64,000 bases of DNA, taken from the NCBI GenBank assembly GCA_019634955.1, contig JAHCAK010000023.1, positions 1 through 64,000 of the forward strand, written 5' to 3'. A model generated the notes under the pieces. The model saw only the letters and a list, made by a program, of their open reading frames with translations, searched no databases and was not told the DNA's origin. The DNA comes from Burkholderiales bacterium. Lineage in GTDB: Bacteria > Pseudomonadota > Gammaproteobacteria > Burkholderiales > Usitatibacteraceae. Shown in pieces: positions 1-64,000 of this stretch (position 1 is the first letter of the stretch; every line of letters starts with the position of its first letter). The position numbers and the translations under genes were made by a program.

Positions 1-1
1 G

Positions 2-487
2 GAGGCGGCCTTTCGGGAGTCATCACCGAACGGGTGCCGGCAGGTGGTTCTCCGTACGAGTTTCGTTCTGGGCCGGCGTGGCGGAGCGCTTCGAACCTTG
101 GCTCGCCTGACTCGGTTCGGTCTCGGAGGCACGGTCGGTCGCGGACAGCAGGGGACGAGCTGGATTCATGAGGCCGATATGAATCGAATCTTCGCTCGCG
201 CCATTGGCAATCCCACGATGGAGGGGGCCTACATCGCGACCGCACCGGTTCCAGTCTCGAACACAGAGTTCATGCGCGAGCTACGACGTGCGCTTCGCGT
301 TCCTTTCGGACTCCCGGCAGCGGCTTGGCAAGTCAAGCTCGCAGCCCCGTTGCTCCTCCGAACAGATCCCGAGCTCGCGCTCTATGGCCGGTACTGCATT
401 CCGAAGCGTCTCATCGCAGAGGGGTTCGTCTTCGAGTATCCGGACGTGGCGGGTGCACTCGGGAACATATTCGCGAGATCGAGATGA
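2..487 (+). CDS. NAD-dependent epimerase, TIGR01777/YfcH family, C-terminal part
   Basis: The reading frame is open to the left edge, so only the C-terminal part of the gene is present. The visible protein ends in the substrate-proximal region typical of the SDR-type TIGR01777 (YfcH) epimerases: a VLRTSFVLG strand, a GGxVGxGxQ-like loop ([18 protein letters not shown]), and the DUF1731-like tail ([42 protein letters not shown]). The family binds NAD(P) at its N-terminus, which lies outside the window. Substrate is unknown. Local GC is lower (about 60%) than the rest of the window. An internal GTG at 44 could be mistaken for a start, but homology-like sequence continues upstream of it. Confidence 0.8.
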
Positions 488-604
488 GCCGTCGGCCCGA
501 TACGGCATGCAGCCGACAGCTGCGCGTGTCAGAATGAGCGCCGCCGCTGGTGAACGCCCAGCGCTGGACGGACAAGAGCATCGCCTTCACAGCGGAGACA
601 CCCC

Positions 605-1066
605 ATGAACAAAGTGACACCTTTCCTCATGTTCAACGACCAACTCGAAGCGGCGATCGAGTTCTACACCGCGACGTTTCCGCACTCCGAAGTACGCAAC
701 GTCGCCCGCACGGGCAAGGACGGCCCCATCAGCTCCGCCGAGTTCGTCGTTGGCGGCCAGCCCTTCATGGGCTACAACGGAGGCCCGTACTTCAGCTTCT
801 CCGAGGGGGTCTCGCTCTACGTGGACTGCGCGGACCAGGCTGAAGTCGATGAATACTGGGGCAAGCTCGTGAACGCGGGCGCGAAGCCCACGCAATGCGG
901 CTGGATCAAGGACCCCTTCGGTCTCTCCTGGCAAATCGTCCCGAGACGATTCACCGAGCTGATCCGCGACAGGGATCCCAGGAAGGTGAAGGCCGTGATG
1001 GAAGCCATGATGACCATGGTGAAGCTCGACGTGGCGGAGCTCGAGAGAGCCTACGACCAGGCCTAG
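605..1066 (+). CDS. VOC family protein (PhnB-like)
   Basis: A 153-residue protein of the PhnB/3-demethylubiquinone-9 methyltransferase-like branch of the vicinal oxygen chelate superfamily. The N-terminus (PFLMFNDQLEAAIEFYTATF) is the standard first beta-alpha unit, followed by VVGGQPFMGYNGGPYFSFSEGVSLYV and the late strand DPFGLSWQIVPRRF. These proteins are small cytoplasmic dimers, and the exact reaction varies and cannot be read here. It sits alone, 117 bases after the epimerase and about 96 bases before the DUF1801 gene. GC is somewhat lower than in the genes to its right. It is one of several VOC genes in the first 15 kb. Confidence 0.85.
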   Translation: MNKVTPFLMFNDQLEAAIEFYTATFPHSEVRNVARTGKDGPISSAEFVVGGQPFMGYNGGPYFSFSEGVSLYVDCADQAEVDEYWGKLVNAGAKPTQCGWIKDPFGLSWQIVPRRFTELIRDRDPRKVKAVMEAMMTMVKLDVAELERAYDQA

Positions 1067-1162
1067 CCGCGCTCGCTCGGCCAGTTGACCGACGCATTCC
1101 ATGAATGCCGCCAGGCAAGCCGCTCCTGCCGGCCGACCTCGGCGGACGAAAAGGAGGCCACG

Positions 1163-1567
1163 ATGTCCACCCGCAAGTCAGGCAGGGCGGCCACGCCGCT
1201 GCCGGAATCGATGGTGACCGGCAAGGCGAGTCCGGCGAAGGCTGCGGCCGGCGACGCGCCGGTTTTCGCCTACATCGCCAGCCTGCCGCAGCCGCAGCGC
1301 GGCATCGCGGAAAGGGTCGATGCTCTTGCGGCCAGGACGCTACCCGGCCTGCAGCGCTCCGTGAAATGGGGCATGTCCTACTACGGCGTCGGCGACGGCT
1401 GGTGCTTCTGTTGCGGCGGGTTCGCTGGCCACGTCAAGCTCATGTTCGTGAACGGCGCCTCGCTCGAGCCGGTTCCTCCGGTGACGCCAGTGGCGATGGG
1501 CAGGTCCACGCGGGGTGTGGAGCTCAGTTCCGCGGATGACCTCGACGAACGACAGGTCGCGGAATGA
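1163..1567 (+). CDS. DUF1801 domain protein
   Basis: Start chosen at the ATG at 1163 because AAGGAGG lies directly upstream at 1151. The protein (134 aa) has the DUF1801 core: a helical PQRGIAERVDALAARTLPGLQRSVKWGMSYYGV segment and a GGFAGHVKLMFVNGASLEP strand pair. The family is small and cytoplasmic with no established biochemical function. The C-terminus stops right after ELSSADDLDERQVAE, where many family members carry about ten more residues (a W-containing helix), so the end may be slightly truncated. It is followed after 71 bases by a GNAT gene on the same strand. Confidence 0.8.
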   Translation: MSTRKSGRAATPLPESMVTGKASPAKAAAGDAPVFAYIASLPQPQRGIAERVDALAARTLPGLQRSVKWGMSYYGVGDGWCFCCGGFAGHVKLMFVNGASLEPVPPVTPVAMGRSTRGVELSSADDLDERQVAE

Positions 1568-1638
1568 AGGCAACGTGCCGTCCGTGCTCGCGCGGCGAGG
1601 CTCGGCAGGAAAGCCAGGCGCCGCGAAAGGAACCGACC

Positions 1639-2109
1639 ATGTCCATCGAACTCCGCCTCGACGACCTCTCTTCGCCCGAGGTGGTGGCCCTGGTTGCCGA
1701 GCACCTCGCCGGCATGCACGGCAACTCACCCCCCGGCCACGTCCACGCGCTCGCCATCGAGGGGCTCACGCAGCCGGGCGTGACCTTCTGGTCGGCCTGG
1801 AAGGGCAAGGCGCTCTGCGGCTGCGGCGCCCTCAAGGAGCTGGACCCGGGCGCAGGGGAGCTCAAGTCCATGCGCACCCGCAGCGCGTTCCTCAGGCAGG
1901 GCGTCGGGCAGGCCGTGCTCGACGAGATCGTCCGCACGGCGCGCGCGCGCGGCTACTCGCACCTCTTCCTCGAGACGGGGACGGGTGAGGCCTTCGCCGC
2001 CGCCCACGCCCTCTACTTGCGCAACGGCTTCAAATGGTGCGGACCGTTCGCGGACTACGAGGCCACCGATTTCAACGTCTTCATGGTCAAGCGCCTGGGG
2101 GAAGCATGA
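1639..2109 (+). CDS. GNAT family N-acetyltransferase
   Basis: A 156-residue single-domain acetyltransferase. The acetyl-CoA binding segment is recognisable as MRTRSAFLRQGVGQAVLDEI (R-x-x-G-x-G/A type loop), preceded by GCGALKELDPGAGELKSM and followed by YSHLFLETGTGEAFAAAHALYLRNGF, the usual GNAT motif B. It resembles the YedL/PhnO-like group of small-molecule acetyltransferases; the substrate is not predictable. The ATG at 1639 follows a GAAAGGA ribosome site. Its stop overlaps the next start (ATGA at 2106), suggesting translational coupling with the P-loop kinase gene. Confidence 0.88.
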   Translation: MSIELRLDDLSSPEVVALVAEHLAGMHGNSPPGHVHALAIEGLTQPGVTFWSAWKGKALCGCGALKELDPGAGELKSMRTRSAFLRQGVGQAVLDEIVRTARARGYSHLFLETGTGEAFAAAHALYLRNGFKWCGPFADYEATDFNVFMVKRLGEA

Positions 2110-2654
2110 CCGCTGCCCCGCCGCGTTCCCCCGGGATGCGCATCGCCATCTTCGGCAACTCGGGCTCCGGCAAGTCGACGCTGGCCAATTGGCTTGCCGA
2201 ATCCGCGGACCTTGCCGTCCTGGACCTGGACACCGTGGCATGGGAACCGGGCCAGCCCGCGGTCGAGCGGCCAAGCGCGCTCGCCGAGGCCGATGTCGCG
2301 GCGTTCTGCGACGCGCACGCGCGGTGGGTCGTGGAAGGCTGCTATGCGAACCTTGTCGCAGCGGCGCTCCGGTTCGAGCCGCTACTCGTCTTCCTGGACC
2401 CGGGGCTCGAGGGCTGCCTCGCCAACTGCCGCAGTCGCCCCTGGGAGCCCCACAAGTACCCGTCCCGGCAGGCCCAGGACGCCAACCTCGAGTTTCTCGT
2501 CTCGTGGGTGGCGGAGTACTACACGCGAGATGGCCCGATGTCGTTGCGCGCCCACCAGGAAGTCTTCGCCGGGTACGCCGGCCGCAAGATCGAGTTCCGG
2601 CGAGTTCCTGGACTCAGCCCGCCGGAACCGGGAGTCCTCGCGTTGCTGCGCTGA
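2106..2654 (+). CDS. P-loop NTPase, adenylate-kinase-like
   Basis: A 182-residue protein with a clear Walker A loop near its start (IFGNSGSGKSTLANWLA) and a short beta strand LAVLDLDTVAWEP that fits the substrate-lid region of small kinases such as FlaR/AAA_17-type topology-modulation proteins. WVVEGCYANL and PLLVFLDPGLEGCLANCRSRPWEPHKYPS match the conserved core of that group. The phosphoryl acceptor is unknown. Start at the ATG at 2106, which overlaps the stop of the upstream acetyltransferase by four bases, so the two are probably co-translated. Confidence 0.82.
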   Translation: MTAAPPRSPGMRIAIFGNSGSGKSTLANWLAESADLAVLDLDTVAWEPGQPAVERPSALAEADVAAFCDAHARWVVEGCYANLVAAALRFEPLLVFLDPGLEGCLANCRSRPWEPHKYPSRQAQDANLEFLVSWVAEYYTRDGPMSLRAHQEVFAGYAGRKIEFRRVPGLSPPEPGVLALLR

Positions 2655-2708
2655 AGCGCGACGCCGCCGCGTGGGATATGCTCGCCTCCGGCAAGAAGAG
2701 GAGATCGC

Positions 2709-3455
2709 ATGACCATCGAGACCGATGACGACGTCGCCGCGCTCAAGCGCATCGGCAGGGTCGTCTCACGGGTGCTGAACGAGATGCTCGACGCCGCCGA
2801 GCCCGGCATGACCACGCGCGAGCTGGATGCCATCGGCGGGCGGCTGCTCGAAAGGCACGGCGCCCGCTCGGCGCCGGGGCTCACCTACGGCTTTCCGGGC
2901 GCGACCTGCATCAGCATCAACGAGGAGGCCGCGCACGGCATCCCGGGCGACCGGGTGATCCGGCCGGGCGACGTGCTGAACGTCGACGTCTCCGCCGAGC
3001 TGGGCGGCTACTTCGCCGACACGGGCGGAACGAAAGTCGTGCCACCGGCCGACGCGCGGAAGACCCGCCTGTGCCACGCCGCGCGAACCGCGCTCGACGA
3101 GGCGATGAGGCAGGCCCGCGCCGGCCGGCCCATCAACGGCATCGGCGCCGCGATCCAGCGGACCGCGAAGGCGTTCGGCTTCCGGGTCATCGAGAACCTC
3201 GGCAGCCACGGCGTGGGCCGCGCGCTTCACGAGGCGCCCGAGCACATTCCCGGGTATTTCGACCCCGCGGACAGGCGCGTCCTGCAGGACGGCATGGTGA
3301 TCACGATCGAGCCGTTCCTGTCGACGAAGAGCCGCGTGGTGGCCGAGTCGGCCGACGGATGGACGCTCGTCGCGGCGCCCGGCAACCTGTCGGCGCAGTA
3401 CGAGCACACGATGATCATCACCCGGGGTGAGCCGATCGTCGTCACCCGTCATTGA
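2709..3455 (+). CDS. map: Methionine aminopeptidase type I
   Basis: Removes N-terminal methionine from nascent proteins; a cytoplasmic dinuclear metalloenzyme. All five metal ligands are visible: D93 and D104 in LNVDVSAELGGYFADTGGT, H167 in NLGSHGVGRALHEAP, E201 in MVITIEPFLS and E232 in AQYEHTMIIT. H76 in EEAAHGIPG and H174 fit the catalytic histidines. Length (248 aa) is normal for type Ia. A strong AGAGGAG ribosome site precedes the ATG at 2709. It is not beside rpsB, where the essential map copy usually lies in proteobacteria, so this may be a second, accessory copy. The neighbours are unrelated small genes. Confidence 0.95.
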   Translation: MTIETDDDVAALKRIGRVVSRVLNEMLDAAEPGMTTRELDAIGGRLLERHGARSAPGLTYGFPGATCISINEEAAHGIPGDRVIRPGDVLNVDVSAELGGYFADTGGTKVVPPADARKTRLCHAARTALDEAMRQARAGRPINGIGAAIQRTAKAFGFRVIENLGSHGVGRALHEAPEHIPGYFDPADRRVLQDGMVITIEPFLSTKSRVVAESADGWTLVAAPGNLSAQYEHTMIITRGEPIVVTRH

Positions 3456-3509
3456 AAGTCCCTGCATCGACGCGGGCCTGCCCGCCAGGCCCGGACGCGA
3501 GGCATCGCC

Positions 3510-4043
3510 ATGACACCGCATAGCGCCGCCCTGCTGGCCCGGTACAACCGCTGGATGAACGAGCGCCTGTTCGAGGCCGCCGGCAAGCTCGCCGAGGCCG
3601 AGCTCGCGGCCGACAAGGGCGCCTTCTTCGGCTCGACTCTCGGGACGCTGAACCACATCGCCGTCGCCGACACCATCTGGCTGCATCGGTTCGCGGCGCA
3701 CCCGGCGCGGTTTGCCGCCCTCCGGGAAATGGCGGAGTTTCCGCGCCCCTCGTCGCTGCGGCAGGCGCTGGCCCCGGACCTCGCCGGGCTCCTCCCCTAT
3801 CGCCAGCGGCTCGATGGCCTCATCACCCGCTGGGTCGCGGAACTGACGCCGGCGCACCTCGCGTCCAGCCTGGCGTACGCGAACATGGCGGGAGTTTCGT
3901 CGAGCCGGAACTTCGGGGACGTCCTGCAGCACTTCTTCAACCACCAGACCCACCACCGCGGCCAGGTGTCGACCCTGCTGTTCCAGTCCGGAGTGGATGT
4001 CGGCGTGACCGACCTGCTCACGCTCATCCCGGGCGACGCATGA
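3510..4043 (+). CDS. DinB family protein
   Basis: A 177-residue four-helix DinB/YfiT-type protein. The N-terminus (LLARYNRWMNERLFEAAGKL) and the metal-ligand histidines in TLNHIAVADTIW and in FFNHQTHHRGQVSTLL near residue 150 form the family's triad. Members include mycothiol- and bacillithiol-dependent transferases as well as damage-induced proteins of unknown function; no thiol cofactor can be assigned here. It is free-standing between map and a membrane protein on the same strand. A second DinB gene lies at 11192. Confidence 0.9.
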   Translation: MTPHSAALLARYNRWMNERLFEAAGKLAEAELAADKGAFFGSTLGTLNHIAVADTIWLHRFAAHPARFAALREMAEFPRPSSLRQALAPDLAGLLPYRQRLDGLITRWVAELTPAHLASSLAYANMAGVSSSRNFGDVLQHFFNHQTHHRGQVSTLLFQSGVDVGVTDLLTLIPGDA

Positions 4044-4113
4044 CCCGCGTCGGCTGCTGCCTCGCCCCCGCCGGCGGGCTCGTGCCGGTCCCGCTCGAAA
4101 CCGGCGACCGGCG

Positions 4114-4860
4114 TTGACCCTGGAACCGCCATCCCGCTCGCGGCCCGGCGACCCTGCGCCGCGGGCCATCGCGGCCGCGCTCCCGGCAGCGGCGCTGCTG
4201 CTGTTGCTGCTCTCCGCCGTGGCCTTCTGGCCCGCCTACTTGTCGAAGGTGCGCGCGGCGGAAGGCTACACGCACGCGCACGCGGCCCTCGGTACGGCGT
4301 GGCTGCTGCTGCTCGGCGTGCAGCCGGTGCTGGCGCGCAAGGGCCTGCGCTCCGCGCACCGGGCGCTCGGGAGAGCCGGCGCGGCCGTGGGCATCGCCTT
4401 CGCCATCTCCGGGTTCCTCGTCGCGCACCGCAGCGTCGCGCGCATGGGCGCGGAGCAGTTCGCCCGCGAGGGGCACTTCGCGTACCTCCCGCTCGCGATG
4501 GCGGCCATCTTCGCCGCCGCGCTGGCCCTGGCAATCCGGTGGCGGTCGGTTCCGGCCCTGCACGGCCGGTACATGGCCGCCACGGCGCTTCCGCTGCTGG
4601 ATCCGGTGCTCGCCCGGATCCTCTACTTCCACGGCCCGCCGCTGCCTTCCGAGAGCCTCTACCAGGCGCCGGCGTTCCTCCTCGCCACGGGGGTGTTGTT
4701 CGCGCTCGCCCGGTCGCTGCCGGCCGCCGCCACGGGGCGTGGCGGCTTCGTCGGATTCGGCTGCGGGGTCGTCGCGGCGCTGCTGGGTTTCTTCGTCGTT
4801 CCGCACACCGCCCCCTGGCTCGCGTTCGTCACCTGGTGGCGCGCGTTGCCGATCACCTGA
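4114..4860 (+). CDS. Multi-pass membrane protein, DUF2306-like
   Basis: A hydrophobic protein of about 248 residues with some six to seven predicted membrane spans. The first is around residues 20-42 ([16 protein letters not shown]). The segment HAALGTAWLLLLGVQPVLAR followed by SAHRALGRAG resembles the His/Arg signature of DUF2306-type membrane proteins, but this family call is tentative. The start is uncertain: a TTG at 4114 gives the longest reading, and no good ribosome site is seen. It converges tail to tail with the metallo-beta-lactamase-fold gene, with only 12 bases between the stops. Confidence 0.7.
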   Translation: MTLEPPSRSRPGDPAPRAIAAALPAAALLLLLLSAVAFWPAYLSKVRAAEGYTHAHAALGTAWLLLLGVQPVLARKGLRSAHRALGRAGAAVGIAFAISGFLVAHRSVARMGAEQFAREGHFAYLPLAMAAIFAAALALAIRWRSVPALHGRYMAATALPLLDPVLARILYFHGPPLPSESLYQAPAFLLATGVLFALARSLPAAATGRGGFVGFGCGVVAALLGFFVVPHTAPWLAFVTWWRALPIT

Positions 4861-4872
4861 GGCGACGCGGGG

Positions 4873-5622
4873 TCACGCCGCGAGGGCCATCGCCTGCGGC
4901 GAACCCAGCGACGCGGCCAGCGCGCGCAGGAGCCCCGCGCCATCGCCGCGCCAGGCGCTGCCGTGCATGCACGCGAGCACCTGCGGCTGCTCCTGGGCCA
5001 GGCGCTCGAGGGTGGCCGCGGTCTGCGGGGCGTGCGCGTAGTAGTCCATCGCCCGGCGGAAGGCCTCGCTCGGGCCGAGGATGTCGCCCTCGGTGACCGC
5101 GACGGTTCCCGCGCCGCTTTGGGTGAAGAGGTCGCCGCAGAGGAGCGTGCGCGTCTCCAGCTCCATCAGGAAACCGCAGTCCCACCCGTGCGGCACGTGC
5201 GGCGCGTCGATCCACCTGAACGCGTGGCGCCCGGTCCGCAGCACCTCCCCGTCGGCGAGGGCGCGCGGCGGCCGGAGGGCCATGTCGTTCACGGACACCA
5301 TCGCCGCCACCCGGCTGCAGGCGGCGGTGGCGAGGGGCGCGGCGGCGAGGAAGTCGTTCAGCGCCCCGCACTCGTCGGCCTCGACGTGGGAGAAGGCGAC
5401 ATGGCGCAGGCGCTCGAGCGGCAAGACCTTCCCGATCGCCTCGGCGACGAGGGGGAACATCGCCCGCGGCCCGGTGTGGAAGAGCAGCGGCTCGTCGTCC
5501 GCGACGAGGTACTGGTTGAAGTTGAAGGGCTCCCCGCCGGGGATGGGGGCCGGCGTGTTGATGCGGTAGATGCCGGGGGCGATCTCGTGCAGGTTGGTGC
5601 CGCTGGCGGCGTTGGTGATCAT
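4873..5622 (-). CDS. MBL-fold protein, stand-alone flavodiiron-type diiron domain (ODP-like)
   Basis: A 249-residue metallo-beta-lactamase-fold protein. Its ligands match the diiron site of flavodiiron oxygen/NO reductases rather than zinc hydrolases: H79-x-E81-x-D83 in FSHVEADECG, H145, D164 in LLCGDLF (18 residues after H145) and H220 in CMHGSAW. The usual C-terminal flavodoxin and rubredoxin domains are missing, so electrons would have to come from a separate protein. The family reduces oxygen or nitric oxide or acts in sensing; which applies here is inference. It is divergent from an ECF sigma gene across a shared inverted repeat at 5654-5690. Confidence 0.85.
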   Translation of the reverse strand: MITNAASGTNLHEIAPGIYRINTPAPIPGGEPFNFNQYLVADDEPLLFHTGPRAMFPLVAEAIGKVLPLERLRHVAFSHVEADECGALNDFLAAAPLATAACSRVAAMVSVNDMALRPPRALADGEVLRTGRHAFRWIDAPHVPHGWDCGFLMELETRTLLCGDLFTQSGAGTVAVTEGDILGPSEAFRRAMDYYAHAPQTAATLERLAQEQPQVLACMHGSAWRGDGAGLLRALAASLGSPQAMALAA

Positions 5623-5653
5623 GGTCTGCTCCTGTCGTGGGTGGGAAACACCG

Positions 5654-5690
5654 GGGATGTGTAACGAAACGCCCGGCCGTTACACATCCC
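5654..5690. promoter_or_regulatory. 13-bp inverted repeat between divergent MBL and ECF sigma genes
   Basis: GGGATGTGTAACG at 5654-5666 and its exact reverse complement CGTTACACATCCC at 5678-5690 are separated by 11 bases. The dyad is the only conspicuous structure in the 92-base divergent intergenic space and would overlap or abut both promoters. It looks like an operator or a pair of back-to-back ECF -35 elements. No regulator other than the adjacent sigma/anti-sigma pair is encoded nearby. Confidence 0.7.
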
Positions 5691-5714
5691 GGCGATGGTT
5701 GCTATGCTCGGCCC

Positions 5715-6293
5715 GTGCCCCAGGATGACCGCCCCGCCGTCCTCGACGATGGCGCGCTCGCGCGCCGGGTGGCGGCTGCCGGCGCGTCGCCCGATGCCGC
5801 CGCGGAGGCCGAGCTCTGCCGCCGCCTGGGCCCGCGCATCCGCCTCTACGGGCTTCGCCACCTGCGCGACCGGCACGCGGCCGCGGACCTCGTGCAGCAG
5901 GTGCTCCTCCTCACGCTCGAGAGCCTGCGCGCCGGCAAGGTGCGCGAGCCGGAGCGAATCGCCTCCTTCGTGCTCGGGGCCTGCCGCATGACGGTGCTCG
6001 AGATGCGACGCGGAGTGCGGCGGCGCGAGGCGCTTCTCGAGGCCTGGGGCGACAGGGCGCAGGCCTTCGAGGCGCCCGAGCCGATCGTGCTCAATCCGCT
6101 CCGCCTCGCCGGGTGCCTGGAGGCACTCCCGGAGCGGGAGCGCTCCGTGGTGCTGCTCAGCTTCTTCGCCGACAAGGCCGCGGACGAGGTGGGTTCGGAG
6201 CTCGCGATCAGCGGCGGCAACGTGCGCGTGATCCGCCATCGCGCGCTTTCGCGCCTGCGCGACTGCATGGGCGCCGGGGAGGCGATTCGATGA
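5715..6293 (+). CDS. ECF-type RNA polymerase sigma factor
   Basis: A 192-residue extracytoplasmic-function sigma factor. Region 2 is visible as ELCRRLGPRIRLYGLRHLRD with DLVQQVLLLTLESLR, and region 4 as LEALPERERSVVLLSFFADK followed by the helix-turn-helix SELAISGGNVRVIRHRALSRLR. It directs RNA polymerase to a dedicated promoter set. The GTG at 5715 is preferred over in-frame upstream codons because it follows a possible -10 (TATGCT at 5703) by six bases and no ribosome site is visible, which would make the mRNA leaderless. Its stop overlaps the start of a zinc anti-sigma gene (ATGA), a classic sigma/anti-sigma pair. Confidence 0.88.
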   Translation: MPQDDRPAVLDDGALARRVAAAGASPDAAAEAELCRRLGPRIRLYGLRHLRDRHAAADLVQQVLLLTLESLRAGKVREPERIASFVLGACRMTVLEMRRGVRRREALLEAWGDRAQAFEAPEPIVLNPLRLAGCLEALPERERSVVLLSFFADKAADEVGSELAISGGNVRVIRHRALSRLRDCMGAGEAIR

Positions 6294-6838
6294 CCTGCGG
6301 GAAACCGATCGACTTCGAGGCGCTCGTCGCGTGGTGGCTGGGCGAGGCGCCGGCCGGCGACGCGATCGAGGAGCACCTCCTCGCCTGCGCCCACTGCAGC
6401 GGGCGTCTCGAATGGCTGGCGGCGCTCTCCCACGGCGTGCGCGCGGTGGTGCGCGAAGGCCGCGTGAGCATGGTGGTCTCCGCCCCTTTCGTCGAGTCGA
6501 TGCGGCGCGCTGGCCTGCGGCTGCGCGAGTACCGGCTCGACCCGGGCGGGAGCGTCGATTGCACCATCCGCGCCGATGACGACGCGGTGGTCTCGCGGCT
6601 TCGCGCGCCGCTCGCCGGCGTGAGGCGCCTCGACGTCGTGCGCGCGCAGGACGCCGGGCCCGAGGAGCGCATCGCCGACGTGCCGTTCGACGCGGCCGCG
6701 GGCGAGGTGCTCCTGGTCCCGTCGGCGGCGTGGCTCAAGACCATGCCGGCGTTCACGACGCGGACGCGGCTCGTCGCCGTGGACGAGGCGGGCGAGACGC
6801 AGGTCGGCGAGTACACCTTCGTGCACTCGCCGGGTTGA
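6290..6838 (+). CDS. Zinc-binding anti-sigma factor
   Basis: A 182-residue protein whose N-terminus carries the ZAS zinc motif H29-x3-C33-x2-C36 (EEHLLACAHC), as in ChrR/RsrA-type anti-sigma factors. No transmembrane segment is seen, so it is probably cytoplasmic and senses an internal signal; the C-terminal part (residues 60-180, rich in beta strands such as GGSVDCTIRADDDAVV) would be the sensory domain. Its start overlaps the sigma factor stop by four bases, supporting a coupled sigma/anti-sigma unit. The signal, perhaps oxidative or nitrosative given the divergent flavodiiron-like gene, is inferred only. Confidence 0.82.
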   Translation: MTCGKPIDFEALVAWWLGEAPAGDAIEEHLLACAHCSGRLEWLAALSHGVRAVVREGRVSMVVSAPFVESMRRAGLRLREYRLDPGGSVDCTIRADDDAVVSRLRAPLAGVRRLDVVRAQDAGPEERIADVPFDAAAGEVLLVPSAAWLKTMPAFTTRTRLVAVDEAGETQVGEYTFVHSPG

Positions 6839-6861
6839 CCCTGCGCCGGACGCGGGCCGCC

Positions 6862-7086
6862 TCAGGCGGTCACGCGCCCCACGATCCGCCGCACCCAAGG
6901 CGCGACGACGGCGACCGTCGGGAAGGCGATGGGCCAGGTCGTCGCGCAACTGCGGAGCCACTGCGCCGGAAAGCCGGCGTGCAGGCCCTGCGTGGTCGTG
7001 AGCACGAAGGCCGAGACGATCGCCACCATGATGGCCGAGAGCAAGGCGCTGAAGAGGATCGGGGCGAAGCGGGCGGGAATGCGCAT
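6862..7086 (-). CDS. DUF2798 small membrane protein
   Basis: A 74-residue protein with two predicted membrane helices (residues 8-28 and about 50-68). The pattern FSALLSAIMVAIVSAFVLTT, a central GLHAGFPAQWLRS turn and WPIAFPTVAVVAP matches the DUF2798 family of small two-helix membrane proteins. Function is unknown. It lies 39 bases downstream of the DUF2938 gene on the same strand and is probably its operon partner under the divergent MerR regulator. Confidence 0.85.
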   Translation of the reverse strand: MRIPARFAPILFSALLSAIMVAIVSAFVLTTTQGLHAGFPAQWLRSCATTWPIAFPTVAVVAPWVRRIVGRVTA

Positions 7087-7125
7087 TTCAATCTCCTTGG
7101 TGTGGATGGGAAGGGGTTGCAGGGG

Positions 7126-7617
7126 TCAGGGGGTGAGCAGGGAACGGGTTGCCCACGCGGCGGCGTAGAGCCCGAGTCCGAACACCGCGTGCGTGACGAG
7201 GCTCTGGATGCGCGCGGCGGCCGGGCGCGGCGTGCGGCTCGCGGCGATGCCTGCGCCCATCCCCGGCTGCATGAGCAGGAAGGGGGCGGCCACCGTGCCG
7301 ATGCCGACGGCAAGCGCAAGGCCGGGCGTGGGCTGCCGTGCCCAGTCGGCGCCACCGATGGCGAGCAGGATCGCGGCGAAGGCGATGCCGGTGAGGTAAT
7401 GGGCCGTCCACCCGACGAACCGCTCGCCGCGCACGGGCGGCGCCGCCTTGATGGAGTCGTGGCGGAATCGCCCGCGCGGCATGTGGGCCAGCCACCGGCC
7501 CACGAGGCCGTAGTCGGGCAGGGGCGTCGCGAGGAGGCGCCGGCGGGCGAGCGCCCACAGGTCCATCACCATCGTCGCGCCCGTGCCGGTGAGAATCCCG
7601 AAAGCGAGCAGTTCCAT
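7126..7617 (-). CDS. DUF2938 membrane protein
   Basis: A 163-residue integral membrane protein with about four spans. The family signature is seen in ILTGTGATMVMDLWALARRRLL, DYGLVGRWLAHMPRGRFRH and the late QPGMGAGIAASRTP loop. Biochemical role is unknown. The ATG at 7617 was chosen over a further-upstream start at 7671 because a GGGAGAGG ribosome site sits five bases before it and because the longer reading would run through the MerR-type operator at 7665-7684. It is divergent from the merR gene and precedes DUF2798. Confidence 0.85.
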   Translation of the reverse strand: MELLAFGILTGTGATMVMDLWALARRRLLATPLPDYGLVGRWLAHMPRGRFRHDSIKAAPPVRGERFVGWTAHYLTGIAFAAILLAIGGADWARQPTPGLALAVGIGTVAAPFLLMQPGMGAGIAASRTPRPAAARIQSLVTHAVFGLGLYAAAWATRSLLTP

Positions 7618-7664
7618 TGCCTCTCCCAGTGCTTGCCATGCATCGGCGGAGACGGCACAGTGCC

Positions 7665-7684
7665 ACTTCAAGTCAAGTTGAAGT
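7665..7684. promoter_or_regulatory. MerR-type operator dyad
   Basis: ACTTCAA (7665-7671) and TTGAAGT (7678-7684) form a perfect 7-bp inverted repeat with a 6-base spacer between the divergent merR and DUF2938 genes. On the minus strand the dyad lies between TTGACT (7687-7682) and a weak -10-like hexamer 19 bases further on, the elongated spacing typical of MerR-activated promoters. The likely binder is the adjacent MerR protein. Confidence 0.7.
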
Positions 7685-7699
7685 CAAGGGGGTGGCGGC

Positions 7700-8131
7700 A
7701 TGGACATCGCCGAGGTGGCGCAGCGCTCCGGCGTGCCGGCGTCGACGCTTCGCTTCTACGAGGAGAAGGGCCTCATCGCCTCCACCGGCCGGCGGGGGCT
7801 GCGCCGCGTGTTCGACGCCGGCGTCCTCGAGCGGCTGGCGCTCATCGCGCTGGGGCGCTCGGCCGGCTTCTCGCTCGACGAGATCGGCCGCATGTTCTCG
7901 CCCGGCAAGGGCGTGCGCATCGACCGCCGGCTGCTCGCCGCGAAGGCGGAGGAGCTGGACGGCACGATCCGCAAGCTCAGCGCCATGCGCGAGGGCCTGC
8001 TGCACGCCGCCGCGTGCCCCGCGCCGAGCCACATGGAGTGCCCGACCTTCCGCCGCCTGCTGGGGCTCGCCGGCGCGGGTGGGCTGGGCGGGCGCGACAA
8101 GAAGAAGCCTTCGTCGAAGGGGCGCTCCTGA
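7700..8131 (+). CDS. MerR family transcriptional regulator
   Basis: A 143-residue MerR protein. The N-terminal winged helix (IAEVAQRSGVPASTLRFYEE then GLRRVFDAGVLERLALI) is followed by the dimerisation helix around residues 78-100 and a C-terminal cysteine pair C106-x7-C114 (HAAACPAPSHMECPTF). That spacing equals the metal-binding loop of CueR-type sensors, so thiol or metal sensing is possible but unproven. The last 20 residues are Lys/Ser-rich. It is divergent from DUF2938-DUF2798, with a MerR-type dyad between, so it probably activates that operon and controls itself. Confidence 0.9.
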   Translation: MDIAEVAQRSGVPASTLRFYEEKGLIASTGRRGLRRVFDAGVLERLALIALGRSAGFSLDEIGRMFSPGKGVRIDRRLLAAKAEELDGTIRKLSAMREGLLHAAACPAPSHMECPTFRRLLGLAGAGGLGGRDKKKPSSKGRS

Positions 8132-8132
8132 C

Positions 8133-8498
8133 ATGGACGAGCGGCGCAAGGACCGCGACAAGGCGCTGCGCACGCAGGACGAGGCCATCGCCCGGCACCT
8201 CGAGGAGTCGCGGCGCTCCGGCGAGCTCGCGCGCGCGGAAGGGTTCGGCAAGCCCCTGCCCGAGGCCGACGGCTGGGACGAGACGCCGGGCGAGTTCCGC
8301 ATGCCGTTCAAGATCCTGCGCAACGCGGGCGTGGCGCCGCCCGAAATCGAGCTCTTCCACCGGCGGGCTGCCCTGCGCAAGGCGCTCGAGGCCTGCCAGT
8401 CGGACGAGGAGCGCCTCGACATCCAGCGGCGCCTGGCCGAGCTCGAGCAGGCCATCGCGCTGCGGCTGGAGGCGATGCGGGTCACGGGCAAGCTCTGA
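8133..8498 (+). CDS. DUF1992 (DnaJ homologue subfamily C member 28-like) protein
   Basis: A 121-residue cytoplasmic protein with the DUF1992 signature: a charged N-terminal helix, SGELARAEGFGKPLPEADGW, then FRMPFKILRNAGVAPPEIEL and a coiled helical tail. The eukaryotic counterpart is the conserved domain of DNAJC28, but no J domain is present here. Function in bacteria is not established. The ATG at 8133 starts one base after the merR stop, so it is probably co-transcribed with merR and the membrane protein downstream. Confidence 0.85.
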   Translation: MDERRKDRDKALRTQDEAIARHLEESRRSGELARAEGFGKPLPEADGWDETPGEFRMPFKILRNAGVAPPEIELFHRRAALRKALEACQSDEERLDIQRRLAELEQAIALRLEAMRVTGKL

Positions 8499-8505
8499 AC
8501 CCGCC

Positions 8506-8841
8506 ATGGCCGGACGGCAGGCGCGCCTCACGCTCATCAGGACGGTCCACACGGTGATCTGGGCGTTCTTCGCGGGATGCATCCTCGCCATTCCGGCGGC
8601 AGCCTGGCTCGGGCGGCACGAGGTGGCCGCCTGGCTCATCGCGATCGTGTTCGTGGAGGTCGCGGTGCTCGTGGCGAACCGCTGGCGTTGCCCGCTCACC
8701 GCCGTCGCGGCCCGCTACACCGAGGACCGGCGGGACAACTTCGACATCTACCTGCCCGCATGGCTGGCGCGGCACAACAAGGCGATCTTCGGTGGCCTCT
8801 ACGCCGCCGGAATCGCCTACGCGGTGGCGACGTGGCCGTGA
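8506..8841 (+). CDS. Small membrane protein of unknown function
   Basis: A 111-residue protein with three predicted membrane helices (about residues 10-30, 38-58 and 90-108). Between them lies a conserved-looking polar stretch, NRWRCPLTAVAARYTEDRRD followed by FDIYLPAWLARHNKAIFG. The family was not recognised with certainty. It begins seven bases after the DUF1992 stop, and its own stop overlaps the next start (GTGA at 8838), placing it in a plus-strand operon with merR, DUF1992 and a YdeI-like gene. Confidence 0.75.
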   Translation: MAGRQARLTLIRTVHTVIWAFFAGCILAIPAAAWLGRHEVAAWLIAIVFVEVAVLVANRWRCPLTAVAARYTEDRRDNFDIYLPAWLARHNKAIFGGLYAAGIAYAVATWP

Positions 8842-9410
8842 AGGGGGCGGCCCCGGCGCTTGCCTTCTTCGCGACGGCGGCCGACTTCCGCCGCTGGCTC
8901 GAAAGGAACGCCCATCGCGCCAGGGAACTCGTGGTGGGTTTCCGCAAGGTCGACAGCGGCCTGCCGAGCATGACCTGGCCCGAGTCGGTGGACGAGGCCC
9001 TGTGCTTCGGCTGGATCGACGGCGTGCGCAAGCGCGTGGACGAAACCGCCTACCAGATCCGCTTCACGCCGCGCCAACCCGGCTCCACCTGGAGCGCCGT
9101 GAACATCGCCAGGGCCGAGCGCCTCATCGCCGACGGACGCATGCAGCCGGCGGGCCTGGCCGCCTTCGCGCGCCGCCTCGAGGAAAAGTCGCGGGTGTAC
9201 TCGTACGAGCAGGACGAGGCGGCCTCGCTCACGGTGGCCGAGGCGCGGGCATTCAGGCGAGACAAGGCGGCGTGGCGGTATTTCGAGGCGGCGCCCCCGG
9301 GTTACCGCAAGACGGTCCTGCACTGGATCGGTTCGGCGCGGCAACCCGCCACGCGGGAGCGCCGCCTGGCGAAGCTCATCGCCGCGTGCGCCGCCGGAAA
9401 GCGGCTGTGA
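8838..9410 (+). CDS. YdeI/OmpD-associated family protein
   Basis: A 190-residue cytoplasmic protein of the YdeI/OmpD-associated (bacteriocin-protection) family. Visible family blocks are FFATAADFRRWLERNAHRAR, a GFRKVDSGLPSMTWPESVDEALCFGWIDGVRKRVD core and the FTPRQPGSTWSAVNIARAERL strand-helix. The E. coli member is linked to resistance to polymyxin and some bacteriocins, but the molecular role is unknown. GTG start at 8838, overlapping the stop of the membrane protein gene by four bases. Confidence 0.88.
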   Translation: MKGAAPALAFFATAADFRRWLERNAHRARELVVGFRKVDSGLPSMTWPESVDEALCFGWIDGVRKRVDETAYQIRFTPRQPGSTWSAVNIARAERLIADGRMQPAGLAAFARRLEEKSRVYSYEQDEAASLTVAEARAFRRDKAAWRYFEAAPPGYRKTVLHWIGSARQPATRERRLAKLIAACAAGKRL

Positions 9411-9490
9411 TTCCTTGCGGCGATGGCTTCCCATCGCGGCCCGGTGGTGTGATGATCCTCACCCGGCGCGGCGCAAGGGAGACCAGGGGG

Positions 9491-9880
9491 ATGACGGAAA
9501 CGAAGCGCGGTTCGTGCCTGTGCGGCAGCGTGACCTTCGAGGTGCGGGGCGAGCTGGCCGCGCCCGACGTCTGCCACTGCGTCCAGTGCCGCAAGCAGTC
9601 GGGGCATTGCTTCGCCTCCACCAACGTGCCGCGATCGGCGATCACGGTCACCGGGGAGGAGAGCGTCTCGTGGTACCAGTCCTCGGCGAAGGTGCGGCGG
9701 GGGTTCTGCGCGAAGTGCGGCTCGACGCTCTTCTGGGACCCGCCGGCGCGCGACTGGACCAGCGTGGCGATGGGCGCCTTCGACTCGCCCACCGGCACGC
9801 ACGTCGCCATGCACATATTCGTGGCGGAGAAAGGCGACTACTACGACATCGCCGACGGCCTGCCGCAGAATCCCCACTGA
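9491..9880 (+). CDS. GFA (glutathione-dependent formaldehyde-activating) family protein
   Basis: A 129-residue zinc-binding protein of the GFA/CENP-V fold. Cysteine ligands are seen in GSCLCGSVTF, CHCVQCRKQSG and RGFCAKCGSTLFW, the standard three clusters. Founding members bind glutathione and formaldehyde, but most single-domain members have no known reaction. The ATG at 9491 follows a purine-rich stretch (CCAGGGGG). A second GFA gene follows 24 bases downstream, making a tandem pair of divergent paralogues. Confidence 0.9.
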   Translation: MTETKRGSCLCGSVTFEVRGELAAPDVCHCVQCRKQSGHCFASTNVPRSAITVTGEESVSWYQSSAKVRRGFCAKCGSTLFWDPPARDWTSVAMGAFDSPTGTHVAMHIFVAEKGDYYDIADGLPQNPH

Positions 9881-9904
9881 CGAGCCGGCCGGGAGAGTCC
9901 GTCC

Positions 9905-10306
9905 ATGCGCAAGACATACAAGGGAAGCTGCCACTGCGGCACGGTGAGGTTCGAGGCGGACCTCGACCTCGCGCAGCCCACCTTCCGCTGCAACTGCTCC
10001 ATCTGCCGGCGGACGCGTTTCTGGGTGGCGGTGGCGCGCCCGGAGGAATTCCGCCTCCTCTCCGGAGAGGGCGAGATGACCGAGTACCTGTTCAATACGC
10101 GCCGGAACCAGCACTTCTTCTGCCGGCGCTGCGGCGTGCGCGCCTTCGGCGTCGGCAACGAGACGCCGATCGGGAAGATGATCGGCGTGAACGTGGGTTG
10201 CCTCGAGGGCGTCTCCGAGGAAGAGCTCTCGAGGATCCCGCTCACGCGCGTCGACGGCATGAACGAGCGCTGGAGCGAGGCGCCGGCACATTTCGCGCAC
10301 CTCTAG
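9905..10306 (+). CDS. GFA family protein, second copy
   Basis: A 133-residue GFA-fold protein with the same three zinc-ligand clusters: GSCHCGTVRF, CNCSICRRTRFW and FFCRRCGVRAFG. Outside these motifs it differs from the GFA protein encoded just upstream, so the pair is an old duplication or two independent acquisitions. The ligand is unknown. The protein is cytoplasmic with no signal peptide. It precedes two VOC genes on the same strand. Confidence 0.9.
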   Translation: MRKTYKGSCHCGTVRFEADLDLAQPTFRCNCSICRRTRFWVAVARPEEFRLLSGEGEMTEYLFNTRRNQHFFCRRCGVRAFGVGNETPIGKMIGVNVGCLEGVSEEELSRIPLTRVDGMNERWSEAPAHFAHL

Positions 10307-10349
10307 AACCGGCCGGCAAGGCCAGCCCAACCACGACGCGGAGGCGAAC

Positions 10350-10736
10350 ATGAGGCGAGTCACCGGGATCGGCGGCATCTTCTTCAAGGCGAAGGACCCG
10401 GTCGTGCTCCGGGCCTGGTACAAGGCGCACCTCGGCATCGACGTGCAGGAGTGGGGCGGCACGGCGTTCACCTGGGCGGACGACGCGGGCCATGCCGTGA
10501 AGGGCACGACCGTCTGGTCGATCGGCCCCGCCGACGGCGATTACTTCGCGCCGAGCACCGCGCCCTTCATGGTGAACTACCGCGTCGCGGACCTCGCCGC
10601 GCTGCTCGCCGCCCTCCGCGCGGAAGGCTGCAACGTGCTCGAGAAGACCGACGACTCGGAATTCGGCAAGTTCGGCTGGGTGATCGACCCGGAGGGCAAC
10701 AAGGTCGAGCTGTGGCAGCCGCCCGAGGGGCAATGA
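10350..10736 (+). CDS. VOC family protein
   Basis: A 128-residue glyoxalase/bleomycin-resistance-fold protein. The first half (GIGGIFFKAKDPVVLRAWYK) and the C-terminal metal-site strand (GWVIDPEGNKVELWQPPEG, with E as a likely ligand) are typical of lyase I-like VOC proteins. Metal ligands elsewhere are not clear, so enzyme activity is uncertain. Its stop overlaps the start of a second VOC gene by four bases (ATGA at 10733). Confidence 0.9.
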   Translation: MRRVTGIGGIFFKAKDPVVLRAWYKAHLGIDVQEWGGTAFTWADDAGHAVKGTTVWSIGPADGDYFAPSTAPFMVNYRVADLAALLAALRAEGCNVLEKTDDSEFGKFGWVIDPEGNKVELWQPPEGQ

Positions 10737-11128
10737 GCGCGGTCGCGCACCTGCGCATCGCCCGGCCCGTGAGCGACCTGGCGAGGTCCTGCGCCATGTA
10801 CCGCGACGGCCTGGGGCTGCGGGTTCTCGGCAGCTTCGAGGACCACGCCGGCTTCGACGGCGTCATGCTCGGCCTCGACGGCGCGGGCTGGCACCTCGAG
10901 TTCACGCACTGCCGCACGCACCCCGTGGCGCCTGCGCCTACGGCCGAGGATCTCGTGGTCCTGTACCTGCCGGAGGCGGCCGGGTGGGAGGCAGCGAACG
11001 CGCGCATGGCCGCCGCGGGCTTCCGGCCGGTGTCCTCGTTCAACCCGTACTGGGACGCGCGCGGCCGCACCTGGGAGGACCCGGACGGCTACCGCGTGGT
11101 GCTGCAGAACGCCGCGTGGGGCGCGTGA
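10733..11128 (+). CDS. VOC family protein, YycE-like
   Basis: A 131-residue VOC protein, translationally coupled to the preceding VOC gene. It begins with HLRIARPVSDLARSCAMYRD, has LHLEF-like HLEFTHCRTHPVAPAPTAED in the middle and ends with WEDPDGYRVVLQN, the pattern of the YycE/glyoxalase-like group. The reaction is unknown. Two coupled VOC genes could form a heterodimer, since the VOC fold is built from paired beta-alpha-beta-beta-beta modules; that is inference. Confidence 0.88.
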   Translation: MSAVAHLRIARPVSDLARSCAMYRDGLGLRVLGSFEDHAGFDGVMLGLDGAGWHLEFTHCRTHPVAPAPTAEDLVVLYLPEAAGWEAANARMAAAGFRPVSSFNPYWDARGRTWEDPDGYRVVLQNAAWGA

Positions 11129-11191
11129 GCGCGATCGGCCCGCTCCCGGCCGTGGTACGGTAATCCTGCACATGACCCGAGGAAGGTTTTC

Positions 11192-11701
11192 GTGAGCACA
11201 TCGACGCTGCTGAACTCGCTCTTCCGGCACAAGGCCTGGGCCAACGAGGAACTCTACGCGGAGGTCGCGAAACTCGACCCCGCCACCCAGCAGGCCGAAC
11301 GGCATTCCGCCATCCGCCTGCTCAACCACATTTTCGTGGTGGACCGCATCTTCCGGGCGCACCTGGCCGGGGAGGCGCACGGCTACGCGGGCGCCAACAC
11401 GCCCGAGACGCCGACGCTGGACGAGCTTCGCGCGGCCGTGGCCGCGACCGACCGCTGGTACGTCGACTACACCTCGGGCGTTCCCGCCGACCGCCTCGCG
11501 GAGGCGATCGACTTCACCTTCACCGACGGCCTGCACGGGCGCATGACGCGCGAGGAGATGCTCGCGCACGTGATCACCCACGGCAGCTACCACCGCGGCG
11601 GCGTCGGCCGCATCCTCGCGCAGGCGGGCGTCCAGCCGCCGCGCGACATCTACACCGTCTTCCTGCACCGCGCCGAGCCGCAACGCCGGGAACCAGCCTG
11701 A
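11192..11701 (+). CDS. DinB family protein
   Basis: A 169-residue DinB four-helix protein. The N-terminal FRHKAWANEELYAEVAKL and the histidines of LLNHIFVVDRIFRAHL and VITHGSYHRGGVGRIL supply the metal triad of this family. GTG start at 11192 preceded by GAGGAAGG. It differs in sequence from the DinB protein at 3510. Role unknown; some family members are thiol-dependent detoxification transferases, which would fit the neighbourhood of VOC and acetyltransferase genes. Confidence 0.9.
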   Translation: MSTSTLLNSLFRHKAWANEELYAEVAKLDPATQQAERHSAIRLLNHIFVVDRIFRAHLAGEAHGYAGANTPETPTLDELRAAVAATDRWYVDYTSGVPADRLAEAIDFTFTDGLHGRMTREEMLAHVITHGSYHRGGVGRILAQAGVQPPRDIYTVFLHRAEPQRREPA

Positions 11702-11710
11702 CGCCGCGCG

Positions 11711-12763
11711 ATGCCGCGACGGGATCCCGGATTCACGATCGAGCGCTGCATCTCGCCGGCACACCCGGGATGGCTCGCGCTGCGGCGTGAGCTCTGGCCG
11801 CACTGCGCTGACGAGGAGCATCGCGCCGAGATGGCAGGCTTCTGCGCCGAATCGGCGCGCTTCGCCCAGTTCCTCGCGCGGGATGCCACGGGCGATGCGG
11901 CGGGCTTCGTGGAGGCTTCGGTGCGGCGGGACTACGTGAACGGCGCGCAGTCCACGCCAGTGGGGTTCCTCGAGGGCCTCTACGTCGCGCCCGCCTCCCG
12001 CGGCCGCGGCGTGGCGCGGGCGCTCGTGCAGGCGGCGGAGGCGTGGGCGCTTGGCGCCGGGTGCCGGGAGATGGCGCTCGACGCGGCGATCGATGGCGAT
12101 GCGGCCCACGCAGCGTACCGGGCGATGGGCTACGCCGAGACGGAGCGCGCCGTCTTCTTCGCGAAGCCCCTGCCATGCGAGGCGCGGGCGGCGTCCGGGT
12201 CCCTTCCCGTTTCCTTCCGGCGCGCCACGCCGGCGGACGCGGACACGCTCGCCGTGCTCGGGGCGCAGGTCTTCCTCGACACCTACGCACCCGATGGCGT
12301 GCGCCCCACCGTCGCGCGCGAGGTGCTCGCGACCTTCTCGCCCGAGGCGTGCGCCGCGTGGGTGGCCGATCCCCGATCGGTGGTCGAGGTCGCGGAACTC
12401 GACGGCCATGTCGTGGGATTCGCGCATCTCGTCCTCGGCGCGGGCCACGCGCTGGCGCCGCCGGGCCAGCCCGCGGAACTGCTGCGCCTTTACGTGCAGC
12501 GGCCGTTCGCCGGCCGCGGGATCGGCACTGCGCTCCTTCGCCGCGCGGAGCACGCGGCGGCGGAAGCGGGCGCGGCCGTGCTCTGGCTCACGGCCTGGGT
12601 GCACAACGCGCCGGCGCTCGCCTTCTACGCCGCGCGAGGTTACGCCGACTTCGGCGCCACGCCGTACCGCTTCGAGCGCGAGGTGCACGAGAACCGCGTT
12701 GTGGCCCGGCGCCTGCCGCCGCACAATGCCGGTTCGCCCGGCCCGACCGAAGCCCCGCCATGA
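11711..12763 (+). CDS. Two-domain GNAT: AAC(6')-like domain fused to a second acetyltransferase domain
   Basis: A 350-residue protein containing two GNAT domains. Residues about 8-152 look like an aminoglycoside 6'-N-acetyltransferase of the AAC(6')-Ic/Iy type: LRRELWPHCADEEH, then FVEASVRRDYVNGAQSTPVG, FLEGLYVAPASRGRGVARAL and YRAMGYAETERAVFFAKPL. Residues about 165-335 form a separate GNAT with its own acetyl-CoA loop (VQRPFAGRGIGTALL) and AWVHNAPALAFYAARGY. AAC(6') enzymes are usually single-domain. Whether the first domain really modifies aminoglycosides is inference. Start ATG at 11711; the stop overlaps the next start by four bases. Confidence 0.85.
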   Translation: MPRRDPGFTIERCISPAHPGWLALRRELWPHCADEEHRAEMAGFCAESARFAQFLARDATGDAAGFVEASVRRDYVNGAQSTPVGFLEGLYVAPASRGRGVARALVQAAEAWALGAGCREMALDAAIDGDAAHAAYRAMGYAETERAVFFAKPLPCEARAASGSLPVSFRRATPADADTLAVLGAQVFLDTYAPDGVRPTVAREVLATFSPEACAAWVADPRSVVEVAELDGHVVGFAHLVLGAGHALAPPGQPAELLRLYVQRPFAGRGIGTALLRRAEHAAAEAGAAVLWLTAWVHNAPALAFYAARGYADFGATPYRFEREVHENRVVARRLPPHNAGSPGPTEAPP

Positions 12764-13151
12764 TCCTCGAGAGCGCGTCCCAGCAGGTCCGCCCCGGCCA
12801 GTCGGCGGCGTTCGAGGCCGCCTTCGCCGCGGCCCAGCGCATCATCTCGTCGATGCCGGGCTACCGCTCGCACGAGCTGCAGCGCTGCCTCGAGCGGGAA
12901 GGGCATTACCTCCTCCTGGTGCGCTTGGGAAGCTCGTGGCCACGGTGCTCGCGACCGAGCCGGCGTGCCTCGGGATCGAGATCCTGCGGCACGCGGACGA
13001 CCCCGATCGCATCCTGCTCCACGAGCGGTGGACCGACCGGGAGGCCTACGAGGGGCCCCACATGAACACGCCGCACCTGCGCGAGTTCATCGCGGGCGCG
13101 CCGGCGTTTCTCGCGGGGCCTCCGGAGATCTCGATCTGGAGGGGGCGGTGA
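12760..13151 (+). pseudogene. Antibiotic biosynthesis monooxygenase (ABM), chimeric and frameshifted
   Basis: The first part (from ATG 12760, MILESASQQVRPGQSAAFEA through EREGHYLLLVR, ending about 12920) is the N-terminal half of one ABM-fold protein. Directly after it, in another frame, comes the C-terminal half of a different ABM protein (LATVLATEPACLGIEILRHA, LHERWTDREAYEGPH, FLAGPPEISIW), ending at 13151. The first frame runs on as low-complexity Arg/Ser sequence to 13065. The simplest reading is a deletion between two tandem ABM genes that joined them out of frame near 12920-12935. It is followed by a GTGA overlap with the next gene. A sequencing or assembly gap is the alternative. Confidence 0.75.
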
Positions 13152-13819
13152 CGGCATTGCGGGCGCTCCTGCGCCACGGCCGCGTCGTCGTCGCCTTGGG
13201 CGTCCTCGCCACCGCTTGCGCCGCCGTGCCGCCCGCGGCCGACCCCGCCTCGGACGCGCCGGAGGGCCCGCGCGCCGCGGCGCCGGGCTACAAGGCGCCG
13301 CCGACCTACGCGGAAGCCTTGCGCGGCTGGCGATCCGCCGAGGACGTGAATGCCTGGATCGGCGCCCGCTTCGAGTACGACATGGCGCGCGCGATGCGGC
13401 TCTCCGAGACGCAACGCAGCCGCGGCGGGCGCCTGCCGATCCACGCCCCGGAGGCGTTCTACGAATCCCCGCGGGGCGTGTGCGTCGACCTCGCCCGTTT
13501 CGGCGTGGAGACGCTGCGCGCGATCGACCCGGCCGCGAAGCCCGCCTACCTCATGATCGAGTTCACGCCGGTATCGGTGGCGGGCAACACGCTGCGGCGC
13601 CACTGGGTCGCCGCCTACGAGCGCGACGGCAAGCACTACTTCTTCGCCGACTCCAAGCGCCCCGGGCACATCGCGGGGCCCTACGCCTCGACGCAGGCGT
13701 ACATCGAGGAATACGCGCGCTACCGGGGCCGCGAGATCGTCGCGCACCGCGAGCGCGCCACCTACGAGCGCCAGGAACGCCGGGCCGCGCGCCGGCAGGA
13801 GCGCCCTGCCGCGCCATGA
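13148..13819 (+). CDS. Transglutaminase-like secreted or lipoprotein
   Basis: A 223-residue protein with an N-terminal export signal (VVVALGVLATACAAVPPAAD) whose cysteine could be lipidated, although the lipobox is not ideal. The core has a transglutaminase/cysteine-protease-like triad: Cys in ESPRGVCVDLARFGVETLR, His in LRRHWVAAYERDGKHYFFAD and Asp in FADSKRPG. It resembles bacterial transglutaminase-like cysteine proteases of the periplasm. The C-terminus is Arg/Glu-rich. GTG start at 13148 overlapping the ABM stop; its own stop overlaps the next start. Confidence 0.78.
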   Translation: MTALRALLRHGRVVVALGVLATACAAVPPAADPASDAPEGPRAAAPGYKAPPTYAEALRGWRSAEDVNAWIGARFEYDMARAMRLSETQRSRGGRLPIHAPEAFYESPRGVCVDLARFGVETLRAIDPAAKPAYLMIEFTPVSVAGNTLRRHWVAAYERDGKHYFFADSKRPGHIAGPYASTQAYIEEYARYRGREIVAHRERATYERQERRAARRQERPAAP

Positions 13820-14307
13820 GGGATCCCGACCTCTTCATCCTCGCGCGCGTCGTGCACGTGCTGGGCGTGGTGCTCTGGATCGGCGGCGTGGCCTTCGTGA
13901 CGACGGTGCTGCTGCCGGCCCTGCGGCGCGCGGCCGATCCCGCGCGGCGGCTGGCCCTCTTCGAGGAGCTGGAAGGCCGCTTCGCCTTCCAGGCGCGCAT
14001 CGTGACGGTCGTGACGGGACTGTCGGGCTTCTACCTGCTGCACTACCTCGACGCGTGGGGCCGCTACGCGAGCGCCGCCTACTGGTGGATCCACCTGATG
14101 ACGCTCGTCTGGTTCCTCTTCACGATGGTGCTCTTCGTGCTGGAGCCGCTGGTGCTGCACCGCTGGTTCCACGAGCGCGCCACGGCCGACAGCGACCGCG
14201 CCTTCCGCGTCGTGCAGGCGATGCATTGGGTGCTTCTCGCGCTCAGCCTCGTGGCCGTGCTGGGCGCGGTGGCCGGCTCGCACGGCTACCATTTCGGCTC
14301 GCCCTGA
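13816..14307 (+). CDS. CopD-like membrane protein
   Basis: A 163-residue integral membrane protein with four predicted helices (about residues 8-33, 62-80, 92-112 and 135-155). The opening ARVVHVLGVVLWIGGVAFVT resembles the first helix of CopD/YobA-type copper resistance and related heme-binding membrane proteins, where the histidine can bind heme or metal. Additional histidines occur in WWIHLMTLVW, LVLHRWFHER and QAMHWVLL. Family assignment is tentative. Translationally coupled (ATGA) to the transglutaminase-like gene. Confidence 0.72.
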   Translation: MRDPDLFILARVVHVLGVVLWIGGVAFVTTVLLPALRRAADPARRLALFEELEGRFAFQARIVTVVTGLSGFYLLHYLDAWGRYASAAYWWIHLMTLVWFLFTMVLFVLEPLVLHRWFHERATADSDRAFRVVQAMHWVLLALSLVAVLGAVAGSHGYHFGSP

Positions 14308-14325
14308 AGCGACAAGGAGACCGCC

Positions 14326-14691
14326 ATGCTGCTGGGACTTCGCACCGCCCTGTATCCCGCCCCCGATCTCGCGCGCGCCAAGGCCTGGTACGAGCAGGTC
14401 ACGGGCGTGAAGCCCTACTTCGACCAGCCGTTCTACGTGGGCTTCGCCGTCGGGGGCTTCGAGCTGGGCCTCGTGCCCGACGCGACGCCCGGCGAATCCG
14501 GCGCGAGCCCGCTGTGGGGCGTGGCGGACGCGCGGGCCGTCTTCGCGCGGCTGCTGGAGCTGGGCGCCACGCAACTCGAGCCCGTCACCGACGTGGGCGA
14601 GGGCATCAAGGTCGCGGCCGTGCGCGACCCTTTCGGCAACCGCCTGGGCATCATCGAGAACCCCCACTTCAACGCCTCCGACGTGCGGTGA
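14326..14691 (+). CDS. VOC family protein
   Basis: A 121-residue VOC/glyoxalase-like protein: LRTALYPAPDLARAKAWYEQ at the start, VGGFELGLVPDATP in the middle and the terminal VRDPFGNRLGIIENPHF strand. An AAGGAG ribosome site precedes ATG 14326. Substrate unknown. This is the fourth VOC gene within 14 kb. Confidence 0.9.
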   Translation: MLLGLRTALYPAPDLARAKAWYEQVTGVKPYFDQPFYVGFAVGGFELGLVPDATPGESGASPLWGVADARAVFARLLELGATQLEPVTDVGEGIKVAAVRDPFGNRLGIIENPHFNASDVR

Positions 14692-14750
14692 CGAAAGGGG
14701 CCGCCGCCGACTATGATGGCGGCTAGACTTCCCGCCCCCGGAGACCCCCG

Positions 14751-15122
14751 ATGCTCCTGATCGCCGGCCTCATCCTCCTCGCGCTGGGCCTCTTCTCCGG
14801 CGCCTTCCTCGTGCTCATCCCGCTGGGCCTCGTGAACGGCACGGCGGGGCTCACGCTCTGGATCCTCTTCCCGGCCTTCACCATCGCGGGCTACCTCATG
14901 GCGGCCATCCCGACCGAGAAGACGGCGCTGCCCATGCTCTCGAAGGTCACCGGGGCGCTGCTCATCGTGCTGGCGCTCATCTCGGCCGCGGGGCTGGTGA
15001 TGCAGGGCAGCTCCGTCATCGAGGCGAAGGGGGATTCCTTCTCGCTCTGGTACGTGCTGGTGCTGGGGATCCTCCTCGGCGCGGCGGGAATCGGGGCGCA
15101 CCGCCGCGACGCGCCGGCGTGA
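14751..15122 (+). CDS. Small four-helix membrane protein
   Basis: A 123-residue hydrophobic protein with four predicted helices (residues 2-24, 30-52, 64-84 and 98-115). No family was recognised. A possible -10 element TATGAT lies at 14711, with a second hexamer-like TAGACT at 14725, suggesting it starts a new transcript after the VOC gene. The stop overlaps the GTG start of the next gene (GTGA at 15119). Confidence 0.75.
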   Translation: MLLIAGLILLALGLFSGAFLVLIPLGLVNGTAGLTLWILFPAFTIAGYLMAAIPTEKTALPMLSKVTGALLIVLALISAAGLVMQGSSVIEAKGDSFSLWYVLVLGILLGAAGIGAHRRDAPA

Positions 15123-15412
15123 GCCTCACGCCCTGCGGCTGCAACCGCTCGGTGGCGATCCTGGGCGGGCTCTTCGCGGGCCTCGCCGCCTGCCTCGTCC
15201 TCGCGCAGGACCGCTGCCTCGACGCGGGCGGCCGGGTGAGCGACGCCGCGTGGGCTTGCGAGCTGGCGTCCGGGGCGAGCGCCTCGCTCTGGTCGCTCGT
15301 GCCGCCCGGGATGGCGGTGCTCGTCGTGCTCGCGGTGGGTGTCCCGGTGTATGTCGCCGCCAACGCGGTCGGCCGGCGCCTCATCGTCGCCTGCGGGCTT
15401 CCGGCGGACTGA
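15119..15412 (+). CDS. Small membrane protein with N-terminal cysteines
   Basis: A 97-residue protein. It begins MSLTPCGCNRSV, has one membrane helix at about residues 12-30, a short cysteine-containing loop (DRCLDAGG, WACELASG) and a second helix at about residues 60-85. Four cysteines (two at the N-terminus, two in the loop) could form disulfides or bind a metal. No family recognised. GTG start coupled to the preceding membrane protein gene. Confidence 0.65.
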   Translation: MSLTPCGCNRSVAILGGLFAGLAACLVLAQDRCLDAGGRVSDAAWACELASGASASLWSLVPPGMAVLVVLAVGVPVYVAANAVGRRLIVACGLPAD

Positions 15413-15416
15413 GGCG

Positions 15417-15893
15417 ATGGCCGTCGCGATCGACCACCTCCTCCGGCACGCGCATCTCGCGGAAGAGGTCGCGCGGCTCATCCACGCGGAATTCTGGGCG
15501 GACCGCCCGGGCGGCATGACGGAGGCCGACCTCGTGGCGCACCTCGGGCGCGCCACGGACCCCTCGCGCATCCCCCTCTCGCTCATCGCGCTGGACGGCG
15601 CGGATCTCGTGGGCACCGTGAACCTCATCGACAACGACGACGCGAGGCGCGCGCACCTTCACCCGTGGCTCGCGGCGATGGTCGTGAAGGCGGCGTACCG
15701 CGGGCAGGGCATCGGCACGCGGCTCGTGCTGGCGCTGCTCGGGGAAGCCACGCGGCTGGGGCACCCGCGCGTGTACTTCGGCACCGACGGCCCCGGGTTC
15801 TACGCGCGGCTGGGCGCGGAGCTGCACGAGCAGGTGACGCCCGCGTTCTGCATCATGCGCTTCCCCCTGCCGGTGCCGGGTTCCCGTGGCTGA
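15417..15893 (+). CDS. GNAT family N-acetyltransferase
   Basis: A 158-residue acetyltransferase. Motif A is clear: LAAMVVKAAYRGQGIGTRLVLAL, followed by the motif B segment VYFGTDGPGFYARLGAEL. The N-terminal EEVARLIHAEFWADRPGGMTEADL helix resembles the group of GNATs annotated with aminoglycoside or polyamine-like substrates, but the true substrate is unknown. Starts four bases after the previous stop and overlaps the next GNAT gene by eight bases. Confidence 0.88.
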   Translation: MAVAIDHLLRHAHLAEEVARLIHAEFWADRPGGMTEADLVAHLGRATDPSRIPLSLIALDGADLVGTVNLIDNDDARRAHLHPWLAAMVVKAAYRGQGIGTRLVLALLGEATRLGHPRVYFGTDGPGFYARLGAELHEQVTPAFCIMRFPLPVPGSRG

Positions 15894-16470
15894 GACGCTC
15901 TTCGCGGCGCCCGGCTGCCGCGCTTTCGCGATCGGGGAGGGCGACCTTCCGGCGCTGCAGCGCTTCTTCGAGGAGAACCCGGCCTACTTCGAGATCGTCG
16001 GCGGCGAAGGTCCCGCATCCGACGCTGCCGCGACCGAGTTCACGGATCGCCCGCCTCCCGGCTGGCCGTGGGACGGCAAGTGGATGATCCGTTTGGAGGA
16101 CGATGCCGGGGCCTGGGCCGGCGTGGCCGACGTGGTGCGAAACCTTCTTGCCGAGGGGGTGTGGCACGTCGGGCTCTTCATCGCGGCCTCGCGTCTCCAC
16201 GGCAGCGGCGCCGCCGCGGGCATGTACGCCGCGCTCGAGGCGTGGGCACGCGCAGGCGGCGCACGCTGGATGCGCCTCAACGTCGCCGCGGGCAACCCGC
16301 GCGCCGGGCGGTTCTGGGAGCGCAGGGGCTTCACCGAGGTTCGCCGTCGCGAGGGCGTGGAAGTCGGGCGGCTCGTGAACACGATGCGGGTGATGGTGAA
16401 GCCGCTCGCGGGCGACGGCCTCGAGGCTTACCTCGCCCTCGTGCCGCGCGACCGGCCTGGCGCGCCGTAG
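15886..16470 (+). CDS. GNAT family N-acetyltransferase
   Basis: A 194-residue acetyltransferase. The N-terminus (FAIGEGDLPALQRFFEENPAYF) is typical of one GNAT subgroup, the acetyl-CoA loop is degenerate (RLHGSGAAAGMYAALEAWA) but the motif B segment RLNVAAGNPRAGRFWERRGF is well kept. GTG start at 15886 inside the end of the preceding GNAT gene. Substrate unknown. Two overlapping, non-identical GNAT genes in one operon suggest related cytoplasmic modification roles, which is inference. Confidence 0.85.
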   Translation: MAETLFAAPGCRAFAIGEGDLPALQRFFEENPAYFEIVGGEGPASDAAATEFTDRPPPGWPWDGKWMIRLEDDAGAWAGVADVVRNLLAEGVWHVGLFIAASRLHGSGAAAGMYAALEAWARAGGARWMRLNVAAGNPRAGRFWERRGFTEVRRREGVEVGRLVNTMRVMVKPLAGDGLEAYLALVPRDRPGAP

Positions 16471-16478
16471 TCCTGGCG

Positions 16479-16856
16479 ATGGCCGGACGGCTCCGCGAGC
16501 GCGTCGAGGCCCTCAAGCGGGAGACCTTCGCGCTCTGGCTCGCCGCGCGCCATCCCGGCACGCCGTGGTTTGCGAAGGCGTTCGTCGCGATGGTGGTCGC
16601 CTACGCGGTGAGCCCCATCGACCTCATTCCCGATTTCATCCCCGTGCTGGGTTTCCTCGACGACCTCGTCCTCGTCCCGGCCGGCATCTGGATCGCGATG
16701 CGCCTGATCCCCGCGGAGGTGCTGGAGGAGTGCCGCGCGCGGTCCGCGGAAGCGTTGTCGGGCGGCAAGCCCCCGGGCCGCTCGGCCGCGATCGTGGTGG
16801 TGGCGATCTGGGTGGCGCTGGCCGTCCTCGCCGCGATCTTCGTGGCGGGATTATGA
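16479..16856 (+). CDS. DUF1232 (YkvA-like) membrane protein
   Basis: A 125-residue protein with the DUF1232 signature VVAYAVSPIDLIPDFIPVLG followed by FLDDLVLVPAGIWIAMRLIP. A second hydrophobic helix occurs at residues 103-123. The family is widespread with unknown function. It begins eight bases after the GNAT stop and is followed closely by DUF1622. Confidence 0.92.
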   Translation: MAGRLRERVEALKRETFALWLAARHPGTPWFAKAFVAMVVAYAVSPIDLIPDFIPVLGFLDDLVLVPAGIWIAMRLIPAEVLEECRARSAEALSGGKPPGRSAAIVVVAIWVALAVLAAIFVAGL

Positions 16857-16863
16857 TCGTGGC

Positions 16864-17226
16864 ATGGACCAGGAACACTTCATCACCGGCGCCGCGCGGC
16901 TGGTGGAGCTGGCGGGGGTGGCGGTCCTGCTCCTCGGGGCGATCCTCGCCGCTGGCGCCTTCGCGAGGCGGCTCGCGTCGCGCGTGGATTTCCACGTCGC
17001 CTACCACGGCCTGCGCGCCGACCTCGGCCGCGCCATCCTGCTGGGCCTCGAGCTCCTCGTGATCGCCGACATCATCGGCACCGTGGCGATCCAGCCCACC
17101 TTCCACAACCTCGGGGTGCTCGCGGCCATCGTCGCCATCCGCACGCTCCTCAGCTTCACGCTGGAGCTGGAGGTGAGCGGGCGCTGGCCGTGGCAGCGCG
17201 AGGAGCCGGAGACCGGCGGGAAATGA
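16864..17226 (+). CDS. DUF1622 membrane protein
   Basis: A 120-residue protein with three predicted helices. The DUF1622 signature is LRADLGRAILLGLELLVIADIIGTV with a following VLAAIVAIRTLLSFTLELE. The function is not known. A TATGAT hexamer at 16852-16857 lies six bases before the ATG with no ribosome site between, so the gene may have a leaderless transcript of its own. Its stop overlaps the start of the DUF3052 gene (ATGA). Confidence 0.92.
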   Translation: MDQEHFITGAARLVELAGVAVLLLGAILAAGAFARRLASRVDFHVAYHGLRADLGRAILLGLELLVIADIIGTVAIQPTFHNLGVLAAIVAIRTLLSFTLELEVSGRWPWQREEPETGGK

Positions 17227-17642
17227 AGCCGGCAAGGCCCGCGGGCTACTCGGGCACGCCGCTCGCGAGAAAGCTCGGCATCGGGCCCGGGGCGGTCGTT
17301 TGCGTGCTGGAGGCGCCGGCGAACTACCGGGAGCTCCTGGCGCCGCTGCCCGAGGGCGTTAGGTTCGTGCCGAAGGTCTCGGCCGCGGCGGGCGTCGTGC
17401 ATGCCTTCGCCGTCAAGCGCGAGAAGCTCGAGGCCATCCTTCGCGATTGCCGCGGCGCCATCGCCGCGGATGCGGCGGTGTGGGTGTCGTGGCCGAAGAA
17501 GGCCGCGAAGGTGCCCACGGACATCACCGAGGACAAGATCCGCGAATCGGCCCTGCCGCTGGGCTTCGTGGACGTGAAGGTCTGCGCGGTGGACGAGACC
17601 TGGTCGGGCCTCAAGCTCGTCATCCGCAAGGAACTTCGATAA
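17223..17642 (+). CDS. DUF3052 family protein
   Basis: A 139-residue cytoplasmic protein. GYSGTPLARKLGIGPGAVVC at the start and VWVSWPKKAAKVPTDITEDK near residue 95 are hallmarks of DUF3052. The function is unknown; members are often found next to acetyltransferases or small stress genes. Coupled by a 4-base overlap to DUF1622. Confidence 0.9.
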   Translation: MKPARPAGYSGTPLARKLGIGPGAVVCVLEAPANYRELLAPLPEGVRFVPKVSAAAGVVHAFAVKREKLEAILRDCRGAIAADAAVWVSWPKKAAKVPTDITEDKIRESALPLGFVDVKVCAVDETWSGLKLVIRKELR

Positions 17643-17683
17643 GGGCGGCCGGCGCACGACCTTCCCACACTCCGGAGACAACG

Positions 17684-18040
17684 ATGCGCAAGATGCTGGC
17701 TTCCATACCCCTCGTCCTGGCGGCCGCGGCCGCCCCTGCCGCCGTGGCGGCAGATGTCGACCTGCGCGTGATCCTCTCGGGCGAGCTCGCGCCCGGCATC
17801 TACGGGCGCGTCGACTTCGGCACCGCGCCGCCGCCGCTGCTGCGCCCGGATCCCGTGATCATCATGCGCAAGCCCGGCCCGCCGGCCACGCCGCTCTACC
17901 TGCACGTGCCGCCGGGGCACGCGAAGAACTGGCGCAAGCACTGCCACCGCTACGGCGCCTGCTACCGGCCCGTGTACTTCGTGAAGAGCGCGGAATACGA
18001 GCCCGGCTACAAGCGCAAGAAGGAGAAGCGCGAGAAGTAG
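17684..18040 (+). CDS. Secreted small basic protein of unknown function
   Basis: A 118-residue protein with a cleavable signal peptide (MRKMLASIPLVLAAAAAPAA, cleavage likely after VAA near residue 23). The mature part is rich in Pro, Lys and Tyr, with a central LYLHVPPGHAKNWRKHCHRY segment and paired cysteines (KHCHRYGACYRP) that may form a disulfide. Similar hypothetical periplasmic proteins are common in betaproteobacteria; no function is known. A TCCGGAGA ribosome site precedes the ATG. It converges with the double cNMP-binding gene, six bases between stops. Confidence 0.75.
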   Translation: MRKMLASIPLVLAAAAAPAAVAADVDLRVILSGELAPGIYGRVDFGTAPPPLLRPDPVIIMRKPGPPATPLYLHVPPGHAKNWRKHCHRYGACYRPVYFVKSAEYEPGYKRKKEKREK

Positions 18041-18046
18041 CGGGCC

Positions 18047-18955
18047 TCAGGCGAGCTGCGCGTTCATGTGGCGCAGGCGCTCCGCGTAGGCGCGCAGCAT
18101 CGCGACCGCGAACGCGGGCTGGGCCTTCACCGCCTCCATGAGCGACGCGCGGTCGATGGAGAGGAGTTCGCACTCGGCCTGCGCCAGGGCCGTGGCCGAG
18201 CGCGGCGACTGGTCCACGAGCGCCATCTCGCCGAAGGTGCCGCCCGGGTTCACCACGGCGACCAGGCGGTTCTGGACGCCGATCGCCACCGTGCCGGACT
18301 TCACCACGTACATGTAGGCGCCCGCCTGGCCCTCGCGCATGATCACCGATTCCTGCCGGTAGCGCGTCACGGCGGCGCGAGGCAGCGCCGCTTCCAGCCG
18401 CGCCAGCAGGGTGGAGTCGAACACGGGTGCCTCGCCGGGGTTCGCCGCGATGGGCAGGCGCCTGGCCGCCAGGCGCGCCGTGACGATGCGCAGGCGGTCG
18501 AAGATCACGCTCATCAGCATCACCGCGAACTCGGGGAGCCGCGAGAGCGCGGCCTTCAGCTCCTCGGCGCCCATCGACCAGGCGACGCAGTCCGATTTCG
18601 CGGTGGCGGTGGCGCTGCGCGGCTGGTCGGAGATGACCGACATCTCGCCGAAGATCTCGCCCACGCCGACGGTGTCGATGGTGCGCCCGGCCGCGGAAAG
18701 CGCGACCTGCCCCTCGGCGACGAAGTACATCCGCGCGGCGCTGCCCCGCGAGAACAGGCCGCCCGAGGCCGCCTTCTGGTCCTCCGCGAAGATCGTCGAC
18801 CCGGCGGCGAAGCGCTCCTCCTTGCCCGAGAGGCGGAAGATCTTCTCCGCCACCGCGCGGTTGTAGAACGGGCTCGCGGGGGTCTTCGGCGGCGTGGCGG
18901 GCGAAGGGGCGGGCGTGGCCGCGGGCTGCGGCTTCGTGAAATCCAGCTCTTCCAT
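18047..18955 (-). CDS. Tandem cyclic-nucleotide-binding domain protein
   Basis: A 302-residue cytoplasmic protein with two cNMP-binding domains and no DNA-binding, channel or enzyme domain. Domain 1 (about residues 36-155) has GVGEIFGEMSVISDQPRSATATA, and domain 2 (about 175-295) has NPGGTFGEMALVDQSPRSATALA, both keeping the phosphate-binding cassette (FGEM...PRSATA). It may be a sensor or adaptor, for example a regulatory-subunit-like partner. The first 30 residues are Pro/Ala-rich. A class III cyclase that could supply the ligand is encoded at 33595. Divergent from the YjbR gene. Confidence 0.88.
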   Translation of the reverse strand: MEELDFTKPQPAATPAPSPATPPKTPASPFYNRAVAEKIFRLSGKEERFAAGSTIFAEDQKAASGGLFSRGSAARMYFVAEGQVALSAAGRTIDTVGVGEIFGEMSVISDQPRSATATAKSDCVAWSMGAEELKAALSRLPEFAVMLMSVIFDRLRIVTARLAARRLPIAANPGEAPVFDSTLLARLEAALPRAAVTRYRQESVIMREGQAGAYMYVVKSGTVAIGVQNRLVAVVNPGGTFGEMALVDQSPRSATALAQAECELLSIDRASLMEAVKAQPAFAVAMLRAYAERLRHMNAQLA

Positions 18956-19046
18956 GGCGCGGGGATTTGTTGCGGTCTGCGGAATCTCGATTATAGTCCG
19001 CCATGCCGTCCCGAGCCGCGCCCGACCCCCGCCGAGGAGGCAATCC

Positions 19047-19385
19047 ATGGCCACCGTCGCGACCGCCCGCCGCATCGCCCTCGCCTGCCCCGAAGCCGTG
19101 GAGGGCGCGCACATGGGGCACCCCGACTTCCGCGTCGGCGGCAGGATCTTCATGACGCTGTGGCCCGCGGACCGGCGCGCGGTCGTGAAGCTGCCCCCGG
19201 CAGACCAGCAGGCGCTGGTTCACATGGACCCGGACGCCTTCTCGCTGGGCGGCTGGTCGCACCAGGGCTGGACGAGCATCCACCTCGCGCGCGTGAACGC
19301 GGCGCAACTCCGGCTCATCGCGCAGGCCGCGTGGCGCAACGTCGCCTCGAAGCGGCTGCTCGCGCTGCATCCCCCCGCGGAGTGA
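19047..19385 (+). CDS. MmcQ/YjbR family protein
   Basis: A 112-residue protein of the MmcQ/YjbR (DUF419) fold: a start helix ARRIALACPEAVEGAHMGHPDFRV, then IFMTLWPADRRAVVKLPPADQ and the terminal GGWSHQGWTSIHLARVN strand. Suggested to bind DNA or small molecules, but the role is not known. GAGGAGG upstream of ATG 19047 sets the start. A promoter-like TATAGT lies at 18992. Confidence 0.9.
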   Translation: MATVATARRIALACPEAVEGAHMGHPDFRVGGRIFMTLWPADRRAVVKLPPADQQALVHMDPDAFSLGGWSHQGWTSIHLARVNAAQLRLIAQAAWRNVASKRLLALHPPAE

Positions 19386-19437
19386 GCGACCTCCCGGCGA
19401 ATCGATGACAACGACAACGACAACGGGAAGGATTTCC

Positions 19438-20235
19438 ATGCTCCGCCACGCCACCGCCGCTTTCGCCTGCCTCCTCCTCGGCGCCTGCGCCACCGCGCCC
19501 CTGGCGCCACCCGCCGCGGTCGCGGACCTCGCGCCCACGGGCAAGCTGCGCGCCGTCATCAACTACGGCAATCCCATCCTCGCGAAGAAGGGCGACGACG
19601 GGCAGCCCACGGGCGTTTCCGTGGACCTCGCCCGCGAGCTGGCGCGCCGGCTGGGCGTGGAGGCGGAGCTCGTCACGGTGACCTCGGCCGGCAAGTCGGT
19701 CGAGACGCTCGCCGAGGGCCGGGTCGACGTGGGGTTCTTCGCCATCGACCCGGCGCGCGCGGCCACGACCGCCTACACGGGCCCGTACGTGCAGATCGAG
19801 GGCGCCTACCTCGTGCGCGACGCCTCGCCCCTGCGCGCCAACGAGGAAGTCGACCGCGAGGGCATCCGCGTGGCGGTGGGCAACAAGAGCGCCTACGACC
19901 TCTACCTCGCCCGCAACCTGAAGAGGGCGAAGATCGAGCGAGCGCCCACCTCGCCCGCCGTCGTGGACTACTTCCTCGCCAACAACCTCGACGTCGCCGC
20001 CGGCGTGAAGCAGCAGCTGGAGATGGACGCGAAGCGGCTGGGCGGCCTGCGGCTGCTGCCGGGGCGGTTCATGGTCATCAACCAGGCGATGGGCATGGCG
20101 CGCGGCAAGCAGGCGGGCGCCGATTACCTCGCCGCGTTCGTCGAGGAGATGAAGGCCTCGGGCTTCGTGGCGGAGGCGCTCGCGCGACACCGGATCGAGG
20201 GCGCGGGCATCGCCCCGCCCGGCGGCAGGCCTTGA
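19438..20235 (+). CDS. Family 3 extracellular solute-binding lipoprotein
   Basis: A 265-residue periplasmic binding protein of the amino-acid (SBP family 3) type. A lipobox (LLLGAC, Cys near residue 17) indicates membrane anchoring. Family features are GKLRAVINYGNPILAKK, GVSVDLARELARRLGVEAEL, GRVDVGFFAIDPARA and YTGPYVQIEGAYLV. Start at ATG 19438 because GGGAAGG precedes it; an in-frame ATG at 19405 would only add a Thr repeat. No ABC permease or ATPase is next to it, so it is an orphan receptor or works with a remote transporter. It overlaps the next gene by four bases. Confidence 0.88.
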   Translation: MLRHATAAFACLLLGACATAPLAPPAAVADLAPTGKLRAVINYGNPILAKKGDDGQPTGVSVDLARELARRLGVEAELVTVTSAGKSVETLAEGRVDVGFFAIDPARAATTAYTGPYVQIEGAYLVRDASPLRANEEVDREGIRVAVGNKSAYDLYLARNLKRAKIERAPTSPAVVDYFLANNLDVAAGVKQQLEMDAKRLGGLRLLPGRFMVINQAMGMARGKQAGADYLAAFVEEMKASGFVAEALARHRIEGAGIAPPGGRP

Positions 20236-20711
20236 GCCCGGAGCACGCGGCGCGGCTCGCCGCGCTCGCGCACGGGCGGCGCGCGGCGGCGCTGGGCACG
20301 CTGCATGCTGGCGCGCCGTTCGTGTCGATGGTGCCGTACGCGCTGCTGCCCGATGGCGGCGCGTTCGTCGTGCACGTGAGCCGGCTCGCGGGGCACACGA
20401 AGGACATGCTCGCGGACCCGCGCGTATCGCTCCTCGTCATGCAGGCCGAGGGCGAGGGCGTGGACGCGCAGGCGCTCGCGCGGCTCACCGTGCAGGGCGA
20501 GGCGCGCGAGCTGGCGAAGGGTTCCGGCGAGGAGGGCGAGTGCCGCGCCGCCTACCTCGCGCGCTTTCCGGAGGCCGAGCCGCTCACCGCCTTCGGCGAC
20601 TTCTCCTTCTTCGCGATCCGCCCGGTGCAGGCCCGCTTCGTGGCGGGGTTCGCGCAGGCCATGAGCCTCGCCGGGGAGTCGTTGTCGAGAATCCTCGCGG
20701 CCCGGGGCTGA
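20232..20711 (+). CDS. Pyridoxamine 5'-phosphate oxidase-fold (HugZ-like) protein
   Basis: A 159-residue split-barrel flavin-binding-type protein. Recognisable blocks are GRRAAALGTLHAGAPFVSMV, FVVHVSRLAGHTKDMLADPR, VSLLVMQAEGEGVDAQALAR and the C-terminal FFAIRPVQARFVAGFAQA, as in HugZ/HutZ-type heme-utilisation and related FMN-binding proteins. A heme role is only suggested by that resemblance. TTG start at 20232 (TTGA overlap with the preceding stop); the first ATG-like alternative would remove the first strand. Confidence 0.85.
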   Translation: MSPEHAARLAALAHGRRAAALGTLHAGAPFVSMVPYALLPDGGAFVVHVSRLAGHTKDMLADPRVSLLVMQAEGEGVDAQALARLTVQGEARELAKGSGEEGECRAAYLARFPEAEPLTAFGDFSFFAIRPVQARFVAGFAQAMSLAGESLSRILAARG

Positions 20712-20720
20712 ACGGCCCGC

Positions 20721-20751
20721 TTGACCTTCCCATGATGGGAGGGTTGAGACT
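20721..20751 (+). promoter_or_regulatory. CueR/MerR-type metal-responsive promoter upstream of DUF4396
   Basis: TTGACC (20721-20726) and GAGACT (20746-20751) are spaced by 19 bases, the long spacing used by MerR-family activators. Between them lies a dyad: ACCTTCCC (20724-20731) and GGGAGGGT (20737-20744), one mismatch from a perfect inverted repeat around a 5-base centre. The TTGACCTT...GGAAGGTT layout is the one known for CueR/HmrR copper promoters such as E. coli copA. The promoter points at the His-rich DUF4396 gene 32 bases downstream. Confidence 0.75.
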
Positions 20752-20782
20752 GGCGGCACCTTCACCCACGAGGAGCCTCGCC

Positions 20783-21283
20783 ATGGACCACGCCGCACAC
20801 CAAGGGCATCACGCGCATCACGGGCACGCCGCCCCCTCCGCGGCTGCGCCGTCGCTCGATCGCATCGCCTTCCTCGCCACGCTGCACTGCCTCTCCGGGT
20901 GCGCGGTGGGCGAGGTCGCCGGCATGGTGATCGGCACGGCGCTCGGGTTCTCCAACGGCGAGACGATCGCGCTGGCCGTGGCGCTTGCCTTCCTTTCCGG
21001 CTACGCGTTCACCATGCTGCCGTTGCTGCGGGCCGGCTACGGCCTGCGCGCGGCCTCGAAGCTCGCCCTTCTGGCCGACACGGCCTCGATCACGGTGATG
21101 GAGATCGTCGACAACCTCGTGATGCTCGCGATCCCCGGCGCGATGGACGCGCCGCTCGACAGCTTCCTCTTCTGGGGCAGCCTCGCCGCGGCGCTCGCGA
21201 TCGCGGGCGTGGCGGCCTTCCCGCTCAACCGCTGGCTGATCGCGCGGGGCCAGGGGCACGCCGTGGTGCACGCGCACCATTGA
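20783..21283 (+). CDS. DUF4396 membrane protein, His-rich, probably metal-regulated
   Basis: A 166-residue membrane protein of the DUF4396 family with about four helices after residue 28. Seven of the first 15 residues are histidine (positions 3, 6, 9, 10, 12, 13, 15), and the C-terminus ends with HAVVHAHH, both plausible metal-binding tails. The first helix begins LATLHCLSGCAVGEVAGM with a C-x3-C pair, and MEIVDNLVMLAIPGAMDAPL is the family core. A copper-type MerR promoter lies directly upstream. Role in copper handling is inferred from regulation and composition, not from known family biochemistry. AGGAG precedes ATG 20783. Confidence 0.85.
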   Translation: MDHAAHQGHHAHHGHAAPSAAAPSLDRIAFLATLHCLSGCAVGEVAGMVIGTALGFSNGETIALAVALAFLSGYAFTMLPLLRAGYGLRAASKLALLADTASITVMEIVDNLVMLAIPGAMDAPLDSFLFWGSLAAALAIAGVAAFPLNRWLIARGQGHAVVHAHH

Positions 21284-21292
21284 GCGCGGCGC

Positions 21293-21511
21293 TCACAGGC
21301 CCAGGACCCACTGGATCACGTTCTTGGCGACGAAGCCGAGGATGCCGAAGGCGAGCACGAAGAAGAGGATGAAGGTGCCGAACTTCCCGGCCTTCGATTC
21401 CTTCGCGAGGCTCGCGATGACGAACAGCATGAAGACGATGAACCCGCCCACCCCCCAGGTCATGCCGAACTCGGCGACCTGGGCCTCGGTGAGCTGGAAT
21501 CCCTCGAGCAT
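21293..21511 (-). CDS. DUF2788 small membrane protein
   Basis: A 72-residue protein with two helices (about residues 16-36 and 44-66). FGMTWGVGGFIVFMLFVIAS and GTFILFFVLAFGILGFVAKN match the DUF2788 family found in betaproteobacteria. Function unknown. It follows the DUF2189 gene on the same strand after six bases and converges with DUF4396, nine bases apart. Confidence 0.88.
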   Translation of the reverse strand: MLEGFQLTEAQVAEFGMTWGVGGFIVFMLFVIASLAKESKAGKFGTFILFFVLAFGILGFVAKNVIQWVLGL

Positions 21512-21517
21512 CGCCGT

Positions 21518-22312
21518 TCACTCCCGGGCGGGAAGGGCCCTCGCGTCGACGGTCTCGCGGTAGGCGTGCCAGGTGGCGTGCCCGATCACGGGAATCGAGA
21601 TCACGAACCCCAGCATCGCCGTGGCCATCGAGAGGGCGGTGGCCACCATGATGAGCGCGGCCCAGAAGGCCATGGCGAGCGGGTTGGCGCCCACCACGCG
21701 CACGCTCGTCCACACGGCGGTGAGGAGGTCCGTGTCGCGGTCGAGAAGGAGCGGCGCGGAGACGACGGTCGCCGCGAAGACGAGCGAGGCCCCGAGGCCG
21801 CCCATCAGCACCCACACCGGGAAGAGGTTCGAGCCCTGCGAGAGCACCACGTGGCGCACGAAGGCCTCGGCGCCGGTGATGGGCGCGGTGACGAAGAGGG
21901 CGACCAGCACCGCGGAGACCAGCACCCACGCCGTTGCGGCGAGCGCGAGGCCGAGACCGAGCCACACGAGCGGGCGCGTGCCGCGGCGCCACGCGTCGAG
22001 GGCGCACACCATGTCGCCCGGGCGGCCGCGCTCGCGGCAGCGGCTCATCTCGTAGAGCCCCGTGGCGAGGATGGGCGCCACGAGCACGAAGCCCGAGAAC
22101 GCCCCGGGCAGCAGCGGCAGCCACGCGAGCGCGAGGGCGGCGATGACCCAGCCGCCGATCGTCACGAGGAAGCCGTGCAGCAGGCTCACGCCGGGCGCGT
22201 AGCGAAGGTCGCGCCAGCCGTCGGCCAGCCAAGCGAGCGGGCGCAGCACCGGCACCACGAGCACGGACGGCTGTGGCGAGGGCGGGGAATCGGCAGGCGG
22301 GGAGTGGCTCAT
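21518..22312 (-). CDS. DUF2189 integral membrane protein
   Basis: A 264-residue protein with six predicted membrane spans. The DUF2189 pattern is seen in LRPLAWLADGWRDLRYAPGV, FVLVAPILATGLYEMSRCRE and ISIPVIGHATWHAYRETVD. Function unknown. ATG 22312 was preferred to an upstream in-frame start at 22465, since the upstream stretch is Pro/Ala-rich low-complexity sequence and would overlap the divergent SDR gene. Probably an operon with DUF2788. Confidence 0.88.
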   Translation of the reverse strand: MSHSPPADSPPSPQPSVLVVPVLRPLAWLADGWRDLRYAPGVSLLHGFLVTIGGWVIAALALAWLPLLPGAFSGFVLVAPILATGLYEMSRCRERGRPGDMVCALDAWRRGTRPLVWLGLGLALAATAWVLVSAVLVALFVTAPITGAEAFVRHVVLSQGSNLFPVWVLMGGLGASLVFAATVVSAPLLLDRDTDLLTAVWTSVRVVGANPLAMAFWAALIMVATALSMATAMLGFVISIPVIGHATWHAYRETVDARALPARE

Positions 22313-22424
22313 GGGCGGGCGACCAACCGGCCGATTCTGGGGCGCGTCCGCTGCCCTGTCCAGCCGCCGCGGTGGGCTAGACTTGGGTGAGGCGGCCGGG
22401 TTGGCCGGAGGCACGGAGGGCGAC

Positions 22425-23171
22425 ATGGAACGCGTGGCGATCATCACCGGTGGCGGGCGCGGCATCGGCGCGGCGACCGCCCGGCTCGCGGGCGCGCGCG
22501 GCTACGCCGTTTGCGTGAACTACCAGCGCAACGAGGCGGCGGCGCGCGAGGTGGCCAAGGCGATCACGGACGCGGGCGGCCGCGCCATCGCGGTGGCGGC
22601 CGACGTCTCCAACGAAGGCGACGTGGTGCGGCTCTTCGAGACGGTGGACTGGGAGCTCGGCACCGTCACCGCGCTCGTGAACAACGCCGGCATCCTGGAG
22701 CGGCAGATGCGCGTGGACGAGATGGACGCCGGGCGCATCCGGCGCGTCTTCGACACGAACGTGGTGGGGGCCTTCCTCTGCGCGCGCGAAGCCGTGCGCC
22801 GCATGTCCACCAACCGCGGCGGCAGGGGCGGGGCGATCGTGAACGTCTCCTCGGGGGCGGCGCGCTGGGGTTCCCCCGACGAGTACGTGGACTACGCGGC
22901 CTCCAAGGGCGCCGTCGACACGATGACGGTCGGGCTCGCCAAGGAGGTGGCCGGCGAGGGCATCCGCGTGAACGCCGTGCGCCCGGGGCTCGTCGCCACG
23001 GACATCCACGCGGCCGGCGGCGAGCCGGGGCGCGTGGAGCGGCTCAAGGCCACCGTGCCCCTCGGCCGCGGCGGCCAGCCCGAGGAGGTGGCCGCGGCGA
23101 TCCTGTGGCTGCTCTCCGACGAGGCGTCGTTTACGACCGGCGCCATCATCGACGTGTCGGGCGGCCGCTAG
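22425..23171 (+). CDS. Short-chain dehydrogenase/reductase
   Basis: A 248-residue classical SDR: cofactor motif TGGGRGIG near residue 9, NNAG at about residue 87, catalytic Ser in VNVSSGAARWG and YAASK (Y-x3-K) at about residue 158. VNYQRNEAAA after beta 2 lacks an acidic residue, which favours NADPH. It is close to the glucose/3-oxoacyl reductase-like YgfF group. Substrate unknown. It converges with gdhA, seven bases between stops. Confidence 0.92.
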   Translation: MERVAIITGGGRGIGAATARLAGARGYAVCVNYQRNEAAAREVAKAITDAGGRAIAVAADVSNEGDVVRLFETVDWELGTVTALVNNAGILERQMRVDEMDAGRIRRVFDTNVVGAFLCAREAVRRMSTNRGGRGGAIVNVSSGAARWGSPDEYVDYAASKGAVDTMTVGLAKEVAGEGIRVNAVRPGLVATDIHAAGGEPGRVERLKATVPLGRGGQPEEVAAAILWLLSDEASFTTGAIIDVSGGR

Positions 23172-23178
23172 CGTCGGG

Positions 23179-24522
23179 TCAGGTGACGCCCTGCGCGAGC
23201 ATGGCGTCGGCGACCTTCACGAACCCGGCGACGTTGGCGCCGTCGGCGTAGCTCACCGTGCCGCCGGCGCGCCGGCCGAAGCGCACGCAGGCGTCGTGGA
23301 TGCCCTTCATGATCTCGTGCAGGCGCACGTCGACCTCCTCGCGCGTCCAGGAGATGCGCATCGCGTTCTGGCTCATCTCCAGGCCCGAGGTGGCCACGCC
23401 GCCGGCGTTGCTCGCCTTGCCCGGCGCGTAGAGGACGCCCGCCTTCTCGAGGAGCTTCACCGCCTTCATCGTCGAGGGCATGTTGGCGCCCTCGGCGACG
23501 CACTTCACGCCGTTGCGCACGAGCGTGGCCGCGTCCTCCTCGTCCAGCTCGTTCTGCGTCGCGCAGGGCAGCGCGATGTCCACGGGCACGCCCCACGGCC
23601 TCGCCCCCGCCACGAACTTCGCGCCCACGCGGGCGGCGTACTCGCTCGCGCGCCCGTAGAGGTGGTTCTTCACCTCCATGAGCTCGGCGAGCTTCTCCGG
23701 GGTGAACCCCCCCTCGTCGATCACCGTGCCGCCGGAGTCGGAGACGGTCACCACCTTCGCGCCGAGGTCCATCGCCTTCTCGATGGCGTACTGCGCCACG
23801 TTGCCCGACCCGGAGACGGAGACGCGCATGCCCTCGAGCGAGCGCCCCGCGTGACGCAGCATCTCCTGCGCGAAGTAGATCGTGCCGTAGCCGGTGGCCT
23901 CGGGGCGCATGAGCGAGCCGCCGAACGCGAGGCCCTTGCCCGTGAAGACGCAGTCCGCGCGGTTGGTGAGCTTCTTCAGCATGCCGGTCATGAAGCCGAT
24001 CTCGCGCCCGCCCACGCCGATGTCGCCGGCGGGCACGTCGGTCTCCGCGCCCAGGTGCCGGAACAGCTCGGACACGAAGGCCTGGCAGAAGCGCATCACC
24101 TCGCCGGGGCTGCGGCCCTTGGGGTCGAAGTCCGAGCCCCCCTTGCCGCCGCCCATGGGCAGCGTCGTGAGGGCGTTCTTGAAGGTCTGCTCGAACGCGA
24201 GGAACTTGAGGATCGAGAGGTTCACCGAGGGGTGGAAGCGCAGCCCCCCCTTGTACGGCCCGATGGCGGAGCTGTGCTGGATGCGGTAGCCGCGGTTTAC
24301 GCACACCTCGCCCTTGTCGTTCACCCACGAGACGCGGAAGAGCACGGCGCGCTCGGGCTCCACGAGGCGGTCGAGCAGGCCGTGCTCGGCGTAGCGCGGG
24401 TTCGCCGCGATGTACGGCCAGAGGCTCTCCATCACCTCGGCCACGGCTTGGAGGAATTCGGGTTGCCCCGGGTTGCGTTCCGCTGCGCGGGCGAGGAATT
24501 CGCCCTGGTCCTTGTACTTCAC
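23179..24522 (-). CDS. gdhA: NADP-specific glutamate dehydrogenase
   Basis: Catalyses the reversible reductive amination of 2-oxoglutarate to glutamate, an entry point for ammonium. The 447-residue length is that of the hexameric bacterial NADP enzyme. The substrate lysine region is PMGGGKGGSDFDPKGRSPGE, followed by PAGDIGVGGREIGFMTGMLK and the Rossmann loop VSVSGSGNVAQYAIEKAMD. GTG start at 24522 with a CAGGAGG ribosome site. It appears monocistronic: 103 bases separate it from the ABC transporter genes upstream on the same strand, and it ends against an SDR gene. Confidence 0.96.
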   Translation of the reverse strand: MKYKDQGEFLARAAERNPGQPEFLQAVAEVMESLWPYIAANPRYAEHGLLDRLVEPERAVLFRVSWVNDKGEVCVNRGYRIQHSSAIGPYKGGLRFHPSVNLSILKFLAFEQTFKNALTTLPMGGGKGGSDFDPKGRSPGEVMRFCQAFVSELFRHLGAETDVPAGDIGVGGREIGFMTGMLKKLTNRADCVFTGKGLAFGGSLMRPEATGYGTIYFAQEMLRHAGRSLEGMRVSVSGSGNVAQYAIEKAMDLGAKVVTVSDSGGTVIDEGGFTPEKLAELMEVKNHLYGRASEYAARVGAKFVAGARPWGVPVDIALPCATQNELDEEDAATLVRNGVKCVAEGANMPSTMKAVKLLEKAGVLYAPGKASNAGGVATSGLEMSQNAMRISWTREEVDVRLHEIMKGIHDACVRFGRRAGGTVSYADGANVAGFVKVADAMLAQGVT

Positions 24523-24625
24523 GCTCCAGCCTCCTGTCGTGCCCCCACGGGGAAAGATGTCGTCGAAATGCCTATTTTCGGCCAGGCCGCGCCGCCGGGC
24601 ACGCGAAATACGCGGGTTTCTTGAT

Positions 24626-25420
24626 TCAGTCGGGATTCGCGGGCGGCGCGGGCAGGCACACGCGGGCCTCGGCGCCGCCGGCGGTGCGCACCGGGACCAC
24701 CTCGATCGGGCGGCCGTAAAGTCTCGAGAGCGCCGCCGAGGTGAGGGTGGCGAGCGTCGGCCCCTGCGCGACCAGGCTGCCCGCGGCGAGCAGCAGCACG
24801 CGGTCGGCGAGGCGGAAGGCGTGCTCCGGGTGGTGCGTGGAGACGAGCACGCCGATGCCCGACTCGCGAAGCCGCGCCACCTCCTCCAGCACGCGCGACT
24901 GGTTGCCGTAGTCGAGGTTGGCGGTGGGCTCGTCCATCACGAGGTAGCCCGCCTCGGTGGCGAGCGCGCGGGCGATGAGCGCGAGCTGGCGCTCGCCGCC
25001 GCTCACGCCATGGATGGGGCGGTCGGCGAGGTGGGCGATGCCGAGACGCTCCAGCGCCGCGTGCGCGGCCTCGCGGTCGCGCGGCGCCGGGCTTGCGAAG
25101 ACGCCGCGGTGCGCGGTGCGGCCCATCTCCACCATCTCGCGCAGGCTGAAGTCGAAATGGCTGTCGGCGGCCTGCGGCACCCAGGCGAGGCGGCGCGCGC
25201 GCTCGGCGGCGGGCCAGGCGCCGAGGTCGCGGCCGTCGAGCGTGACCTCCCCGGCCAGGCGCGGCTGCAGGCCGAGGAGCGTGCGCATGAGCGTGGACTT
25301 GCCGCTGCCGTTGGGGCCCAGCAGGCACACGACCTCGCCCGCGGCGAGGAAGCAGTCGAGCGCGCGCCCCACGACGTGGTCGCGGAAGCCGAAGTCGAGC
25401 CCTCGCGCGGCGAGCGTCAT
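24626..25420 (-). CDS. FecE/BtuD-type ABC transporter ATP-binding protein
   Basis: A 264-residue ATPase for an iron-siderophore/B12-type importer. Walker A is LLGPNGSGKSTLMRTLLGLQ, the signature is HGVSGGERQLALIARALA and Walker B YLVMDEPTANLDYG. It overlaps the permease gene by four bases. No binding protein or TonB receptor is beside it. Related FecCD-type systems (H. influenzae MolBC) carry molybdate and tungstate, and this pair sits next to two oxyanion importers, so an oxyanion role is possible. Iron chelate or cobalamin remains equally open. Confidence 0.9.
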   Translation of the reverse strand: MTLAARGLDFGFRDHVVGRALDCFLAAGEVVCLLGPNGSGKSTLMRTLLGLQPRLAGEVTLDGRDLGAWPAAERARRLAWVPQAADSHFDFSLREMVEMGRTAHRGVFASPAPRDREAAHAALERLGIAHLADRPIHGVSGGERQLALIARALATEAGYLVMDEPTANLDYGNQSRVLEEVARLRESGIGVLVSTHHPEHAFRLADRVLLLAAGSLVAQGPTLATLTSAALSRLYGRPIEVVPVRTAGGAEARVCLPAPPANPD

Positions 25421-26421
25421 CGCCGGAAGGTCGCCGCGAGCAGCGCGATGAAGACGGGCGTGCCCACGAAAGCGGTGGCGACACCCGGCGGGATCTCGGT
25501 CGCCGCCACGGTGCGGCAGAGCGTGTCCACGGCGAGCATGAACGCCGCGCCCAGCACGAGGGAGAGTGGCATCACGCGCGCGAAGGAGGCCCCCACGAGG
25601 AGCCGCGCGGCGTGCGGGATCACGAGGCCGACCCAGCCGATCACGCCCGCGATCGCCACGGCCGAGGCGGTGACGAGGGTGGCGCACGCGATGACCACGA
25701 AGCGAAGCCGCGTCACGTCGAGCCCCAGGGAGCGGGCCTCGTCCTCGGAGAGCGCGAGCAGGTCGATGCGCCAGCGCAGCAGGACGAGCGGCACGAGGCC
25801 GAGCGCCACCACCGGCAGCGCCACGGCGAGGTCGGCGGGCAGGGCGCCGCCGAAGCTCCCGAGCAGCCAGAAGGTGATGGCGGGAAGCTGGTTGTAGGGG
25901 TCGGCCACGTACTTCACGAGCGCGATGCCGGCGCCGAAGAGCGAGCCCACGACGACGCCCGCGAGGATGAGCGTGAGGATCGGGTCGCGCCGCCCGACCC
26001 AGGTGCCGACGGCGACCACGAGGGCGACGGCCGCGATCCCGCCGGCGAAGGCAAGGCCCTGGATCGCGACGATGGGCAGCGCGAAGAGGATGGCGAGCCC
26101 GGCGCCGAGCGCGCAGCCGGCGGAGACGCCCAGGATGTCGGGCGACACCAGCGGGTTCTTGAACAGGTTCTGGTAGGCCGCGCCCGCGGCGGCGAGCGCG
26201 GCGCCGACGGCGAGCGCCGCGACGAGCCGGGGCGCGCGCACCTGCAGGATCACCGACTCGACGTTGCGCGCGAGCCCGCTCTCGGCGCCCGTGACCGCCG
26301 ACCACAGCGCCCGCCACACCTCGCCCGGGGAGACGGGGAAGCGCCCCACCGAGAGGCTCCACAAGACGACGGCGGCGAGAGCCGCGAGGGCGAATGCGGT
26401 GACGGTGGCGGCCCTGCTCAT
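25417..26421 (-). CDS. FecCD-type ABC transporter permease
   Basis: A 334-residue permease with about nine to ten membrane helices. Family blocks are VRAPRLVAALAVGAALAAAG, AYQNLFKNPLVSPDILGVSA, WLLGSFGGALPADLAVALPV and the coupling region VIGWVGLVIPHAARLLVGAS. It forms a homodimeric channel with the adjacent ATPase. The operon lacks a substrate-binding protein. It is transcribed away from the tupA-like gene just upstream on the same strand, 23 bases apart. Confidence 0.92.
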   Translation of the reverse strand: MSRAATVTAFALAALAAVVLWSLSVGRFPVSPGEVWRALWSAVTGAESGLARNVESVILQVRAPRLVAALAVGAALAAAGAAYQNLFKNPLVSPDILGVSAGCALGAGLAILFALPIVAIQGLAFAGGIAAVALVVAVGTWVGRRDPILTLILAGVVVGSLFGAGIALVKYVADPYNQLPAITFWLLGSFGGALPADLAVALPVVALGLVPLVLLRWRIDLLALSEDEARSLGLDVTRLRFVVIACATLVTASAVAIAGVIGWVGLVIPHAARLLVGASFARVMPLSLVLGAAFMLAVDTLCRTVAATEIPPGVATAFVGTPVFIALLAATFRR

Positions 26422-26444
26422 GGAGCCGCCATTCTAGCGGCGCC

Positions 26445-27302
26445 TCAGCGATCCGGCTTCGCGTTGGGGAAGAAGAGCTGCTCGCCGCCGATCTTGTAGG
26501 CGGCGATGGCCTTCTGGCCTTCCGGCGAGATCACCCAGTCGACGAACTTCTGGCCGGCCTCCTTCTTCACGTGCGGGTGCTTCGCGGGGTTCACGAGCAT
26601 CACGCCGTACTGGTTGAAGAGGCGCTGGTCGCCCTCCACGACGATCTCCAGCTCGCCGCGGTTCTTGAAGGAGAGCCAGGTGCCGCGGTCGGTGAGGGCG
26701 TAGGCGTTCATGCCCGAGGCGGTGTTGAGCGTGGGGCCCATGCCCGAGCCCGTCTCGCGGTACCAGGTGGTCTTGGACTGCGTCGGGTCGACGCCGGCGG
26801 CCTTCCAGTAGCGCAGCTCGGCGGCGTGCGTTCCGCTCTTGTCGGCCCGCGAGGCGAAGGGGGCGCCGGCGGCGGCGATCTTCTTCAGTCCCTCGATCAC
26901 GTCCTTGCCACGCGCCTTGGCCGGGTCCGCCTTCGGGCCCACGATCACGAAGTCGTTGTACATCACCTCGAAGCGCCTGACGCCCCACCCGTCGGCCACG
27001 AACTTGTCCTCGGCGACCTTGTCGTGCACGAAGACCACGTCGGCGTCGCCGCGCCGGCCCATGTCGAGGGCCTGCCCGGTGCCGAGGGCCACGACGCGCG
27101 CCTCGATGCCGGTGGCCTTCGTGAACTCCGGCAGGAGCTGCTTGAAGAGGCCGGATTGCTCCGTGGAGGTGGTCGAGGCCACCGTGATGAAGGTGCCCTG
27201 CGCCGAGGCGGACTGGGCGGCGAGGAGCGTGGCGGCGGCGGTCGCGGCGGCGATCCAGGTGAGCGAAAGGCGCCAGAAGGCGCGCGGCAGGTTCATTTCC
27301 AT
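26445..27302 (-). CDS. tupA: Tungstate ABC transporter substrate-binding protein
   Basis: A 285-residue periplasmic protein with a signal peptide (cleavage likely after SASA near residue 34). The TupA hallmark TTSTEQSGLFKQLLPEF, the GTGQALDMGRRGDADVVFVH block and the FNQYGVMLVNP strand identify a tungstate-type binding protein. TupA proteins bind tungstate with high affinity and molybdate more weakly. The start at 27302 follows an AAGGAG site. It overlaps tupC by ten bases, giving the order tupB-tupC-tupA on the minus strand. Confidence 0.9.
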   Translation of the reverse strand: MEMNLPRAFWRLSLTWIAAATAAATLLAAQSASAQGTFITVASTTSTEQSGLFKQLLPEFTKATGIEARVVALGTGQALDMGRRGDADVVFVHDKVAEDKFVADGWGVRRFEVMYNDFVIVGPKADPAKARGKDVIEGLKKIAAAGAPFASRADKSGTHAAELRYWKAAGVDPTQSKTTWYRETGSGMGPTLNTASGMNAYALTDRGTWLSFKNRGELEIVVEGDQRLFNQYGVMLVNPAKHPHVKKEAGQKFVDWVISPEGQKAIAAYKIGGEQLFFPNAKPDR

Positions 27303-28000
27303 GGCAGTTCTCCTTGAAGGAACAGGCGTGCTTCGTTCGATGCGGGTTGGTCGAAGAACCGGTCGGCGGCGGTCCGCTCCGCGGCGCGCCCGGCGTGGAT
27401 GAAGACGATTTCGTCGGCCAGGCGCCGGGCCTGGCCGAGGTTGTGCGTGGTCATGACGATGCGCGTGCCCTCCGCGGCGATGGAGGCGATGACGCGTTCC
27501 ACCTCCGCGGTGGCGCCCGGGTCGAGGCTCGCGGTGGGCTCGTCGAGGAAGAGGATCTCGGGCCTGAGCGCCCACGCGCGGGCGAGCGCGAGGCGTTGCT
27601 GCTCGCCGCCGGAGAGGACGCGGGCCGGCCGGTCGGCGATCCTCTCGAGACCCACGCGGGCCAGCGCCGCGGTGGCGCGCGACGTGCGCTCGGGCTCGGC
27701 CACGCCGTTCACGGCGAGCGCGTAGCGGAGGTTGGCGAGGGCGGAGCGGCGCAGCATCACCGGGCGCTGGAAGACCATGGCCTGCCGCACCGGGCGGCTC
27801 CACGACACCGTGCCGGCGGCGGGGGCGATGAGGCCGTGCAGCGTGCGCAGCAGCACGCTCTTGCCCGCGCCGTTGGGGCCCAGCACCACGGTGCGCAGCC
27901 CGGGCTCGAGAACGAGGTCGAGCCCGTCGAGGGCGCGCACGCCGCCGAGCACGACGGAGACGCCGCGCGCCTCCAGCTGGAAGGGGCGTGCCTCAGCCAT
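27293..28000 (-). CDS. tupC: Tungstate ABC transporter ATP-binding protein
   Basis: A 235-residue importer ATPase with Walker A VLGPNGAGKSVLLRTLHGLI, a Q-loop MVFQRPVMLRRS, signature RVLSGGEQQRLALARA and Walker B ILFLDEPTASLDPG. It lies between the permease (overlap of eight bases) and tupA (overlap of ten bases), so the three are one translation-coupled operon. Length is that of a TupC/ModC-short ATPase without a TOBE domain. Assignment to tungstate rests on the neighbouring TupA. Confidence 0.9.
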   Translation of the reverse strand: MAEARPFQLEARGVSVVLGGVRALDGLDLVLEPGLRTVVLGPNGAGKSVLLRTLHGLIAPAAGTVSWSRPVRQAMVFQRPVMLRRSALANLRYALAVNGVAEPERTSRATAALARVGLERIADRPARVLSGGEQQRLALARAWALRPEILFLDEPTASLDPGATAEVERVIASIAAEGTRIVMTTHNLGQARRLADEIVFIHAGRAAERTAADRFFDQPASNEARLFLQGELPWK

Positions 28001-28697
28001 GGTGCCTGGCGCTCCACTCGCGGATGCCGAAGGCGCCCGCGTTGATCGCGAGCACCACGGCAATGAGGACCACGCCCAGCCCGAGGGCGAGCGGCAGGTC
28101 GCCCTTGCTCGTTTCCAGCGCGATGGCCGTGGTCATCACGCGCGTGACGCCGTCGATGTTGCCGCCGACCACCATCACGGCGCCCACCTCGGACGCCGCG
28201 CGGCCGAAGCCCGCCATCACGACGGTGAGGAGGGAAAAGCGCGTGTCCCACAGGATGGTCGGCACGGCGCGAAGGCGCGAGACGCCGAGCGAGGTGAGCT
28301 GCTCGCGGTACTCGCCCCACGCGTCCTCGGCGGCCTGGCGCGCGAGGGCGGCGACGATCGGAACCACGAGCACCGTCTGCGCCACGATGATGGCCGCCGG
28401 GGTGAAGAGGATGCCGAACTCGCCGAGCGGGCCGGCGCGGGAGAGCAGGAGGTAGACCACCAGGCCCACCACGACGCTGGGCAGTCCGAGGAGGGCATTC
28501 AGGATCACGATGAGGGCCCGCCGCCCGGGAAACGTCCCGACGGCGATGAGGGCGCCCAGCGGCAGCCCGATCGCCGCGCCGGCGACGGCGCTGGCGAGCG
28601 AGAGCTTGAGCGACAGGAGGACGATGCTCCACAGCTCGGGGTCGGCGCCGCCGATGAGTTGCAGGGCCACCCCAAGGCTTGCAAATATTTCAAACAT
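27993..28697 (-). CDS. tupB: Tungstate ABC transporter permease
   Basis: A 234-residue permease with about five helices. The coupling EAA-like loop is FGRAASEVGAVMVVGGNIDG, and LNALLGLPSVVVGLVVYLLL matches TupB. It is the first gene of the tup operon. A TAAAAT hexamer (28709-28704 on the minus strand) ends six bases before the ATG and no ribosome site is seen, so its mRNA may be leaderless. It is divergent from the HTH/PBP-like regulator gene, which may control it. Confidence 0.9.
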   Translation of the reverse strand: MFEIFASLGVALQLIGGADPELWSIVLLSLKLSLASAVAGAAIGLPLGALIAVGTFPGRRALIVILNALLGLPSVVVGLVVYLLLSRAGPLGEFGILFTPAAIIVAQTVLVVPIVAALARQAAEDAWGEYREQLTSLGVSRLRAVPTILWDTRFSLLTVVMAGFGRAASEVGAVMVVGGNIDGVTRVMTTAIALETSKGDLPLALGLGVVLIAVVLAINAGAFGIREWSARHHG

Positions 28698-28759
28698 TGT
28701 GCAATTTTACCGTTTTCTTGGAGACGGCACCTTGACCCGCGCCCGGTAGAATCGCCGCC

Positions 28760-29650
28760 ATGCCTTCCGCCCCCGCCCACCTCACCGTCGCCGAGGTCGC
28801 CCGCCACCTGCGGCTGGGCACGCGCAAGGTCTACGACCTCGTGGCGAGGAAGGGCCTGCCGCACGTGCGGGCGGGCGGCAAGCTCCTCTTCGACGTGGCC
28901 GAGGTCGAGCGCTGGCTCGCGCAGTCGGCGGGTGGGGCGGCGCCTCGCGCGGGGCTCCCGCCGCCGGTGGTGGGCGGCAGCCACGACCCGCTGCTCGAGT
29001 GGGCGGTGCGGGAATCGCGCTGCGGGCTGGCGCTCCTCACGCAGGGAAGCGCCGACGGGCTGGAGCGGCTCTCGCGTGGCGAGGTGGCCGCGGCGCTCAT
29101 GCACCTGCCGTCGGCGGATCTCTCCGATTTCAACCGCGCCGAGGCGGACGAGAGGCTGCGCGGACGCGGCGTGGCGCTGGTCGAGTGGGCCCGTCGCGAG
29201 CAGGGGTTGCTGGTCGCTCGCGGCAATCCGAGGAAGATCCGCGCGGTGGCGGACCTCGCCCGGCGCGGCGTGACGGTCGCCGCCCGCCAGCCGGGGGCGG
29301 GCAGCGCCGTGCTGCTGGAGCGGCTGCTCGCGCGAGAGGGCATCGACCGCCGGCGGCTTCGCGTCACGGCCACGACGATGGGCGAGGGCGACCTCGCGAT
29401 GGCGGTGAAGTCCGGCGAGGCGGATGTCGGCCTCGGCGCGCGCGCAGCTGCCGCGCCGCTGGGGCTGGACTTCGTGCCGCTGGTCGTCGAGCGCCTGGAC
29501 CTCGGCGTCTCCCGCGCGGCGTGGTTCGAGGCGCCGATGCGCTCTCTCATGGCCTTCGCGCACGGCAAGCGCTTCGCCGGGCACGCCCGCTCGCTCGGCG
29601 GCTACGACATCTCGGGCCTCGGCGCCGTCACCTGGAACGACCCCGCCTGA
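28760..29650 (+). CDS. Excisionase-type HTH regulator with periplasmic-binding-protein-like domain
   Basis: A 296-residue one-component regulator. Residues 1-55 form a MerR/excisionase-like winged helix (LTVAEVARHLRLGTRKVYDL, AGGKLLFDVAEVERWLAQ). Residues about 75-290 form a PBP-like domain (PF12727 type), with SRCGLALLTQGSADGLERLS and KSGEADVGLGARAAAAPLGL, like the sensor half of molybdate-linked regulators. The divergent tup operon and the following mod operon suggest it senses tungstate or molybdate; that is inference. A TAGAAT hexamer lies seven bases before the ATG, with no ribosome site. Confidence 0.85.
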   Translation: MPSAPAHLTVAEVARHLRLGTRKVYDLVARKGLPHVRAGGKLLFDVAEVERWLAQSAGGAAPRAGLPPPVVGGSHDPLLEWAVRESRCGLALLTQGSADGLERLSRGEVAAALMHLPSADLSDFNRAEADERLRGRGVALVEWARREQGLLVARGNPRKIRAVADLARRGVTVAARQPGAGSAVLLERLLAREGIDRRRLRVTATTMGEGDLAMAVKSGEADVGLGARAAAAPLGLDFVPLVVERLDLGVSRAAWFEAPMRSLMAFAHGKRFAGHARSLGGYDISGLGAVTWNDPA

Positions 29651-29651
29651 A

Positions 29652-29754
29652 GCGGAACCGGTCTACGGAACCGGTCTATTCGCTGAGAAATGGCAGGATC
29701 GCTTCGATGCCTGAATAGACCGGTTCCGTAGACCGGTTCCGCAGACCGGTTCCG
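29652..29754. repeat. 30-bp perfect inverted repeat built from 13-bp units
   Basis: The left arm (29652-29681) and right arm (29713-29742) are exact reverse complements of 30 bases, with a 31-base loop that itself contains a small hairpin (29695-29712). The arms are made of a 13-base unit: CGGAACCGGTCTA twice in a row (29653, 29666), and its reverse complement TAGACCGGTTCCG twice (29716, 29729), followed by a third, one-base variant CAGACCGGTTCCG (29742-29754). The core ACCGGT is palindromic. It fills the 110-base space between the convergent regulator and modC stops. No T-tract follows, so it is not a standard terminator. Confidence 0.9.
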
Positions 29755-29760
29755 CGGGGA

Positions 29761-30849
29761 TCAGGCGAATCCGACGGCGTGGCGGTCGAGGGCGACGGCC
29801 TTCACGAGGGCGAAGGCGCGTTTGCCGGGCGCGAGCGCGAGGCGGTCGCAGGATTGCTGCGATACGCGCGAGATCACCACCGCGCCGCCGACGGCGAGCG
29901 TCACGTCGACCAGCGCGCCCTTCCGGGGCGAGACCGCGGTGACCGTCCCCTCGAGCACGTTGAGGAAGCTCGTGTCCGGCGGTGGCGCGAGGGCGAGGGC
30001 AACGTCGCGCGCGCGCAGCCGCACGCGCACGCGCTCGCCGGGCAGCGAATCGACCACGGGCACGAGCAGCCGCCCGCCGTCGAAGTCGAGCGCGGTGAGC
30101 CCGCCGTCGAGGTCGTGCTCCGCCACGCGCGCCTCGATGACGGAGCCGGCCTGGAATCGCCCCGTGATGGGCTCGAGGTCCGGCCGCCCCATGATCTCCG
30201 CGACGGTGCCGGCGGCGACCGTGCCGCCGTCCGAGACGAGGACCAGGTGGTCGGCGAGCCGCGTCACCTCCTCGATCGAGTGGCTCACGTAGACGATGGG
30301 GATCCCGAATTCGTCGCGCAGGATCTCGACGTAGGCGAGGATCTCGGCCTTGCGCGGGATGTCGAGCGAGGCGAGCGGCTCGTCCATGAGCAGCAGCCGC
30401 GGGCTCGCGAGGAGCGCCCGGCCGATCGCCACGCGCTGGCGCTCGCCGCCGGAGAGCCCCGCGGGGCGGCGGTCGAGGTGGGACGCGAGGCCCAGCAGGC
30501 CCACCACGTGCGCGCGGTCCACGTAGCGCTCCGCCGGCGGCGTGAGCCGCTCGCCGTACTCGAGGTTGCCGCGCACGGTGAGGTGGGGGAAGAGCAGCGC
30601 GTCCTGGAACACGTAGCCGATGCGGCGCCGCTCCGGGGGCAGGTTCACGCCGGCCGCGCCGTCGAAGAGCGTCTCCTCGCCCACGCGGATGCGTCCGGCG
30701 ACCGGCGTGACGAGCCCCGCGATCGCCTGCACGATCGTGGTCTTGCCCGAGCCGGAGCGGCCGAAGAGGGCGACCACCGGCGCCTGCGTGGAGAAGCGCG
30801 CCGCGAGCGAGAAGCTCCCCCGGCGCAGCGTGACGTCGACCTCGATCAA
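29761..30849 (-). CDS. modC: Molybdate ABC transporter ATP-binding protein
   Basis: A 362-residue ATPase: Walker A LFGRSGSGKTTIVQAIAGLV, Q-loop YVFQDALLFPHLTVRGNLEY, signature AGLSGGERQRVAIGRALLAS, Walker B LLLMDEPLASLDIPRK, then a C-terminal TOBE/molybdate-binding domain (about residues 295-360, SFLNVLEGTVTAVSPRKGAL) that binds the oxyanion and inhibits transport. TTG start at 30849 overlaps the modB stop (TTGA). It ends the modABC operon against the inverted repeat. Confidence 0.92.
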   Translation of the reverse strand: MIEVDVTLRRGSFSLAARFSTQAPVVALFGRSGSGKTTIVQAIAGLVTPVAGRIRVGEETLFDGAAGVNLPPERRRIGYVFQDALLFPHLTVRGNLEYGERLTPPAERYVDRAHVVGLLGLASHLDRRPAGLSGGERQRVAIGRALLASPRLLLMDEPLASLDIPRKAEILAYVEILRDEFGIPIVYVSHSIEEVTRLADHLVLVSDGGTVAAGTVAEIMGRPDLEPITGRFQAGSVIEARVAEHDLDGGLTALDFDGGRLLVPVVDSLPGERVRVRLRARDVALALAPPPDTSFLNVLEGTVTAVSPRKGALVDVTLAVGGAVVISRVSQQSCDRLALAPGKRAFALVKAVALDRHAVGFA

Positions 30850-31538
30850 GCCCGCGCCCCCGGGCCGCGGGAGCGGCGCGCGAGCCACTCCGACGCGGCC
30901 AGCGCCGCGAGCGAGATCACGACCGACACGGCCGAGAGCCGCAGCGCCTCCGCCTCCCCGCCCGGCACCTGCGTGAAGCCGTAGATCGCGAGCGGCAGCG
31001 TCTGCGTCTCGCCGGGGATGTTGGAGACGAAGGTGATCGTCGCGCCGAACTCGCCGAGGCTGCGGGCGAAGGACAGGAGCACGCCGGTGGCGATGCCGGG
31101 CAGGATGATCGGCAGCGTCACCGTGAGGAACGCGCGCCACGGGCCCGCGCCCAGCGTGCGCGCGGCCGACTCGAGCCGGTGGTCCATCGATTCGAGCGAG
31201 AGCCGGATGGCGCGCACGAGGAGCGGGAAGCCCATCACGGCGGCGGCGAGCGCGGCGCCCGTCCACTTGAACGCGAAGGTGACGCCGAGCGGCGCGAGCA
31301 GCGAGCCCAGCGGGCCGTTGCGGCCGAGGAGCAGCAGGAGGCCGAAGCCGATGACCACGGGCGGCAGCACCAGCGGCAGGTGCACGACCGCGTCGACGAG
31401 GACCTTGCCGGGAAAGCGCGCCCGCGCGAGCAGGTAGGCGGTCGCGAGCGCCGGCGGCAGGCTCGCGGCGACGCTCCAGGACGCGACCTTCAGGCTCAGC
31501 CCGATGATGCCCCAGGTATCGGCGCCGGCCCCCTCCAT
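30846..31538 (-). CDS. modB: Molybdate ABC transporter permease
   Basis: A 230-residue inner-membrane permease with about five to six helices. LPLVLPPVVIGFGLLLLLGR and the coupling loop FARSLGEFGATITFVSNIPG with ETQTLPLAIY are diagnostic ModB sequences. It lies four bases after modA and overlaps modC by four bases, so the three subunits should be made together. Confidence 0.95.
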   Translation of the reverse strand: MEGAGADTWGIIGLSLKVASWSVAASLPPALATAYLLARARFPGKVLVDAVVHLPLVLPPVVIGFGLLLLLGRNGPLGSLLAPLGVTFAFKWTGAALAAAVMGFPLLVRAIRLSLESMDHRLESAARTLGAGPWRAFLTVTLPIILPGIATGVLLSFARSLGEFGATITFVSNIPGETQTLPLAIYGFTQVPGGEAEALRLSAVSVVISLAALAASEWLARRSRGPGARA

Positions 31539-31542
31539 CGGG

Positions 31543-32352
31543 TCAGTTCGCCAGCCGGAAGCCGGCCCGTTCCCAGGCGGCGCGCGCGGCCGGCGAGCGC
31601 AGGTGCTCGAGGAAGCGCTTCGCCTCGGCCACCTGGCCGCCCTTCACGGCGGCGGCCGGGTAGACGATGGGCGGGTGGGTGCCGGCGGGGAAGGCGTCGA
31701 CCACGCGCACGCCCGCGTCCGCCATCGCGTCGGTGCGGTAGACCACGCCCAGCGGCGCCTCCCCGCGCGAGACGAGCGCGAGCGCGGCGCGCACGTTCTC
31801 CGCGCCGGCGACCCGACCCTCGATCGAGGGCCACACGCCCAGCGCCGTGAACGCGGCCTTCGCGTACTTGCCCGCGGGCACGGAGGCGGGATTCGCGAGC
31901 GCGATGCGGCCGCCGCCCAGCGCCTGGGCGATGGGGAAGCCGGGGGCGATGCGAAGCTGCACGGCGCCTTGCCTCGGGGCGATGAGCACGAGCTCGTTGG
32001 CGAGCAGGTTGGCACGCGTGCCGGCGGCGATCAAGCCGCGCCCGTCGAGGTGGTCCATCCAGTCGAGGTCCGCGCTCACGAAGACGTCGGCCGGCGCGCC
32101 GGCCTCGACCTGGCGGGCGAGCGCCGAGCTCGCCGCGAAGGATATTCGCACGGGCGGGCCGCCCGCCTTCGTGAAGGCCGTGGCGACCGCGTCGAGCGGG
32201 CCACGCAGGCTCGACGCGGCCAGGACGGTGAGGCCCTGCGCGGGCGAGAGGACGGGCAGCGCGAGCCCGAGGAGGGCGGCGGCAAGGGTGGCCGCCCCGC
32301 GGAAGGGGAATCGCTGCGTGGCCGGCGCGGGCTCGTGGCGGCGCGCGGCCAT
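31543..32352 (-). CDS. modA: Molybdate ABC transporter substrate-binding protein
   Basis: A 269-residue periplasmic protein with a long signal peptide (cleavage probably after SPAQG, near residue 40). ModA signatures are LTVLAASSLRGPLDAVATAF, FAASSALARQVEAGAPADVF, SADLDWMDHLDGRGLIA and GVVYRTDAMADAGVRVVDAF. It binds molybdate or tungstate for ModBC. Only eight bases separate it from the grxD stop upstream, so grxD and modABC may be co-transcribed. Confidence 0.93.
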   Translation of the reverse strand: MAARRHEPAPATQRFPFRGAATLAAALLGLALPVLSPAQGLTVLAASSLRGPLDAVATAFTKAGGPPVRISFAASSALARQVEAGAPADVFVSADLDWMDHLDGRGLIAAGTRANLLANELVLIAPRQGAVQLRIAPGFPIAQALGGGRIALANPASVPAGKYAKAAFTALGVWPSIEGRVAGAENVRAALALVSRGEAPLGVVYRTDAMADAGVRVVDAFPAGTHPPIVYPAAAVKGGQVAEAKRFLEHLRSPAARAAWERAGFRLAN

Positions 32353-32360
32353 CGCGGCGC

Positions 32361-32684
32361 TCAGGCGGGCTTCTTCGCGCCTTCCAGCAGCTTCTGCAGC
32401 TCGCCCGACTGGTACATCTCGCGCATGATGTCCGAGCCGCCGACGAACTCGCCGTTCACGTAGAGCTGCGGGATGGTGGGCCAGTTGGCGTATTCCTTGA
32501 TGCCCTGGCGGATCTCGGGGTCCTGAAGCACGTCGATCGCCGCGAAGTTCTCGACGCCGCAGAGGTGCAGGATCTGGGTGGCCGTCGCGGAGAAGCCGCA
32601 CATCGGCATCTGCGGCGACCCCTTCATGAACAGGACGACGGGGTTCGAGGTGACGGTGCTCTTGATCTTTTCCTGGACGCTCAT
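32361..32684 (-). CDS. grxD: Monothiol glutaredoxin (Fe-S carrier)
   Basis: A 107-residue monothiol glutaredoxin with the CGFS active site at C29 (QMPMCGFSATATQILHLC), the TIPQLYVNGEFVGGSDIMRE glutathione-binding segment and standard length. These proteins carry and transfer [2Fe-2S] clusters bound with glutathione and often act with BolA proteins. It follows prmC by 95 bases, a conserved betaproteobacterial neighbourhood (hemA-prfA-prmC-grxD), and is directly upstream of modABC here. Confidence 0.96.
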   Translation of the reverse strand: MSVQEKIKSTVTSNPVVLFMKGSPQMPMCGFSATATQILHLCGVENFAAIDVLQDPEIRQGIKEYANWPTIPQLYVNGEFVGGSDIMREMYQSGELQKLLEGAKKPA

Positions 32685-32779
32685 GGGGATGCTCTCGTGG
32701 AGGGGGTGGATCGGAAGCCGGCCACCATTTTACTTCGCCGCGAGGCCCTCCGGCCCGCAAAGACCCCGGCTAAGAAGGG

Positions 32780-33598
32780 TCATTGCCGCCGGCCTCCCGC
32801 CACGCGGGCGATTCCGGCAAGGTCCGCGACCGACGCGATTTCCGCGAATCCAGCCTGCGCGAGGAGGTGCCGGCATGCCGGCGCCTGGTCCCAGCCGTGC
32901 TCCACGAGGAGCCAGCCGCCGGGCGCGAGGTGCGCGGGCGCGCCCGCGATGACGGCACGAAGCGAGTCGAGACCGTCGCGGCTTCCGTCGGTGAGCGCCG
33001 CGCGCGGCTCGAAGCGCAGGTCGCCCTCGCCGAGGTGGTGGTCGCCTTCGGCCACGTAAGGGGGGTTCGCCACCACGAGGTCGAAGCGGCGGCCCGCGAC
33101 GGGCGCGTACCAGCTGCCGAGCAGGAACTCCACCTTCACGCCGTGGCGCCCGGCGTTGGCGCGCGCCACTTCGAGGGCCTCGGCGGAGGCGTCCACTGCG
33201 CAGACGGCCGCGCCGGGCCGCTCGCAGGCGAGGGTCACTGCGATGGCGCCGCTGCCGCTGCCGAGGTCCAGCGCGGTGCCGACCGCGGGCAGGCGGGCGA
33301 GTGCCGCCTCGACCAGCGTCTCCGTCTCCGGTCGCGGGATGAGGACGGCGGGGCCCACGGCGAATTCCCGCCCCCAGAACTCGCGCGTGCCGGTGAGGTA
33401 GGCGACCGGCATGCCCATGGCGCGCCGGGCGACGAGCGAGTCGTACTGCGCGTCCTGCGATTCCGTGAGGACGTGCATCGGGTTGGCGATGAGCCAGGCG
33501 CGGCTCGCGCCGAGCAGGTGGCAGGCCAGCACGCGCGCGTCGACGGCGCCGATGGCGGCGGCCGCTTCCTCCAGCGCCGCGCGCACGGTGCGCCTCAC
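32780..33598 (-). CDS. prmC: Peptide chain release factor N5-glutamine methyltransferase
   Basis: A 272-residue SAM-dependent methyltransferase that methylates the GGQ glutamine of release factors RF1/RF2. Motif I is TALDLGSGSGAIAVTLACER and the catalytic NPPY occurs in FDLVVANPPYVAEGDHH. The N-terminal helical substrate domain ends with YLTGTREFWGREFAVGPAVL. GTG start at 33598 overlaps the cyclase stop by four bases. It is normally right after prfA; here a cyclase gene separates them. Confidence 0.95.
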   Translation of the reverse strand: MRRTVRAALEEAAAAIGAVDARVLACHLLGASRAWLIANPMHVLTESQDAQYDSLVARRAMGMPVAYLTGTREFWGREFAVGPAVLIPRPETETLVEAALARLPAVGTALDLGSGSGAIAVTLACERPGAAVCAVDASAEALEVARANAGRHGVKVEFLLGSWYAPVAGRRFDLVVANPPYVAEGDHHLGEGDLRFEPRAALTDGSRDGLDSLRAVIAGAPAHLAPGGWLLVEHGWDQAPACRHLLAQAGFAEIASVADLAGIARVAGGRRQ

Positions 33599-34809
33599 GG
33601 CGACCCCAGCACGAGCGCGCGAAGCGGCGCCGACTTGCCCTTGAGCGCGAACTCGCGCGCGGGCGCGGCGGCGAGGCCCGGCGTGGCGGCCGCCTCGGAG
33701 ACGAGGATCTCCCCGCCGGCGGCCGCGTCGCACAGGCGCTTGGCCGTGTTCACCGTGTCGCCCAGCACGTCGAAGGCCTTGACCGACTCGCTGCCCAGCA
33801 TTCCCTCGACCAGCGGCCCGGCGTGGATGCCGAAGCCCGCGGCGAGGCCGAAGGGCGCGAGGTGCGCCGCCAACGCCTCGCGCAGGGCGCGGGCCGCGGC
33901 GACGGCGGCTTCCGGCCCGGCGAAGACGAGCAGCGCCTCGTCCGCGGTGTACTTGATGCGGATGGGGTGGTGCGGCGCCACGGCCGACTCGGTGGCGCCG
34001 TAGAAGGCGTTGAGCATCCGCACCACCTCCTCGGGCGCCGCGCGCTCGCTCCACGCCGTGAAGCCGCGGATGTCGAGGAACAGGACGGCGCGGCTGCGGC
34101 GCGTGGGCGCGAGGCTCGCCTCGTCGGCGACGGCGCGCTCGAGGATGCCGCGGCCCATGGCGAGCTCCGAATAGCGGCGAAGCTGCGCGGCCGTCGAGCG
34201 CAGCAGCGCGAGGTAGCCGTCGGCGGTGACCTGGGCCGCGCCGATCACGAGGCCCAGCGCGAGGAGCGCCGCGGTGACGTAGACGTGGCTCGCGTCGGCG
34301 AAGAAGCCGGCGGGCGTGGCGTTGCGCGGGTTCGAGAGCGCCTCGAAGATCGCGTACATCACCACGATGATCGCGGCGCGCAGCACGTTCTCCGCGAGCG
34401 TGGCGGCGATCCGCGCGCGCCGGCCGGCCGTCCGCAGCCGGGCCTCCTGCGCCGCGCCGATCGCGATCGCGAAGCCCCAGTAGGCGAGGTGGTGGGGCGC
34501 ATCGAAGAAGCGCGCACCCTCGAGGGCGCCTTCGACCGCCGTGTAGAACGCCGGGCCGATGAGGTTGCCGAGGAAGGGGCGCGGCCGGCCCGCGTGCTTC
34601 CAGCCGCCGGCGAACCAGGCCTGCACCGCGCCGGTCGCGAGGAGCGCGTAGGGGTCCGGCGAGCGCACGAAGGCGTGCCAGCCCTCGCGCAGCCATTCGA
34701 AGAGGAGGTTGGCGAGCGGGAAATAGGCGCTGTTGCCGAGGAACTCCTCGCGCACGGCCCCGGCGCGCGTTCCCCCGAGGCGCGCCTCGAGCGGGAGCGC
34801 CGCGCTCAC
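33595..34809 (-). CDS. Membrane-anchored class III adenylate/guanylate cyclase
   Basis: A 404-residue protein. An N-terminal membrane region (about residues 35-200; helices near [28 protein letters not shown] and [17 protein letters not shown]) is followed by a class III cyclase domain (about 235-400). Metal-binding Asp are in [16 protein letters not shown] and [12 protein letters not shown], and the transition-state Asn/Arg in [16 protein letters not shown]. It should make cAMP or cGMP at the membrane. It overlaps both prfA (GTGA) and prmC (GTGA), an unusual insertion into the prfA-prmC pair. A tandem cNMP-binding protein is encoded at 18047. Confidence 0.9.
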
Positions 34810-35888
34810 GGCGACTCGGCGAGGCTCGCGAGGAGTTCCGCCTGGTGCTCGGCCATCAGCGCCCCGGTGAGCTCCGAGAGGTCGCCGTCCATGATCTGGT
34901 CGATCTTGTAGAGCGTGAGGTTGATGCGGTGGTCGGTGACGCGGCCCTGCGGGAAGTTGTAGGTGCGGATGCGGTCGGAGCGGTCGCCGGAGCCCACGAG
35001 GCTCTTCCTCTCGCTCGCCTCCTTCGCCTGCTGCTCGCGCACCTGCTTGTCCTTGATGCGCGCGGCGAGCACGCGCCAGGCCTGCTCGCGGTTCTTGTGC
35101 TGGCTCCTCGCGTCCTGGCACTCGACCACGATCCCGGTGGGCAGGTGGGTGAGGCGCACGGCCGAGTCGGTCTTGTTCACGTGCTGGCCGCCGGCGCCGC
35201 TCGCGCGGTAGGTGTCCACGCGCACGTCGGCGGGGTTGATCTCCACGCCGCCAGCGTCGTCGGCCTCGGGCATCACCGCGACGGTCGCGGCCGAGGTGTG
35301 GATGCGGCCCTGCGTCTCGGTGGCGGGCACGCGCTGCACGCGGTGGCCGCCGGACTCGAACTTGAGCCGCGAGTAGGCGCCCTGGCCGGCGATGCGCGCG
35401 ATGATCTCCTTGTAGCCCCCGGCGTCGCCCGGGCTCTCGGAGACGACCTCGACCTGCCAGCGGTTCCTCTCGGCGAAGCGCGAGTACATGCGGAAGAGGT
35501 CGCCCGCGAAGAGCGCGCTCTCGTCGCCGCCGGTGCCGGCGCGGACCTCGAGGAAGAGGTTCCTCTCGTCGTTGGGGTCCTTCGGCAGGAGCATGCGCTG
35601 GATGTCGGCGGCGATCTCCTCCAGGCGCGCGCGGCCCTCGCGGATCTCGCCCTCGGCGAAGTCGCGCATCTCCGGGTCGCGCGCCATCTCCTCGGCGGCG
35701 GCGACGTCGGCCTCGGCGGCCGCGTAGTCGCCGTAGCGCGCCACCACGGGCGAGATGTCGGCGTGCTCCTTCGAGAGCCTGCGGTAGTTGTCGAGGTTCG
35801 CCGTGACCTCCGGGTCGGCCAGCAGCGCGTCGAGCTCCCGCGCGCGCGAGACCAGGCTCGCGAGCTTCGCGGCCACGCTCGCCTTCAT
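34806..35888 (-). CDS. prfA: Peptide chain release factor 1
   Basis: RF1 reads UAA and UAG and triggers peptide release. The 360-residue length is standard. The GGQ loop is [20 protein letters not shown] with the codon-recognition region upstream ([20 protein letters not shown]) and the conserved C-terminal [20 protein letters not shown]. Its ATG overlaps the hemA stop by four bases and its stop overlaps the cyclase start. The product is the substrate of PrmC, encoded one gene downstream. Confidence 0.97.
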
Positions 35889-37159
35889 GGCTCGCCCGCC
35901 TCCTCGCGCCCGTTGCCGTTGTCGGGGAAGAGGATCTCGACCGCGCGCACGAGGGAGTCGCGCTCGCCCTCGGCGGCGCGGTTCAGCGCCTGCGTCGGGT
36001 GGTGCAGGATCTTGTTCACGAGCCCCGCGGCGAGGCCCTCGAGGACACGCGCGGGGTCCTCGCCCTTGGCGAGCCGCGCCTTCGCCTTGGCGAGCTCGGC
36101 GGTGCGGTACTCGTCGGCCTTTGCGCGCAGCTGCACGATGGCCGGCACCGCCCCGCGCGCCTTGAGCCAGGCCTGGAAGGCCTCGACCTGGCGGTCGACG
36201 ATGGCCTCGGCTTCGGTCACGGCGGCCTGCCTCTGCCCGGCGCCCTCCTGCACGATCGTGCCGAGGTCGTCGATCGTGTAGAGGAAGAGGTCCTCGAGCT
36301 CGGCCGCCTCGGGCTCCACGTCCCTCGGGACGGCGAAGTCCACGACGAACATGGGGCGGTACTTGCGGGCCTTGAGGGCGCGCTCGAAGGCCGACTTCGA
36401 GAGGATGGGGAGCGTGGAGGCCGTGCCCGTGATCACCACGTCGAACTCGTGCAGGCGCTCCGGAAGCTGCTCGAGCGCGATGGCGGTGCCGCTGAAGCGC
36501 TCCGCGAAGGCCTCCCCGCGGGCGAGCGTCCGGTTGGCCACCACGACCGACTGCGGCCCCTGCGCGACGAAGTAGGTGGCCGCGAGCTCCACCATCTCGC
36601 CCACGCCGATGAGCAGCATGCGCGTGCGCGAGATGTCGCCGAAGAGGTTCTGCGCGAGCTTGAGGGCGGCGGCCGACATCGAGATCGACTGGGCGCCGAT
36701 GGCCGTCTGCGTGCGCACCTCCTTGGCCACCGAGAAGGTGGTCTGGAAGAGGCGGCCCAGCGTGGAACCCAGCGTGCCGCTGTGCTCGGCGGTGCGCACC
36801 GACTGCTTCACCTGCCCGAGGATCTGCGGCTCGCCCAGCACCATCGAATCCAGGCCCGAGGCCACGCGGAAGGCATGCCGGATGGCCTGCGCCTCGCTGT
36901 GGGCGTAGAGGTGGCCCTCGATGTCCAGGCCCGCCCGGGCCGCCTCGTCGCGCAGCCACGCGCGCACGGCCGCCATGTCGTCGGCGCGGCAGTAGACCTC
37001 GGTGCGGTTGCAGGTCGACACGAGCACGGCCTCGGACACGCCGGGCCGCGCGGCGAGCGAGTTGAGCGCGTCGGCCTGGGTCTCCGGCGGGAAGGCGAGC
37101 TTCTCCCGCACCTCGAGGGGCGCGCTGTGGTGGTTGATGCCGAGAACGTGCAGGGGCAT
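35885..37159 (-). CDS. hemA: Glutamyl-tRNA reductase
   Basis: First enzyme of the C5 heme pathway; reduces glutamyl-tRNA to glutamate-1-semialdehyde. The 424-residue protein has [17 protein letters not shown] at the start, catalytic C50 in [11 protein letters not shown], the NADPH fold around [20 protein letters not shown] and the C-terminal dimerisation helices. A TATAAT -10 hexamer (37216-37211, minus strand) lies about 50 bases upstream. It heads a minus-strand run prfA-cyclase-prmC. Confidence 0.96.
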
Positions 37160-37210
37160 GGGGCCTTGCGGGGCCTCGCCGGGGGCCGGCCGGTGGATCG
37201 GGAGGGCGGA

Positions 37211-37216
37211 TTATAC
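37211..37216 (-). promoter_or_regulatory. hemA: -10 element of the hemA operon
   Basis: A perfect TATAAT on the minus strand, 51 bases before the hemA start, in otherwise very GC-rich DNA. No good -35 hexamer is seen at 16-18 bases, so an activator or an extended contact may be needed. Confidence 0.5.
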
Positions 37217-37289
37217 AGGGGGGTCGCCGGGGCCCCCTTGAGGGTTTCGGGGTCGTCCGGCGCGCCGCAGCCTGCGTATGATGGGGCGC

Positions 37290-37847
37290 ATGGCTCCCCG
37301 TCCTATCCCGTGGCTTCGCCCCCTCGCCGCCCTCGCCGCGGCCGCGGCGCTGCCCGCCGCGGCCGCGTGCCCTGCGCTCCTCGACCACCGGATGAGCTCC
37401 CTCAAGGGGGAGCCCGCCGACCTCTGCGCCCACGCGGGCAAGGTCGTGCTGGTGGTGAACACGGCGAGCTACTGCGGCTACACCGGCCAGTACCGGGGGC
37501 TGGAATCGCTCTACCAGCGCTTCCGCGGGCGGGGCTTCGTCGTGCTGGGGGTGCCCTCCAACGACTTCGGGGCGCAGGAGCCCGGAACGGACGCCCAGGT
37601 GGCCGATTTCTGCGAGCGGACCTACAAGGTGCGCTTCCCGATGCTCGCCAAGTCCGTGGTTTCCGGGCCGGACGCGGCGCCGCTCTACCGGGGCCTCGCC
37701 GCGGCCACGGGCGAGAAGCCGGGCTGGAATTTCCACAAGTACCTGCTCGGCCGCGACGGCAAGGCCGTGGCGAGCTTCCCGAGCGCCGTGGCGCCGGAAG
37801 ACCCCCGGGTGGTCGCCGCCGTCGAGAAGGCGCTGGCCGCTCGCTGA
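37290..37847 (+). CDS. Exported glutathione peroxidase-family protein
   Basis: A Cys-type glutathione peroxidase with an N-terminal export signal ([18 protein letters not shown]). From ATG 37290 the active-site Cys is residue 62 in [17 protein letters not shown], the Gln is in [14 protein letters not shown] and Trp-Asn in [14 protein letters not shown], completing the tetrad. It reduces peroxides in the periplasm, probably with a thioredoxin-like reductant. An in-frame ATG at 37278 is possible, but it overlaps a TATGAT hexamer (37277-37282) that fits a -10 for a nearly leaderless message. Divergent from hemA. Confidence 0.9.
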
Positions 37848-37888
37848 GGCGCCCCGGCGGCACGGGCCGGCGCGCACCGGCCCGATTC

Positions 37889-37918
37889 TTTACAACCAGA
37901 ACGAAAAAGGCGCACTAT
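37889..37918 (+). promoter_or_regulatory. pilB: Sigma-70-like promoter of pilB
   Basis: TTTACA (37889-37894) and CACTAT (37913-37918) are 18 bases apart in a short AT-rich island before pilB. An AAGGA ribosome site follows at 37931. A GG/GC pair resembling a sigma-54 site is present but has spacing of nine rather than ten bases. Confidence 0.5.
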
Positions 37919-37944
37919 TGCGTTGATTTAAAGGAATCTTTTCA

Positions 37945-39651
37945 ATGTCCGCTGCCCCCGGAACCTTCAGCGCCCTCGGCCGCGCCCTCGTCCAGCAGGG
38001 CAAGCTGATCCAGGCCGACGCCACGGCGATCCAGCTCGAGGCGTCGAAGGCGGGCATCACCTTCGTCCAGCAGCTCGTCGCCTCCCGCAAGCTCTCCGCG
38101 CGCGACATCTCGCAGTTCGCGGCCAACGCCTTCGGCTACCCGCTGCTCGACCTCTCGGCGGTCGACACGGACCAGCTCCCGCTCAACCTCATCGACGCGA
38201 AGATCGTCACCAACCACCGCGTGATCGCGCTGGGCAAGCGCGGCAACCGCCTCTTCGTGGGCATGAGCGACCCCACCAACGAGCAGGTGATGCAGGAGGT
38301 GAAGTTCGCCACCGGCATGACCATGGAGCCCGTGGTCGTCGAGGACGACAAGCTCTCGGTGGTGGTGAAGAAGCTCACCGACTCCTCGGCCAAGTCGCTC
38401 GAGATCGCGACCGAGGACGTCGACCTCTCCGGCGTCGAGGTGACGGACGGCGAGGCGGGCCCGGAGATGGTCCCCGAGGAGATCGACGACGCGCCGGTGG
38501 TGCGCTACGTGCAGAAGATCCTCCTCGACGCGATCAACGGCGGGGCCTCCGACATCCACTTCGAGCCGTACGAGAAGTTCTACCGCATCCGCTACCGGCA
38601 GGACGGCGTGCTCTACGACATCGCCCAGCCGCCGCTCGCCATCAAGGAGAAGATCGCCTCGCGCATCAAGGTGGTCTCCAAGCTCGACATCTCGGAGAAG
38701 CGCGTCCCGCAGGACGGGCGCATGAAGATCGTCCTGTCCAAGACGCGGGCGATCGACTTCCGCGTCTCGACCCTGCCCACGCTCTTCGGCGAGAAGATCT
38801 GCATGCGCATCCTCGACCCCTCGAGCGCCACGCTCGGGATCGACGCGCTGGGCTACGAGCCGGACCAGAAGGAGGCCCTCATGCACGCGATCCAGCGCCC
38901 CTACGGGATGGTGCTGGTCACGGGCCCGACGGGCTCCGGGAAGACCGTCTCGCTCTACACCTGCCTCAACATCCTCAACAAGCCGGGCATCAACATCTCC
39001 ACGGCCGAGGACCCGGCGGAAATCAACCTGCCGGGGATCAACCAGGTGAACATGAACGACAAGGCGGGGCTCACGTTCTCGGTGGCGCTCAAGGCGTTCC
39101 TGCGCCAGGACCCGGACATCATCATGGTGGGCGAGATCCGCGACCTCGAGACCGGCGAGATCGCGATCAAGGCGGCGCAGACGGGCCACATGGTGCTCTC
39201 GACGCTGCACACGAACGACGCGCCCTCGACGCTCACGCGCCTCATGAACATGGGCATCGCGCCGTTCAACATCGCCTCCTCGGTGATCCTCATCACGGCC
39301 CAGCGCCTGGCGAGGAAGCTGTGCACCTGCAAGCGGCCCGTGGCGATCCCCGAGGAGGCGCTGCTGCGCGCGGGGTTCCGCGAGGAGGAGCTCGACGGCA
39401 CCTGGCAGACGTACGAGGCCGTGGGCTGCGAGCTGTGCAAGAATACCGGCTACAAGGGCCGGGTCGGGATCTACCAGGTGATGCCGATCTCCGAGGAGAT
39501 CGAGCGCATCATCATGAAGAACGGGACGGCCATCGACGTGGCCGACCAGGCGCAGAGGGACGGCGTCCGCGACCTGCGGCAGTCGGGGCTCCTCAAGGTG
39601 AAGAAGGGGCTCACCTCTCTCGAAGAGGTCGAGGCCGTCACGAACGAGTAG
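37945..39651 (+). CDS. pilB: Type IV pilus assembly ATPase
   Basis: Hexameric cytoplasmic motor that powers pilus extension. The 568-residue protein has the N-terminal T2SSE/MshEN domain (about residues 10-170), Walker A LVTGPTGSGKTVSLYTCLNI, the Asp box PAEINLPGINQVNMNDKAGL, Walker B DPDIIMVGEIRDLETGEIAI and the His box QTGHMVLSTLHTNDAPSTL. Zinc-site cysteines occur in CTCKRP and GCELCKNTGYKGR. First gene of pilBCD; pilC starts 11 bases downstream. Confidence 0.97.
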   Translation: MSAAPGTFSALGRALVQQGKLIQADATAIQLEASKAGITFVQQLVASRKLSARDISQFAANAFGYPLLDLSAVDTDQLPLNLIDAKIVTNHRVIALGKRGNRLFVGMSDPTNEQVMQEVKFATGMTMEPVVVEDDKLSVVVKKLTDSSAKSLEIATEDVDLSGVEVTDGEAGPEMVPEEIDDAPVVRYVQKILLDAINGGASDIHFEPYEKFYRIRYRQDGVLYDIAQPPLAIKEKIASRIKVVSKLDISEKRVPQDGRMKIVLSKTRAIDFRVSTLPTLFGEKICMRILDPSSATLGIDALGYEPDQKEALMHAIQRPYGMVLVTGPTGSGKTVSLYTCLNILNKPGINISTAEDPAEINLPGINQVNMNDKAGLTFSVALKAFLRQDPDIIMVGEIRDLETGEIAIKAAQTGHMVLSTLHTNDAPSTLTRLMNMGIAPFNIASSVILITAQRLARKLCTCKRPVAIPEEALLRAGFREEELDGTWQTYEAVGCELCKNTGYKGRVGIYQVMPISEEIERIIMKNGTAIDVADQAQRDGVRDLRQSGLLKVKKGLTSLEEVEAVTNE

Positions 39652-39662
39652 GGAGGACGGAC

Positions 39663-40889
39663 ATGGCAGCGTTGGCCAAGAAGGAAGCGAAGGACGTCAA
39701 GCTCTACAGCTACTCGTGGAGCGGCAAGGACAAGAGCGGCAAGATCGTCAAGGGCGAGATGCGCGCCGGGGGCGAGCACGTCGTGATGGCCACCCTGCGC
39801 CGCCAGGGCATCCAGGTCGCCAACGTGAAGAAGCAGTCCATGCGCGGCGGCAAGAAGATCACCGACCAGGACATCACGATCTTCACGCGCCAGCTCGCGG
39901 TGATGATGAAGGCGGGGGTGCCCCTGCTGCAGGCCTTCGACATCGTCGGCAAGGGCCACGCCAACCCCTCGGTGGGCAAGCTCCTGCTCGACATCAAGAC
40001 CGAGGTGGAGACGGGCTCCTCGCTCTCCACGGCCTTCCGCAAGTACCCGCAGCACTTCGACCAGCTCTTCTGCAACCTCGTCGGCGCCGGCGAGCAGGCG
40101 GGCATCCTCGACAGCCTGCTGGACCGCCTGGCCACCTACAAGGAGAAGATCCTCGGCATCAAGAAGAAGATCAAGGGCGCGCTCTTCTACCCCGTCTCGA
40201 TCATCGTCGTGGCGCTCGTGATCACCGCGGTGATCATGATCTTCGTGATCCCGACCTTCAAGGACCTGTTCAAGGGCTTCGGCGCGGACCTCCCGGCGCC
40301 CACCCAGATCGTCATGAACATGTCCGACTGGTTCGTGGCCAACTGGTACATCCTGTTCCCGGCGCTGATCGGCGCGGTCTGGGTGACGCTGTGGTTCTAC
40401 AAGCGCTCCGTCGCCATGCAGAACGCGGTCGACCGGCTGATGCTCAGGCTGCCGATCTTCGGCGACGTGATCCGCAAGGCCTCCATCGCGCGCTGGTGCC
40501 GCACGCTCTCGACGATGTTCGCCGCCGGCGTGCCGCTGGTGGAGGCGCTCGACTCGGTGGCGGGCGCCGCCGGCAACCACGTCTACTTCGTGGCGACCAA
40601 GAAGATCCAGCAGGAGGTCTCCACGGGCACGGGGCTCACGGTCGCGATGCAGAACGCCAACGTCTTCCCCAGCATGGTGCTGCAGATGACGGCGATCGGC
40701 GAGGAATCCGGCGCGCTGGACGCGATGCTCTCCAAGGTGGCCGACTTCTTCGAGGCGGAGGTCGACGAGGCGGTCGAGGCGCTCTCCTCGCTCATGGAGC
40801 CCCTCATCATGGTGGTGCTGGGCGGCCTCATCGGCGGCCTCGTGGTGGCGATGTACCTGCCGATCTTCAAGATGGGTTCCGCGGTCTGA
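39663..40889 (+). CDS. pilC: Type IV pilus inner-membrane platform protein
   Basis: A 408-residue member of the T2SSF family with two homologous cytoplasmic domains (about residues 75-195 and 275-400) separated by membrane helices (YPVSIIVVALVITAVIMIFV, WYILFPALIGAVWVTLWFY, and the C-terminal LIMVVLGGLIGGLVVAMYLP). It couples PilB rotation to pilin extraction from the membrane. The N-terminal SYSWSGKDKSGKIVKGEMRA is the usual PilC start. A strong terminator follows at 40909. Confidence 0.97.
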   Translation: MAALAKKEAKDVKLYSYSWSGKDKSGKIVKGEMRAGGEHVVMATLRRQGIQVANVKKQSMRGGKKITDQDITIFTRQLAVMMKAGVPLLQAFDIVGKGHANPSVGKLLLDIKTEVETGSSLSTAFRKYPQHFDQLFCNLVGAGEQAGILDSLLDRLATYKEKILGIKKKIKGALFYPVSIIVVALVITAVIMIFVIPTFKDLFKGFGADLPAPTQIVMNMSDWFVANWYILFPALIGAVWVTLWFYKRSVAMQNAVDRLMLRLPIFGDVIRKASIARWCRTLSTMFAAGVPLVEALDSVAGAAGNHVYFVATKKIQQEVSTGTGLTVAMQNANVFPSMVLQMTAIGEESGALDAMLSKVADFFEAEVDEAVEALSSLMEPLIMVVLGGLIGGLVVAMYLPIFKMGSAV

Positions 40890-40908
40890 CGGGGAGCCCG
40901 GGAACGCG

Positions 40909-40946
40909 GCGGGCGCGGGAAGCGATTTCCGCGCCCGCTTTTCTTT
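40909..40946 (+). terminator. Rho-independent terminator after pilC
   Basis: A 13-bp stem (40909-40921 with 40926-40938, one G-T pair) closes a GCGA tetraloop and is followed by TTTTCTTTT. It should end most pilBC transcripts before pilD, although pilD begins only 13 bases later. Confidence 0.85.
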
Positions 40947-40958
40947 TGAGCTGACGAG

Positions 40959-41822
40959 ATGGACCTCACGCCGCTGCAACACTCCCCCGCCCTGCTCGCC
41001 CTCGCGACGGGGCTCCTCGGCCTGTGCGTGGGCTCGTTCCTGAACGTCGTGATCCACCGCCTGCCGATCATGATGAACGCGGAGTGGCGGGCGGACTGCG
41101 CGGAGTTCGAGGGCCGCGAGGCGCCGCCCGCGGAGCGGCTGACGCTCCTCTTCCCGCGCTCGCGCTGCCCCTCCTGCGGCACGCCCATCACGGCGCTGCA
41201 GAACGTCCCGGTGGCGAGCTGGCTCGCCCTCGGCGGCAAGTGCGCCGCCTGCAAGGCGCCGATCAGCGCGCGCTACCCGCTGGTGGAGCTCGCGACGGGG
41301 CTCGCCTCCGCCTTCCTCGCGTGGCGCTTCGGCTGGGGGGCGGCGCTCGCCGCCGGCCTCGTGTTCACCTGGGCCCTCATCGCGGCTTCCGCCATCGACC
41401 TCGACACGCAGCTCCTGCCCGACCGGATCACGCTGCCGCTGCTGTGGCTGGGGCTCCTCGTGAACACGGGTGGGGTCTTCGTCGACCTGCGCTCGGCGGT
41501 GCTGGGCGCGGTGGGGGGCTACCTGCTGCTCTGGAGCGTCTACTGGGGGTTCAAGCTCCTCGCCGGCAAGGAGGGCATGGGCTTCGGCGACTTCAAGCTG
41601 CTCGCGGCCCTGGGCGCGTGGACGGGTTGGCAGACGATCCCCCTCATCCTCCTCGTGTCGGCGACCTCGGGCGCGGCGATCGGGATCCTCGCCATCTGGC
41701 TCTCGGGCAAGGGGCGCGACACGCGCATCCCCTTCGGGCCCTACCTCGCCGCCGGCGGGATGGTGGCGCTGCTGTGGGGCCGCGAGGCCGTCGTCGCCTA
41801 CCTCGGGCGCTTCCCGGCGTGA
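40959..41822 (+). CDS. pilD: Prepilin peptidase / N-methyltransferase
   Basis: A 287-residue polytopic membrane aspartic protease that cleaves and N-methylates type IV prepilins. The N-terminal cytoplasmic methyltransferase region has the zinc tetracysteine (CPSCGTPI and CAACKAPI). The catalytic aspartates lie in IDLDTQLLPDRITLPL and GMGFGDFKLLAALGAWTG. About eight helices are predicted. Its stop overlaps the coaE start (GTGA). Confidence 0.97.
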   Translation: MDLTPLQHSPALLALATGLLGLCVGSFLNVVIHRLPIMMNAEWRADCAEFEGREAPPAERLTLLFPRSRCPSCGTPITALQNVPVASWLALGGKCAACKAPISARYPLVELATGLASAFLAWRFGWGAALAAGLVFTWALIAASAIDLDTQLLPDRITLPLLWLGLLVNTGGVFVDLRSAVLGAVGGYLLLWSVYWGFKLLAGKEGMGFGDFKLLAALGAWTGWQTIPLILLVSATSGAAIGILAIWLSGKGRDTRIPFGPYLAAGGMVALLWGREAVVAYLGRFPA

Positions 41823-42418
41823 GCCGCCCCATCGGGCTCACGGGCGGCATCGGTTCCGGAAAGTCCACGGCGGCGGGCTTCCTCGCGCGGCTCGGCGCGG
41901 GCGTGGTCGACGCCGACGAGATCTCCCGCGAGCTCACCGCGGCGGGCGGGGCGGCGCTGCCGGCGCTCCGCGAGGCGTTCGGCGACCGGATGGTGCCTCC
42001 GGGCGGGGCGCTCGACCGCGCCGCCATGCGCGCCCTTGCGTTTGCCGACCCGGCCGCCCGGGGGCGCCTGGAGGCGATCCTGCACCCGATGATCCGCGAG
42101 GAGTCGGCGCGCCGCGTGGCGGCGGCCTCCGGGCCCTACTGCCTGCTCGTGGTTCCCCTGCTCCTGGAATCGGGCGGCTGGGGGCGGCGCGTCGAGCGGG
42201 TGGTCGTCGTGGACCTCGCCGAAGGGCTGCAGCTGGAGCGCACCGTCGCCCGCTCGGGGCTCGCGCCCGCGGAGGTGCGCGCGATCATGGCCACCCAATG
42301 GCCGCGCTGGCGCCGCCTGCAGGCCGCCGACGACGTGCTCTGGAACGGCGGCACGCCGGAGCAGTTGCGTGCCCAGTGCGAGCGGCTCCACGGCCGGCTG
42401 GCGGCCCGCCCGCGGTGA
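41819..42418 (+). CDS. coaE: Dephospho-CoA kinase
   Basis: Last step of coenzyme A synthesis: phosphorylates dephospho-CoA. The 199-residue protein has Walker [21 protein letters not shown], the conserved [11 protein letters not shown] and [11 protein letters not shown] segments and the [20 protein letters not shown] strand. GTG start at 41819 overlapping pilD. The pilD-coaE-zapD-yacG order is typical of beta- and gammaproteobacteria. CoaD, the preceding enzyme, is encoded at 55996. Confidence 0.96.
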
Positions 42419-42424
42419 CGGGAT

Positions 42425-42454
42425 TTGTCAAGGACGCTCGCCATGGCCCACAAT
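42425..42454 (+). promoter_or_regulatory. zapD: Possible promoter of zapD
   Basis: TTGTCA (42425-42430) and CACAAT (42449-42454) are spaced 18 bases apart in the 83-base gap between coaE and zapD. Both hexamers are decent sigma-70 matches, and the start of zapD is about 47 bases further on. Confidence 0.45.
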
Positions 42455-42501
42455 CGGGCGATTCCGAAAGTCGACCCTCCCACCGGGGGCTGCGCGCGGC
42501 C

Positions 42502-43257
42502 GTGATCACCTACGAATACCCCCTGAACGAGCGCGTGCGCACGCTGCTCCGGCTGGAGGACCTGTACGACCGCGTCCACTTCTTCCTGCAGCACGACAGC
42601 CCGCACGACCACCACGCCTGCCTCACCGGGATCTTCGAGATCCTCGAGGTCGCGAGCCGCGCCGACCTGAAGAGCGACCTGCTGCAGGAGCTCGACCGGC
42701 AGCGCACCTTCCTCGACGCGCTGCGCGCCAACCCGGCCATCTCGGAGGAGAAGCTCGACCACATCCTCACCGAGATCGACCGCGCGTTCACGAACCTGCA
42801 CGCGCTCTCGGGCAAGACCGGCCAGAACCTGCGCGAGAACGAGTGGCTGATGGCCATCAAGCAGCGCGCGAGCATCCCCGGCGGCACGAGCGAGTTCGAC
42901 CTGCCTTCCTACCACTACTGGATGCACCGCCCGGTGGAGGCGCGCCGCGCCGACCTGATGGCGTGGATCCGGCCCATCGACCCCATCCACGCCGCGCTGT
43001 CGATCGTGCTCAGGGTGCTGCGGGAAAGCGGGCGGACGGTCTCCCTCGTGGCGACCCAGGGCGTGTTCCAGCAGGGGCCGGGCGACAAGCCCGCGCAGAT
43101 GCTGAGGCTCGCGATCCCCGAGGCGCTCGCGTGCGTGCCGGAGATCAGCGCCAACAAGTACGCGCTCAACATCCGGTTCCTGGTCCCCGAGGGCGTGCAG
43201 AAGAGCCGGGTCTTCGAGCACGACGTCGCCTTCGACCTCTCGTTCTGCAACCTGTGA
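42502..43257 (+). CDS. zapD: Cell division protein ZapD
   Basis: A 251-residue FtsZ-interacting protein that bundles FtsZ filaments at the Z ring. Opening [20 protein letters not shown], the helical [16 protein letters not shown] region and the C-terminal beta domain ([23 protein letters not shown]) are characteristic. GTG start at 42502. Its stop overlaps the yacG start by four bases, the conserved zapD-yacG coupling. Confidence 0.95.
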
Positions 43258-43490
43258 CCGCGCCGGCCCCGAGGCCCGCCCGGCGCGTGGCCTGCCCCGG
43301 CTGCGGCGCGCCCGCGGTGTACGGCCCGGAGAACCCCTGGCGGCCGTTCTGCTCGGAGCGCTGCCGCGCCGTCGACTTGGGAGCCTGGGCCGCCGAGACC
43401 TACCGCATACCCCTGCGGGAAGGCGAGTCCGAGGCGCCCGCCGACGAAGCGCCGGGGGCCGCGGGCGGCTCCGGTACTCCCGACGGATAA
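43254..43490 (+). CDS. yacG: DNA gyrase inhibitor YacG
   Basis: A 78-residue zinc-binding protein that in E. coli inhibits DNA gyrase by binding GyrB. The Cys4 zinc site is [10 protein letters not shown] and [19 protein letters not shown], followed by the short AETYRIP tail. The last 20 residues are Glu/Ala/Gly-rich. GTG start coupled to zapD. Confidence 0.95.
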
Positions 43491-43497
43491 GGTTTCT

Positions 43498-43527
43498 TTG
43501 CGCTACATCAAATGGTTCGGCTAGAAT
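43498..43527 (+). promoter_or_regulatory. Promoter of the DUF2244-cox operon
   Basis: TTGCGC (43498-43503) and TAGAAT (43522-43527) with 18-base spacing, in an AT-richer island immediately after yacG. It would start transcription about 20 bases before the DUF2244 ATG at 43554. Confidence 0.55.
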
Positions 43528-43553
43528 CCGGGGCTAGCCGATTCCCGTCCCGC

Positions 43554-44021
43554 ATGTCGCTCCCGCCAGATCCGCCACCGCAGGTTTGGTCCGCGGTGCC
43601 CAACCGATCGCTGGGCCCGCCCGGGCGCAAGGCCTGCCTCGCGGCCATCGCGGCCATCACCCTCGCGGCCGCCGCGGGCGCAGCCGCCCTGGGAGCGTGG
43701 CTCGTCCTGCCATTCGCCGGCCTGGAGGTCGCGCTCGTCGCGGCCGCCTTCCGGCGGTTCGCCCGGCACGACGGCGACTACGAACGCCTCGAGATCGAGG
43801 GCGGGCGGGTGCGGCTCAGGACGCGCCGGGCGCAGAGCGCCCAGGCGCTGGACGGCAACGTCGCCTGGGCGCGGCTGGTGGTGCGGGATTGGCCCGGCGA
43901 GTGCGGGCTGGAACTGAGATACGCGGGCAGGGCGGTGCCTTTCGGCCTCCTGCTCACCGAAGGGGGGCGGCGCGAATGGGCCGCGGAACTCGGGCGCCGG
44001 CTGCCGGTGACCCGGACATGA
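43554..44021 (+). CDS. DUF2244 membrane protein, oxidase-cluster associated
   Basis: A 155-residue protein with two adjacent membrane helices (about residues 28-48 and 50-65) and a C-terminal beta domain (DGDYERLEIEGGRVRLRTRR, WARLVVRDWPGECGLELRYA). DUF2244 proteins often sit before coxB in proteobacteria; their function is unknown but assembly of cytochrome oxidase is the usual guess. ATG 43554 was chosen over 43512, which lies within the promoter. coxB begins 21 bases downstream. Confidence 0.88.
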   Translation: MSLPPDPPPQVWSAVPNRSLGPPGRKACLAAIAAITLAAAAGAAALGAWLVLPFAGLEVALVAAAFRRFARHDGDYERLEIEGGRVRLRTRRAQSAQALDGNVAWARLVVRDWPGECGLELRYAGRAVPFGLLLTEGGRREWAAELGRRLPVTRT

Positions 44022-44042
44022 GAAGACAAGACTGACCAGACG

Positions 44043-45254
44043 ATGGGCCTCGACATGATTCGCAAAGCTTCCCGAAACGCCGCCCTGGCGGCCGCCGCCC
44101 TCACCGCGAGCGCCGCGGCCCACGCCGCCTACGACGTGGACATCCTCCCGCCGGGCTCTCCCATCGCGCAGCAGATCTACGACCTTCACTGGGCGATCAT
44201 GTGGGTCTGCGTCGTGATCTTCGTCATCGTCTTCGGCGCGATGTTCTACTCGATCTTCAAGCACCGGAAGTCGGTCGGCGCCAAGGCCGCGCACTTCCAC
44301 GAGAACACGACGGTCGAGGTGATCTGGACCGTGATCCCCTTCGTGATCCTCATCGGCATGGCCTACCCGGCCACCAAGACCGTGCTGGAGATGAAGGACA
44401 CCGCCAACCCCGACCTCACCATCAAGGTGACGGCCTACCAGTGGGCCTGGGAGTACGACTACCTCCAGGACGGCGTGAAGTTCAATTCCCTGCTCGCCAC
44501 CCCGCGCGCGCAGATCGAGGAGTGGGAGAAGAAGGGCGAGGCGAAGAACCCCGACTACCTGCTCGAGGTGGACAACCCGATGGTGGTGCCCACGGGGAAG
44601 AAGGTCCGCCTGCTCGTCACCTCCAACGACGTGATCCACGGCTGGTACGTGCCGCAGCTGGGCATCAACCAGTACGGCATCCCGGGCTTCGTGAAGGACA
44701 CCTGGTTCAAGGCCGACAAGCCCGGCACCTACCGCGGCCAGTGCAGCCAGATCTGCGGCAAGGAGCACGGCTACATGCCCATCGTCGTGGTGGCCAAGGC
44801 GCCCGAGGAATACGCCGCGTGGGTGAAGGAGCAGAAGGCGAAGGCGCCGCAGGCCGCCGCCCCGGCCCAGGTTGCCGCGGGGTCTCCCTCGACCGGCGCA
44901 GTCGCGACCACGGCCGCGGCCCCCGCCGAGGACCCGAACAGGAAGTGGACCACGGACGAGCTGAAGGCCCTGGGCGAGAAGGTCTACGCCGCCAACTGCG
45001 TGGCCTGCCACCAGGCCACCGGCAAGGGCATGCCCCCCGCCTTCCCGGCGCTCGACGGCTCGAAGGTCGTCACGGGCGCCAAGGGCGCGCAGGTCGCCCT
45101 CGTGCTCAACGGCAAGCAGGGCACCGCGATGGCCTCGTTCGCGCGCCTGAGCGACAGCGAGCTCGCCGCCGTCATCACCTACACGCGCACCGCCTGGGGC
45201 AACAAGGCGGGCGAGGTGACGCCCGCCGAGATCAAGGCCGCGCGCAAGGGCTGA
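44043..45254 (+). CDS. coxB: Cytochrome c oxidase subunit II with fused cytochrome c domain
   Basis: A 403-residue caa3-type subunit II. A signal sequence, then two membrane helices (about residues 42-72 and 92-112), the cupredoxin CuA domain with ligands in GQCSQICGKEHGYM (C234, C238, H242, M245) and, after an Ala/Pro linker, a C-terminal cytochrome c domain with CVACH (C319, C322, H323) and a likely Met ligand in QGTAMASFARL. It takes electrons from cytochrome c into subunit I. Confidence 0.97.
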   Translation: MGLDMIRKASRNAALAAAALTASAAAHAAYDVDILPPGSPIAQQIYDLHWAIMWVCVVIFVIVFGAMFYSIFKHRKSVGAKAAHFHENTTVEVIWTVIPFVILIGMAYPATKTVLEMKDTANPDLTIKVTAYQWAWEYDYLQDGVKFNSLLATPRAQIEEWEKKGEAKNPDYLLEVDNPMVVPTGKKVRLLVTSNDVIHGWYVPQLGINQYGIPGFVKDTWFKADKPGTYRGQCSQICGKEHGYMPIVVVAKAPEEYAAWVKEQKAKAPQAAAPAQVAAGSPSTGAVATTAAAPAEDPNRKWTTDELKALGEKVYAANCVACHQATGKGMPPAFPALDGSKVVTGAKGAQVALVLNGKQGTAMASFARLSDSELAAVITYTRTAWGNKAGEVTPAEIKAARKG

Positions 45255-45306
45255 TGCGGCCCCGGCCACGACGAAACCCACGGATTCCAGGAAAGCGAAA
45301 GCACCC

Positions 45307-46899
45307 ATGAGCGCTGCCACCCACGCCCAAGACCACGGCCACCACGACGACCACGCCCACCACCCGACCGGGCTCAAGCGCTGGCTCTTCACGACCAACC
45401 ACAAGGACATCGGCACGCTGTACCTGTGGTTCTCGCTCACCATGTTCTTCATGGGCGGCGTGATGGCGCTGCTGCTGCGCGCCGAGCTCTTCCAGCCGGG
45501 GCTGCAGCTCATCAACCCCGAGTTCTTCAACTCCCTCACCACCGTGCACGGCCTGGTGATGGTGTTCGGCGCGATCATGCCGGCGTGGGTCGGCTTCGCC
45601 AACTGGCTGATCCCGATGCAGATCGGCGCGGCCGACATGGCCTTCCCGCGCATGAACAACTGGAGCTTCTGGCTCGTGGTGCCCGCCGCGATCCTGCTGG
45701 TCGCCTCGTTCTTCGTGCCGGGCGGCGCCGCGGCCTCCGGCTGGACGCTCTACCCCCCGCTCATCATCCAGCAGGGCATCTCGATCGACATGACGATCCT
45801 GGCGGTGCACATCCTGGGCGCCTCCTCGATCATGGGCTCGATCAACATCATCACCACGATCCTCAACCTGCGCGCACCGGGCATGACCCTCATGAAGATG
45901 CCGCTCTTCGTGTGGACCTGGCTCATCACCGCCTACCTGCTCATCGCCGTGATGCCGGTGCTCGCGGGCGCGGTCACGATGCTCCTCACCGACCGCCACT
46001 TCGGAACCTCGTTCTTCAACGCGGCCGGCGGCGGCGACCCCACGATGTTCATGCACATCTTCTGGTTCTTCGGGCACCCGGAGGTGTACATCATGATCCT
46101 GCCGGCCTTCGGCGTGGTCTCGGCGATCATCCCGGCCTTCGCGCGCAAGCCCCTCTTCGGCTACGCCTCGATGGTGTACGCGACGGCCTCGATCGCGATC
46201 CTGTCGTTCATCGTGTGGGGCCACCACATGTTCACGGTGGGCATGCCCGCCGCCGGCAACCTCTTCTTCATGTACGCGACGATGCTCATCGCCGTGCCCA
46301 CGGGCGTGAAGATCTTCAACTGGATCGCGACGATGTGGCAGGGCTCGATGACCTTCGAGACGCCCATGCTCTTCTCGATCGGCTTCATCTGCCTGTTCAC
46401 GATCGGCGGCTTCTCGGGGCTGGTGCTCGCCATCACGCCGGTGGACATCACGCTGCACAACACCTACTACGTGGTGGCGCACTTCCACTACGTGCTGGTC
46501 TCCGGCGCGCTCTTCACGCTCTTCGCGGGCGCCTACTTCTGGATCCCGAAGTTCACCGGCAAGATGTACAACGAGAGCCTGGGCAAGCTCCACTTCTGGC
46601 TCTCGGTGATCGGCTTCAACATCGCCTTCTTCCCGCAGCACTTCCTCGGGCTCGCCGGGATGCCGCGGCGCATCCCCGACTACGCGCTGCAGTTCGCCGA
46701 GTGGAACATGTGGTCGACCATCGGCGCCTTCATCTTTGGCTTCTCGCAGCTGCTCTTCCTCTACAACATGATCGAGTGCATCCGCTCGAACCGGAAGGCG
46801 GCCGACAACCCGTGGGAGGGCGCGGACACGCTCGAGTGGACGCACCTGCCCAGCCCGGCGCCGTACCACAGCTTCGAGACGGCCCCGGTCGTCAAGTGA
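45307..46899 (+). CDS. coxA: Cytochrome c oxidase subunit I
   Basis: The 530-residue, twelve-helix catalytic subunit of an A-type heme-copper oxidase. CuB/heme ligands are in FFGHPEVYIMILPAFGVVS (with the His-Tyr crosslink pair), WGHHMFTVGM and VAHFHYVLVSG; the low-spin heme His is in TTVHGLVMVFG. The HPEVY glutamate of the D-channel and TGVKIFNWI are type A1 features. It receives electrons from CoxB and reduces oxygen to water. The N-terminus is His/Asp-rich. Confidence 0.98.
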   Translation: MSAATHAQDHGHHDDHAHHPTGLKRWLFTTNHKDIGTLYLWFSLTMFFMGGVMALLLRAELFQPGLQLINPEFFNSLTTVHGLVMVFGAIMPAWVGFANWLIPMQIGAADMAFPRMNNWSFWLVVPAAILLVASFFVPGGAAASGWTLYPPLIIQQGISIDMTILAVHILGASSIMGSINIITTILNLRAPGMTLMKMPLFVWTWLITAYLLIAVMPVLAGAVTMLLTDRHFGTSFFNAAGGGDPTMFMHIFWFFGHPEVYIMILPAFGVVSAIIPAFARKPLFGYASMVYATASIAILSFIVWGHHMFTVGMPAAGNLFFMYATMLIAVPTGVKIFNWIATMWQGSMTFETPMLFSIGFICLFTIGGFSGLVLAITPVDITLHNTYYVVAHFHYVLVSGALFTLFAGAYFWIPKFTGKMYNESLGKLHFWLSVIGFNIAFFPQHFLGLAGMPRRIPDYALQFAEWNMWSTIGAFIFGFSQLLFLYNMIECIRSNRKAADNPWEGADTLEWTHLPSPAPYHSFETAPVVK

Positions 46900-46913
46900 G
46901 CGGAAGCCGCGCG

Positions 46914-47033
46914 ATGGCCGAGCGCCACAAGCCCACGCCCGAGCAGCGGCGCCGCGCGCTGGTCTCGGCCATCGTGCTCGCCGCCACCGTCGTGGCGATC
47001 TACGCGACCTTCGTGCTCAAGTTCACGCGCTGA
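46914..47033 (+). CDS. Cytochrome oxidase small assembly protein
   Basis: A 39-residue single-span membrane protein (helix about residues 18-35: LVSAIVLAATVVAIYATFVL) with a basic N-terminus (ERHKPTPEQRRRA). Such micro-proteins are found between coxA and cox11 in many betaproteobacteria. The stop overlaps the cox11 start (TGATG). A GTG at 46896 overlapping the coxA stop is an alternative start. Confidence 0.8.
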   Translation: MAERHKPTPEQRRRALVSAIVLAATVVAIYATFVLKFTR

Positions 47034-47560
47034 TGGACGCCGCCCTCGCCGACCGGAACCGCCAGACGATGACCAAGCTGCTGGTCATCGCGGTGGCCAT
47101 GCTCGGCTTCGGCTTCGCGATGGTGCCCATGTACCGGCAGATCTGCGAGTCGCTCGGCATCACCCAGACGCGGGTGGTGGGCGCGGCCAACACGCAGGTC
47201 GACGCGAGCCGGTCGGTGACGGTGGAGCTTCTCGCCTCGAGCGGCGGCCTGCCGTGGCGCTTCGAGGCCCTCGAGCGCGAGGTGAGGCTGCACCCCGGCC
47301 AGCTCGTGACCGTGAACTACCGCGTGGTGAACACGCTGGGCCGCCCCGTGACCGCGCACGCCGTCATGAACGCGGCGCCGTCCAACGCCGGGCGCTACAT
47401 CGAGAAGCAGGCCTGCTTCTGCTTCTCCAACCAGAGCTTCGCGGCGGGCGAGGAGCGGGTCATGCCCGTGGTCTTCCGGGTGAGCCCGGAGGCGCCCAGG
47501 GACATGTCGACGATCTCGCTCTCGTACACCTTCTTCGAGCAGCCCGGGGGCGCGTCGTGA
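47033..47560 (+). CDS. cox11: Cytochrome c oxidase assembly protein CtaG/Cox11
   Basis: A 175-residue membrane-anchored copper chaperone that inserts CuB into subunit I. One N-terminal helix (LLVIAVAMLGFGFAMVPMYR) is followed by a periplasmic beta domain holding the copper motif IEKQACFCFSNQSFAAGEER. Ends with LSYTFFEQPGG. Coupled to the small protein upstream and to DUF2970 downstream. Confidence 0.95.
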   Translation: MDAALADRNRQTMTKLLVIAVAMLGFGFAMVPMYRQICESLGITQTRVVGAANTQVDASRSVTVELLASSGGLPWRFEALEREVRLHPGQLVTVNYRVVNTLGRPVTAHAVMNAAPSNAGRYIEKQACFCFSNQSFAAGEERVMPVVFRVSPEAPRDMSTISLSYTFFEQPGGAS

Positions 47561-47730
47561 TGGACGCCTTCAAGGCCGTGTTCTGGAGCTTCTTCGGCGT
47601 GAGGAAGAAGGCGGAGTACGACAAGGACGCGAAGCAGCTCACGCCGCAGGCCGTGATCGCGGCGGGGCTCGTCTCGGCGGCCGTCTTCGTGCTCGTGCTG
47701 TTCGGCATCGTGAAGCTCGTCACGCGGTAA
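47560..47730 (+). CDS. DUF2970 small membrane protein
   Basis: A 56-residue protein: AVFWSFFGVRKKAEYDKDAK with a C-terminal helix (VIAAGLVSAAVFVLVLFGIV), matching DUF2970, which sits between cox11 and coxC in betaproteobacteria. Probably a helper of oxidase assembly, function unproven. The ATG overlaps the cox11 stop by one base. Confidence 0.88.
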   Translation: MDAFKAVFWSFFGVRKKAEYDKDAKQLTPQAVIAAGLVSAAVFVLVLFGIVKLVTR

Positions 47731-47771
47731 GCGCAACGCATTCGAACCAGGCATTCCAAGGGAGTCACATC

Positions 47772-48623
47772 GTGGGCAACGCACAACCTGGCGGCTACTA
47801 CTTCGCACCCCCCTCGCACTGGCCCATCGTGGGCTCCTCGGCGCTGCTGCTGATGGCGATCGGCGGGGTCATGCTCATGAACAGCGTGGGCGGCGGCGGC
47901 TGGATCTTCCTCGCCGGCACGGCCATTCTCGTCTACATGCTCTTCGGCTGGTTCGGCACCGTCATCCGCGAGAGCGAGGGGGGCCTGTTCAACAAGCAGG
48001 TCGACATGTCCTTCCGCTGGAGCATGAGCTGGTTCATCTTCTCCGAGGTCATGTTCTTCGCGGCCTTCTTCGGCGCGCTCTACTACGCGCGCGTGTACTC
48101 GCTTCCCTGGCTGGGCGACGCGGACAACAAGCTGCTGTGGCCCGAGTTCAAGGCGCACTGGCCCTCGGCCGGCCCGTACCTGCCGCCGCAGTTCTCGGCG
48201 ATGGGCGCGTGGGGGATCCCGGCGCTCAACACGTTCCTGCTGCTCTCCTCCGGGGTGACCGTCACCTACGCGCACTGGGCGCTGCGGATGAACAACCGCA
48301 AGGGGCTGATCCTCGGGCTGCTGGCGACGGTGCTGCTGGGCTTCACCTTCCTCGGGTTCCAGATCTACGAGTACGTTCACGCCTACGCGGACCTGAACCT
48401 CAAGCTCACCACCGGCGTCTTCGGCTCGACGTTCTTCATGCTCACGGGCTTCCACGGGTTCCACGTGACCCTCGGGGCGGTGATGCTCACCGTGATCCTC
48501 TTCCGCTCGATCAAGGGGCACTTCACGGCCGACCACCACTTCGCCTTCGAGGCGGTGGCCTGGTACTGGCACTTCGTGGACGTGGTCTGGCTGCTGCTCT
48601 TCGTCTTCGTCTACTGGGTCTAG
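47772..48623 (+). CDS. coxC: Cytochrome c oxidase subunit III
   Basis: A 283-residue protein with seven helices. Family blocks are MSWFIFSEVMFFAAFFGALY, WGIPALNTFLLLSSGVTVTY, GFHGFHVTLGAVMLTVILF and WYWHFVDVVWLLLFVFVYW. It stabilises subunit I and helps proton uptake. GTG start at 47772 after a GGGAGT ribosome site. A terminator follows. Confidence 0.97.
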   Translation: MGNAQPGGYYFAPPSHWPIVGSSALLLMAIGGVMLMNSVGGGGWIFLAGTAILVYMLFGWFGTVIRESEGGLFNKQVDMSFRWSMSWFIFSEVMFFAAFFGALYYARVYSLPWLGDADNKLLWPEFKAHWPSAGPYLPPQFSAMGAWGIPALNTFLLLSSGVTVTYAHWALRMNNRKGLILGLLATVLLGFTFLGFQIYEYVHAYADLNLKLTTGVFGSTFFMLTGFHGFHVTLGAVMLTVILFRSIKGHFTADHHFAFEAVAWYWHFVDVVWLLLFVFVYWV

Positions 48624-48658
48624 GCCCGCGCGGGGCACGCGGCCCCGCCCGGCGCGAG

Positions 48659-48684
48659 AAAGCCGCACCTCGGTGCGGCTTTTT
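48659..48684. terminator. Terminator between coxC and the convergent DUF2909 gene
   Basis: AAAGCCGCACC (48659-48669) pairs with GGTGCGGCTTT (48672-48682) and a T-run continues to 48684. It ends the coxC transcript and, because of the A residues on the left, could also work weakly in the reverse direction for DUF2909. Confidence 0.88.
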
Positions 48685-48686
48685 CG

Positions 48687-48884
48687 CTAGAGGCGCCCGC
48701 CGGGCACGAGCCCGAAGAAGTACGATCCGATGAGGATCGCGAAGACGACCAGCGAGAGCACGATGCGGATGGTGAGCGAGACGACGGCGCGGTTGGAGTC
48801 GCCCTTGTCGCGGTAGACGAAGAAGAGCCCCGAGAACAGGCTCGCGATGATGGCGAGGAGCAGCAGGATGACGACGATCTTCAT
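48687..48884 (-). CDS. DUF2909 twin-helix membrane protein
   Basis: A 65-residue protein with two membrane helices (residues 2-24 and 38-58) separated by a charged YRDKGDSNR turn. This is the DUF2909 family commonly placed between coxC and surf1 on the opposite strand in betaproteobacteria. Function unknown. It converges with coxC over a shared terminator. Confidence 0.88.
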   Translation of the reverse strand: MKIVVILLLLAIIASLFSGLFFVYRDKGDSNRAVVSLTIRIVLSLVVFAILIGSYFFGLVPGGRL

Positions 48885-48950
48885 GGCGGATTGGCGCGCG
48901 CGCGGGAAGCGCGGGGGCCCATTCTACGCCCCCGGCCGGGATGCGGCCCG

Positions 48951-49661
48951 GTGAGGATCGGCGCGTTCTCCTTCACGCCCCGGCCGGTGCCGACGATCGC
49001 CGCCTTCGCGCTCGTGGCGCTCACGCTCTGGCTGGGCCAGTGGCAGGCCGGGCGCGCCGCCGAGAAGGCGGGGTGGCAGGCGCTGCTGGAGGCGCGCGTG
49101 GCCGAGCCGCCCCTCGTGATCGCCGGCCGGGTACGCGACGCCGAGGACGTGCTTTTCCGGCGCGTGCGCGCGCACGGGCGCTTCGACGCGGCCGGGCAGG
49201 TGTTCATCGACAACCGCATCCACGGTGGCCGCGCCGGCTTCCACGTGATCACGCCGCTCGCGCTGGGCGAAGGCGGGCCGTTCCTCCTCGTGAACCGGGG
49301 CTGGGCCGCGCGCACGGCGGACTATCCCGCGCCGCCGCCCGCGCCGGTGCCCGCGGGCGAGCAGTGGGTCGAGGGGCTCGCCACGATCCCGTCGAAGCGC
49401 TTCGTCGAGCTCTCCGGCGACACCGTCACGGGGAGCGTGTGGCAGAACCTCTCCGTCGAGCGCTACGCGCAGCGCACGGGCCGCGAGGCGCTGCCGGTGG
49501 TCGTGCTCGCCGACCCGCCGGCGCCCGGCCTGGCGGCGGTGACGGAAAAGCCGGACGCCGGCATCGCCAAGCACCAGGAATACTCGCTCACCTGGTTCTC
49601 GCTCGCCGCGACGGTGGCGGCCCTGTGGGTGGGCCTCAATCTCCGGAAGGTGAAGCCGTGA
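48951..49661 (+). CDS. surf1: SURF1 family oxidase assembly protein
   Basis: A 236-residue protein with one N-terminal and one C-terminal membrane helix (AAFALVALTLWLGQWQAGRA and LTWFSLAATVAALWVGLNL). Periplasmic blocks RRVRAHGRFDAAGQVFIDNR and HVITPLALGEGGPFLLVNRG with the terminal IAKHQEYSLTWFS are characteristic. Surf1 assists heme a insertion into subunit I. GTG start at 48951. Coupled to the SCO-like gene by a GTGA overlap. Confidence 0.93.
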   Translation: MRIGAFSFTPRPVPTIAAFALVALTLWLGQWQAGRAAEKAGWQALLEARVAEPPLVIAGRVRDAEDVLFRRVRAHGRFDAAGQVFIDNRIHGGRAGFHVITPLALGEGGPFLLVNRGWAARTADYPAPPPAPVPAGEQWVEGLATIPSKRFVELSGDTVTGSVWQNLSVERYAQRTGREALPVVVLADPPAPGLAAVTEKPDAGIAKHQEYSLTWFSLAATVAALWVGLNLRKVKP

Positions 49662-50218
49662 TCCGCAATGCGCGCCTGAAGCTCGTGATCATCATGGCGC
49701 TCTTCGCGGCGCCCATCGTGGCCTCCTTCCTCGCCTACTACGTCTTCCAGCCGCGCGGCGGGGCGAGCTACGGGGAGCTGCTCATGCCGCCGGCCACGAT
49801 CACCACGGCGCAGTTCGCGCGGCCGGGGGGCGGGGCGTTCCGCTTCGAGGCGCTGCGCGGCAAGTGGATCCTCATCGCGTCCGACGCCGGGGCCTGCCCG
49901 CCCTCCTGCGTGGCCAAGCTCACGCTCATGCGGCAGGTGCGGCTCATGCTCGGGCGCAATTCCGGGCGGCTCGAGCGCGTCTTCGTGGCGGACGACACGA
50001 CGCCGCTCGACCCGAAGGCGCTCGCGCCCTTCGAGGGCACGATTGCCATCACGCCGCCCACCGGAATGGCGCTGCCCCTCGCGCCGGTGAACGACCGGGC
50101 GCACTTCTACCTCGTCGACCCCCACGGCAACGTGATGATGCGCTTCCCCGCCGACGCGGAGCCACGCCGGATGTTCAAGGACCTCGAGCGCCTGCTGAAG
50201 GCCTCGCAGATCGGGTGA
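49658..50218 (+). CDS. SCO/thioredoxin-like membrane protein
   Basis: A 186-residue protein with one N-terminal anchor helix (VIIMALFAAPIVASFLAYYV) and a periplasmic thioredoxin-like domain. A C-x3-C pair (C80 and C84 in SDAGACPPSCVAKL) has the spacing of SCO copper chaperones, and AHFYLVDPHGNVMMRF gives the late strand. It resembles the conserved hypothetical protein between surf1 and ctaA in betaproteobacteria and probably assists CuA or thiol chemistry. A classical sco gene is also present at 51230. Confidence 0.82.
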   Translation: MIRNARLKLVIIMALFAAPIVASFLAYYVFQPRGGASYGELLMPPATITTAQFARPGGGAFRFEALRGKWILIASDAGACPPSCVAKLTLMRQVRLMLGRNSGRLERVFVADDTTPLDPKALAPFEGTIAITPPTGMALPLAPVNDRAHFYLVDPHGNVMMRFPADAEPRRMFKDLERLLKASQIG

Positions 50219-50259
50219 GCGACGGGCCGGCCGGGGCGGCGGAAGCCTGCTCCCGGCGG

Positions 50260-50265
50260 TATAAT
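50260..50265 (+). promoter_or_regulatory. ctaB: -10 element before ctaB
   Basis: A perfect TATAAT in the 112-base gap between the SCO-like gene and ctaB, where ctaA is usually located. No good -35 hexamer is visible. It suggests that ctaB-sco has its own promoter here. Confidence 0.5.
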
Positions 50266-50330
50266 TGCCGACCGCCGCGGCAGGCGCCGCGGCCCCCCAC
50301 ACAGGACATGCCAGGAACGGAACCCACGCG

Positions 50331-51233
50331 ATGACGGCACAAGCGATCCAGGGCGCGGTGGACGTGCTCGGCCAGTTCTGGCGGCTCACGAAGCCCCGCG
50401 TCGTCTCGCTCATCGTCTTCACGGCCGTGATCGGGATGCTGCTCGCCGCGCCGGGCCTGCCCCCGCTCGTTCCGATGGCCTACGGCACGGTGGGCATCGC
50501 GCTCGTCGCCGGCGCCGCGGCGGCCTTCAACTGCCTCGTGGAGGAGAAGCTCGACGCGGTGATGGCGCGCACGCGGGGGCGGCCGACGGTCATGGGCTCG
50601 ATCACCACGGCGCAGATCGTGCTCATGTCGGGCGCGGTGGGCGGCCTCGGCCTCGCGATCCTCTGGCACGCGGTGAACCCGCTCACGATGTGGCTCACGC
50701 TCGGCACCTTCGTGGGCTACGCCATCGTCTACACGGTGATCCTCAAGCCGGCCACGCCGCAGAACATCGTGATCGGCGGCGCCTCCGGCGCCATGCCGCC
50801 GGTGCTGGGCTGGGCGGCGATCACGGGCGAGGTGCCGTACCAGCCGCTGCTGCTCTTCCTCATCATCTTCGCGTGGACGCCGCCGCACTTCTGGGCGCTG
50901 GCCCTCTACCGCCGCCGCGAGTACGAGCGCGCGGGCATCCCGATGCTGCCGGTGACGCACGGCGTGGCCTACACGAAGCTGCACCTGCTGCTCTACACGC
51001 TCATCCTGGTCGCCACGACGCTCCTGCCCTTCGCCACCGGCATGGCCGGGCTCTTCTACCTCGGCTCGGCGCTCGTCCTCGACGCCGTGTTCCTCGTCTA
51101 CGCCGTGGCCATCTGGCTCGCGTACACGGACTCGCTCGCCAAGCGCGCCTTCCGCTACTCGATCTTCTACCTCGCGGTGCTCTTCGCGGCGCTGATGGTC
51201 GACCACTACCTGCCGTTGCTGCTGCCGCGATGA
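50331..51233 (+). CDS. ctaB: Protoheme IX farnesyltransferase (heme O synthase)
   Basis: A 300-residue UbiA-type prenyltransferase with about eight to nine helices that attaches farnesyl to heme b, giving heme O. The prenyl-diphosphate site is [20 protein letters not shown], and the second block is [20 protein letters not shown]. Start at ATG 50331. Heme A synthase would be needed to convert its product for an aa3 oxidase but is not encoded in the window. Coupled (ATGA) to sco. Confidence 0.96.
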
Positions 51234-51832
51234 GGGTGAAGCGACGCGCGCTCCTCGGCCTCGCGGCGGCGGCGCTCGCGCTCGCGGGCTGCGACAAGCT
51301 GGCGCCGGGCTCGCGCACGCCGTTCAACGGCGTGGACATCACGGGGTCGGACCTGGGGCCGGATTTCCGGCTCACGGACCACAACGGCAAGGAGCGATCG
51401 CTCGCCGATTTCAAGGGCAAGGCGGTGGCGATGTTCTTCGGCTACACCCACTGCCCGGACGTTTGCCCGACGACGCTCTCGGACATGGCCAACGCCCTCA
51501 AGGCGCTCGGCCCGGACGGGCAGCGCGTGCAGGTGCTGTTCGTGACGGTGGACCCGAAGCGCGACACCCCCGAGCTGCTGAAGAGCTACGTGCCGGCGTT
51601 CAACCCGACCTTCCTCGGCCTGTACGGCGATGCGGCCGCCACGGCCAAGGTGACGAAGGACTTCAAGATCTACGCCGCGGAGAGGCCCGGGAAGACGCCG
51701 GAGTCCTACACCGTGGACCACTCGGCGCAGACGCTCGTCTTCGACGCGAACGGAAAGCTGCGGCTGATGCTCGCGTACGGCACGCCCGGCGACAAGATCG
51801 CCTCCGACCTCAGGATCCTGCTGAACTCCTGA
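51230..51832 (+). CDS. sco: SCO family copper chaperone
   Basis: A 200-residue lipoprotein (LALAGC, C21) with a thioredoxin fold. Copper ligands C75 and C79 in [12 protein letters not shown] and H164 in [11 protein letters not shown] are all present. It delivers copper to CuA of subunit II. Last gene of the oxidase cluster; it converges with rpoH across a GC-rich hairpin (51846-51862) without a T-tract. Confidence 0.95.
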
Positions 51833-51873
51833 GCCGCCCGCCACGGCCCTCCGGGGGAGGGCGCGGCGACGCG

Positions 51874-52725
<852 letters not shown>

Positions 52726-52750
52726 CAGGACATTCCTCCTTGGGAAGATT

Positions 52751-52777
52751 TTAGCACTCGCGGCATTGGAGTGCTAA
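52751..52777 (-). promoter_or_regulatory. rpoH: CIRCE operator (HrcA site) of rpoH
   Basis: TTAGCACTC (52751-52759) and GAGTGCTAA (52769-52777) form the perfect CIRCE inverted repeat with the canonical 9-base spacer, 26 bases before the rpoH start. On the minus strand TTAGCA and TAAAAT, 18 bases apart, read through the element as -35 and -10, so HrcA binding would block the promoter. Confidence 0.95.
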
Positions 52778-52796
52778 ACGCGCCGCGGGTTCCCCG

Positions 52797-53704
52797 TCAG
52801 GCGGCTTGGGAGAAGCGGCGAAGCTCCCGGGAGACCGAGATCCAGGCGCCGGCGACGCCCAGCGCCACCACGGCGGCCACCGTGGCGATCAGGGTGTCCG
52901 GGCCCGGAAAAAGTATTTTTATTTCATAGGCATAACTGGAAGTGAGCGCTGACAGCTCGGCATTGAGCCAGGCGATCACCCCGGCCGCCAGGGCGATCGC
53001 CACGCCGCCAGCCGCCAGGCCCTGAAGCAAGCCGTGATACAGAAAGGGCCGGCGCACGTCCGCGGCGGTGGCGCCGATGAGCTGGCTCACCTCGATCTCC
53101 TCCTTCATCGTCACGACCTGCAGCCGGATGAGGTGGCCGACGATGAAGAGCACGGCGGCGGCCAGCACGGCGGCGAGCCCTGCCAGCGCGCGGGCCGCGA
53201 ATCGCGTCCATCGCGAGATCTTCTCCGCCCACTCGAATTCCGCGGAGACCTGGTCCACGGCCGGGAGCGCCGCCCACTCGGCCCGCGCCGAGGCGAGACG
53301 GGCGGCCTCGCTCGATTTCGTCCGCACCGAGAAGGCGTGCGGCAGGGGGTTGCGTTCGAGGTTCGCGAGCAGGTCCGCGAGGTGCGAGGTGGCCTTCAGT
53401 TCCTCGAGGGCCTTGTCCCGCGGCACGAACCGCACGGAGGCCGACTCCGGGTGCGCCTTCAGCGCAGCCTCGATGCGCCGCACATCCGCGTCGGTCGCCT
53501 CCAGGGAGAGGAACACGTTCACGTGCGGGTCGGTGTCCAGCCCGGCCGTGGCGCGGGAGACGCTCTGCACCAGCGCGAAGGCGAGGACCGGGAGCGCGAC
53601 GGCGAGGGCGATCACGACCACGGCCACGGCGCTCGCCACCGGCTGCGCGGCCAGGCGACGGCCCGCATCGGCGAGGGCCTGGCGGTGCAGGCGCAGCCAC
53701 GCGC

Positions 53705-53708
<4 letters not shown>
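52797..53708 (-). CDS. ftsX: Cell division protein FtsX
   Basis: A 303-residue ABC-like membrane protein with four helices (about residues 25-45, 170-195, 225-250 and 270-290) and a periplasmic loop (DTDPHVNVFLSLEATDADVR onward) that controls septal peptidoglycan hydrolases. The MKEEIEVSQLIGATAADVRR coupling segment is diagnostic. GTG start at 53708 overlaps the ftsE stop. Confidence 0.95.
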
Positions 53709-56776
<3,068 letters not shown>

Positions 56777-56780
56777 GCCC

Positions 56781-58724
56781 CTAGTGGGGCAGGGGGCTCG
56801 CGGCCTCCGCCAGCAGCCGAGCGATGCGCCCGTCGTGCGCTTCCCACTCGCGCCCGAGGCGGTCGCAGTCGGAGAGGAACTGCTGCAGGCCCCCGACGCG
56901 CTCGAGCAGGCCCGACTCCGCGTCGCGGATCCGCGCCATCCCCTCGATGCGGGCGTTGGCCTGCTCCTGGAAGGTGCCGACCTGCGCCTCCAGCGGCCGG
57001 ATGAACGAGTTCATCCAGGTGCGCACCTCGCGGTCGGCGATCTCGAAGACGTGGATCGCCTTGAGGGCCACCGTGTCGAAGAAGAGCGCCGCGAGCGTGC
57101 GCCGGCCGCGCGTGAGCAGGCTGGTCGCGCTGCGGAAGTCGCGCGTGCAGTGCTCCTCCAGCCGGTCCAGCTCCAAGAGGAACCGGTCGGTGGAGAAATT
57201 GGCGACCTCGACGGGCGCGAGGCCCCACGAGTCGGCGAACCGCTGGTTCACGGTGGCCATCATGGCCTTCACCTCGCCGATCACCTCCACGGCGCGCGTG
57301 ATGCGCCCGCGCATCTGGGCGAAGTAGCCGTCGACCGCCTCCCCGATGCGCCCGCTGAAGACCGCAGAGAGGACCGCCGCGCGCGCGCGCAGGCCGGCGT
57401 CGCGCGCGGTGTTGGGGTCGAGCAGCTGCGCCAGCTCGTCGGCGTGCCGGTTGTGAACCGCGCGCAGCCCGGTGAGGGCGTTTCGCGCGTCCTCGATGCG
57501 CGCGCGCTCGTCGGCCGCCTTGCGGCCCAGCGTCTCGACGAGCTTCTGGTTGCGGCCCTGCAGCAGCCCCAGCTCGCCCACCTGCTCCTCGACGAAGGAG
57601 CGGCGGCTCTCGAGCAGCGCGTGGGACTCGGCGAGCAGCGAGCGCACCTCGGCGCGCACGCTCGTCGCGTGGTCCTGGCGCCTCGATTGCACGAGGCCGC
57701 GGGCCAGCGCCTGCTCGAGGCGGTAGACGCGACTCTTGGCGAGGGCGTCGCCGTCGCCGCGGAAGCGGGCCTCCAGCCCCTGCCGCGCCGAGAGCGGAAA
57801 GACCTGCGTGGGGTCGATCCCCAGCGTCTCGGCGGTCGCGCGAACCTGGCGGTCGATCTCCGTGAGCACCTCGGTCTCGGGCCGCGCCCCGTCGCGCAGG
57901 CTGTCGATCTTGTTGAGCACCACGTAGCGCGTGTGCCCCTGCCCCTCCATGGGCTCGACGTGCTCGTTCCACAGGGCGAGGTCGGCCTGCGAGGGGCCGG
58001 TGTCCACCGAGAGCATGAAGACGACGGCGTCGGCTTCCTGCAGGCGGTGCATCGTGAGCTCCGGCTCGCACGCTAGCGCCTCCAGCCCCGGCGTGTCGAG
58101 GATCGAGAGCCCCATCGAGAGGAGCGGGTGCGGCAGGTTCACGATCGCGTAGCGCCAGCGCGGGATCTCGACCCGCCCGCCTGACTCGCCGCCGAGGCCG
58201 AGGTTCTGGGCCTCGGCCGCCGTCACGTTCTGTGTCTCGCAGAGCACGTCCAGCGCCTCGGCGAGCGACTCGGGCCGCGCCGGGTCCAGCGCGATCTCCT
58301 TCCAGCCGGCGGATTCGGCGATGAACTCGCGAAGCGCCCGCGGGCTCTCGCGCGTCTCGACCGGGAGCACCCGGATGGAGGGCGGGCGCGTAGCGTCGTG
58401 GAGGATCTCCGTGGGGCAGATCGTCGTGCGCCCCTCGCGCGCCGGCAGCAGCCGCGTGCCGAGGTCGGCGAAGAAGAGCGCGTTGATGAGCTCGCTCTTG
58501 CCGCGCGAGACCTCCGCCACGAAGGCGACGGAGAGCCGGTCGGCGGCGAGCCGGCGCTCGAGGTGGGCGAGCCGCGCGGCGCCGTGCTCGTCGCCGAGGC
58601 GGTTCACGATCGCCCAGCGGCGCAGCTGCGCGAGCGCCGCGGCCATCTCGTCCCGCCAGGTCTTGAGGGCGGCGAGGCCCGGCTCGAAGGCACGGTGGTC
58701 CGGGAGGGTGCGCGGCGCGCTCAT
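56781..58724 (-). CDS. Dynamin-like GTPase
   Basis: A 647-residue bacterial dynamin-family protein. The GTPase domain (about residues 60-340) has G1 FVAEVSRGKSELINALFFAD (first Gly replaced by Ala), G3 SILDTPGLEAL and G4 VVLNKIDSLRD. A long helical region follows with a possible membrane-contact segment near TRGRRTLAALFFDTVALKAI, and the C-terminus is again coiled. It may remodel or tether the inner membrane; its specific role is unknown. Its ATG overlaps the mutM stop by four bases, so the two are co-translated. Confidence 0.88.
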   Translation of the reverse strand: MSAPRTLPDHRAFEPGLAALKTWRDEMAAALAQLRRWAIVNRLGDEHGAARLAHLERRLAADRLSVAFVAEVSRGKSELINALFFADLGTRLLPAREGRTTICPTEILHDATRPPSIRVLPVETRESPRALREFIAESAGWKEIALDPARPESLAEALDVLCETQNVTAAEAQNLGLGGESGGRVEIPRWRYAIVNLPHPLLSMGLSILDTPGLEALACEPELTMHRLQEADAVVFMLSVDTGPSQADLALWNEHVEPMEGQGHTRYVVLNKIDSLRDGARPETEVLTEIDRQVRATAETLGIDPTQVFPLSARQGLEARFRGDGDALAKSRVYRLEQALARGLVQSRRQDHATSVRAEVRSLLAESHALLESRRSFVEEQVGELGLLQGRNQKLVETLGRKAADERARIEDARNALTGLRAVHNRHADELAQLLDPNTARDAGLRARAAVLSAVFSGRIGEAVDGYFAQMRGRITRAVEVIGEVKAMMATVNQRFADSWGLAPVEVANFSTDRFLLELDRLEEHCTRDFRSATSLLTRGRRTLAALFFDTVALKAIHVFEIADREVRTWMNSFIRPLEAQVGTFQEQANARIEGMARIRDAESGLLERVGGLQQFLSDCDRLGREWEAHDGRIARLLAEAASPLPH

Positions 58725-59533
58725 CGCTGGCAGGCCGCGCAGTAGTAGGTGGAACGGCCGCCGTGGCGCGTGGCGCGCACCGGCGCGCCGCAGGCCGGGC
58801 AAGGCAGGCCCTCGCGCCCGTACACGGCGCACTCCTGCTGGAAGTGGCCGGGCTGGCCGTCGCTGCCCACGAAGTCGCGAAGCGTGGTGCCCCCGCGCGC
58901 GAGCGCCCGCGTGAGCGTGGCGCGGGCCTCCGCGGCGAGGCGGTCGTAGCGGCCGCGCGAGACGCGCCCGGCGGGGCGCGACGGGTGGATGCGCGCGGCG
59001 AAGAGCGCTTCCGAGGCGTAGATGTTGCCGATGCCGGTGACCACGTGGGCGTCCATCACGAACTGCTTCACGGGAACGCGGCGGCCCTGCGCGGCGCGGT
59101 GCAGCCATTCGCCGCCGAAGGCGTCGTCGAAGGGCTCGGGGCCGAGGTCCCGGAGCAGCGCGTGCGTGGCGGGCTCGCGGACCCACAGCATCGCACCGAA
59201 GCGCCGCGGGTCGTTCAGCCGCACGATCTCGCCGCTGTCGAGCGCGATGTCCACATGGTCGTGGGGCCGCGCGGGAGCGTCGCGCCCGACGACGGTGAGG
59301 TTGCCGGACATGCCGAGGTGGACCAGCAGGTGGCCCTCGCCCACGGCGAAGAGGAGGTACTTCCCGCGGCGGCGGATGTCCTGCACGCGCTCCCCGCGCA
59401 GGCGCCCGGCGAGGTCGCGCGGCACGGGCCAGCGCAGCCGCGGCTCGCGCACGACCACGTCTCGGATCCTTCGGCCCACGACGCGTGGGACGAGACCGAG
59501 GCGTGTCGTCTCGACTTCGGGAAGTTCCGGCAT
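58721..59533 (-). CDS. mutM: Formamidopyrimidine-DNA glycosylase
   Basis: A 270-residue repair enzyme that removes 8-oxoguanine and formamidopyrimidines. Catalytic Pro2-Glu3 open the protein (MPELPEVETTRLGL), the GRGGTTLRDF-like segment ARGGTTLRDFVGSDGQPGHF is intact, and the C-terminal zinc finger is CPACGAPVRATRH followed by YYCAACQR. A TATAAT hexamer on the minus strand (59564-59559) marks its promoter. Divergent from the TPR gene. Confidence 0.97.
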   Translation of the reverse strand: MPELPEVETTRLGLVPRVVGRRIRDVVVREPRLRWPVPRDLAGRLRGERVQDIRRRGKYLLFAVGEGHLLVHLGMSGNLTVVGRDAPARPHDHVDIALDSGEIVRLNDPRRFGAMLWVREPATHALLRDLGPEPFDDAFGGEWLHRAAQGRRVPVKQFVMDAHVVTGIGNIYASEALFAARIHPSRPAGRVSRGRYDRLAAEARATLTRALARGGTTLRDFVGSDGQPGHFQQECAVYGREGLPCPACGAPVRATRHGGRSTYYCAACQR

Positions 59534-59693
59534 GGTCGGGGGAGGCTTTTCCCCGCCGATTATAGGCCACCGCCGGAAACGGCCCGGCCGCGGCGCGGTC
59601 CAACGGGGCCGGCGCGCCCGTGGACGGGCCGCCGAAAAGTTCTATGATGGTCGGGCGCATGGGGCGCGAAGACGGCATCCGGAGCGACGGTCG

Positions 59694-61364
59694 ATGGCGA
59701 AGGGCAAGGCGGCACTGGCGGTGATCCTGGCGGCGGGCATGGCGGCGGCGTTTCCGGCTGCGGCCCAGGAGCGGCGCGCCTCCCCGCCCAGCCGCGAGGC
59801 CGCGATCTTCGAGTTCCTGGCGGCGGAAGTGGCCGCCCAGCGCGGCGAGACGCCCCAGGCGCTCGCGACGATGGCGCGGCTCGCCCGGGAGCTCGGCGAC
59901 CCGCAGGTCGCGCGCCGCGCCGTGGAGCTCGCGATCCGCGCGCGCGCGCTGGAGCCCGCCCTCGAGCTGGCTTTCCTGCTGGTCGAGATGGAGCCCGAGT
60001 CCACGCTCGGGCGCGACCTCATCGCATCCCTCCTCGCGAGCCGCGGCGACGTCGCCAAGTCGCGCGAGACCATCGACCATTACATCAAGGCGAGCGGCGA
60101 CAAGCCGCTCCTCTTCACGCAGCTCGCCTACTATTTCGGGAAGTATTCCGACAAGGCCGCAGTCCTCGAGGCCACGAAGACGCTGGCCACCGGCTACCCC
60201 GACCTGGCCGAGGCCCGCTACGCGGTCGGCGTGGCGGCGCTCGTCGCCGGGCAGCAGGAGGTCGCCAAGGCGGAGTCGGCCGCGGCCCTCGCGATGAAGC
60301 CCGGCTGGGCGCAGGCGGCGATCCTGCGCGCGCAGGTCCTCAAGAAGGACGCGCCCGGCGAGGTGATCCCGTTCTACCAGGCCTTCGTCGCCGCCAACCC
60401 CGACGCGAAGGAGGTTCGCCTTCAGCTCGCGCGCGAATACGCCGCGGCGCGGCGCAACGCCGAGGCGCGGCAGGAGTTCAAGGCGGTCGAGCGCCTGGCC
60501 GGCACCGACCCGCAGGTGCCCTATGCGGTGGGCCTCCTCGCGCTCCAGCTCGAGGACGCCGCCGACGCCGAGAGCGCCTTCCGGCGCGCGCTGGGCATGG
60601 GCCACCCCGACAGCGGCGCCGTCTACCTCGGCCTCGGGCAGGCGGCGGAGCTCGCCAAGCGCACCGACGAGGCGCTCGACTGGTACGGCAAGGTCGAGGG
60701 CGGCGACTGGGTGCGCGCGCAGATGCGCATCGCCACGCTCATCGCCAAGCGGGACGGCCTCGCCAAGGGCCGCGCCCACCTGCAGGCGATCGAGCCGCGC
60801 CGGCAGGAGGACCGCATCCAGATGATCCAGATCGAGGCGCAGCTGCTTCGCGACGCCAAGGCCTGGCAGGACACCTACGACGTCCTCACGAGCGCCGTGG
60901 AGCGGTTCCCGGATTCCTTCGAGCTCCTCTACGACCGCGCCATGGCCGCCGAGCGCGTCGACAAGCTGGACGTGCTGGAGGCCGACCTGCGCCGCGTGAT
61001 CGCGCTCAAGCCCGACTACGCGCACGCCTACAACGCGCTGGGCTACACGCTCGCCGACCGCACCAACCGGCTCGACGAGGCATGGGAGCTCATCAACAAG
61101 GCCGTGAAGCTCGCGCCGGACGACCCGTTCATCCTCGACAGCCTCGGCTGGGTGCAGTACCGCCGCGGCGAGCTGGGCGAGGCGCTGAAGAGCCTGGAGA
61201 GCGCCTACAAGGCCCGCCCCGACCCGGAGATCGCCGCGCACCTGGGCGAGGTGCTGTGGAAGATGGGCCGCCGCGACGAGGCCGCGAAGGTCTGGAAATC
61301 GGCGCTCAACGAGCACCCGGGCCACGAGACGCTCCTCGCGGTGATCCAGAAGTTCCAGCCCTGA
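59694..61364 (+). CDS. TPR-repeat periplasmic protein upstream of lolB
   Basis: A 556-residue protein with a signal peptide (ALAVILAAGMAAAFPAAAQE, cleavage near residue 24) and about ten TPR-like helical repeats; clear ones are VGLLALQLEDAADAESAFRR, YNALGYTLADRTNRLDEAWE and LDSLGWVQYRRGELGEALKS. This TPR gene before lolB-ispE is conserved in betaproteobacteria. It probably scaffolds envelope protein complexes. A promoter-like TATGAT occurs at 59643 with TGGACG 16 bases upstream. Confidence 0.9.
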   Translation: MAKGKAALAVILAAGMAAAFPAAAQERRASPPSREAAIFEFLAAEVAAQRGETPQALATMARLARELGDPQVARRAVELAIRARALEPALELAFLLVEMEPESTLGRDLIASLLASRGDVAKSRETIDHYIKASGDKPLLFTQLAYYFGKYSDKAAVLEATKTLATGYPDLAEARYAVGVAALVAGQQEVAKAESAAALAMKPGWAQAAILRAQVLKKDAPGEVIPFYQAFVAANPDAKEVRLQLAREYAAARRNAEARQEFKAVERLAGTDPQVPYAVGLLALQLEDAADAESAFRRALGMGHPDSGAVYLGLGQAAELAKRTDEALDWYGKVEGGDWVRAQMRIATLIAKRDGLAKGRAHLQAIEPRRQEDRIQMIQIEAQLLRDAKAWQDTYDVLTSAVERFPDSFELLYDRAMAAERVDKLDVLEADLRRVIALKPDYAHAYNALGYTLADRTNRLDEAWELINKAVKLAPDDPFILDSLGWVQYRRGELGEALKSLESAYKARPDPEIAAHLGEVLWKMGRRDEAAKVWKSALNEHPGHETLLAVIQKFQP

Positions 61365-61390
61365 CTTCCCGCGGCACCACCCTTTCCCCC

Positions 61391-61903
61391 GTGAAACGCC
61401 TCGCGAGCCTCGCCGCGGCGCTCCTCCTCGCGGCCTGCGCCGCCGTGCCGCCCGCGACCATCCCCCTCGACGGCATCCCCGCCGCCTTCGAGATGAACGG
61501 GCGGCTCTCGGTCGCGCAGGGCGGGCAGGGTGAGATCCTGCGCGTGCGCTGGCAGCACGCGCCGGCGCTGGGCGTGTGGGTGCTCGCGACGCCCGTGGGC
61601 ACCGAGGTCGCGCGGATAGAGCGCACGGCGCGCGGGCTTACGGTGCAGCGCCCGGGCGCGCAGCCCGTCACGGCCGCGAGCTTTGCGGAGCTCACGGAGA
61701 ACCTCCTCGGCGCCCCGCTGGACGAGCGGCTGCTCGTGGCCTGGCTCCACGGCCGCCCGCTCGCCGGCCCCGAGGGGTGGGACGTGACGATCGACGAGGC
61801 CCGCGCCATCGGCGAGACGACGCTCGCCCGCCGCCTCACCGCCCGGCGCGAGGAGGCGACCGTGAAGCTCGTGGTCGACGACTACCGGGTCCTCGCGCCA
61901 TGA
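61391..61903 (+). CDS. lolB: Outer membrane lipoprotein receptor LolB
   Basis: A 170-residue lipoprotein (LLLAAC lipobox, Cys near residue 16) that accepts lipoproteins from LolA and inserts them in the outer membrane. FEMNGRLSVAQGGQGEILRV and WQHAPALGVWVLATPVGTEV are the first strands of the LolB half-barrel, and ending VKLVVDDYRVLAP is typical. GTG start at 61391, coupled (ATGA) to ispE. Shorter than E. coli LolB but normal for betaproteobacteria. Confidence 0.9.
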   Translation: MKRLASLAAALLLAACAAVPPATIPLDGIPAAFEMNGRLSVAQGGQGEILRVRWQHAPALGVWVLATPVGTEVARIERTARGLTVQRPGAQPVTAASFAELTENLLGAPLDERLLVAWLHGRPLAGPEGWDVTIDEARAIGETTLARRLTARREEATVKLVVDDYRVLAP

Positions 61904-62748
61904 GGCTCCCGGGCCCGGACTACCCCGCGCCGGCGAAGCTGAACCTCTTCCTGCACGTGGTGGGGCGCCGCGCGGACGGCTATCACCTGCTGCAGAGCGC
62001 ATTCGCCCTGATCGATGCGGCCGACCGCCTGCGATTCGCCGTGCGCGAGGATGGCGCCATCCGCCGGGTGAGCGAGCTCGCGGGCGTTCCCGCCGAATCG
62101 GATCTCGTGGTGCGCGCGGCGCGGCTCCTCCAGGCCGAGACGGGCACGCGGCTGGGCGCCGACATCGAGGTGGAGAAGAACCTCCCCCTGGGCGGCGGGG
62201 TGGGAGGGGGCAGCTCGGACGCGGCCACGACACTCCTCGCCCTGAACCGCCTGTGGGGCACCGGTCTCGACCGCGCTGCCCTGCAGGCCCTGGGCGCCCG
62301 CCTCGGGGCCGACGTCCCCTTCTTCGTCTTCGGGCGCAATGCCTGGGTGGAGGGGGTCGGCGACAGGCTCACCGCCCTGGACCTGCCCCCGGCCTGGTAC
62401 CTGGTGCTCGTGCCCCCGGTCGCGGTGCCCACCGCCGCGGTCTTCGCCGCCCCCGAATTGACCCGGGATACGGAACCCCTTAAAATGGAAGACTTTTCGG
62501 CGCACCTGGCCCCGGGCCGATTCCGGAATGACCTGGAACCGGTCGTGGCCGCCAAGTACCCCCCGGTTCGCGAGCACCTCGAGTGGCTCGCCGGCCAGGG
62601 CGGCGGGCGGCTCACGGGCTCCGGCGCGTGCGTCTTTGCCCGGTTCGAGGACCGGGCATCCGCCGAGGGAGCGCTCGCGAGGCTCCCGGGCGGGATGAAG
62701 GGATTCGTCGCGCGGGGCCTCGAGCACCACCCCTTGCGCGACCTGTAA
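61900..62748 (+). CDS. ispE: 4-diphosphocytidyl-2-C-methyl-D-erythritol kinase
   Basis: A GHMP kinase of the MEP isoprenoid pathway, 282 residues. YPAPAKLNLFLHVVGRRADG is the substrate-binding start, the ATP loop is NLPLGGGVGGGSSDAATTLL and LTGSGACVFARFEDRASAEG is the third GHMP motif. Coupled to lolB; a tRNA gene follows 40 bases downstream. Confidence 0.96.
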   Translation: MRLPGPDYPAPAKLNLFLHVVGRRADGYHLLQSAFALIDAADRLRFAVREDGAIRRVSELAGVPAESDLVVRAARLLQAETGTRLGADIEVEKNLPLGGGVGGGSSDAATTLLALNRLWGTGLDRAALQALGARLGADVPFFVFGRNAWVEGVGDRLTALDLPPAWYLVLVPPVAVPTAAVFAAPELTRDTEPLKMEDFSAHLAPGRFRNDLEPVVAAKYPPVREHLEWLAGQGGGRLTGSGACVFARFEDRASAEGALARLPGGMKGFVARGLEHHPLRDL

Positions 62749-62788
62749 GGGCAATACCCGCGGCCGGGAAGTGCCGGGCGCGGGCGCA

Positions 62789-62865
62789 AGGGGAGTCGCC
62801 AAGCTGGTTAAGGCACTGGATTTTGATTCCAGCATGCGAAGGTTCGAATCCTTCCTCCCCTGCCA
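62789..62865 (+). tRNA. trnQ: tRNA-Gln (anticodon TTG)
   Basis: The acceptor stem AGGGGAG (62789-62795) pairs with CTCCCCT (62855-62861); discriminator G and encoded CCA follow (62862-62865). The anticodon arm CTGGA-TTTTGAT-TCCAG presents TTG, reading CAA for glutamine. The T arm carries GGTTCGAATCC. The ispE-tRNA-Gln-prs order is typical of betaproteobacteria. Confidence 0.96.
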
Positions 62866-62901
62866 ACCAACCGGTGCACGGTGAATCGGGAACAGAGCGC
62901 G

Positions 62902-63852
62902 ATGCCTTTCGACAACCTGATGGTGTTCACGGGCAACGCCAACCCGAAGCTCGCGCAGAAGGTCTCGCGGCACCTCAACGTGCAGATGGGCAAGGCGAGC
63001 GTCTCGAAGTTCAGCGACGGCGAGATCATGGTCGAGCTGCTCGAGAACGTGCGCGGCAAGGACGTGTTCGTGCTGCAGTCGACCTGCCAGCCGACAAACG
63101 ACCACCTGATGGAGCTCATGATCATGGTGGACGCGCTGCGCCGCTCGAGTGCGGCGCGGATCACTGCGGCGATGCCCTACTTCGGCTATGCGCGGCAGGA
63201 CAGGCGGCCGAGGAGCGCGCGGGTGGCGATCTCCGCGAAGGTGGTGGCCAACATGCTCACCTCGGTGGGCGTGAACCGGGTGCTCACGATGGACCTGCAC
63301 GCGGACCAGATCCAGGGGTTCTTCGACATCCCCGTGGACAACGTCTACGCGACGCCGATCCTGCTGGGCGACCTGTGGAAGCACGGCTACAGGAACCTCG
63401 TGGTCGTGTCGCCGGACGTGGGCGGCGTGGTGCGGGCGCGGGCCATCGCCAAGCGGCTGGAGAGCGACCTCGCCATCATCGACAAGCGGCGCCCGCGGCC
63501 GAACGTGGCCACGGTGATGAACATCATCGGCGACGTGAGCGGGCGCACGTGCGTGATCATGGACGACATGGTCGACACGGCCAACACGCTGTGCGAGGCC
63601 GCGCGGGCCCTGAAGGAGCACGGCGCCGAGCGCGTGGTGGCGTACTGCACGCACCCCGTGCTCTCGGGCCCGGCGGTGAGCCGCATCGAGGCTTCCGTGA
63701 TCGACGAGCTGGTGGTGACGGACACCATCCCGCTGCGGGCGGAAGCCGAGGCCTGCAAGAAGATCCGCCAGATCAGCGTCTCGGAGCTGCTCGCCGAGAC
63801 CATGCGAAGGATCTGCGAGGAGAGCTCGGTGAGCTCCCTCTTCGTGGAATAG
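62902..63852 (+). CDS. prs: Ribose-phosphate pyrophosphokinase
   Basis: Makes PRPP from ribose-5-phosphate and ATP for nucleotide, His and Trp synthesis. The 316-residue protein has [20 protein letters not shown], the flexible loop [34 protein letters not shown] and the PRPP loop [23 protein letters not shown] 62902 was preferred to an in-frame GTG at 62881, which lies 16 bases after the tRNA. rplY follows. Confidence 0.97.
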
Positions 63853-63962
63853 CGAATCCGCTCCGCGCCCGGCGACGGGGGCGGGCAACGGGGTGAGGGG
63901 GCCGATTCCCCCTCGAAGGGCGGGAAGCCTGGTCGCGGGCCCCCGCCACAACTGGAGTGAAC

Positions 63963-64000
63963 ATGAAGATCGACATCAAAGCCGAACCGCGAAGCCTGCA
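63963..64000 (+). CDS. rplY: 50S ribosomal protein L25 (Ctc), N-terminal fragment
   Basis: Only twelve codons lie inside the window (MKIDIKAEPRSL). A GGAG ribosome site precedes the ATG. The N-terminus and the position directly after prs fit the L25/Ctc ribosomal protein, which binds 5S rRNA. The assignment rests mainly on the conserved prs-rplY gene order. Confidence 0.7.
   Translation, partial: MKIDIKAEPRSL

Follow-up and report, generated by a model that had tools for sequence, protein, structure and literature searches.

A CueR-type promoter suggests a copper-handling role for a His-rich DUF4396 membrane protein

What switches on the gene for a small His-rich membrane protein of the uncharacterized family DUF4396, and what would the protein do for the cell? 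The gene lies in the window, by which we mean the whole 64,000-nucleotide stretch of Burkholderiales DNA analyzed here, and the original prediction was that a CueR/HmrR-like copper promoter drives it. Direct reading of 20721–20751 on the forward strand confirms the predicted layout: a –35 hexamer TTGACC (20721–20726), the 19-base spacer TTCCCATGATGGGAGGGTT (20727–20745), which contains most of the dyad, and a –10 hexamer GAGACT (20746–20751) of the pattern xAxxxT. The CueR/HmrR-type operator dyad ACCTTCCCATGATGGGAGGGT spans 21 bp (20724–20744) and reads ACCTTCCC-5-GGGAGGGT, in agreement with the published CueR signal ACCTTCCC-(5)-TGGAAGGT (spacer 19 bp) at 14 of 16 specified positions (PMC1526738). 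The over-long 19-bp spacing between a usable –35 and a usable –10, TTGACC-19-GAGACT, is that of the CueR/HmrR regulon. The stretch named in the original prediction opens at 20721 with this –35 hexamer; coding begins at 20783, behind a probable ribosome binding site (Shine-Dalgarno GAGGAG, 20770–20775). A single box in a single genome could in principle be a chance palindrome, or it could belong to a neighboring gene. A single complete copy of the box is present in the window, the only other match being the same site read on the reverse strand with 3 mismatches; shuffling of the 64-kb window gives an expectation of 0.00. The gene upstream is on the same strand and ends at 20711, and the window reveals no evident divergent gene near the promoter. 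The box is also kept across many genera, as described below, which contradicts a chance origin and leaves this explanation with a negligible probability.

We scanned the genome with the pattern TTGACCTT-N11-AAGGT. The three best matches have 0, 1 and 1 mismatches, all bear the dyad, and lie before copZ-copA, at a third conserved site and before the DUF4396 gene; all others have 2 mismatches and are without the inner dyad, save for the copZ box read in reverse. The best match of all precedes genes for a CopZ with an HMA domain and for the first part of CopA (L003/L036), on a contig that breaks off inside copA. CueR was not found in this assembly, which is 96% complete, the best score being 58 bits against a cut-off of 147. 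In the genomes of the three closest relatives (L039, L040, L041), copZA and the DUF4396 gene each have the box, and a full CueR gene lies directly behind copA (163–165 bits, cut-off 147). Since the contig ends inside copA and the relatives have cueR right behind that gene, cueR probably sits in the assembly gap behind copA. PF13411 brings up a single MerR-family gene in the genome, at 7700–8131 of the window; it was rejected as the regulator because it reaches only 59 bits to CueR against 147, and because it has a different dyad of its own, next to a divergent DUF2938 gene. This regulator, with a C-x7-C motif and scores below both the SoxR and the CueR cut-offs, and the DUF2938 membrane gene together occupy 7126–8131, with the dyad promoter CTTGACTTCAACTTGACTTGAAG at 7666–7688.

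A single scan of 84,980 species genomes yielded 80 homologous loci. Similarity to the window protein was the basis for collecting them, and they are not phylogenetically independent, so the counts that follow are descriptive. In a phage search, a hand-built consensus brought up one unannotated record, which is left out here. The same box, allowing at most 2 mismatches, is found upstream in 29/80 loci compared to 0/395 in Markov-resampled upstream regions, and it is 45-fold denser upstream than elsewhere within the same loci. This conservation of the dyad before DUF4396 orthologues is strong in Pseudomonadota. An alignment of 30 promoters, comprising the 29 box-bearing loci and the window, retains the –35 hexamer, and the hexamer 19 bp after it has A as its second base in all 30 and T as its sixth in 27, although the –10 bases were not used in selecting the boxes. 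A family-driven sample at the order level has the box before 9 of 11 members carrying HCxxGCxxGE and before none of 7 that belong to other DUF4396 subfamilies, whereas a wider class-level sample has it in only one of 8 matches, with a divergent CueR, and csoR lies beside two others. Because of the order-level contrast and the rarer box in the class sample, the copper link is a trait of the HCxxGC subfamily, not of DUF4396 as a whole, and it is not universal. The other subfamilies (long, WCLxGC and haloarchaeal) have the Pfam domain in common with the window protein; the order-level members tested lack HCxxGCxxGE, and a motif search found no copper neighbors beside them.

Neighboring genes within about 6 kb were called by phmmer; a regex scan missed genes. 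A CueR-like regulator (E<1e-20) lies within this distance in 17/80 loci, CopA in 10, CopZ in 9 and CsoR in 4. Overall, one or more copper links are present at 59/80 loci, and 21/80 have none within about 6 kb. Eight of 9 nearby CueR-like regulators tested reach the TIGR02044 cut-off, and the linked regulators score as CueR rather than MerR, ZntR or CadR. Three gene orders are seen around the regulator: copZ-DUF4396-copA-cueR in rhizobial (Sinorhizobium) loci (L058, L063, L065), DUF4396-cueR in Nitrosomonas and others (L042, L044, L048, L050, L059, L083, L084, L091), and copA-cueR-DUF4396 in L067.

The palindrome ATACCCC-N3-GGGGTAT (at most 1 mismatch) lies upstream of the gene in 27/80 loci, mostly actinobacterial, compared to 0/237 shuffles and a single occurrence elsewhere in the 80 loci. 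In the actinobacterial loci it agrees with the published CsoR operator consensus, ATATACCCCTNAGGGGTATAT (PMC3902906). The annotated plasmid pKRAD01 of Kineococcus radiotolerans has the order csoR-copZ-copA-DUF4396, and in two gammaproteobacteria (L148 3898–4692; L149 4849–5638) the DUF4396 gene adjoins or overlaps csoR, with no CueR box. In a quick protein tree with many weak branches, compared with the regulators over rows of known phylum, every CueR row is from Pseudomonadota and every CsoR row from Actinomycetota. That one family should be controlled by two unrelated Cu(I) sensors speaks strongly for a copper role. With the dyad conservation, the CueR linkage and the CsoR system of Actinomycetota, the prediction of an undescribed copper-handling membrane protein is well supported, and the DUF4396 protein very probably belongs to the bacterial machinery for dealing with toxic copper, as a component that has so far gone undescribed.

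The true substrate could nevertheless be another ion, such as silver, gold or mercury, or a sulfur species in the CsoR-type branch. Sulfur sensors do occur among CsoR-family relatives, and on a Streptomyces plasmid the gene has arsenic and rhodanese genes close by, with a P-ATPase and a CsoR-type gene further off. CueR is also known to respond to Ag(I) and Au(I) (PMC1526738). The scoring of the linked regulators as CueR, the CopA and CopZ partner genes and the agreement of the CueR and CsoR lines on copper all argue against another ion, which we consider very unlikely.

The gene (20783–21283, forward strand) is apparently a single-gene transcription unit and encodes 166 residues that match Pfam PF14342 (DUF4396) at 139 bits, the cut-off being 27. 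The protein features named in the original prediction can be read off directly: seven His in residues 1–15 (MDHAAHQGHHAHHGH), four in the C-terminal GHAVVHAHH, and a C-x3-C pair, C36 and C40, in helix 1. The AlphaFold2 model has four helices (25–54, 58–83, 88–116 and 128–154) with a mean pLDDT of 91.5. The mean number of K+R is 2.4 in the loop between helices 2 and 3 and 3.0 in the C-tail, whereas the two remaining loops average 0.06 and 0.01. Because positive charge is concentrated in that loop and the C-tail, both ends of the protein are most likely cytoplasmic (N-in/C-in). The predicted cytoplasmic N-tail, residues 1–23 (20783–20851), is rich in His, with a median of 4 and at least 3 in 71% of 79 homologues. 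The C-tail RGQGHAVVHAHH (21245–21280) retains H159 in 79/79, H163 in 77/79 and H166 in 73/79.

Helix 1 carries a ladder of potential ligands, H35-C36-x3-C40-x3-E44-x3-M48, together with a glycine zipper G39/G43/G47/G51 (20885–20926). H35, C36, G39, C40, G43, E44 and G47 are present in all 79 aligned homologues, M48 in 69 and G51 in 76. A polar and Met-containing face on helix 3, D99-S102-M106-E107-D110-N111-M114 (21077–21124), is also kept: D99, S102, M106, E107 and N111 are invariant (79/79), D110 occurs in 78/79 and M114 in 75/79. No solved structure in the PDB matches the protein by sequence or by fold (best Foldseek E 0.45), and structural homology to a known transporter was rejected on these grounds. 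MerC and MerT sit in the inner membrane, are small, have a Cys pair in helix 1 and lie behind promoters of the MerR family, and the DUF4396 protein resembles them in these respects. Their regulator is MerR, whereas those of DUF4396 are CueR and CsoR, and none of the 79 members matches a MerC or MerT Pfam family at E≤0.1. Ctr1 has His/Met-rich ends and a helix ligand ladder plus glycine packing, as does the DUF4396 protein, a likeness in possible working only: Ctr1 has three helices while DUF4396 has four and a Cys ladder, and no match to Ctr1 was found by Pfam, PDB sequence or Foldseek.

How might such a protein act on copper? Computation provides the promoter type and its conservation, the two sensor systems, the partner genes, the topology and the invariant ligand-type residues. 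On this basis we consider it probable that the gene is a CueR-switched copper-stress gene whose product moves Cu(I), or holds it and hands it on, at the inner membrane, lowering cytosolic Cu(I). The switch would be the Cu(I) sensor CueR, encoded behind copA in this lineage: when cytosolic Cu(I) rises, CueR seated between the over-spaced –35 and –10 would untwist the promoter, and the DUF4396 protein would be produced together with the CopZ chaperone and the CopA pump. As a four-helix inner-membrane protein with both termini in the cytoplasm, it could gather Cu(I) with its His-rich tails and carry or hold it in the membrane along the H-C-x3-C-x3-E-x3-M ladder of helix 1 and the acid/Met/Asn face of helix 3. 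A homo-oligomer packed by the glycine zipper of helix 1 is probable, as transport by so small a protein is unlikely without oligomerization. The net effect would most likely be the removal of cytosolic Cu(I), through either a small efflux permease or a membrane collector that feeds CopA. Cu(I) binding, the oligomer, transport and its direction are inferred from these features, and assignment to a class of Cu(I) transporters would rest on the ligand ladder and the regulation.

For a gene that copper excess induces alongside copA, the simplest effect is a fall in cytosolic Cu(I), which speaks for efflux or membrane buffering over uptake. We favor export of Cu(I) among the inferred functions; given that copper is handled, an efflux path has about an even chance, a non-transporting membrane buffer or CopA feeder is a lesser but substantial possibility, and uptake or delivery to cuproenzymes is rather improbable. 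Pure buffering would mean a membrane-anchored Cu(I) chaperone whose His tails and Cys/Met ladder bind the ion and hand it to CopA with no transport of its own. The frequent pairing of copA and copZ with DUF4396, the His-rich cytoplasmic tails, the joining of CopA and DUF4396 in one open reading frame at L071 and the absence of a transporter fold match are all consistent with this. However, the invariant acidic and Met residues along the helices exceed what a surface chelator needs, and copA is often not nearby, though it may lie elsewhere in the genome; considering all readings, we regard a pure buffer as unlikely, though a serious contender. An importer or a delivery factor for cuproenzymes, induced during redistribution under copper load, would fit a longer, divergent DUF4396 gene in Caballeronia that directly precedes coxB-ctaD, with a multicopper oxidase nearby. 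Against it, the promoters are of the excess-copper response type and not the starvation type, a motif search around two other long-form members found no cox genes, and this long subfamily lacks the motif and the box of the window subfamily. We therefore consider import or delivery quite unlikely overall. The Caballeronia plasmid locus (L187 4761–9092) hints at a copper link in another subfamily. A general tie of the long form to cytochrome oxidase was rejected, being seen at this one locus and not at two other long-form loci.

Returning to Cu(I) export, we tentatively propose that the HCxxGCxxGE subfamily may be a Cu(I) transporter family of its own, new to science, whose small proteins have four helices, assemble as glycine-zipper oligomers with a Cys-Cys-Glu-Met ladder and are controlled by CueR in Proteobacteria and CsoR in Actinobacteria. 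With DUF4396, a copper regulon of known type gains a new component; the system as such is not new in kind. It has the operator, 19-bp spacer and regulator of the CueR/HmrR regulon (copA, copZ, cueO) and often shares an operon with it, but is not among the known products of that regulon and is absent from the members named in the text of Permina 2006 (PMC1526738). With the actinobacterial CsoR regulon (csoR, copZ-copA) it shares ATACCCC-N3-GGGGTAT, and csoR, copZ or copA is sometimes adjacent; the CsoR operators of S. lividans precede csoR, copZA1 and copZA2, and none precedes a DUF4396 gene (PMC3902906).

No copper role for DUF4396 was found in the open-access papers that use this family name. 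The open literature searched names the family once, in passing, where the gene flanks a metal-resistance cluster of Acidihalobacter, and does not mention PF14342 by name; the passages returned from the Kineococcus copper proteome paper contain nothing on the DUF4396 gene. As the family is named only as flanking a metal cluster, we regard its copper assignment as unpublished within this literature. The assignment gives an uncharacterized membrane family, present in several phyla and with a predicted fold that has no PDB match, a testable copper function. It also suggests an overlooked membrane component of the CueR and CsoR regulons beside CopA and CopZ, with a bearing on how bacteria cope with copper from hosts, agriculture and mining.

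Three further loci carry related arrangements. In a Thermoleophilaceae MAG (L071 3652–7482), CopA, DUF4396 and a C-terminal extension form one open frame of 1276 aa, with a CsoR-like box inside the CopA/DUF4396 linker; the joined frame is a fusion or the result of a lost stop. An order-level match (L027) has a partial DUF4396 in frame with MerR-like sequence behind a CueR box, likely a decayed DUF4396-cueR pair. The third CueR-type promoter of the genome, TTGACCTTCCCATCATGGGAAGGC (L002 1501–1524; G000:C3:94374–94397, minus strand), is identical in two relatives (L161, L166) and is followed by a conserved leader and then GGAGG-CCCATG. No conserved ORF lies behind it, and a transcript from it would enter a tetR-family gene in antisense orientation; the product is possibly a copper-induced antisense RNA or a tiny ORF.
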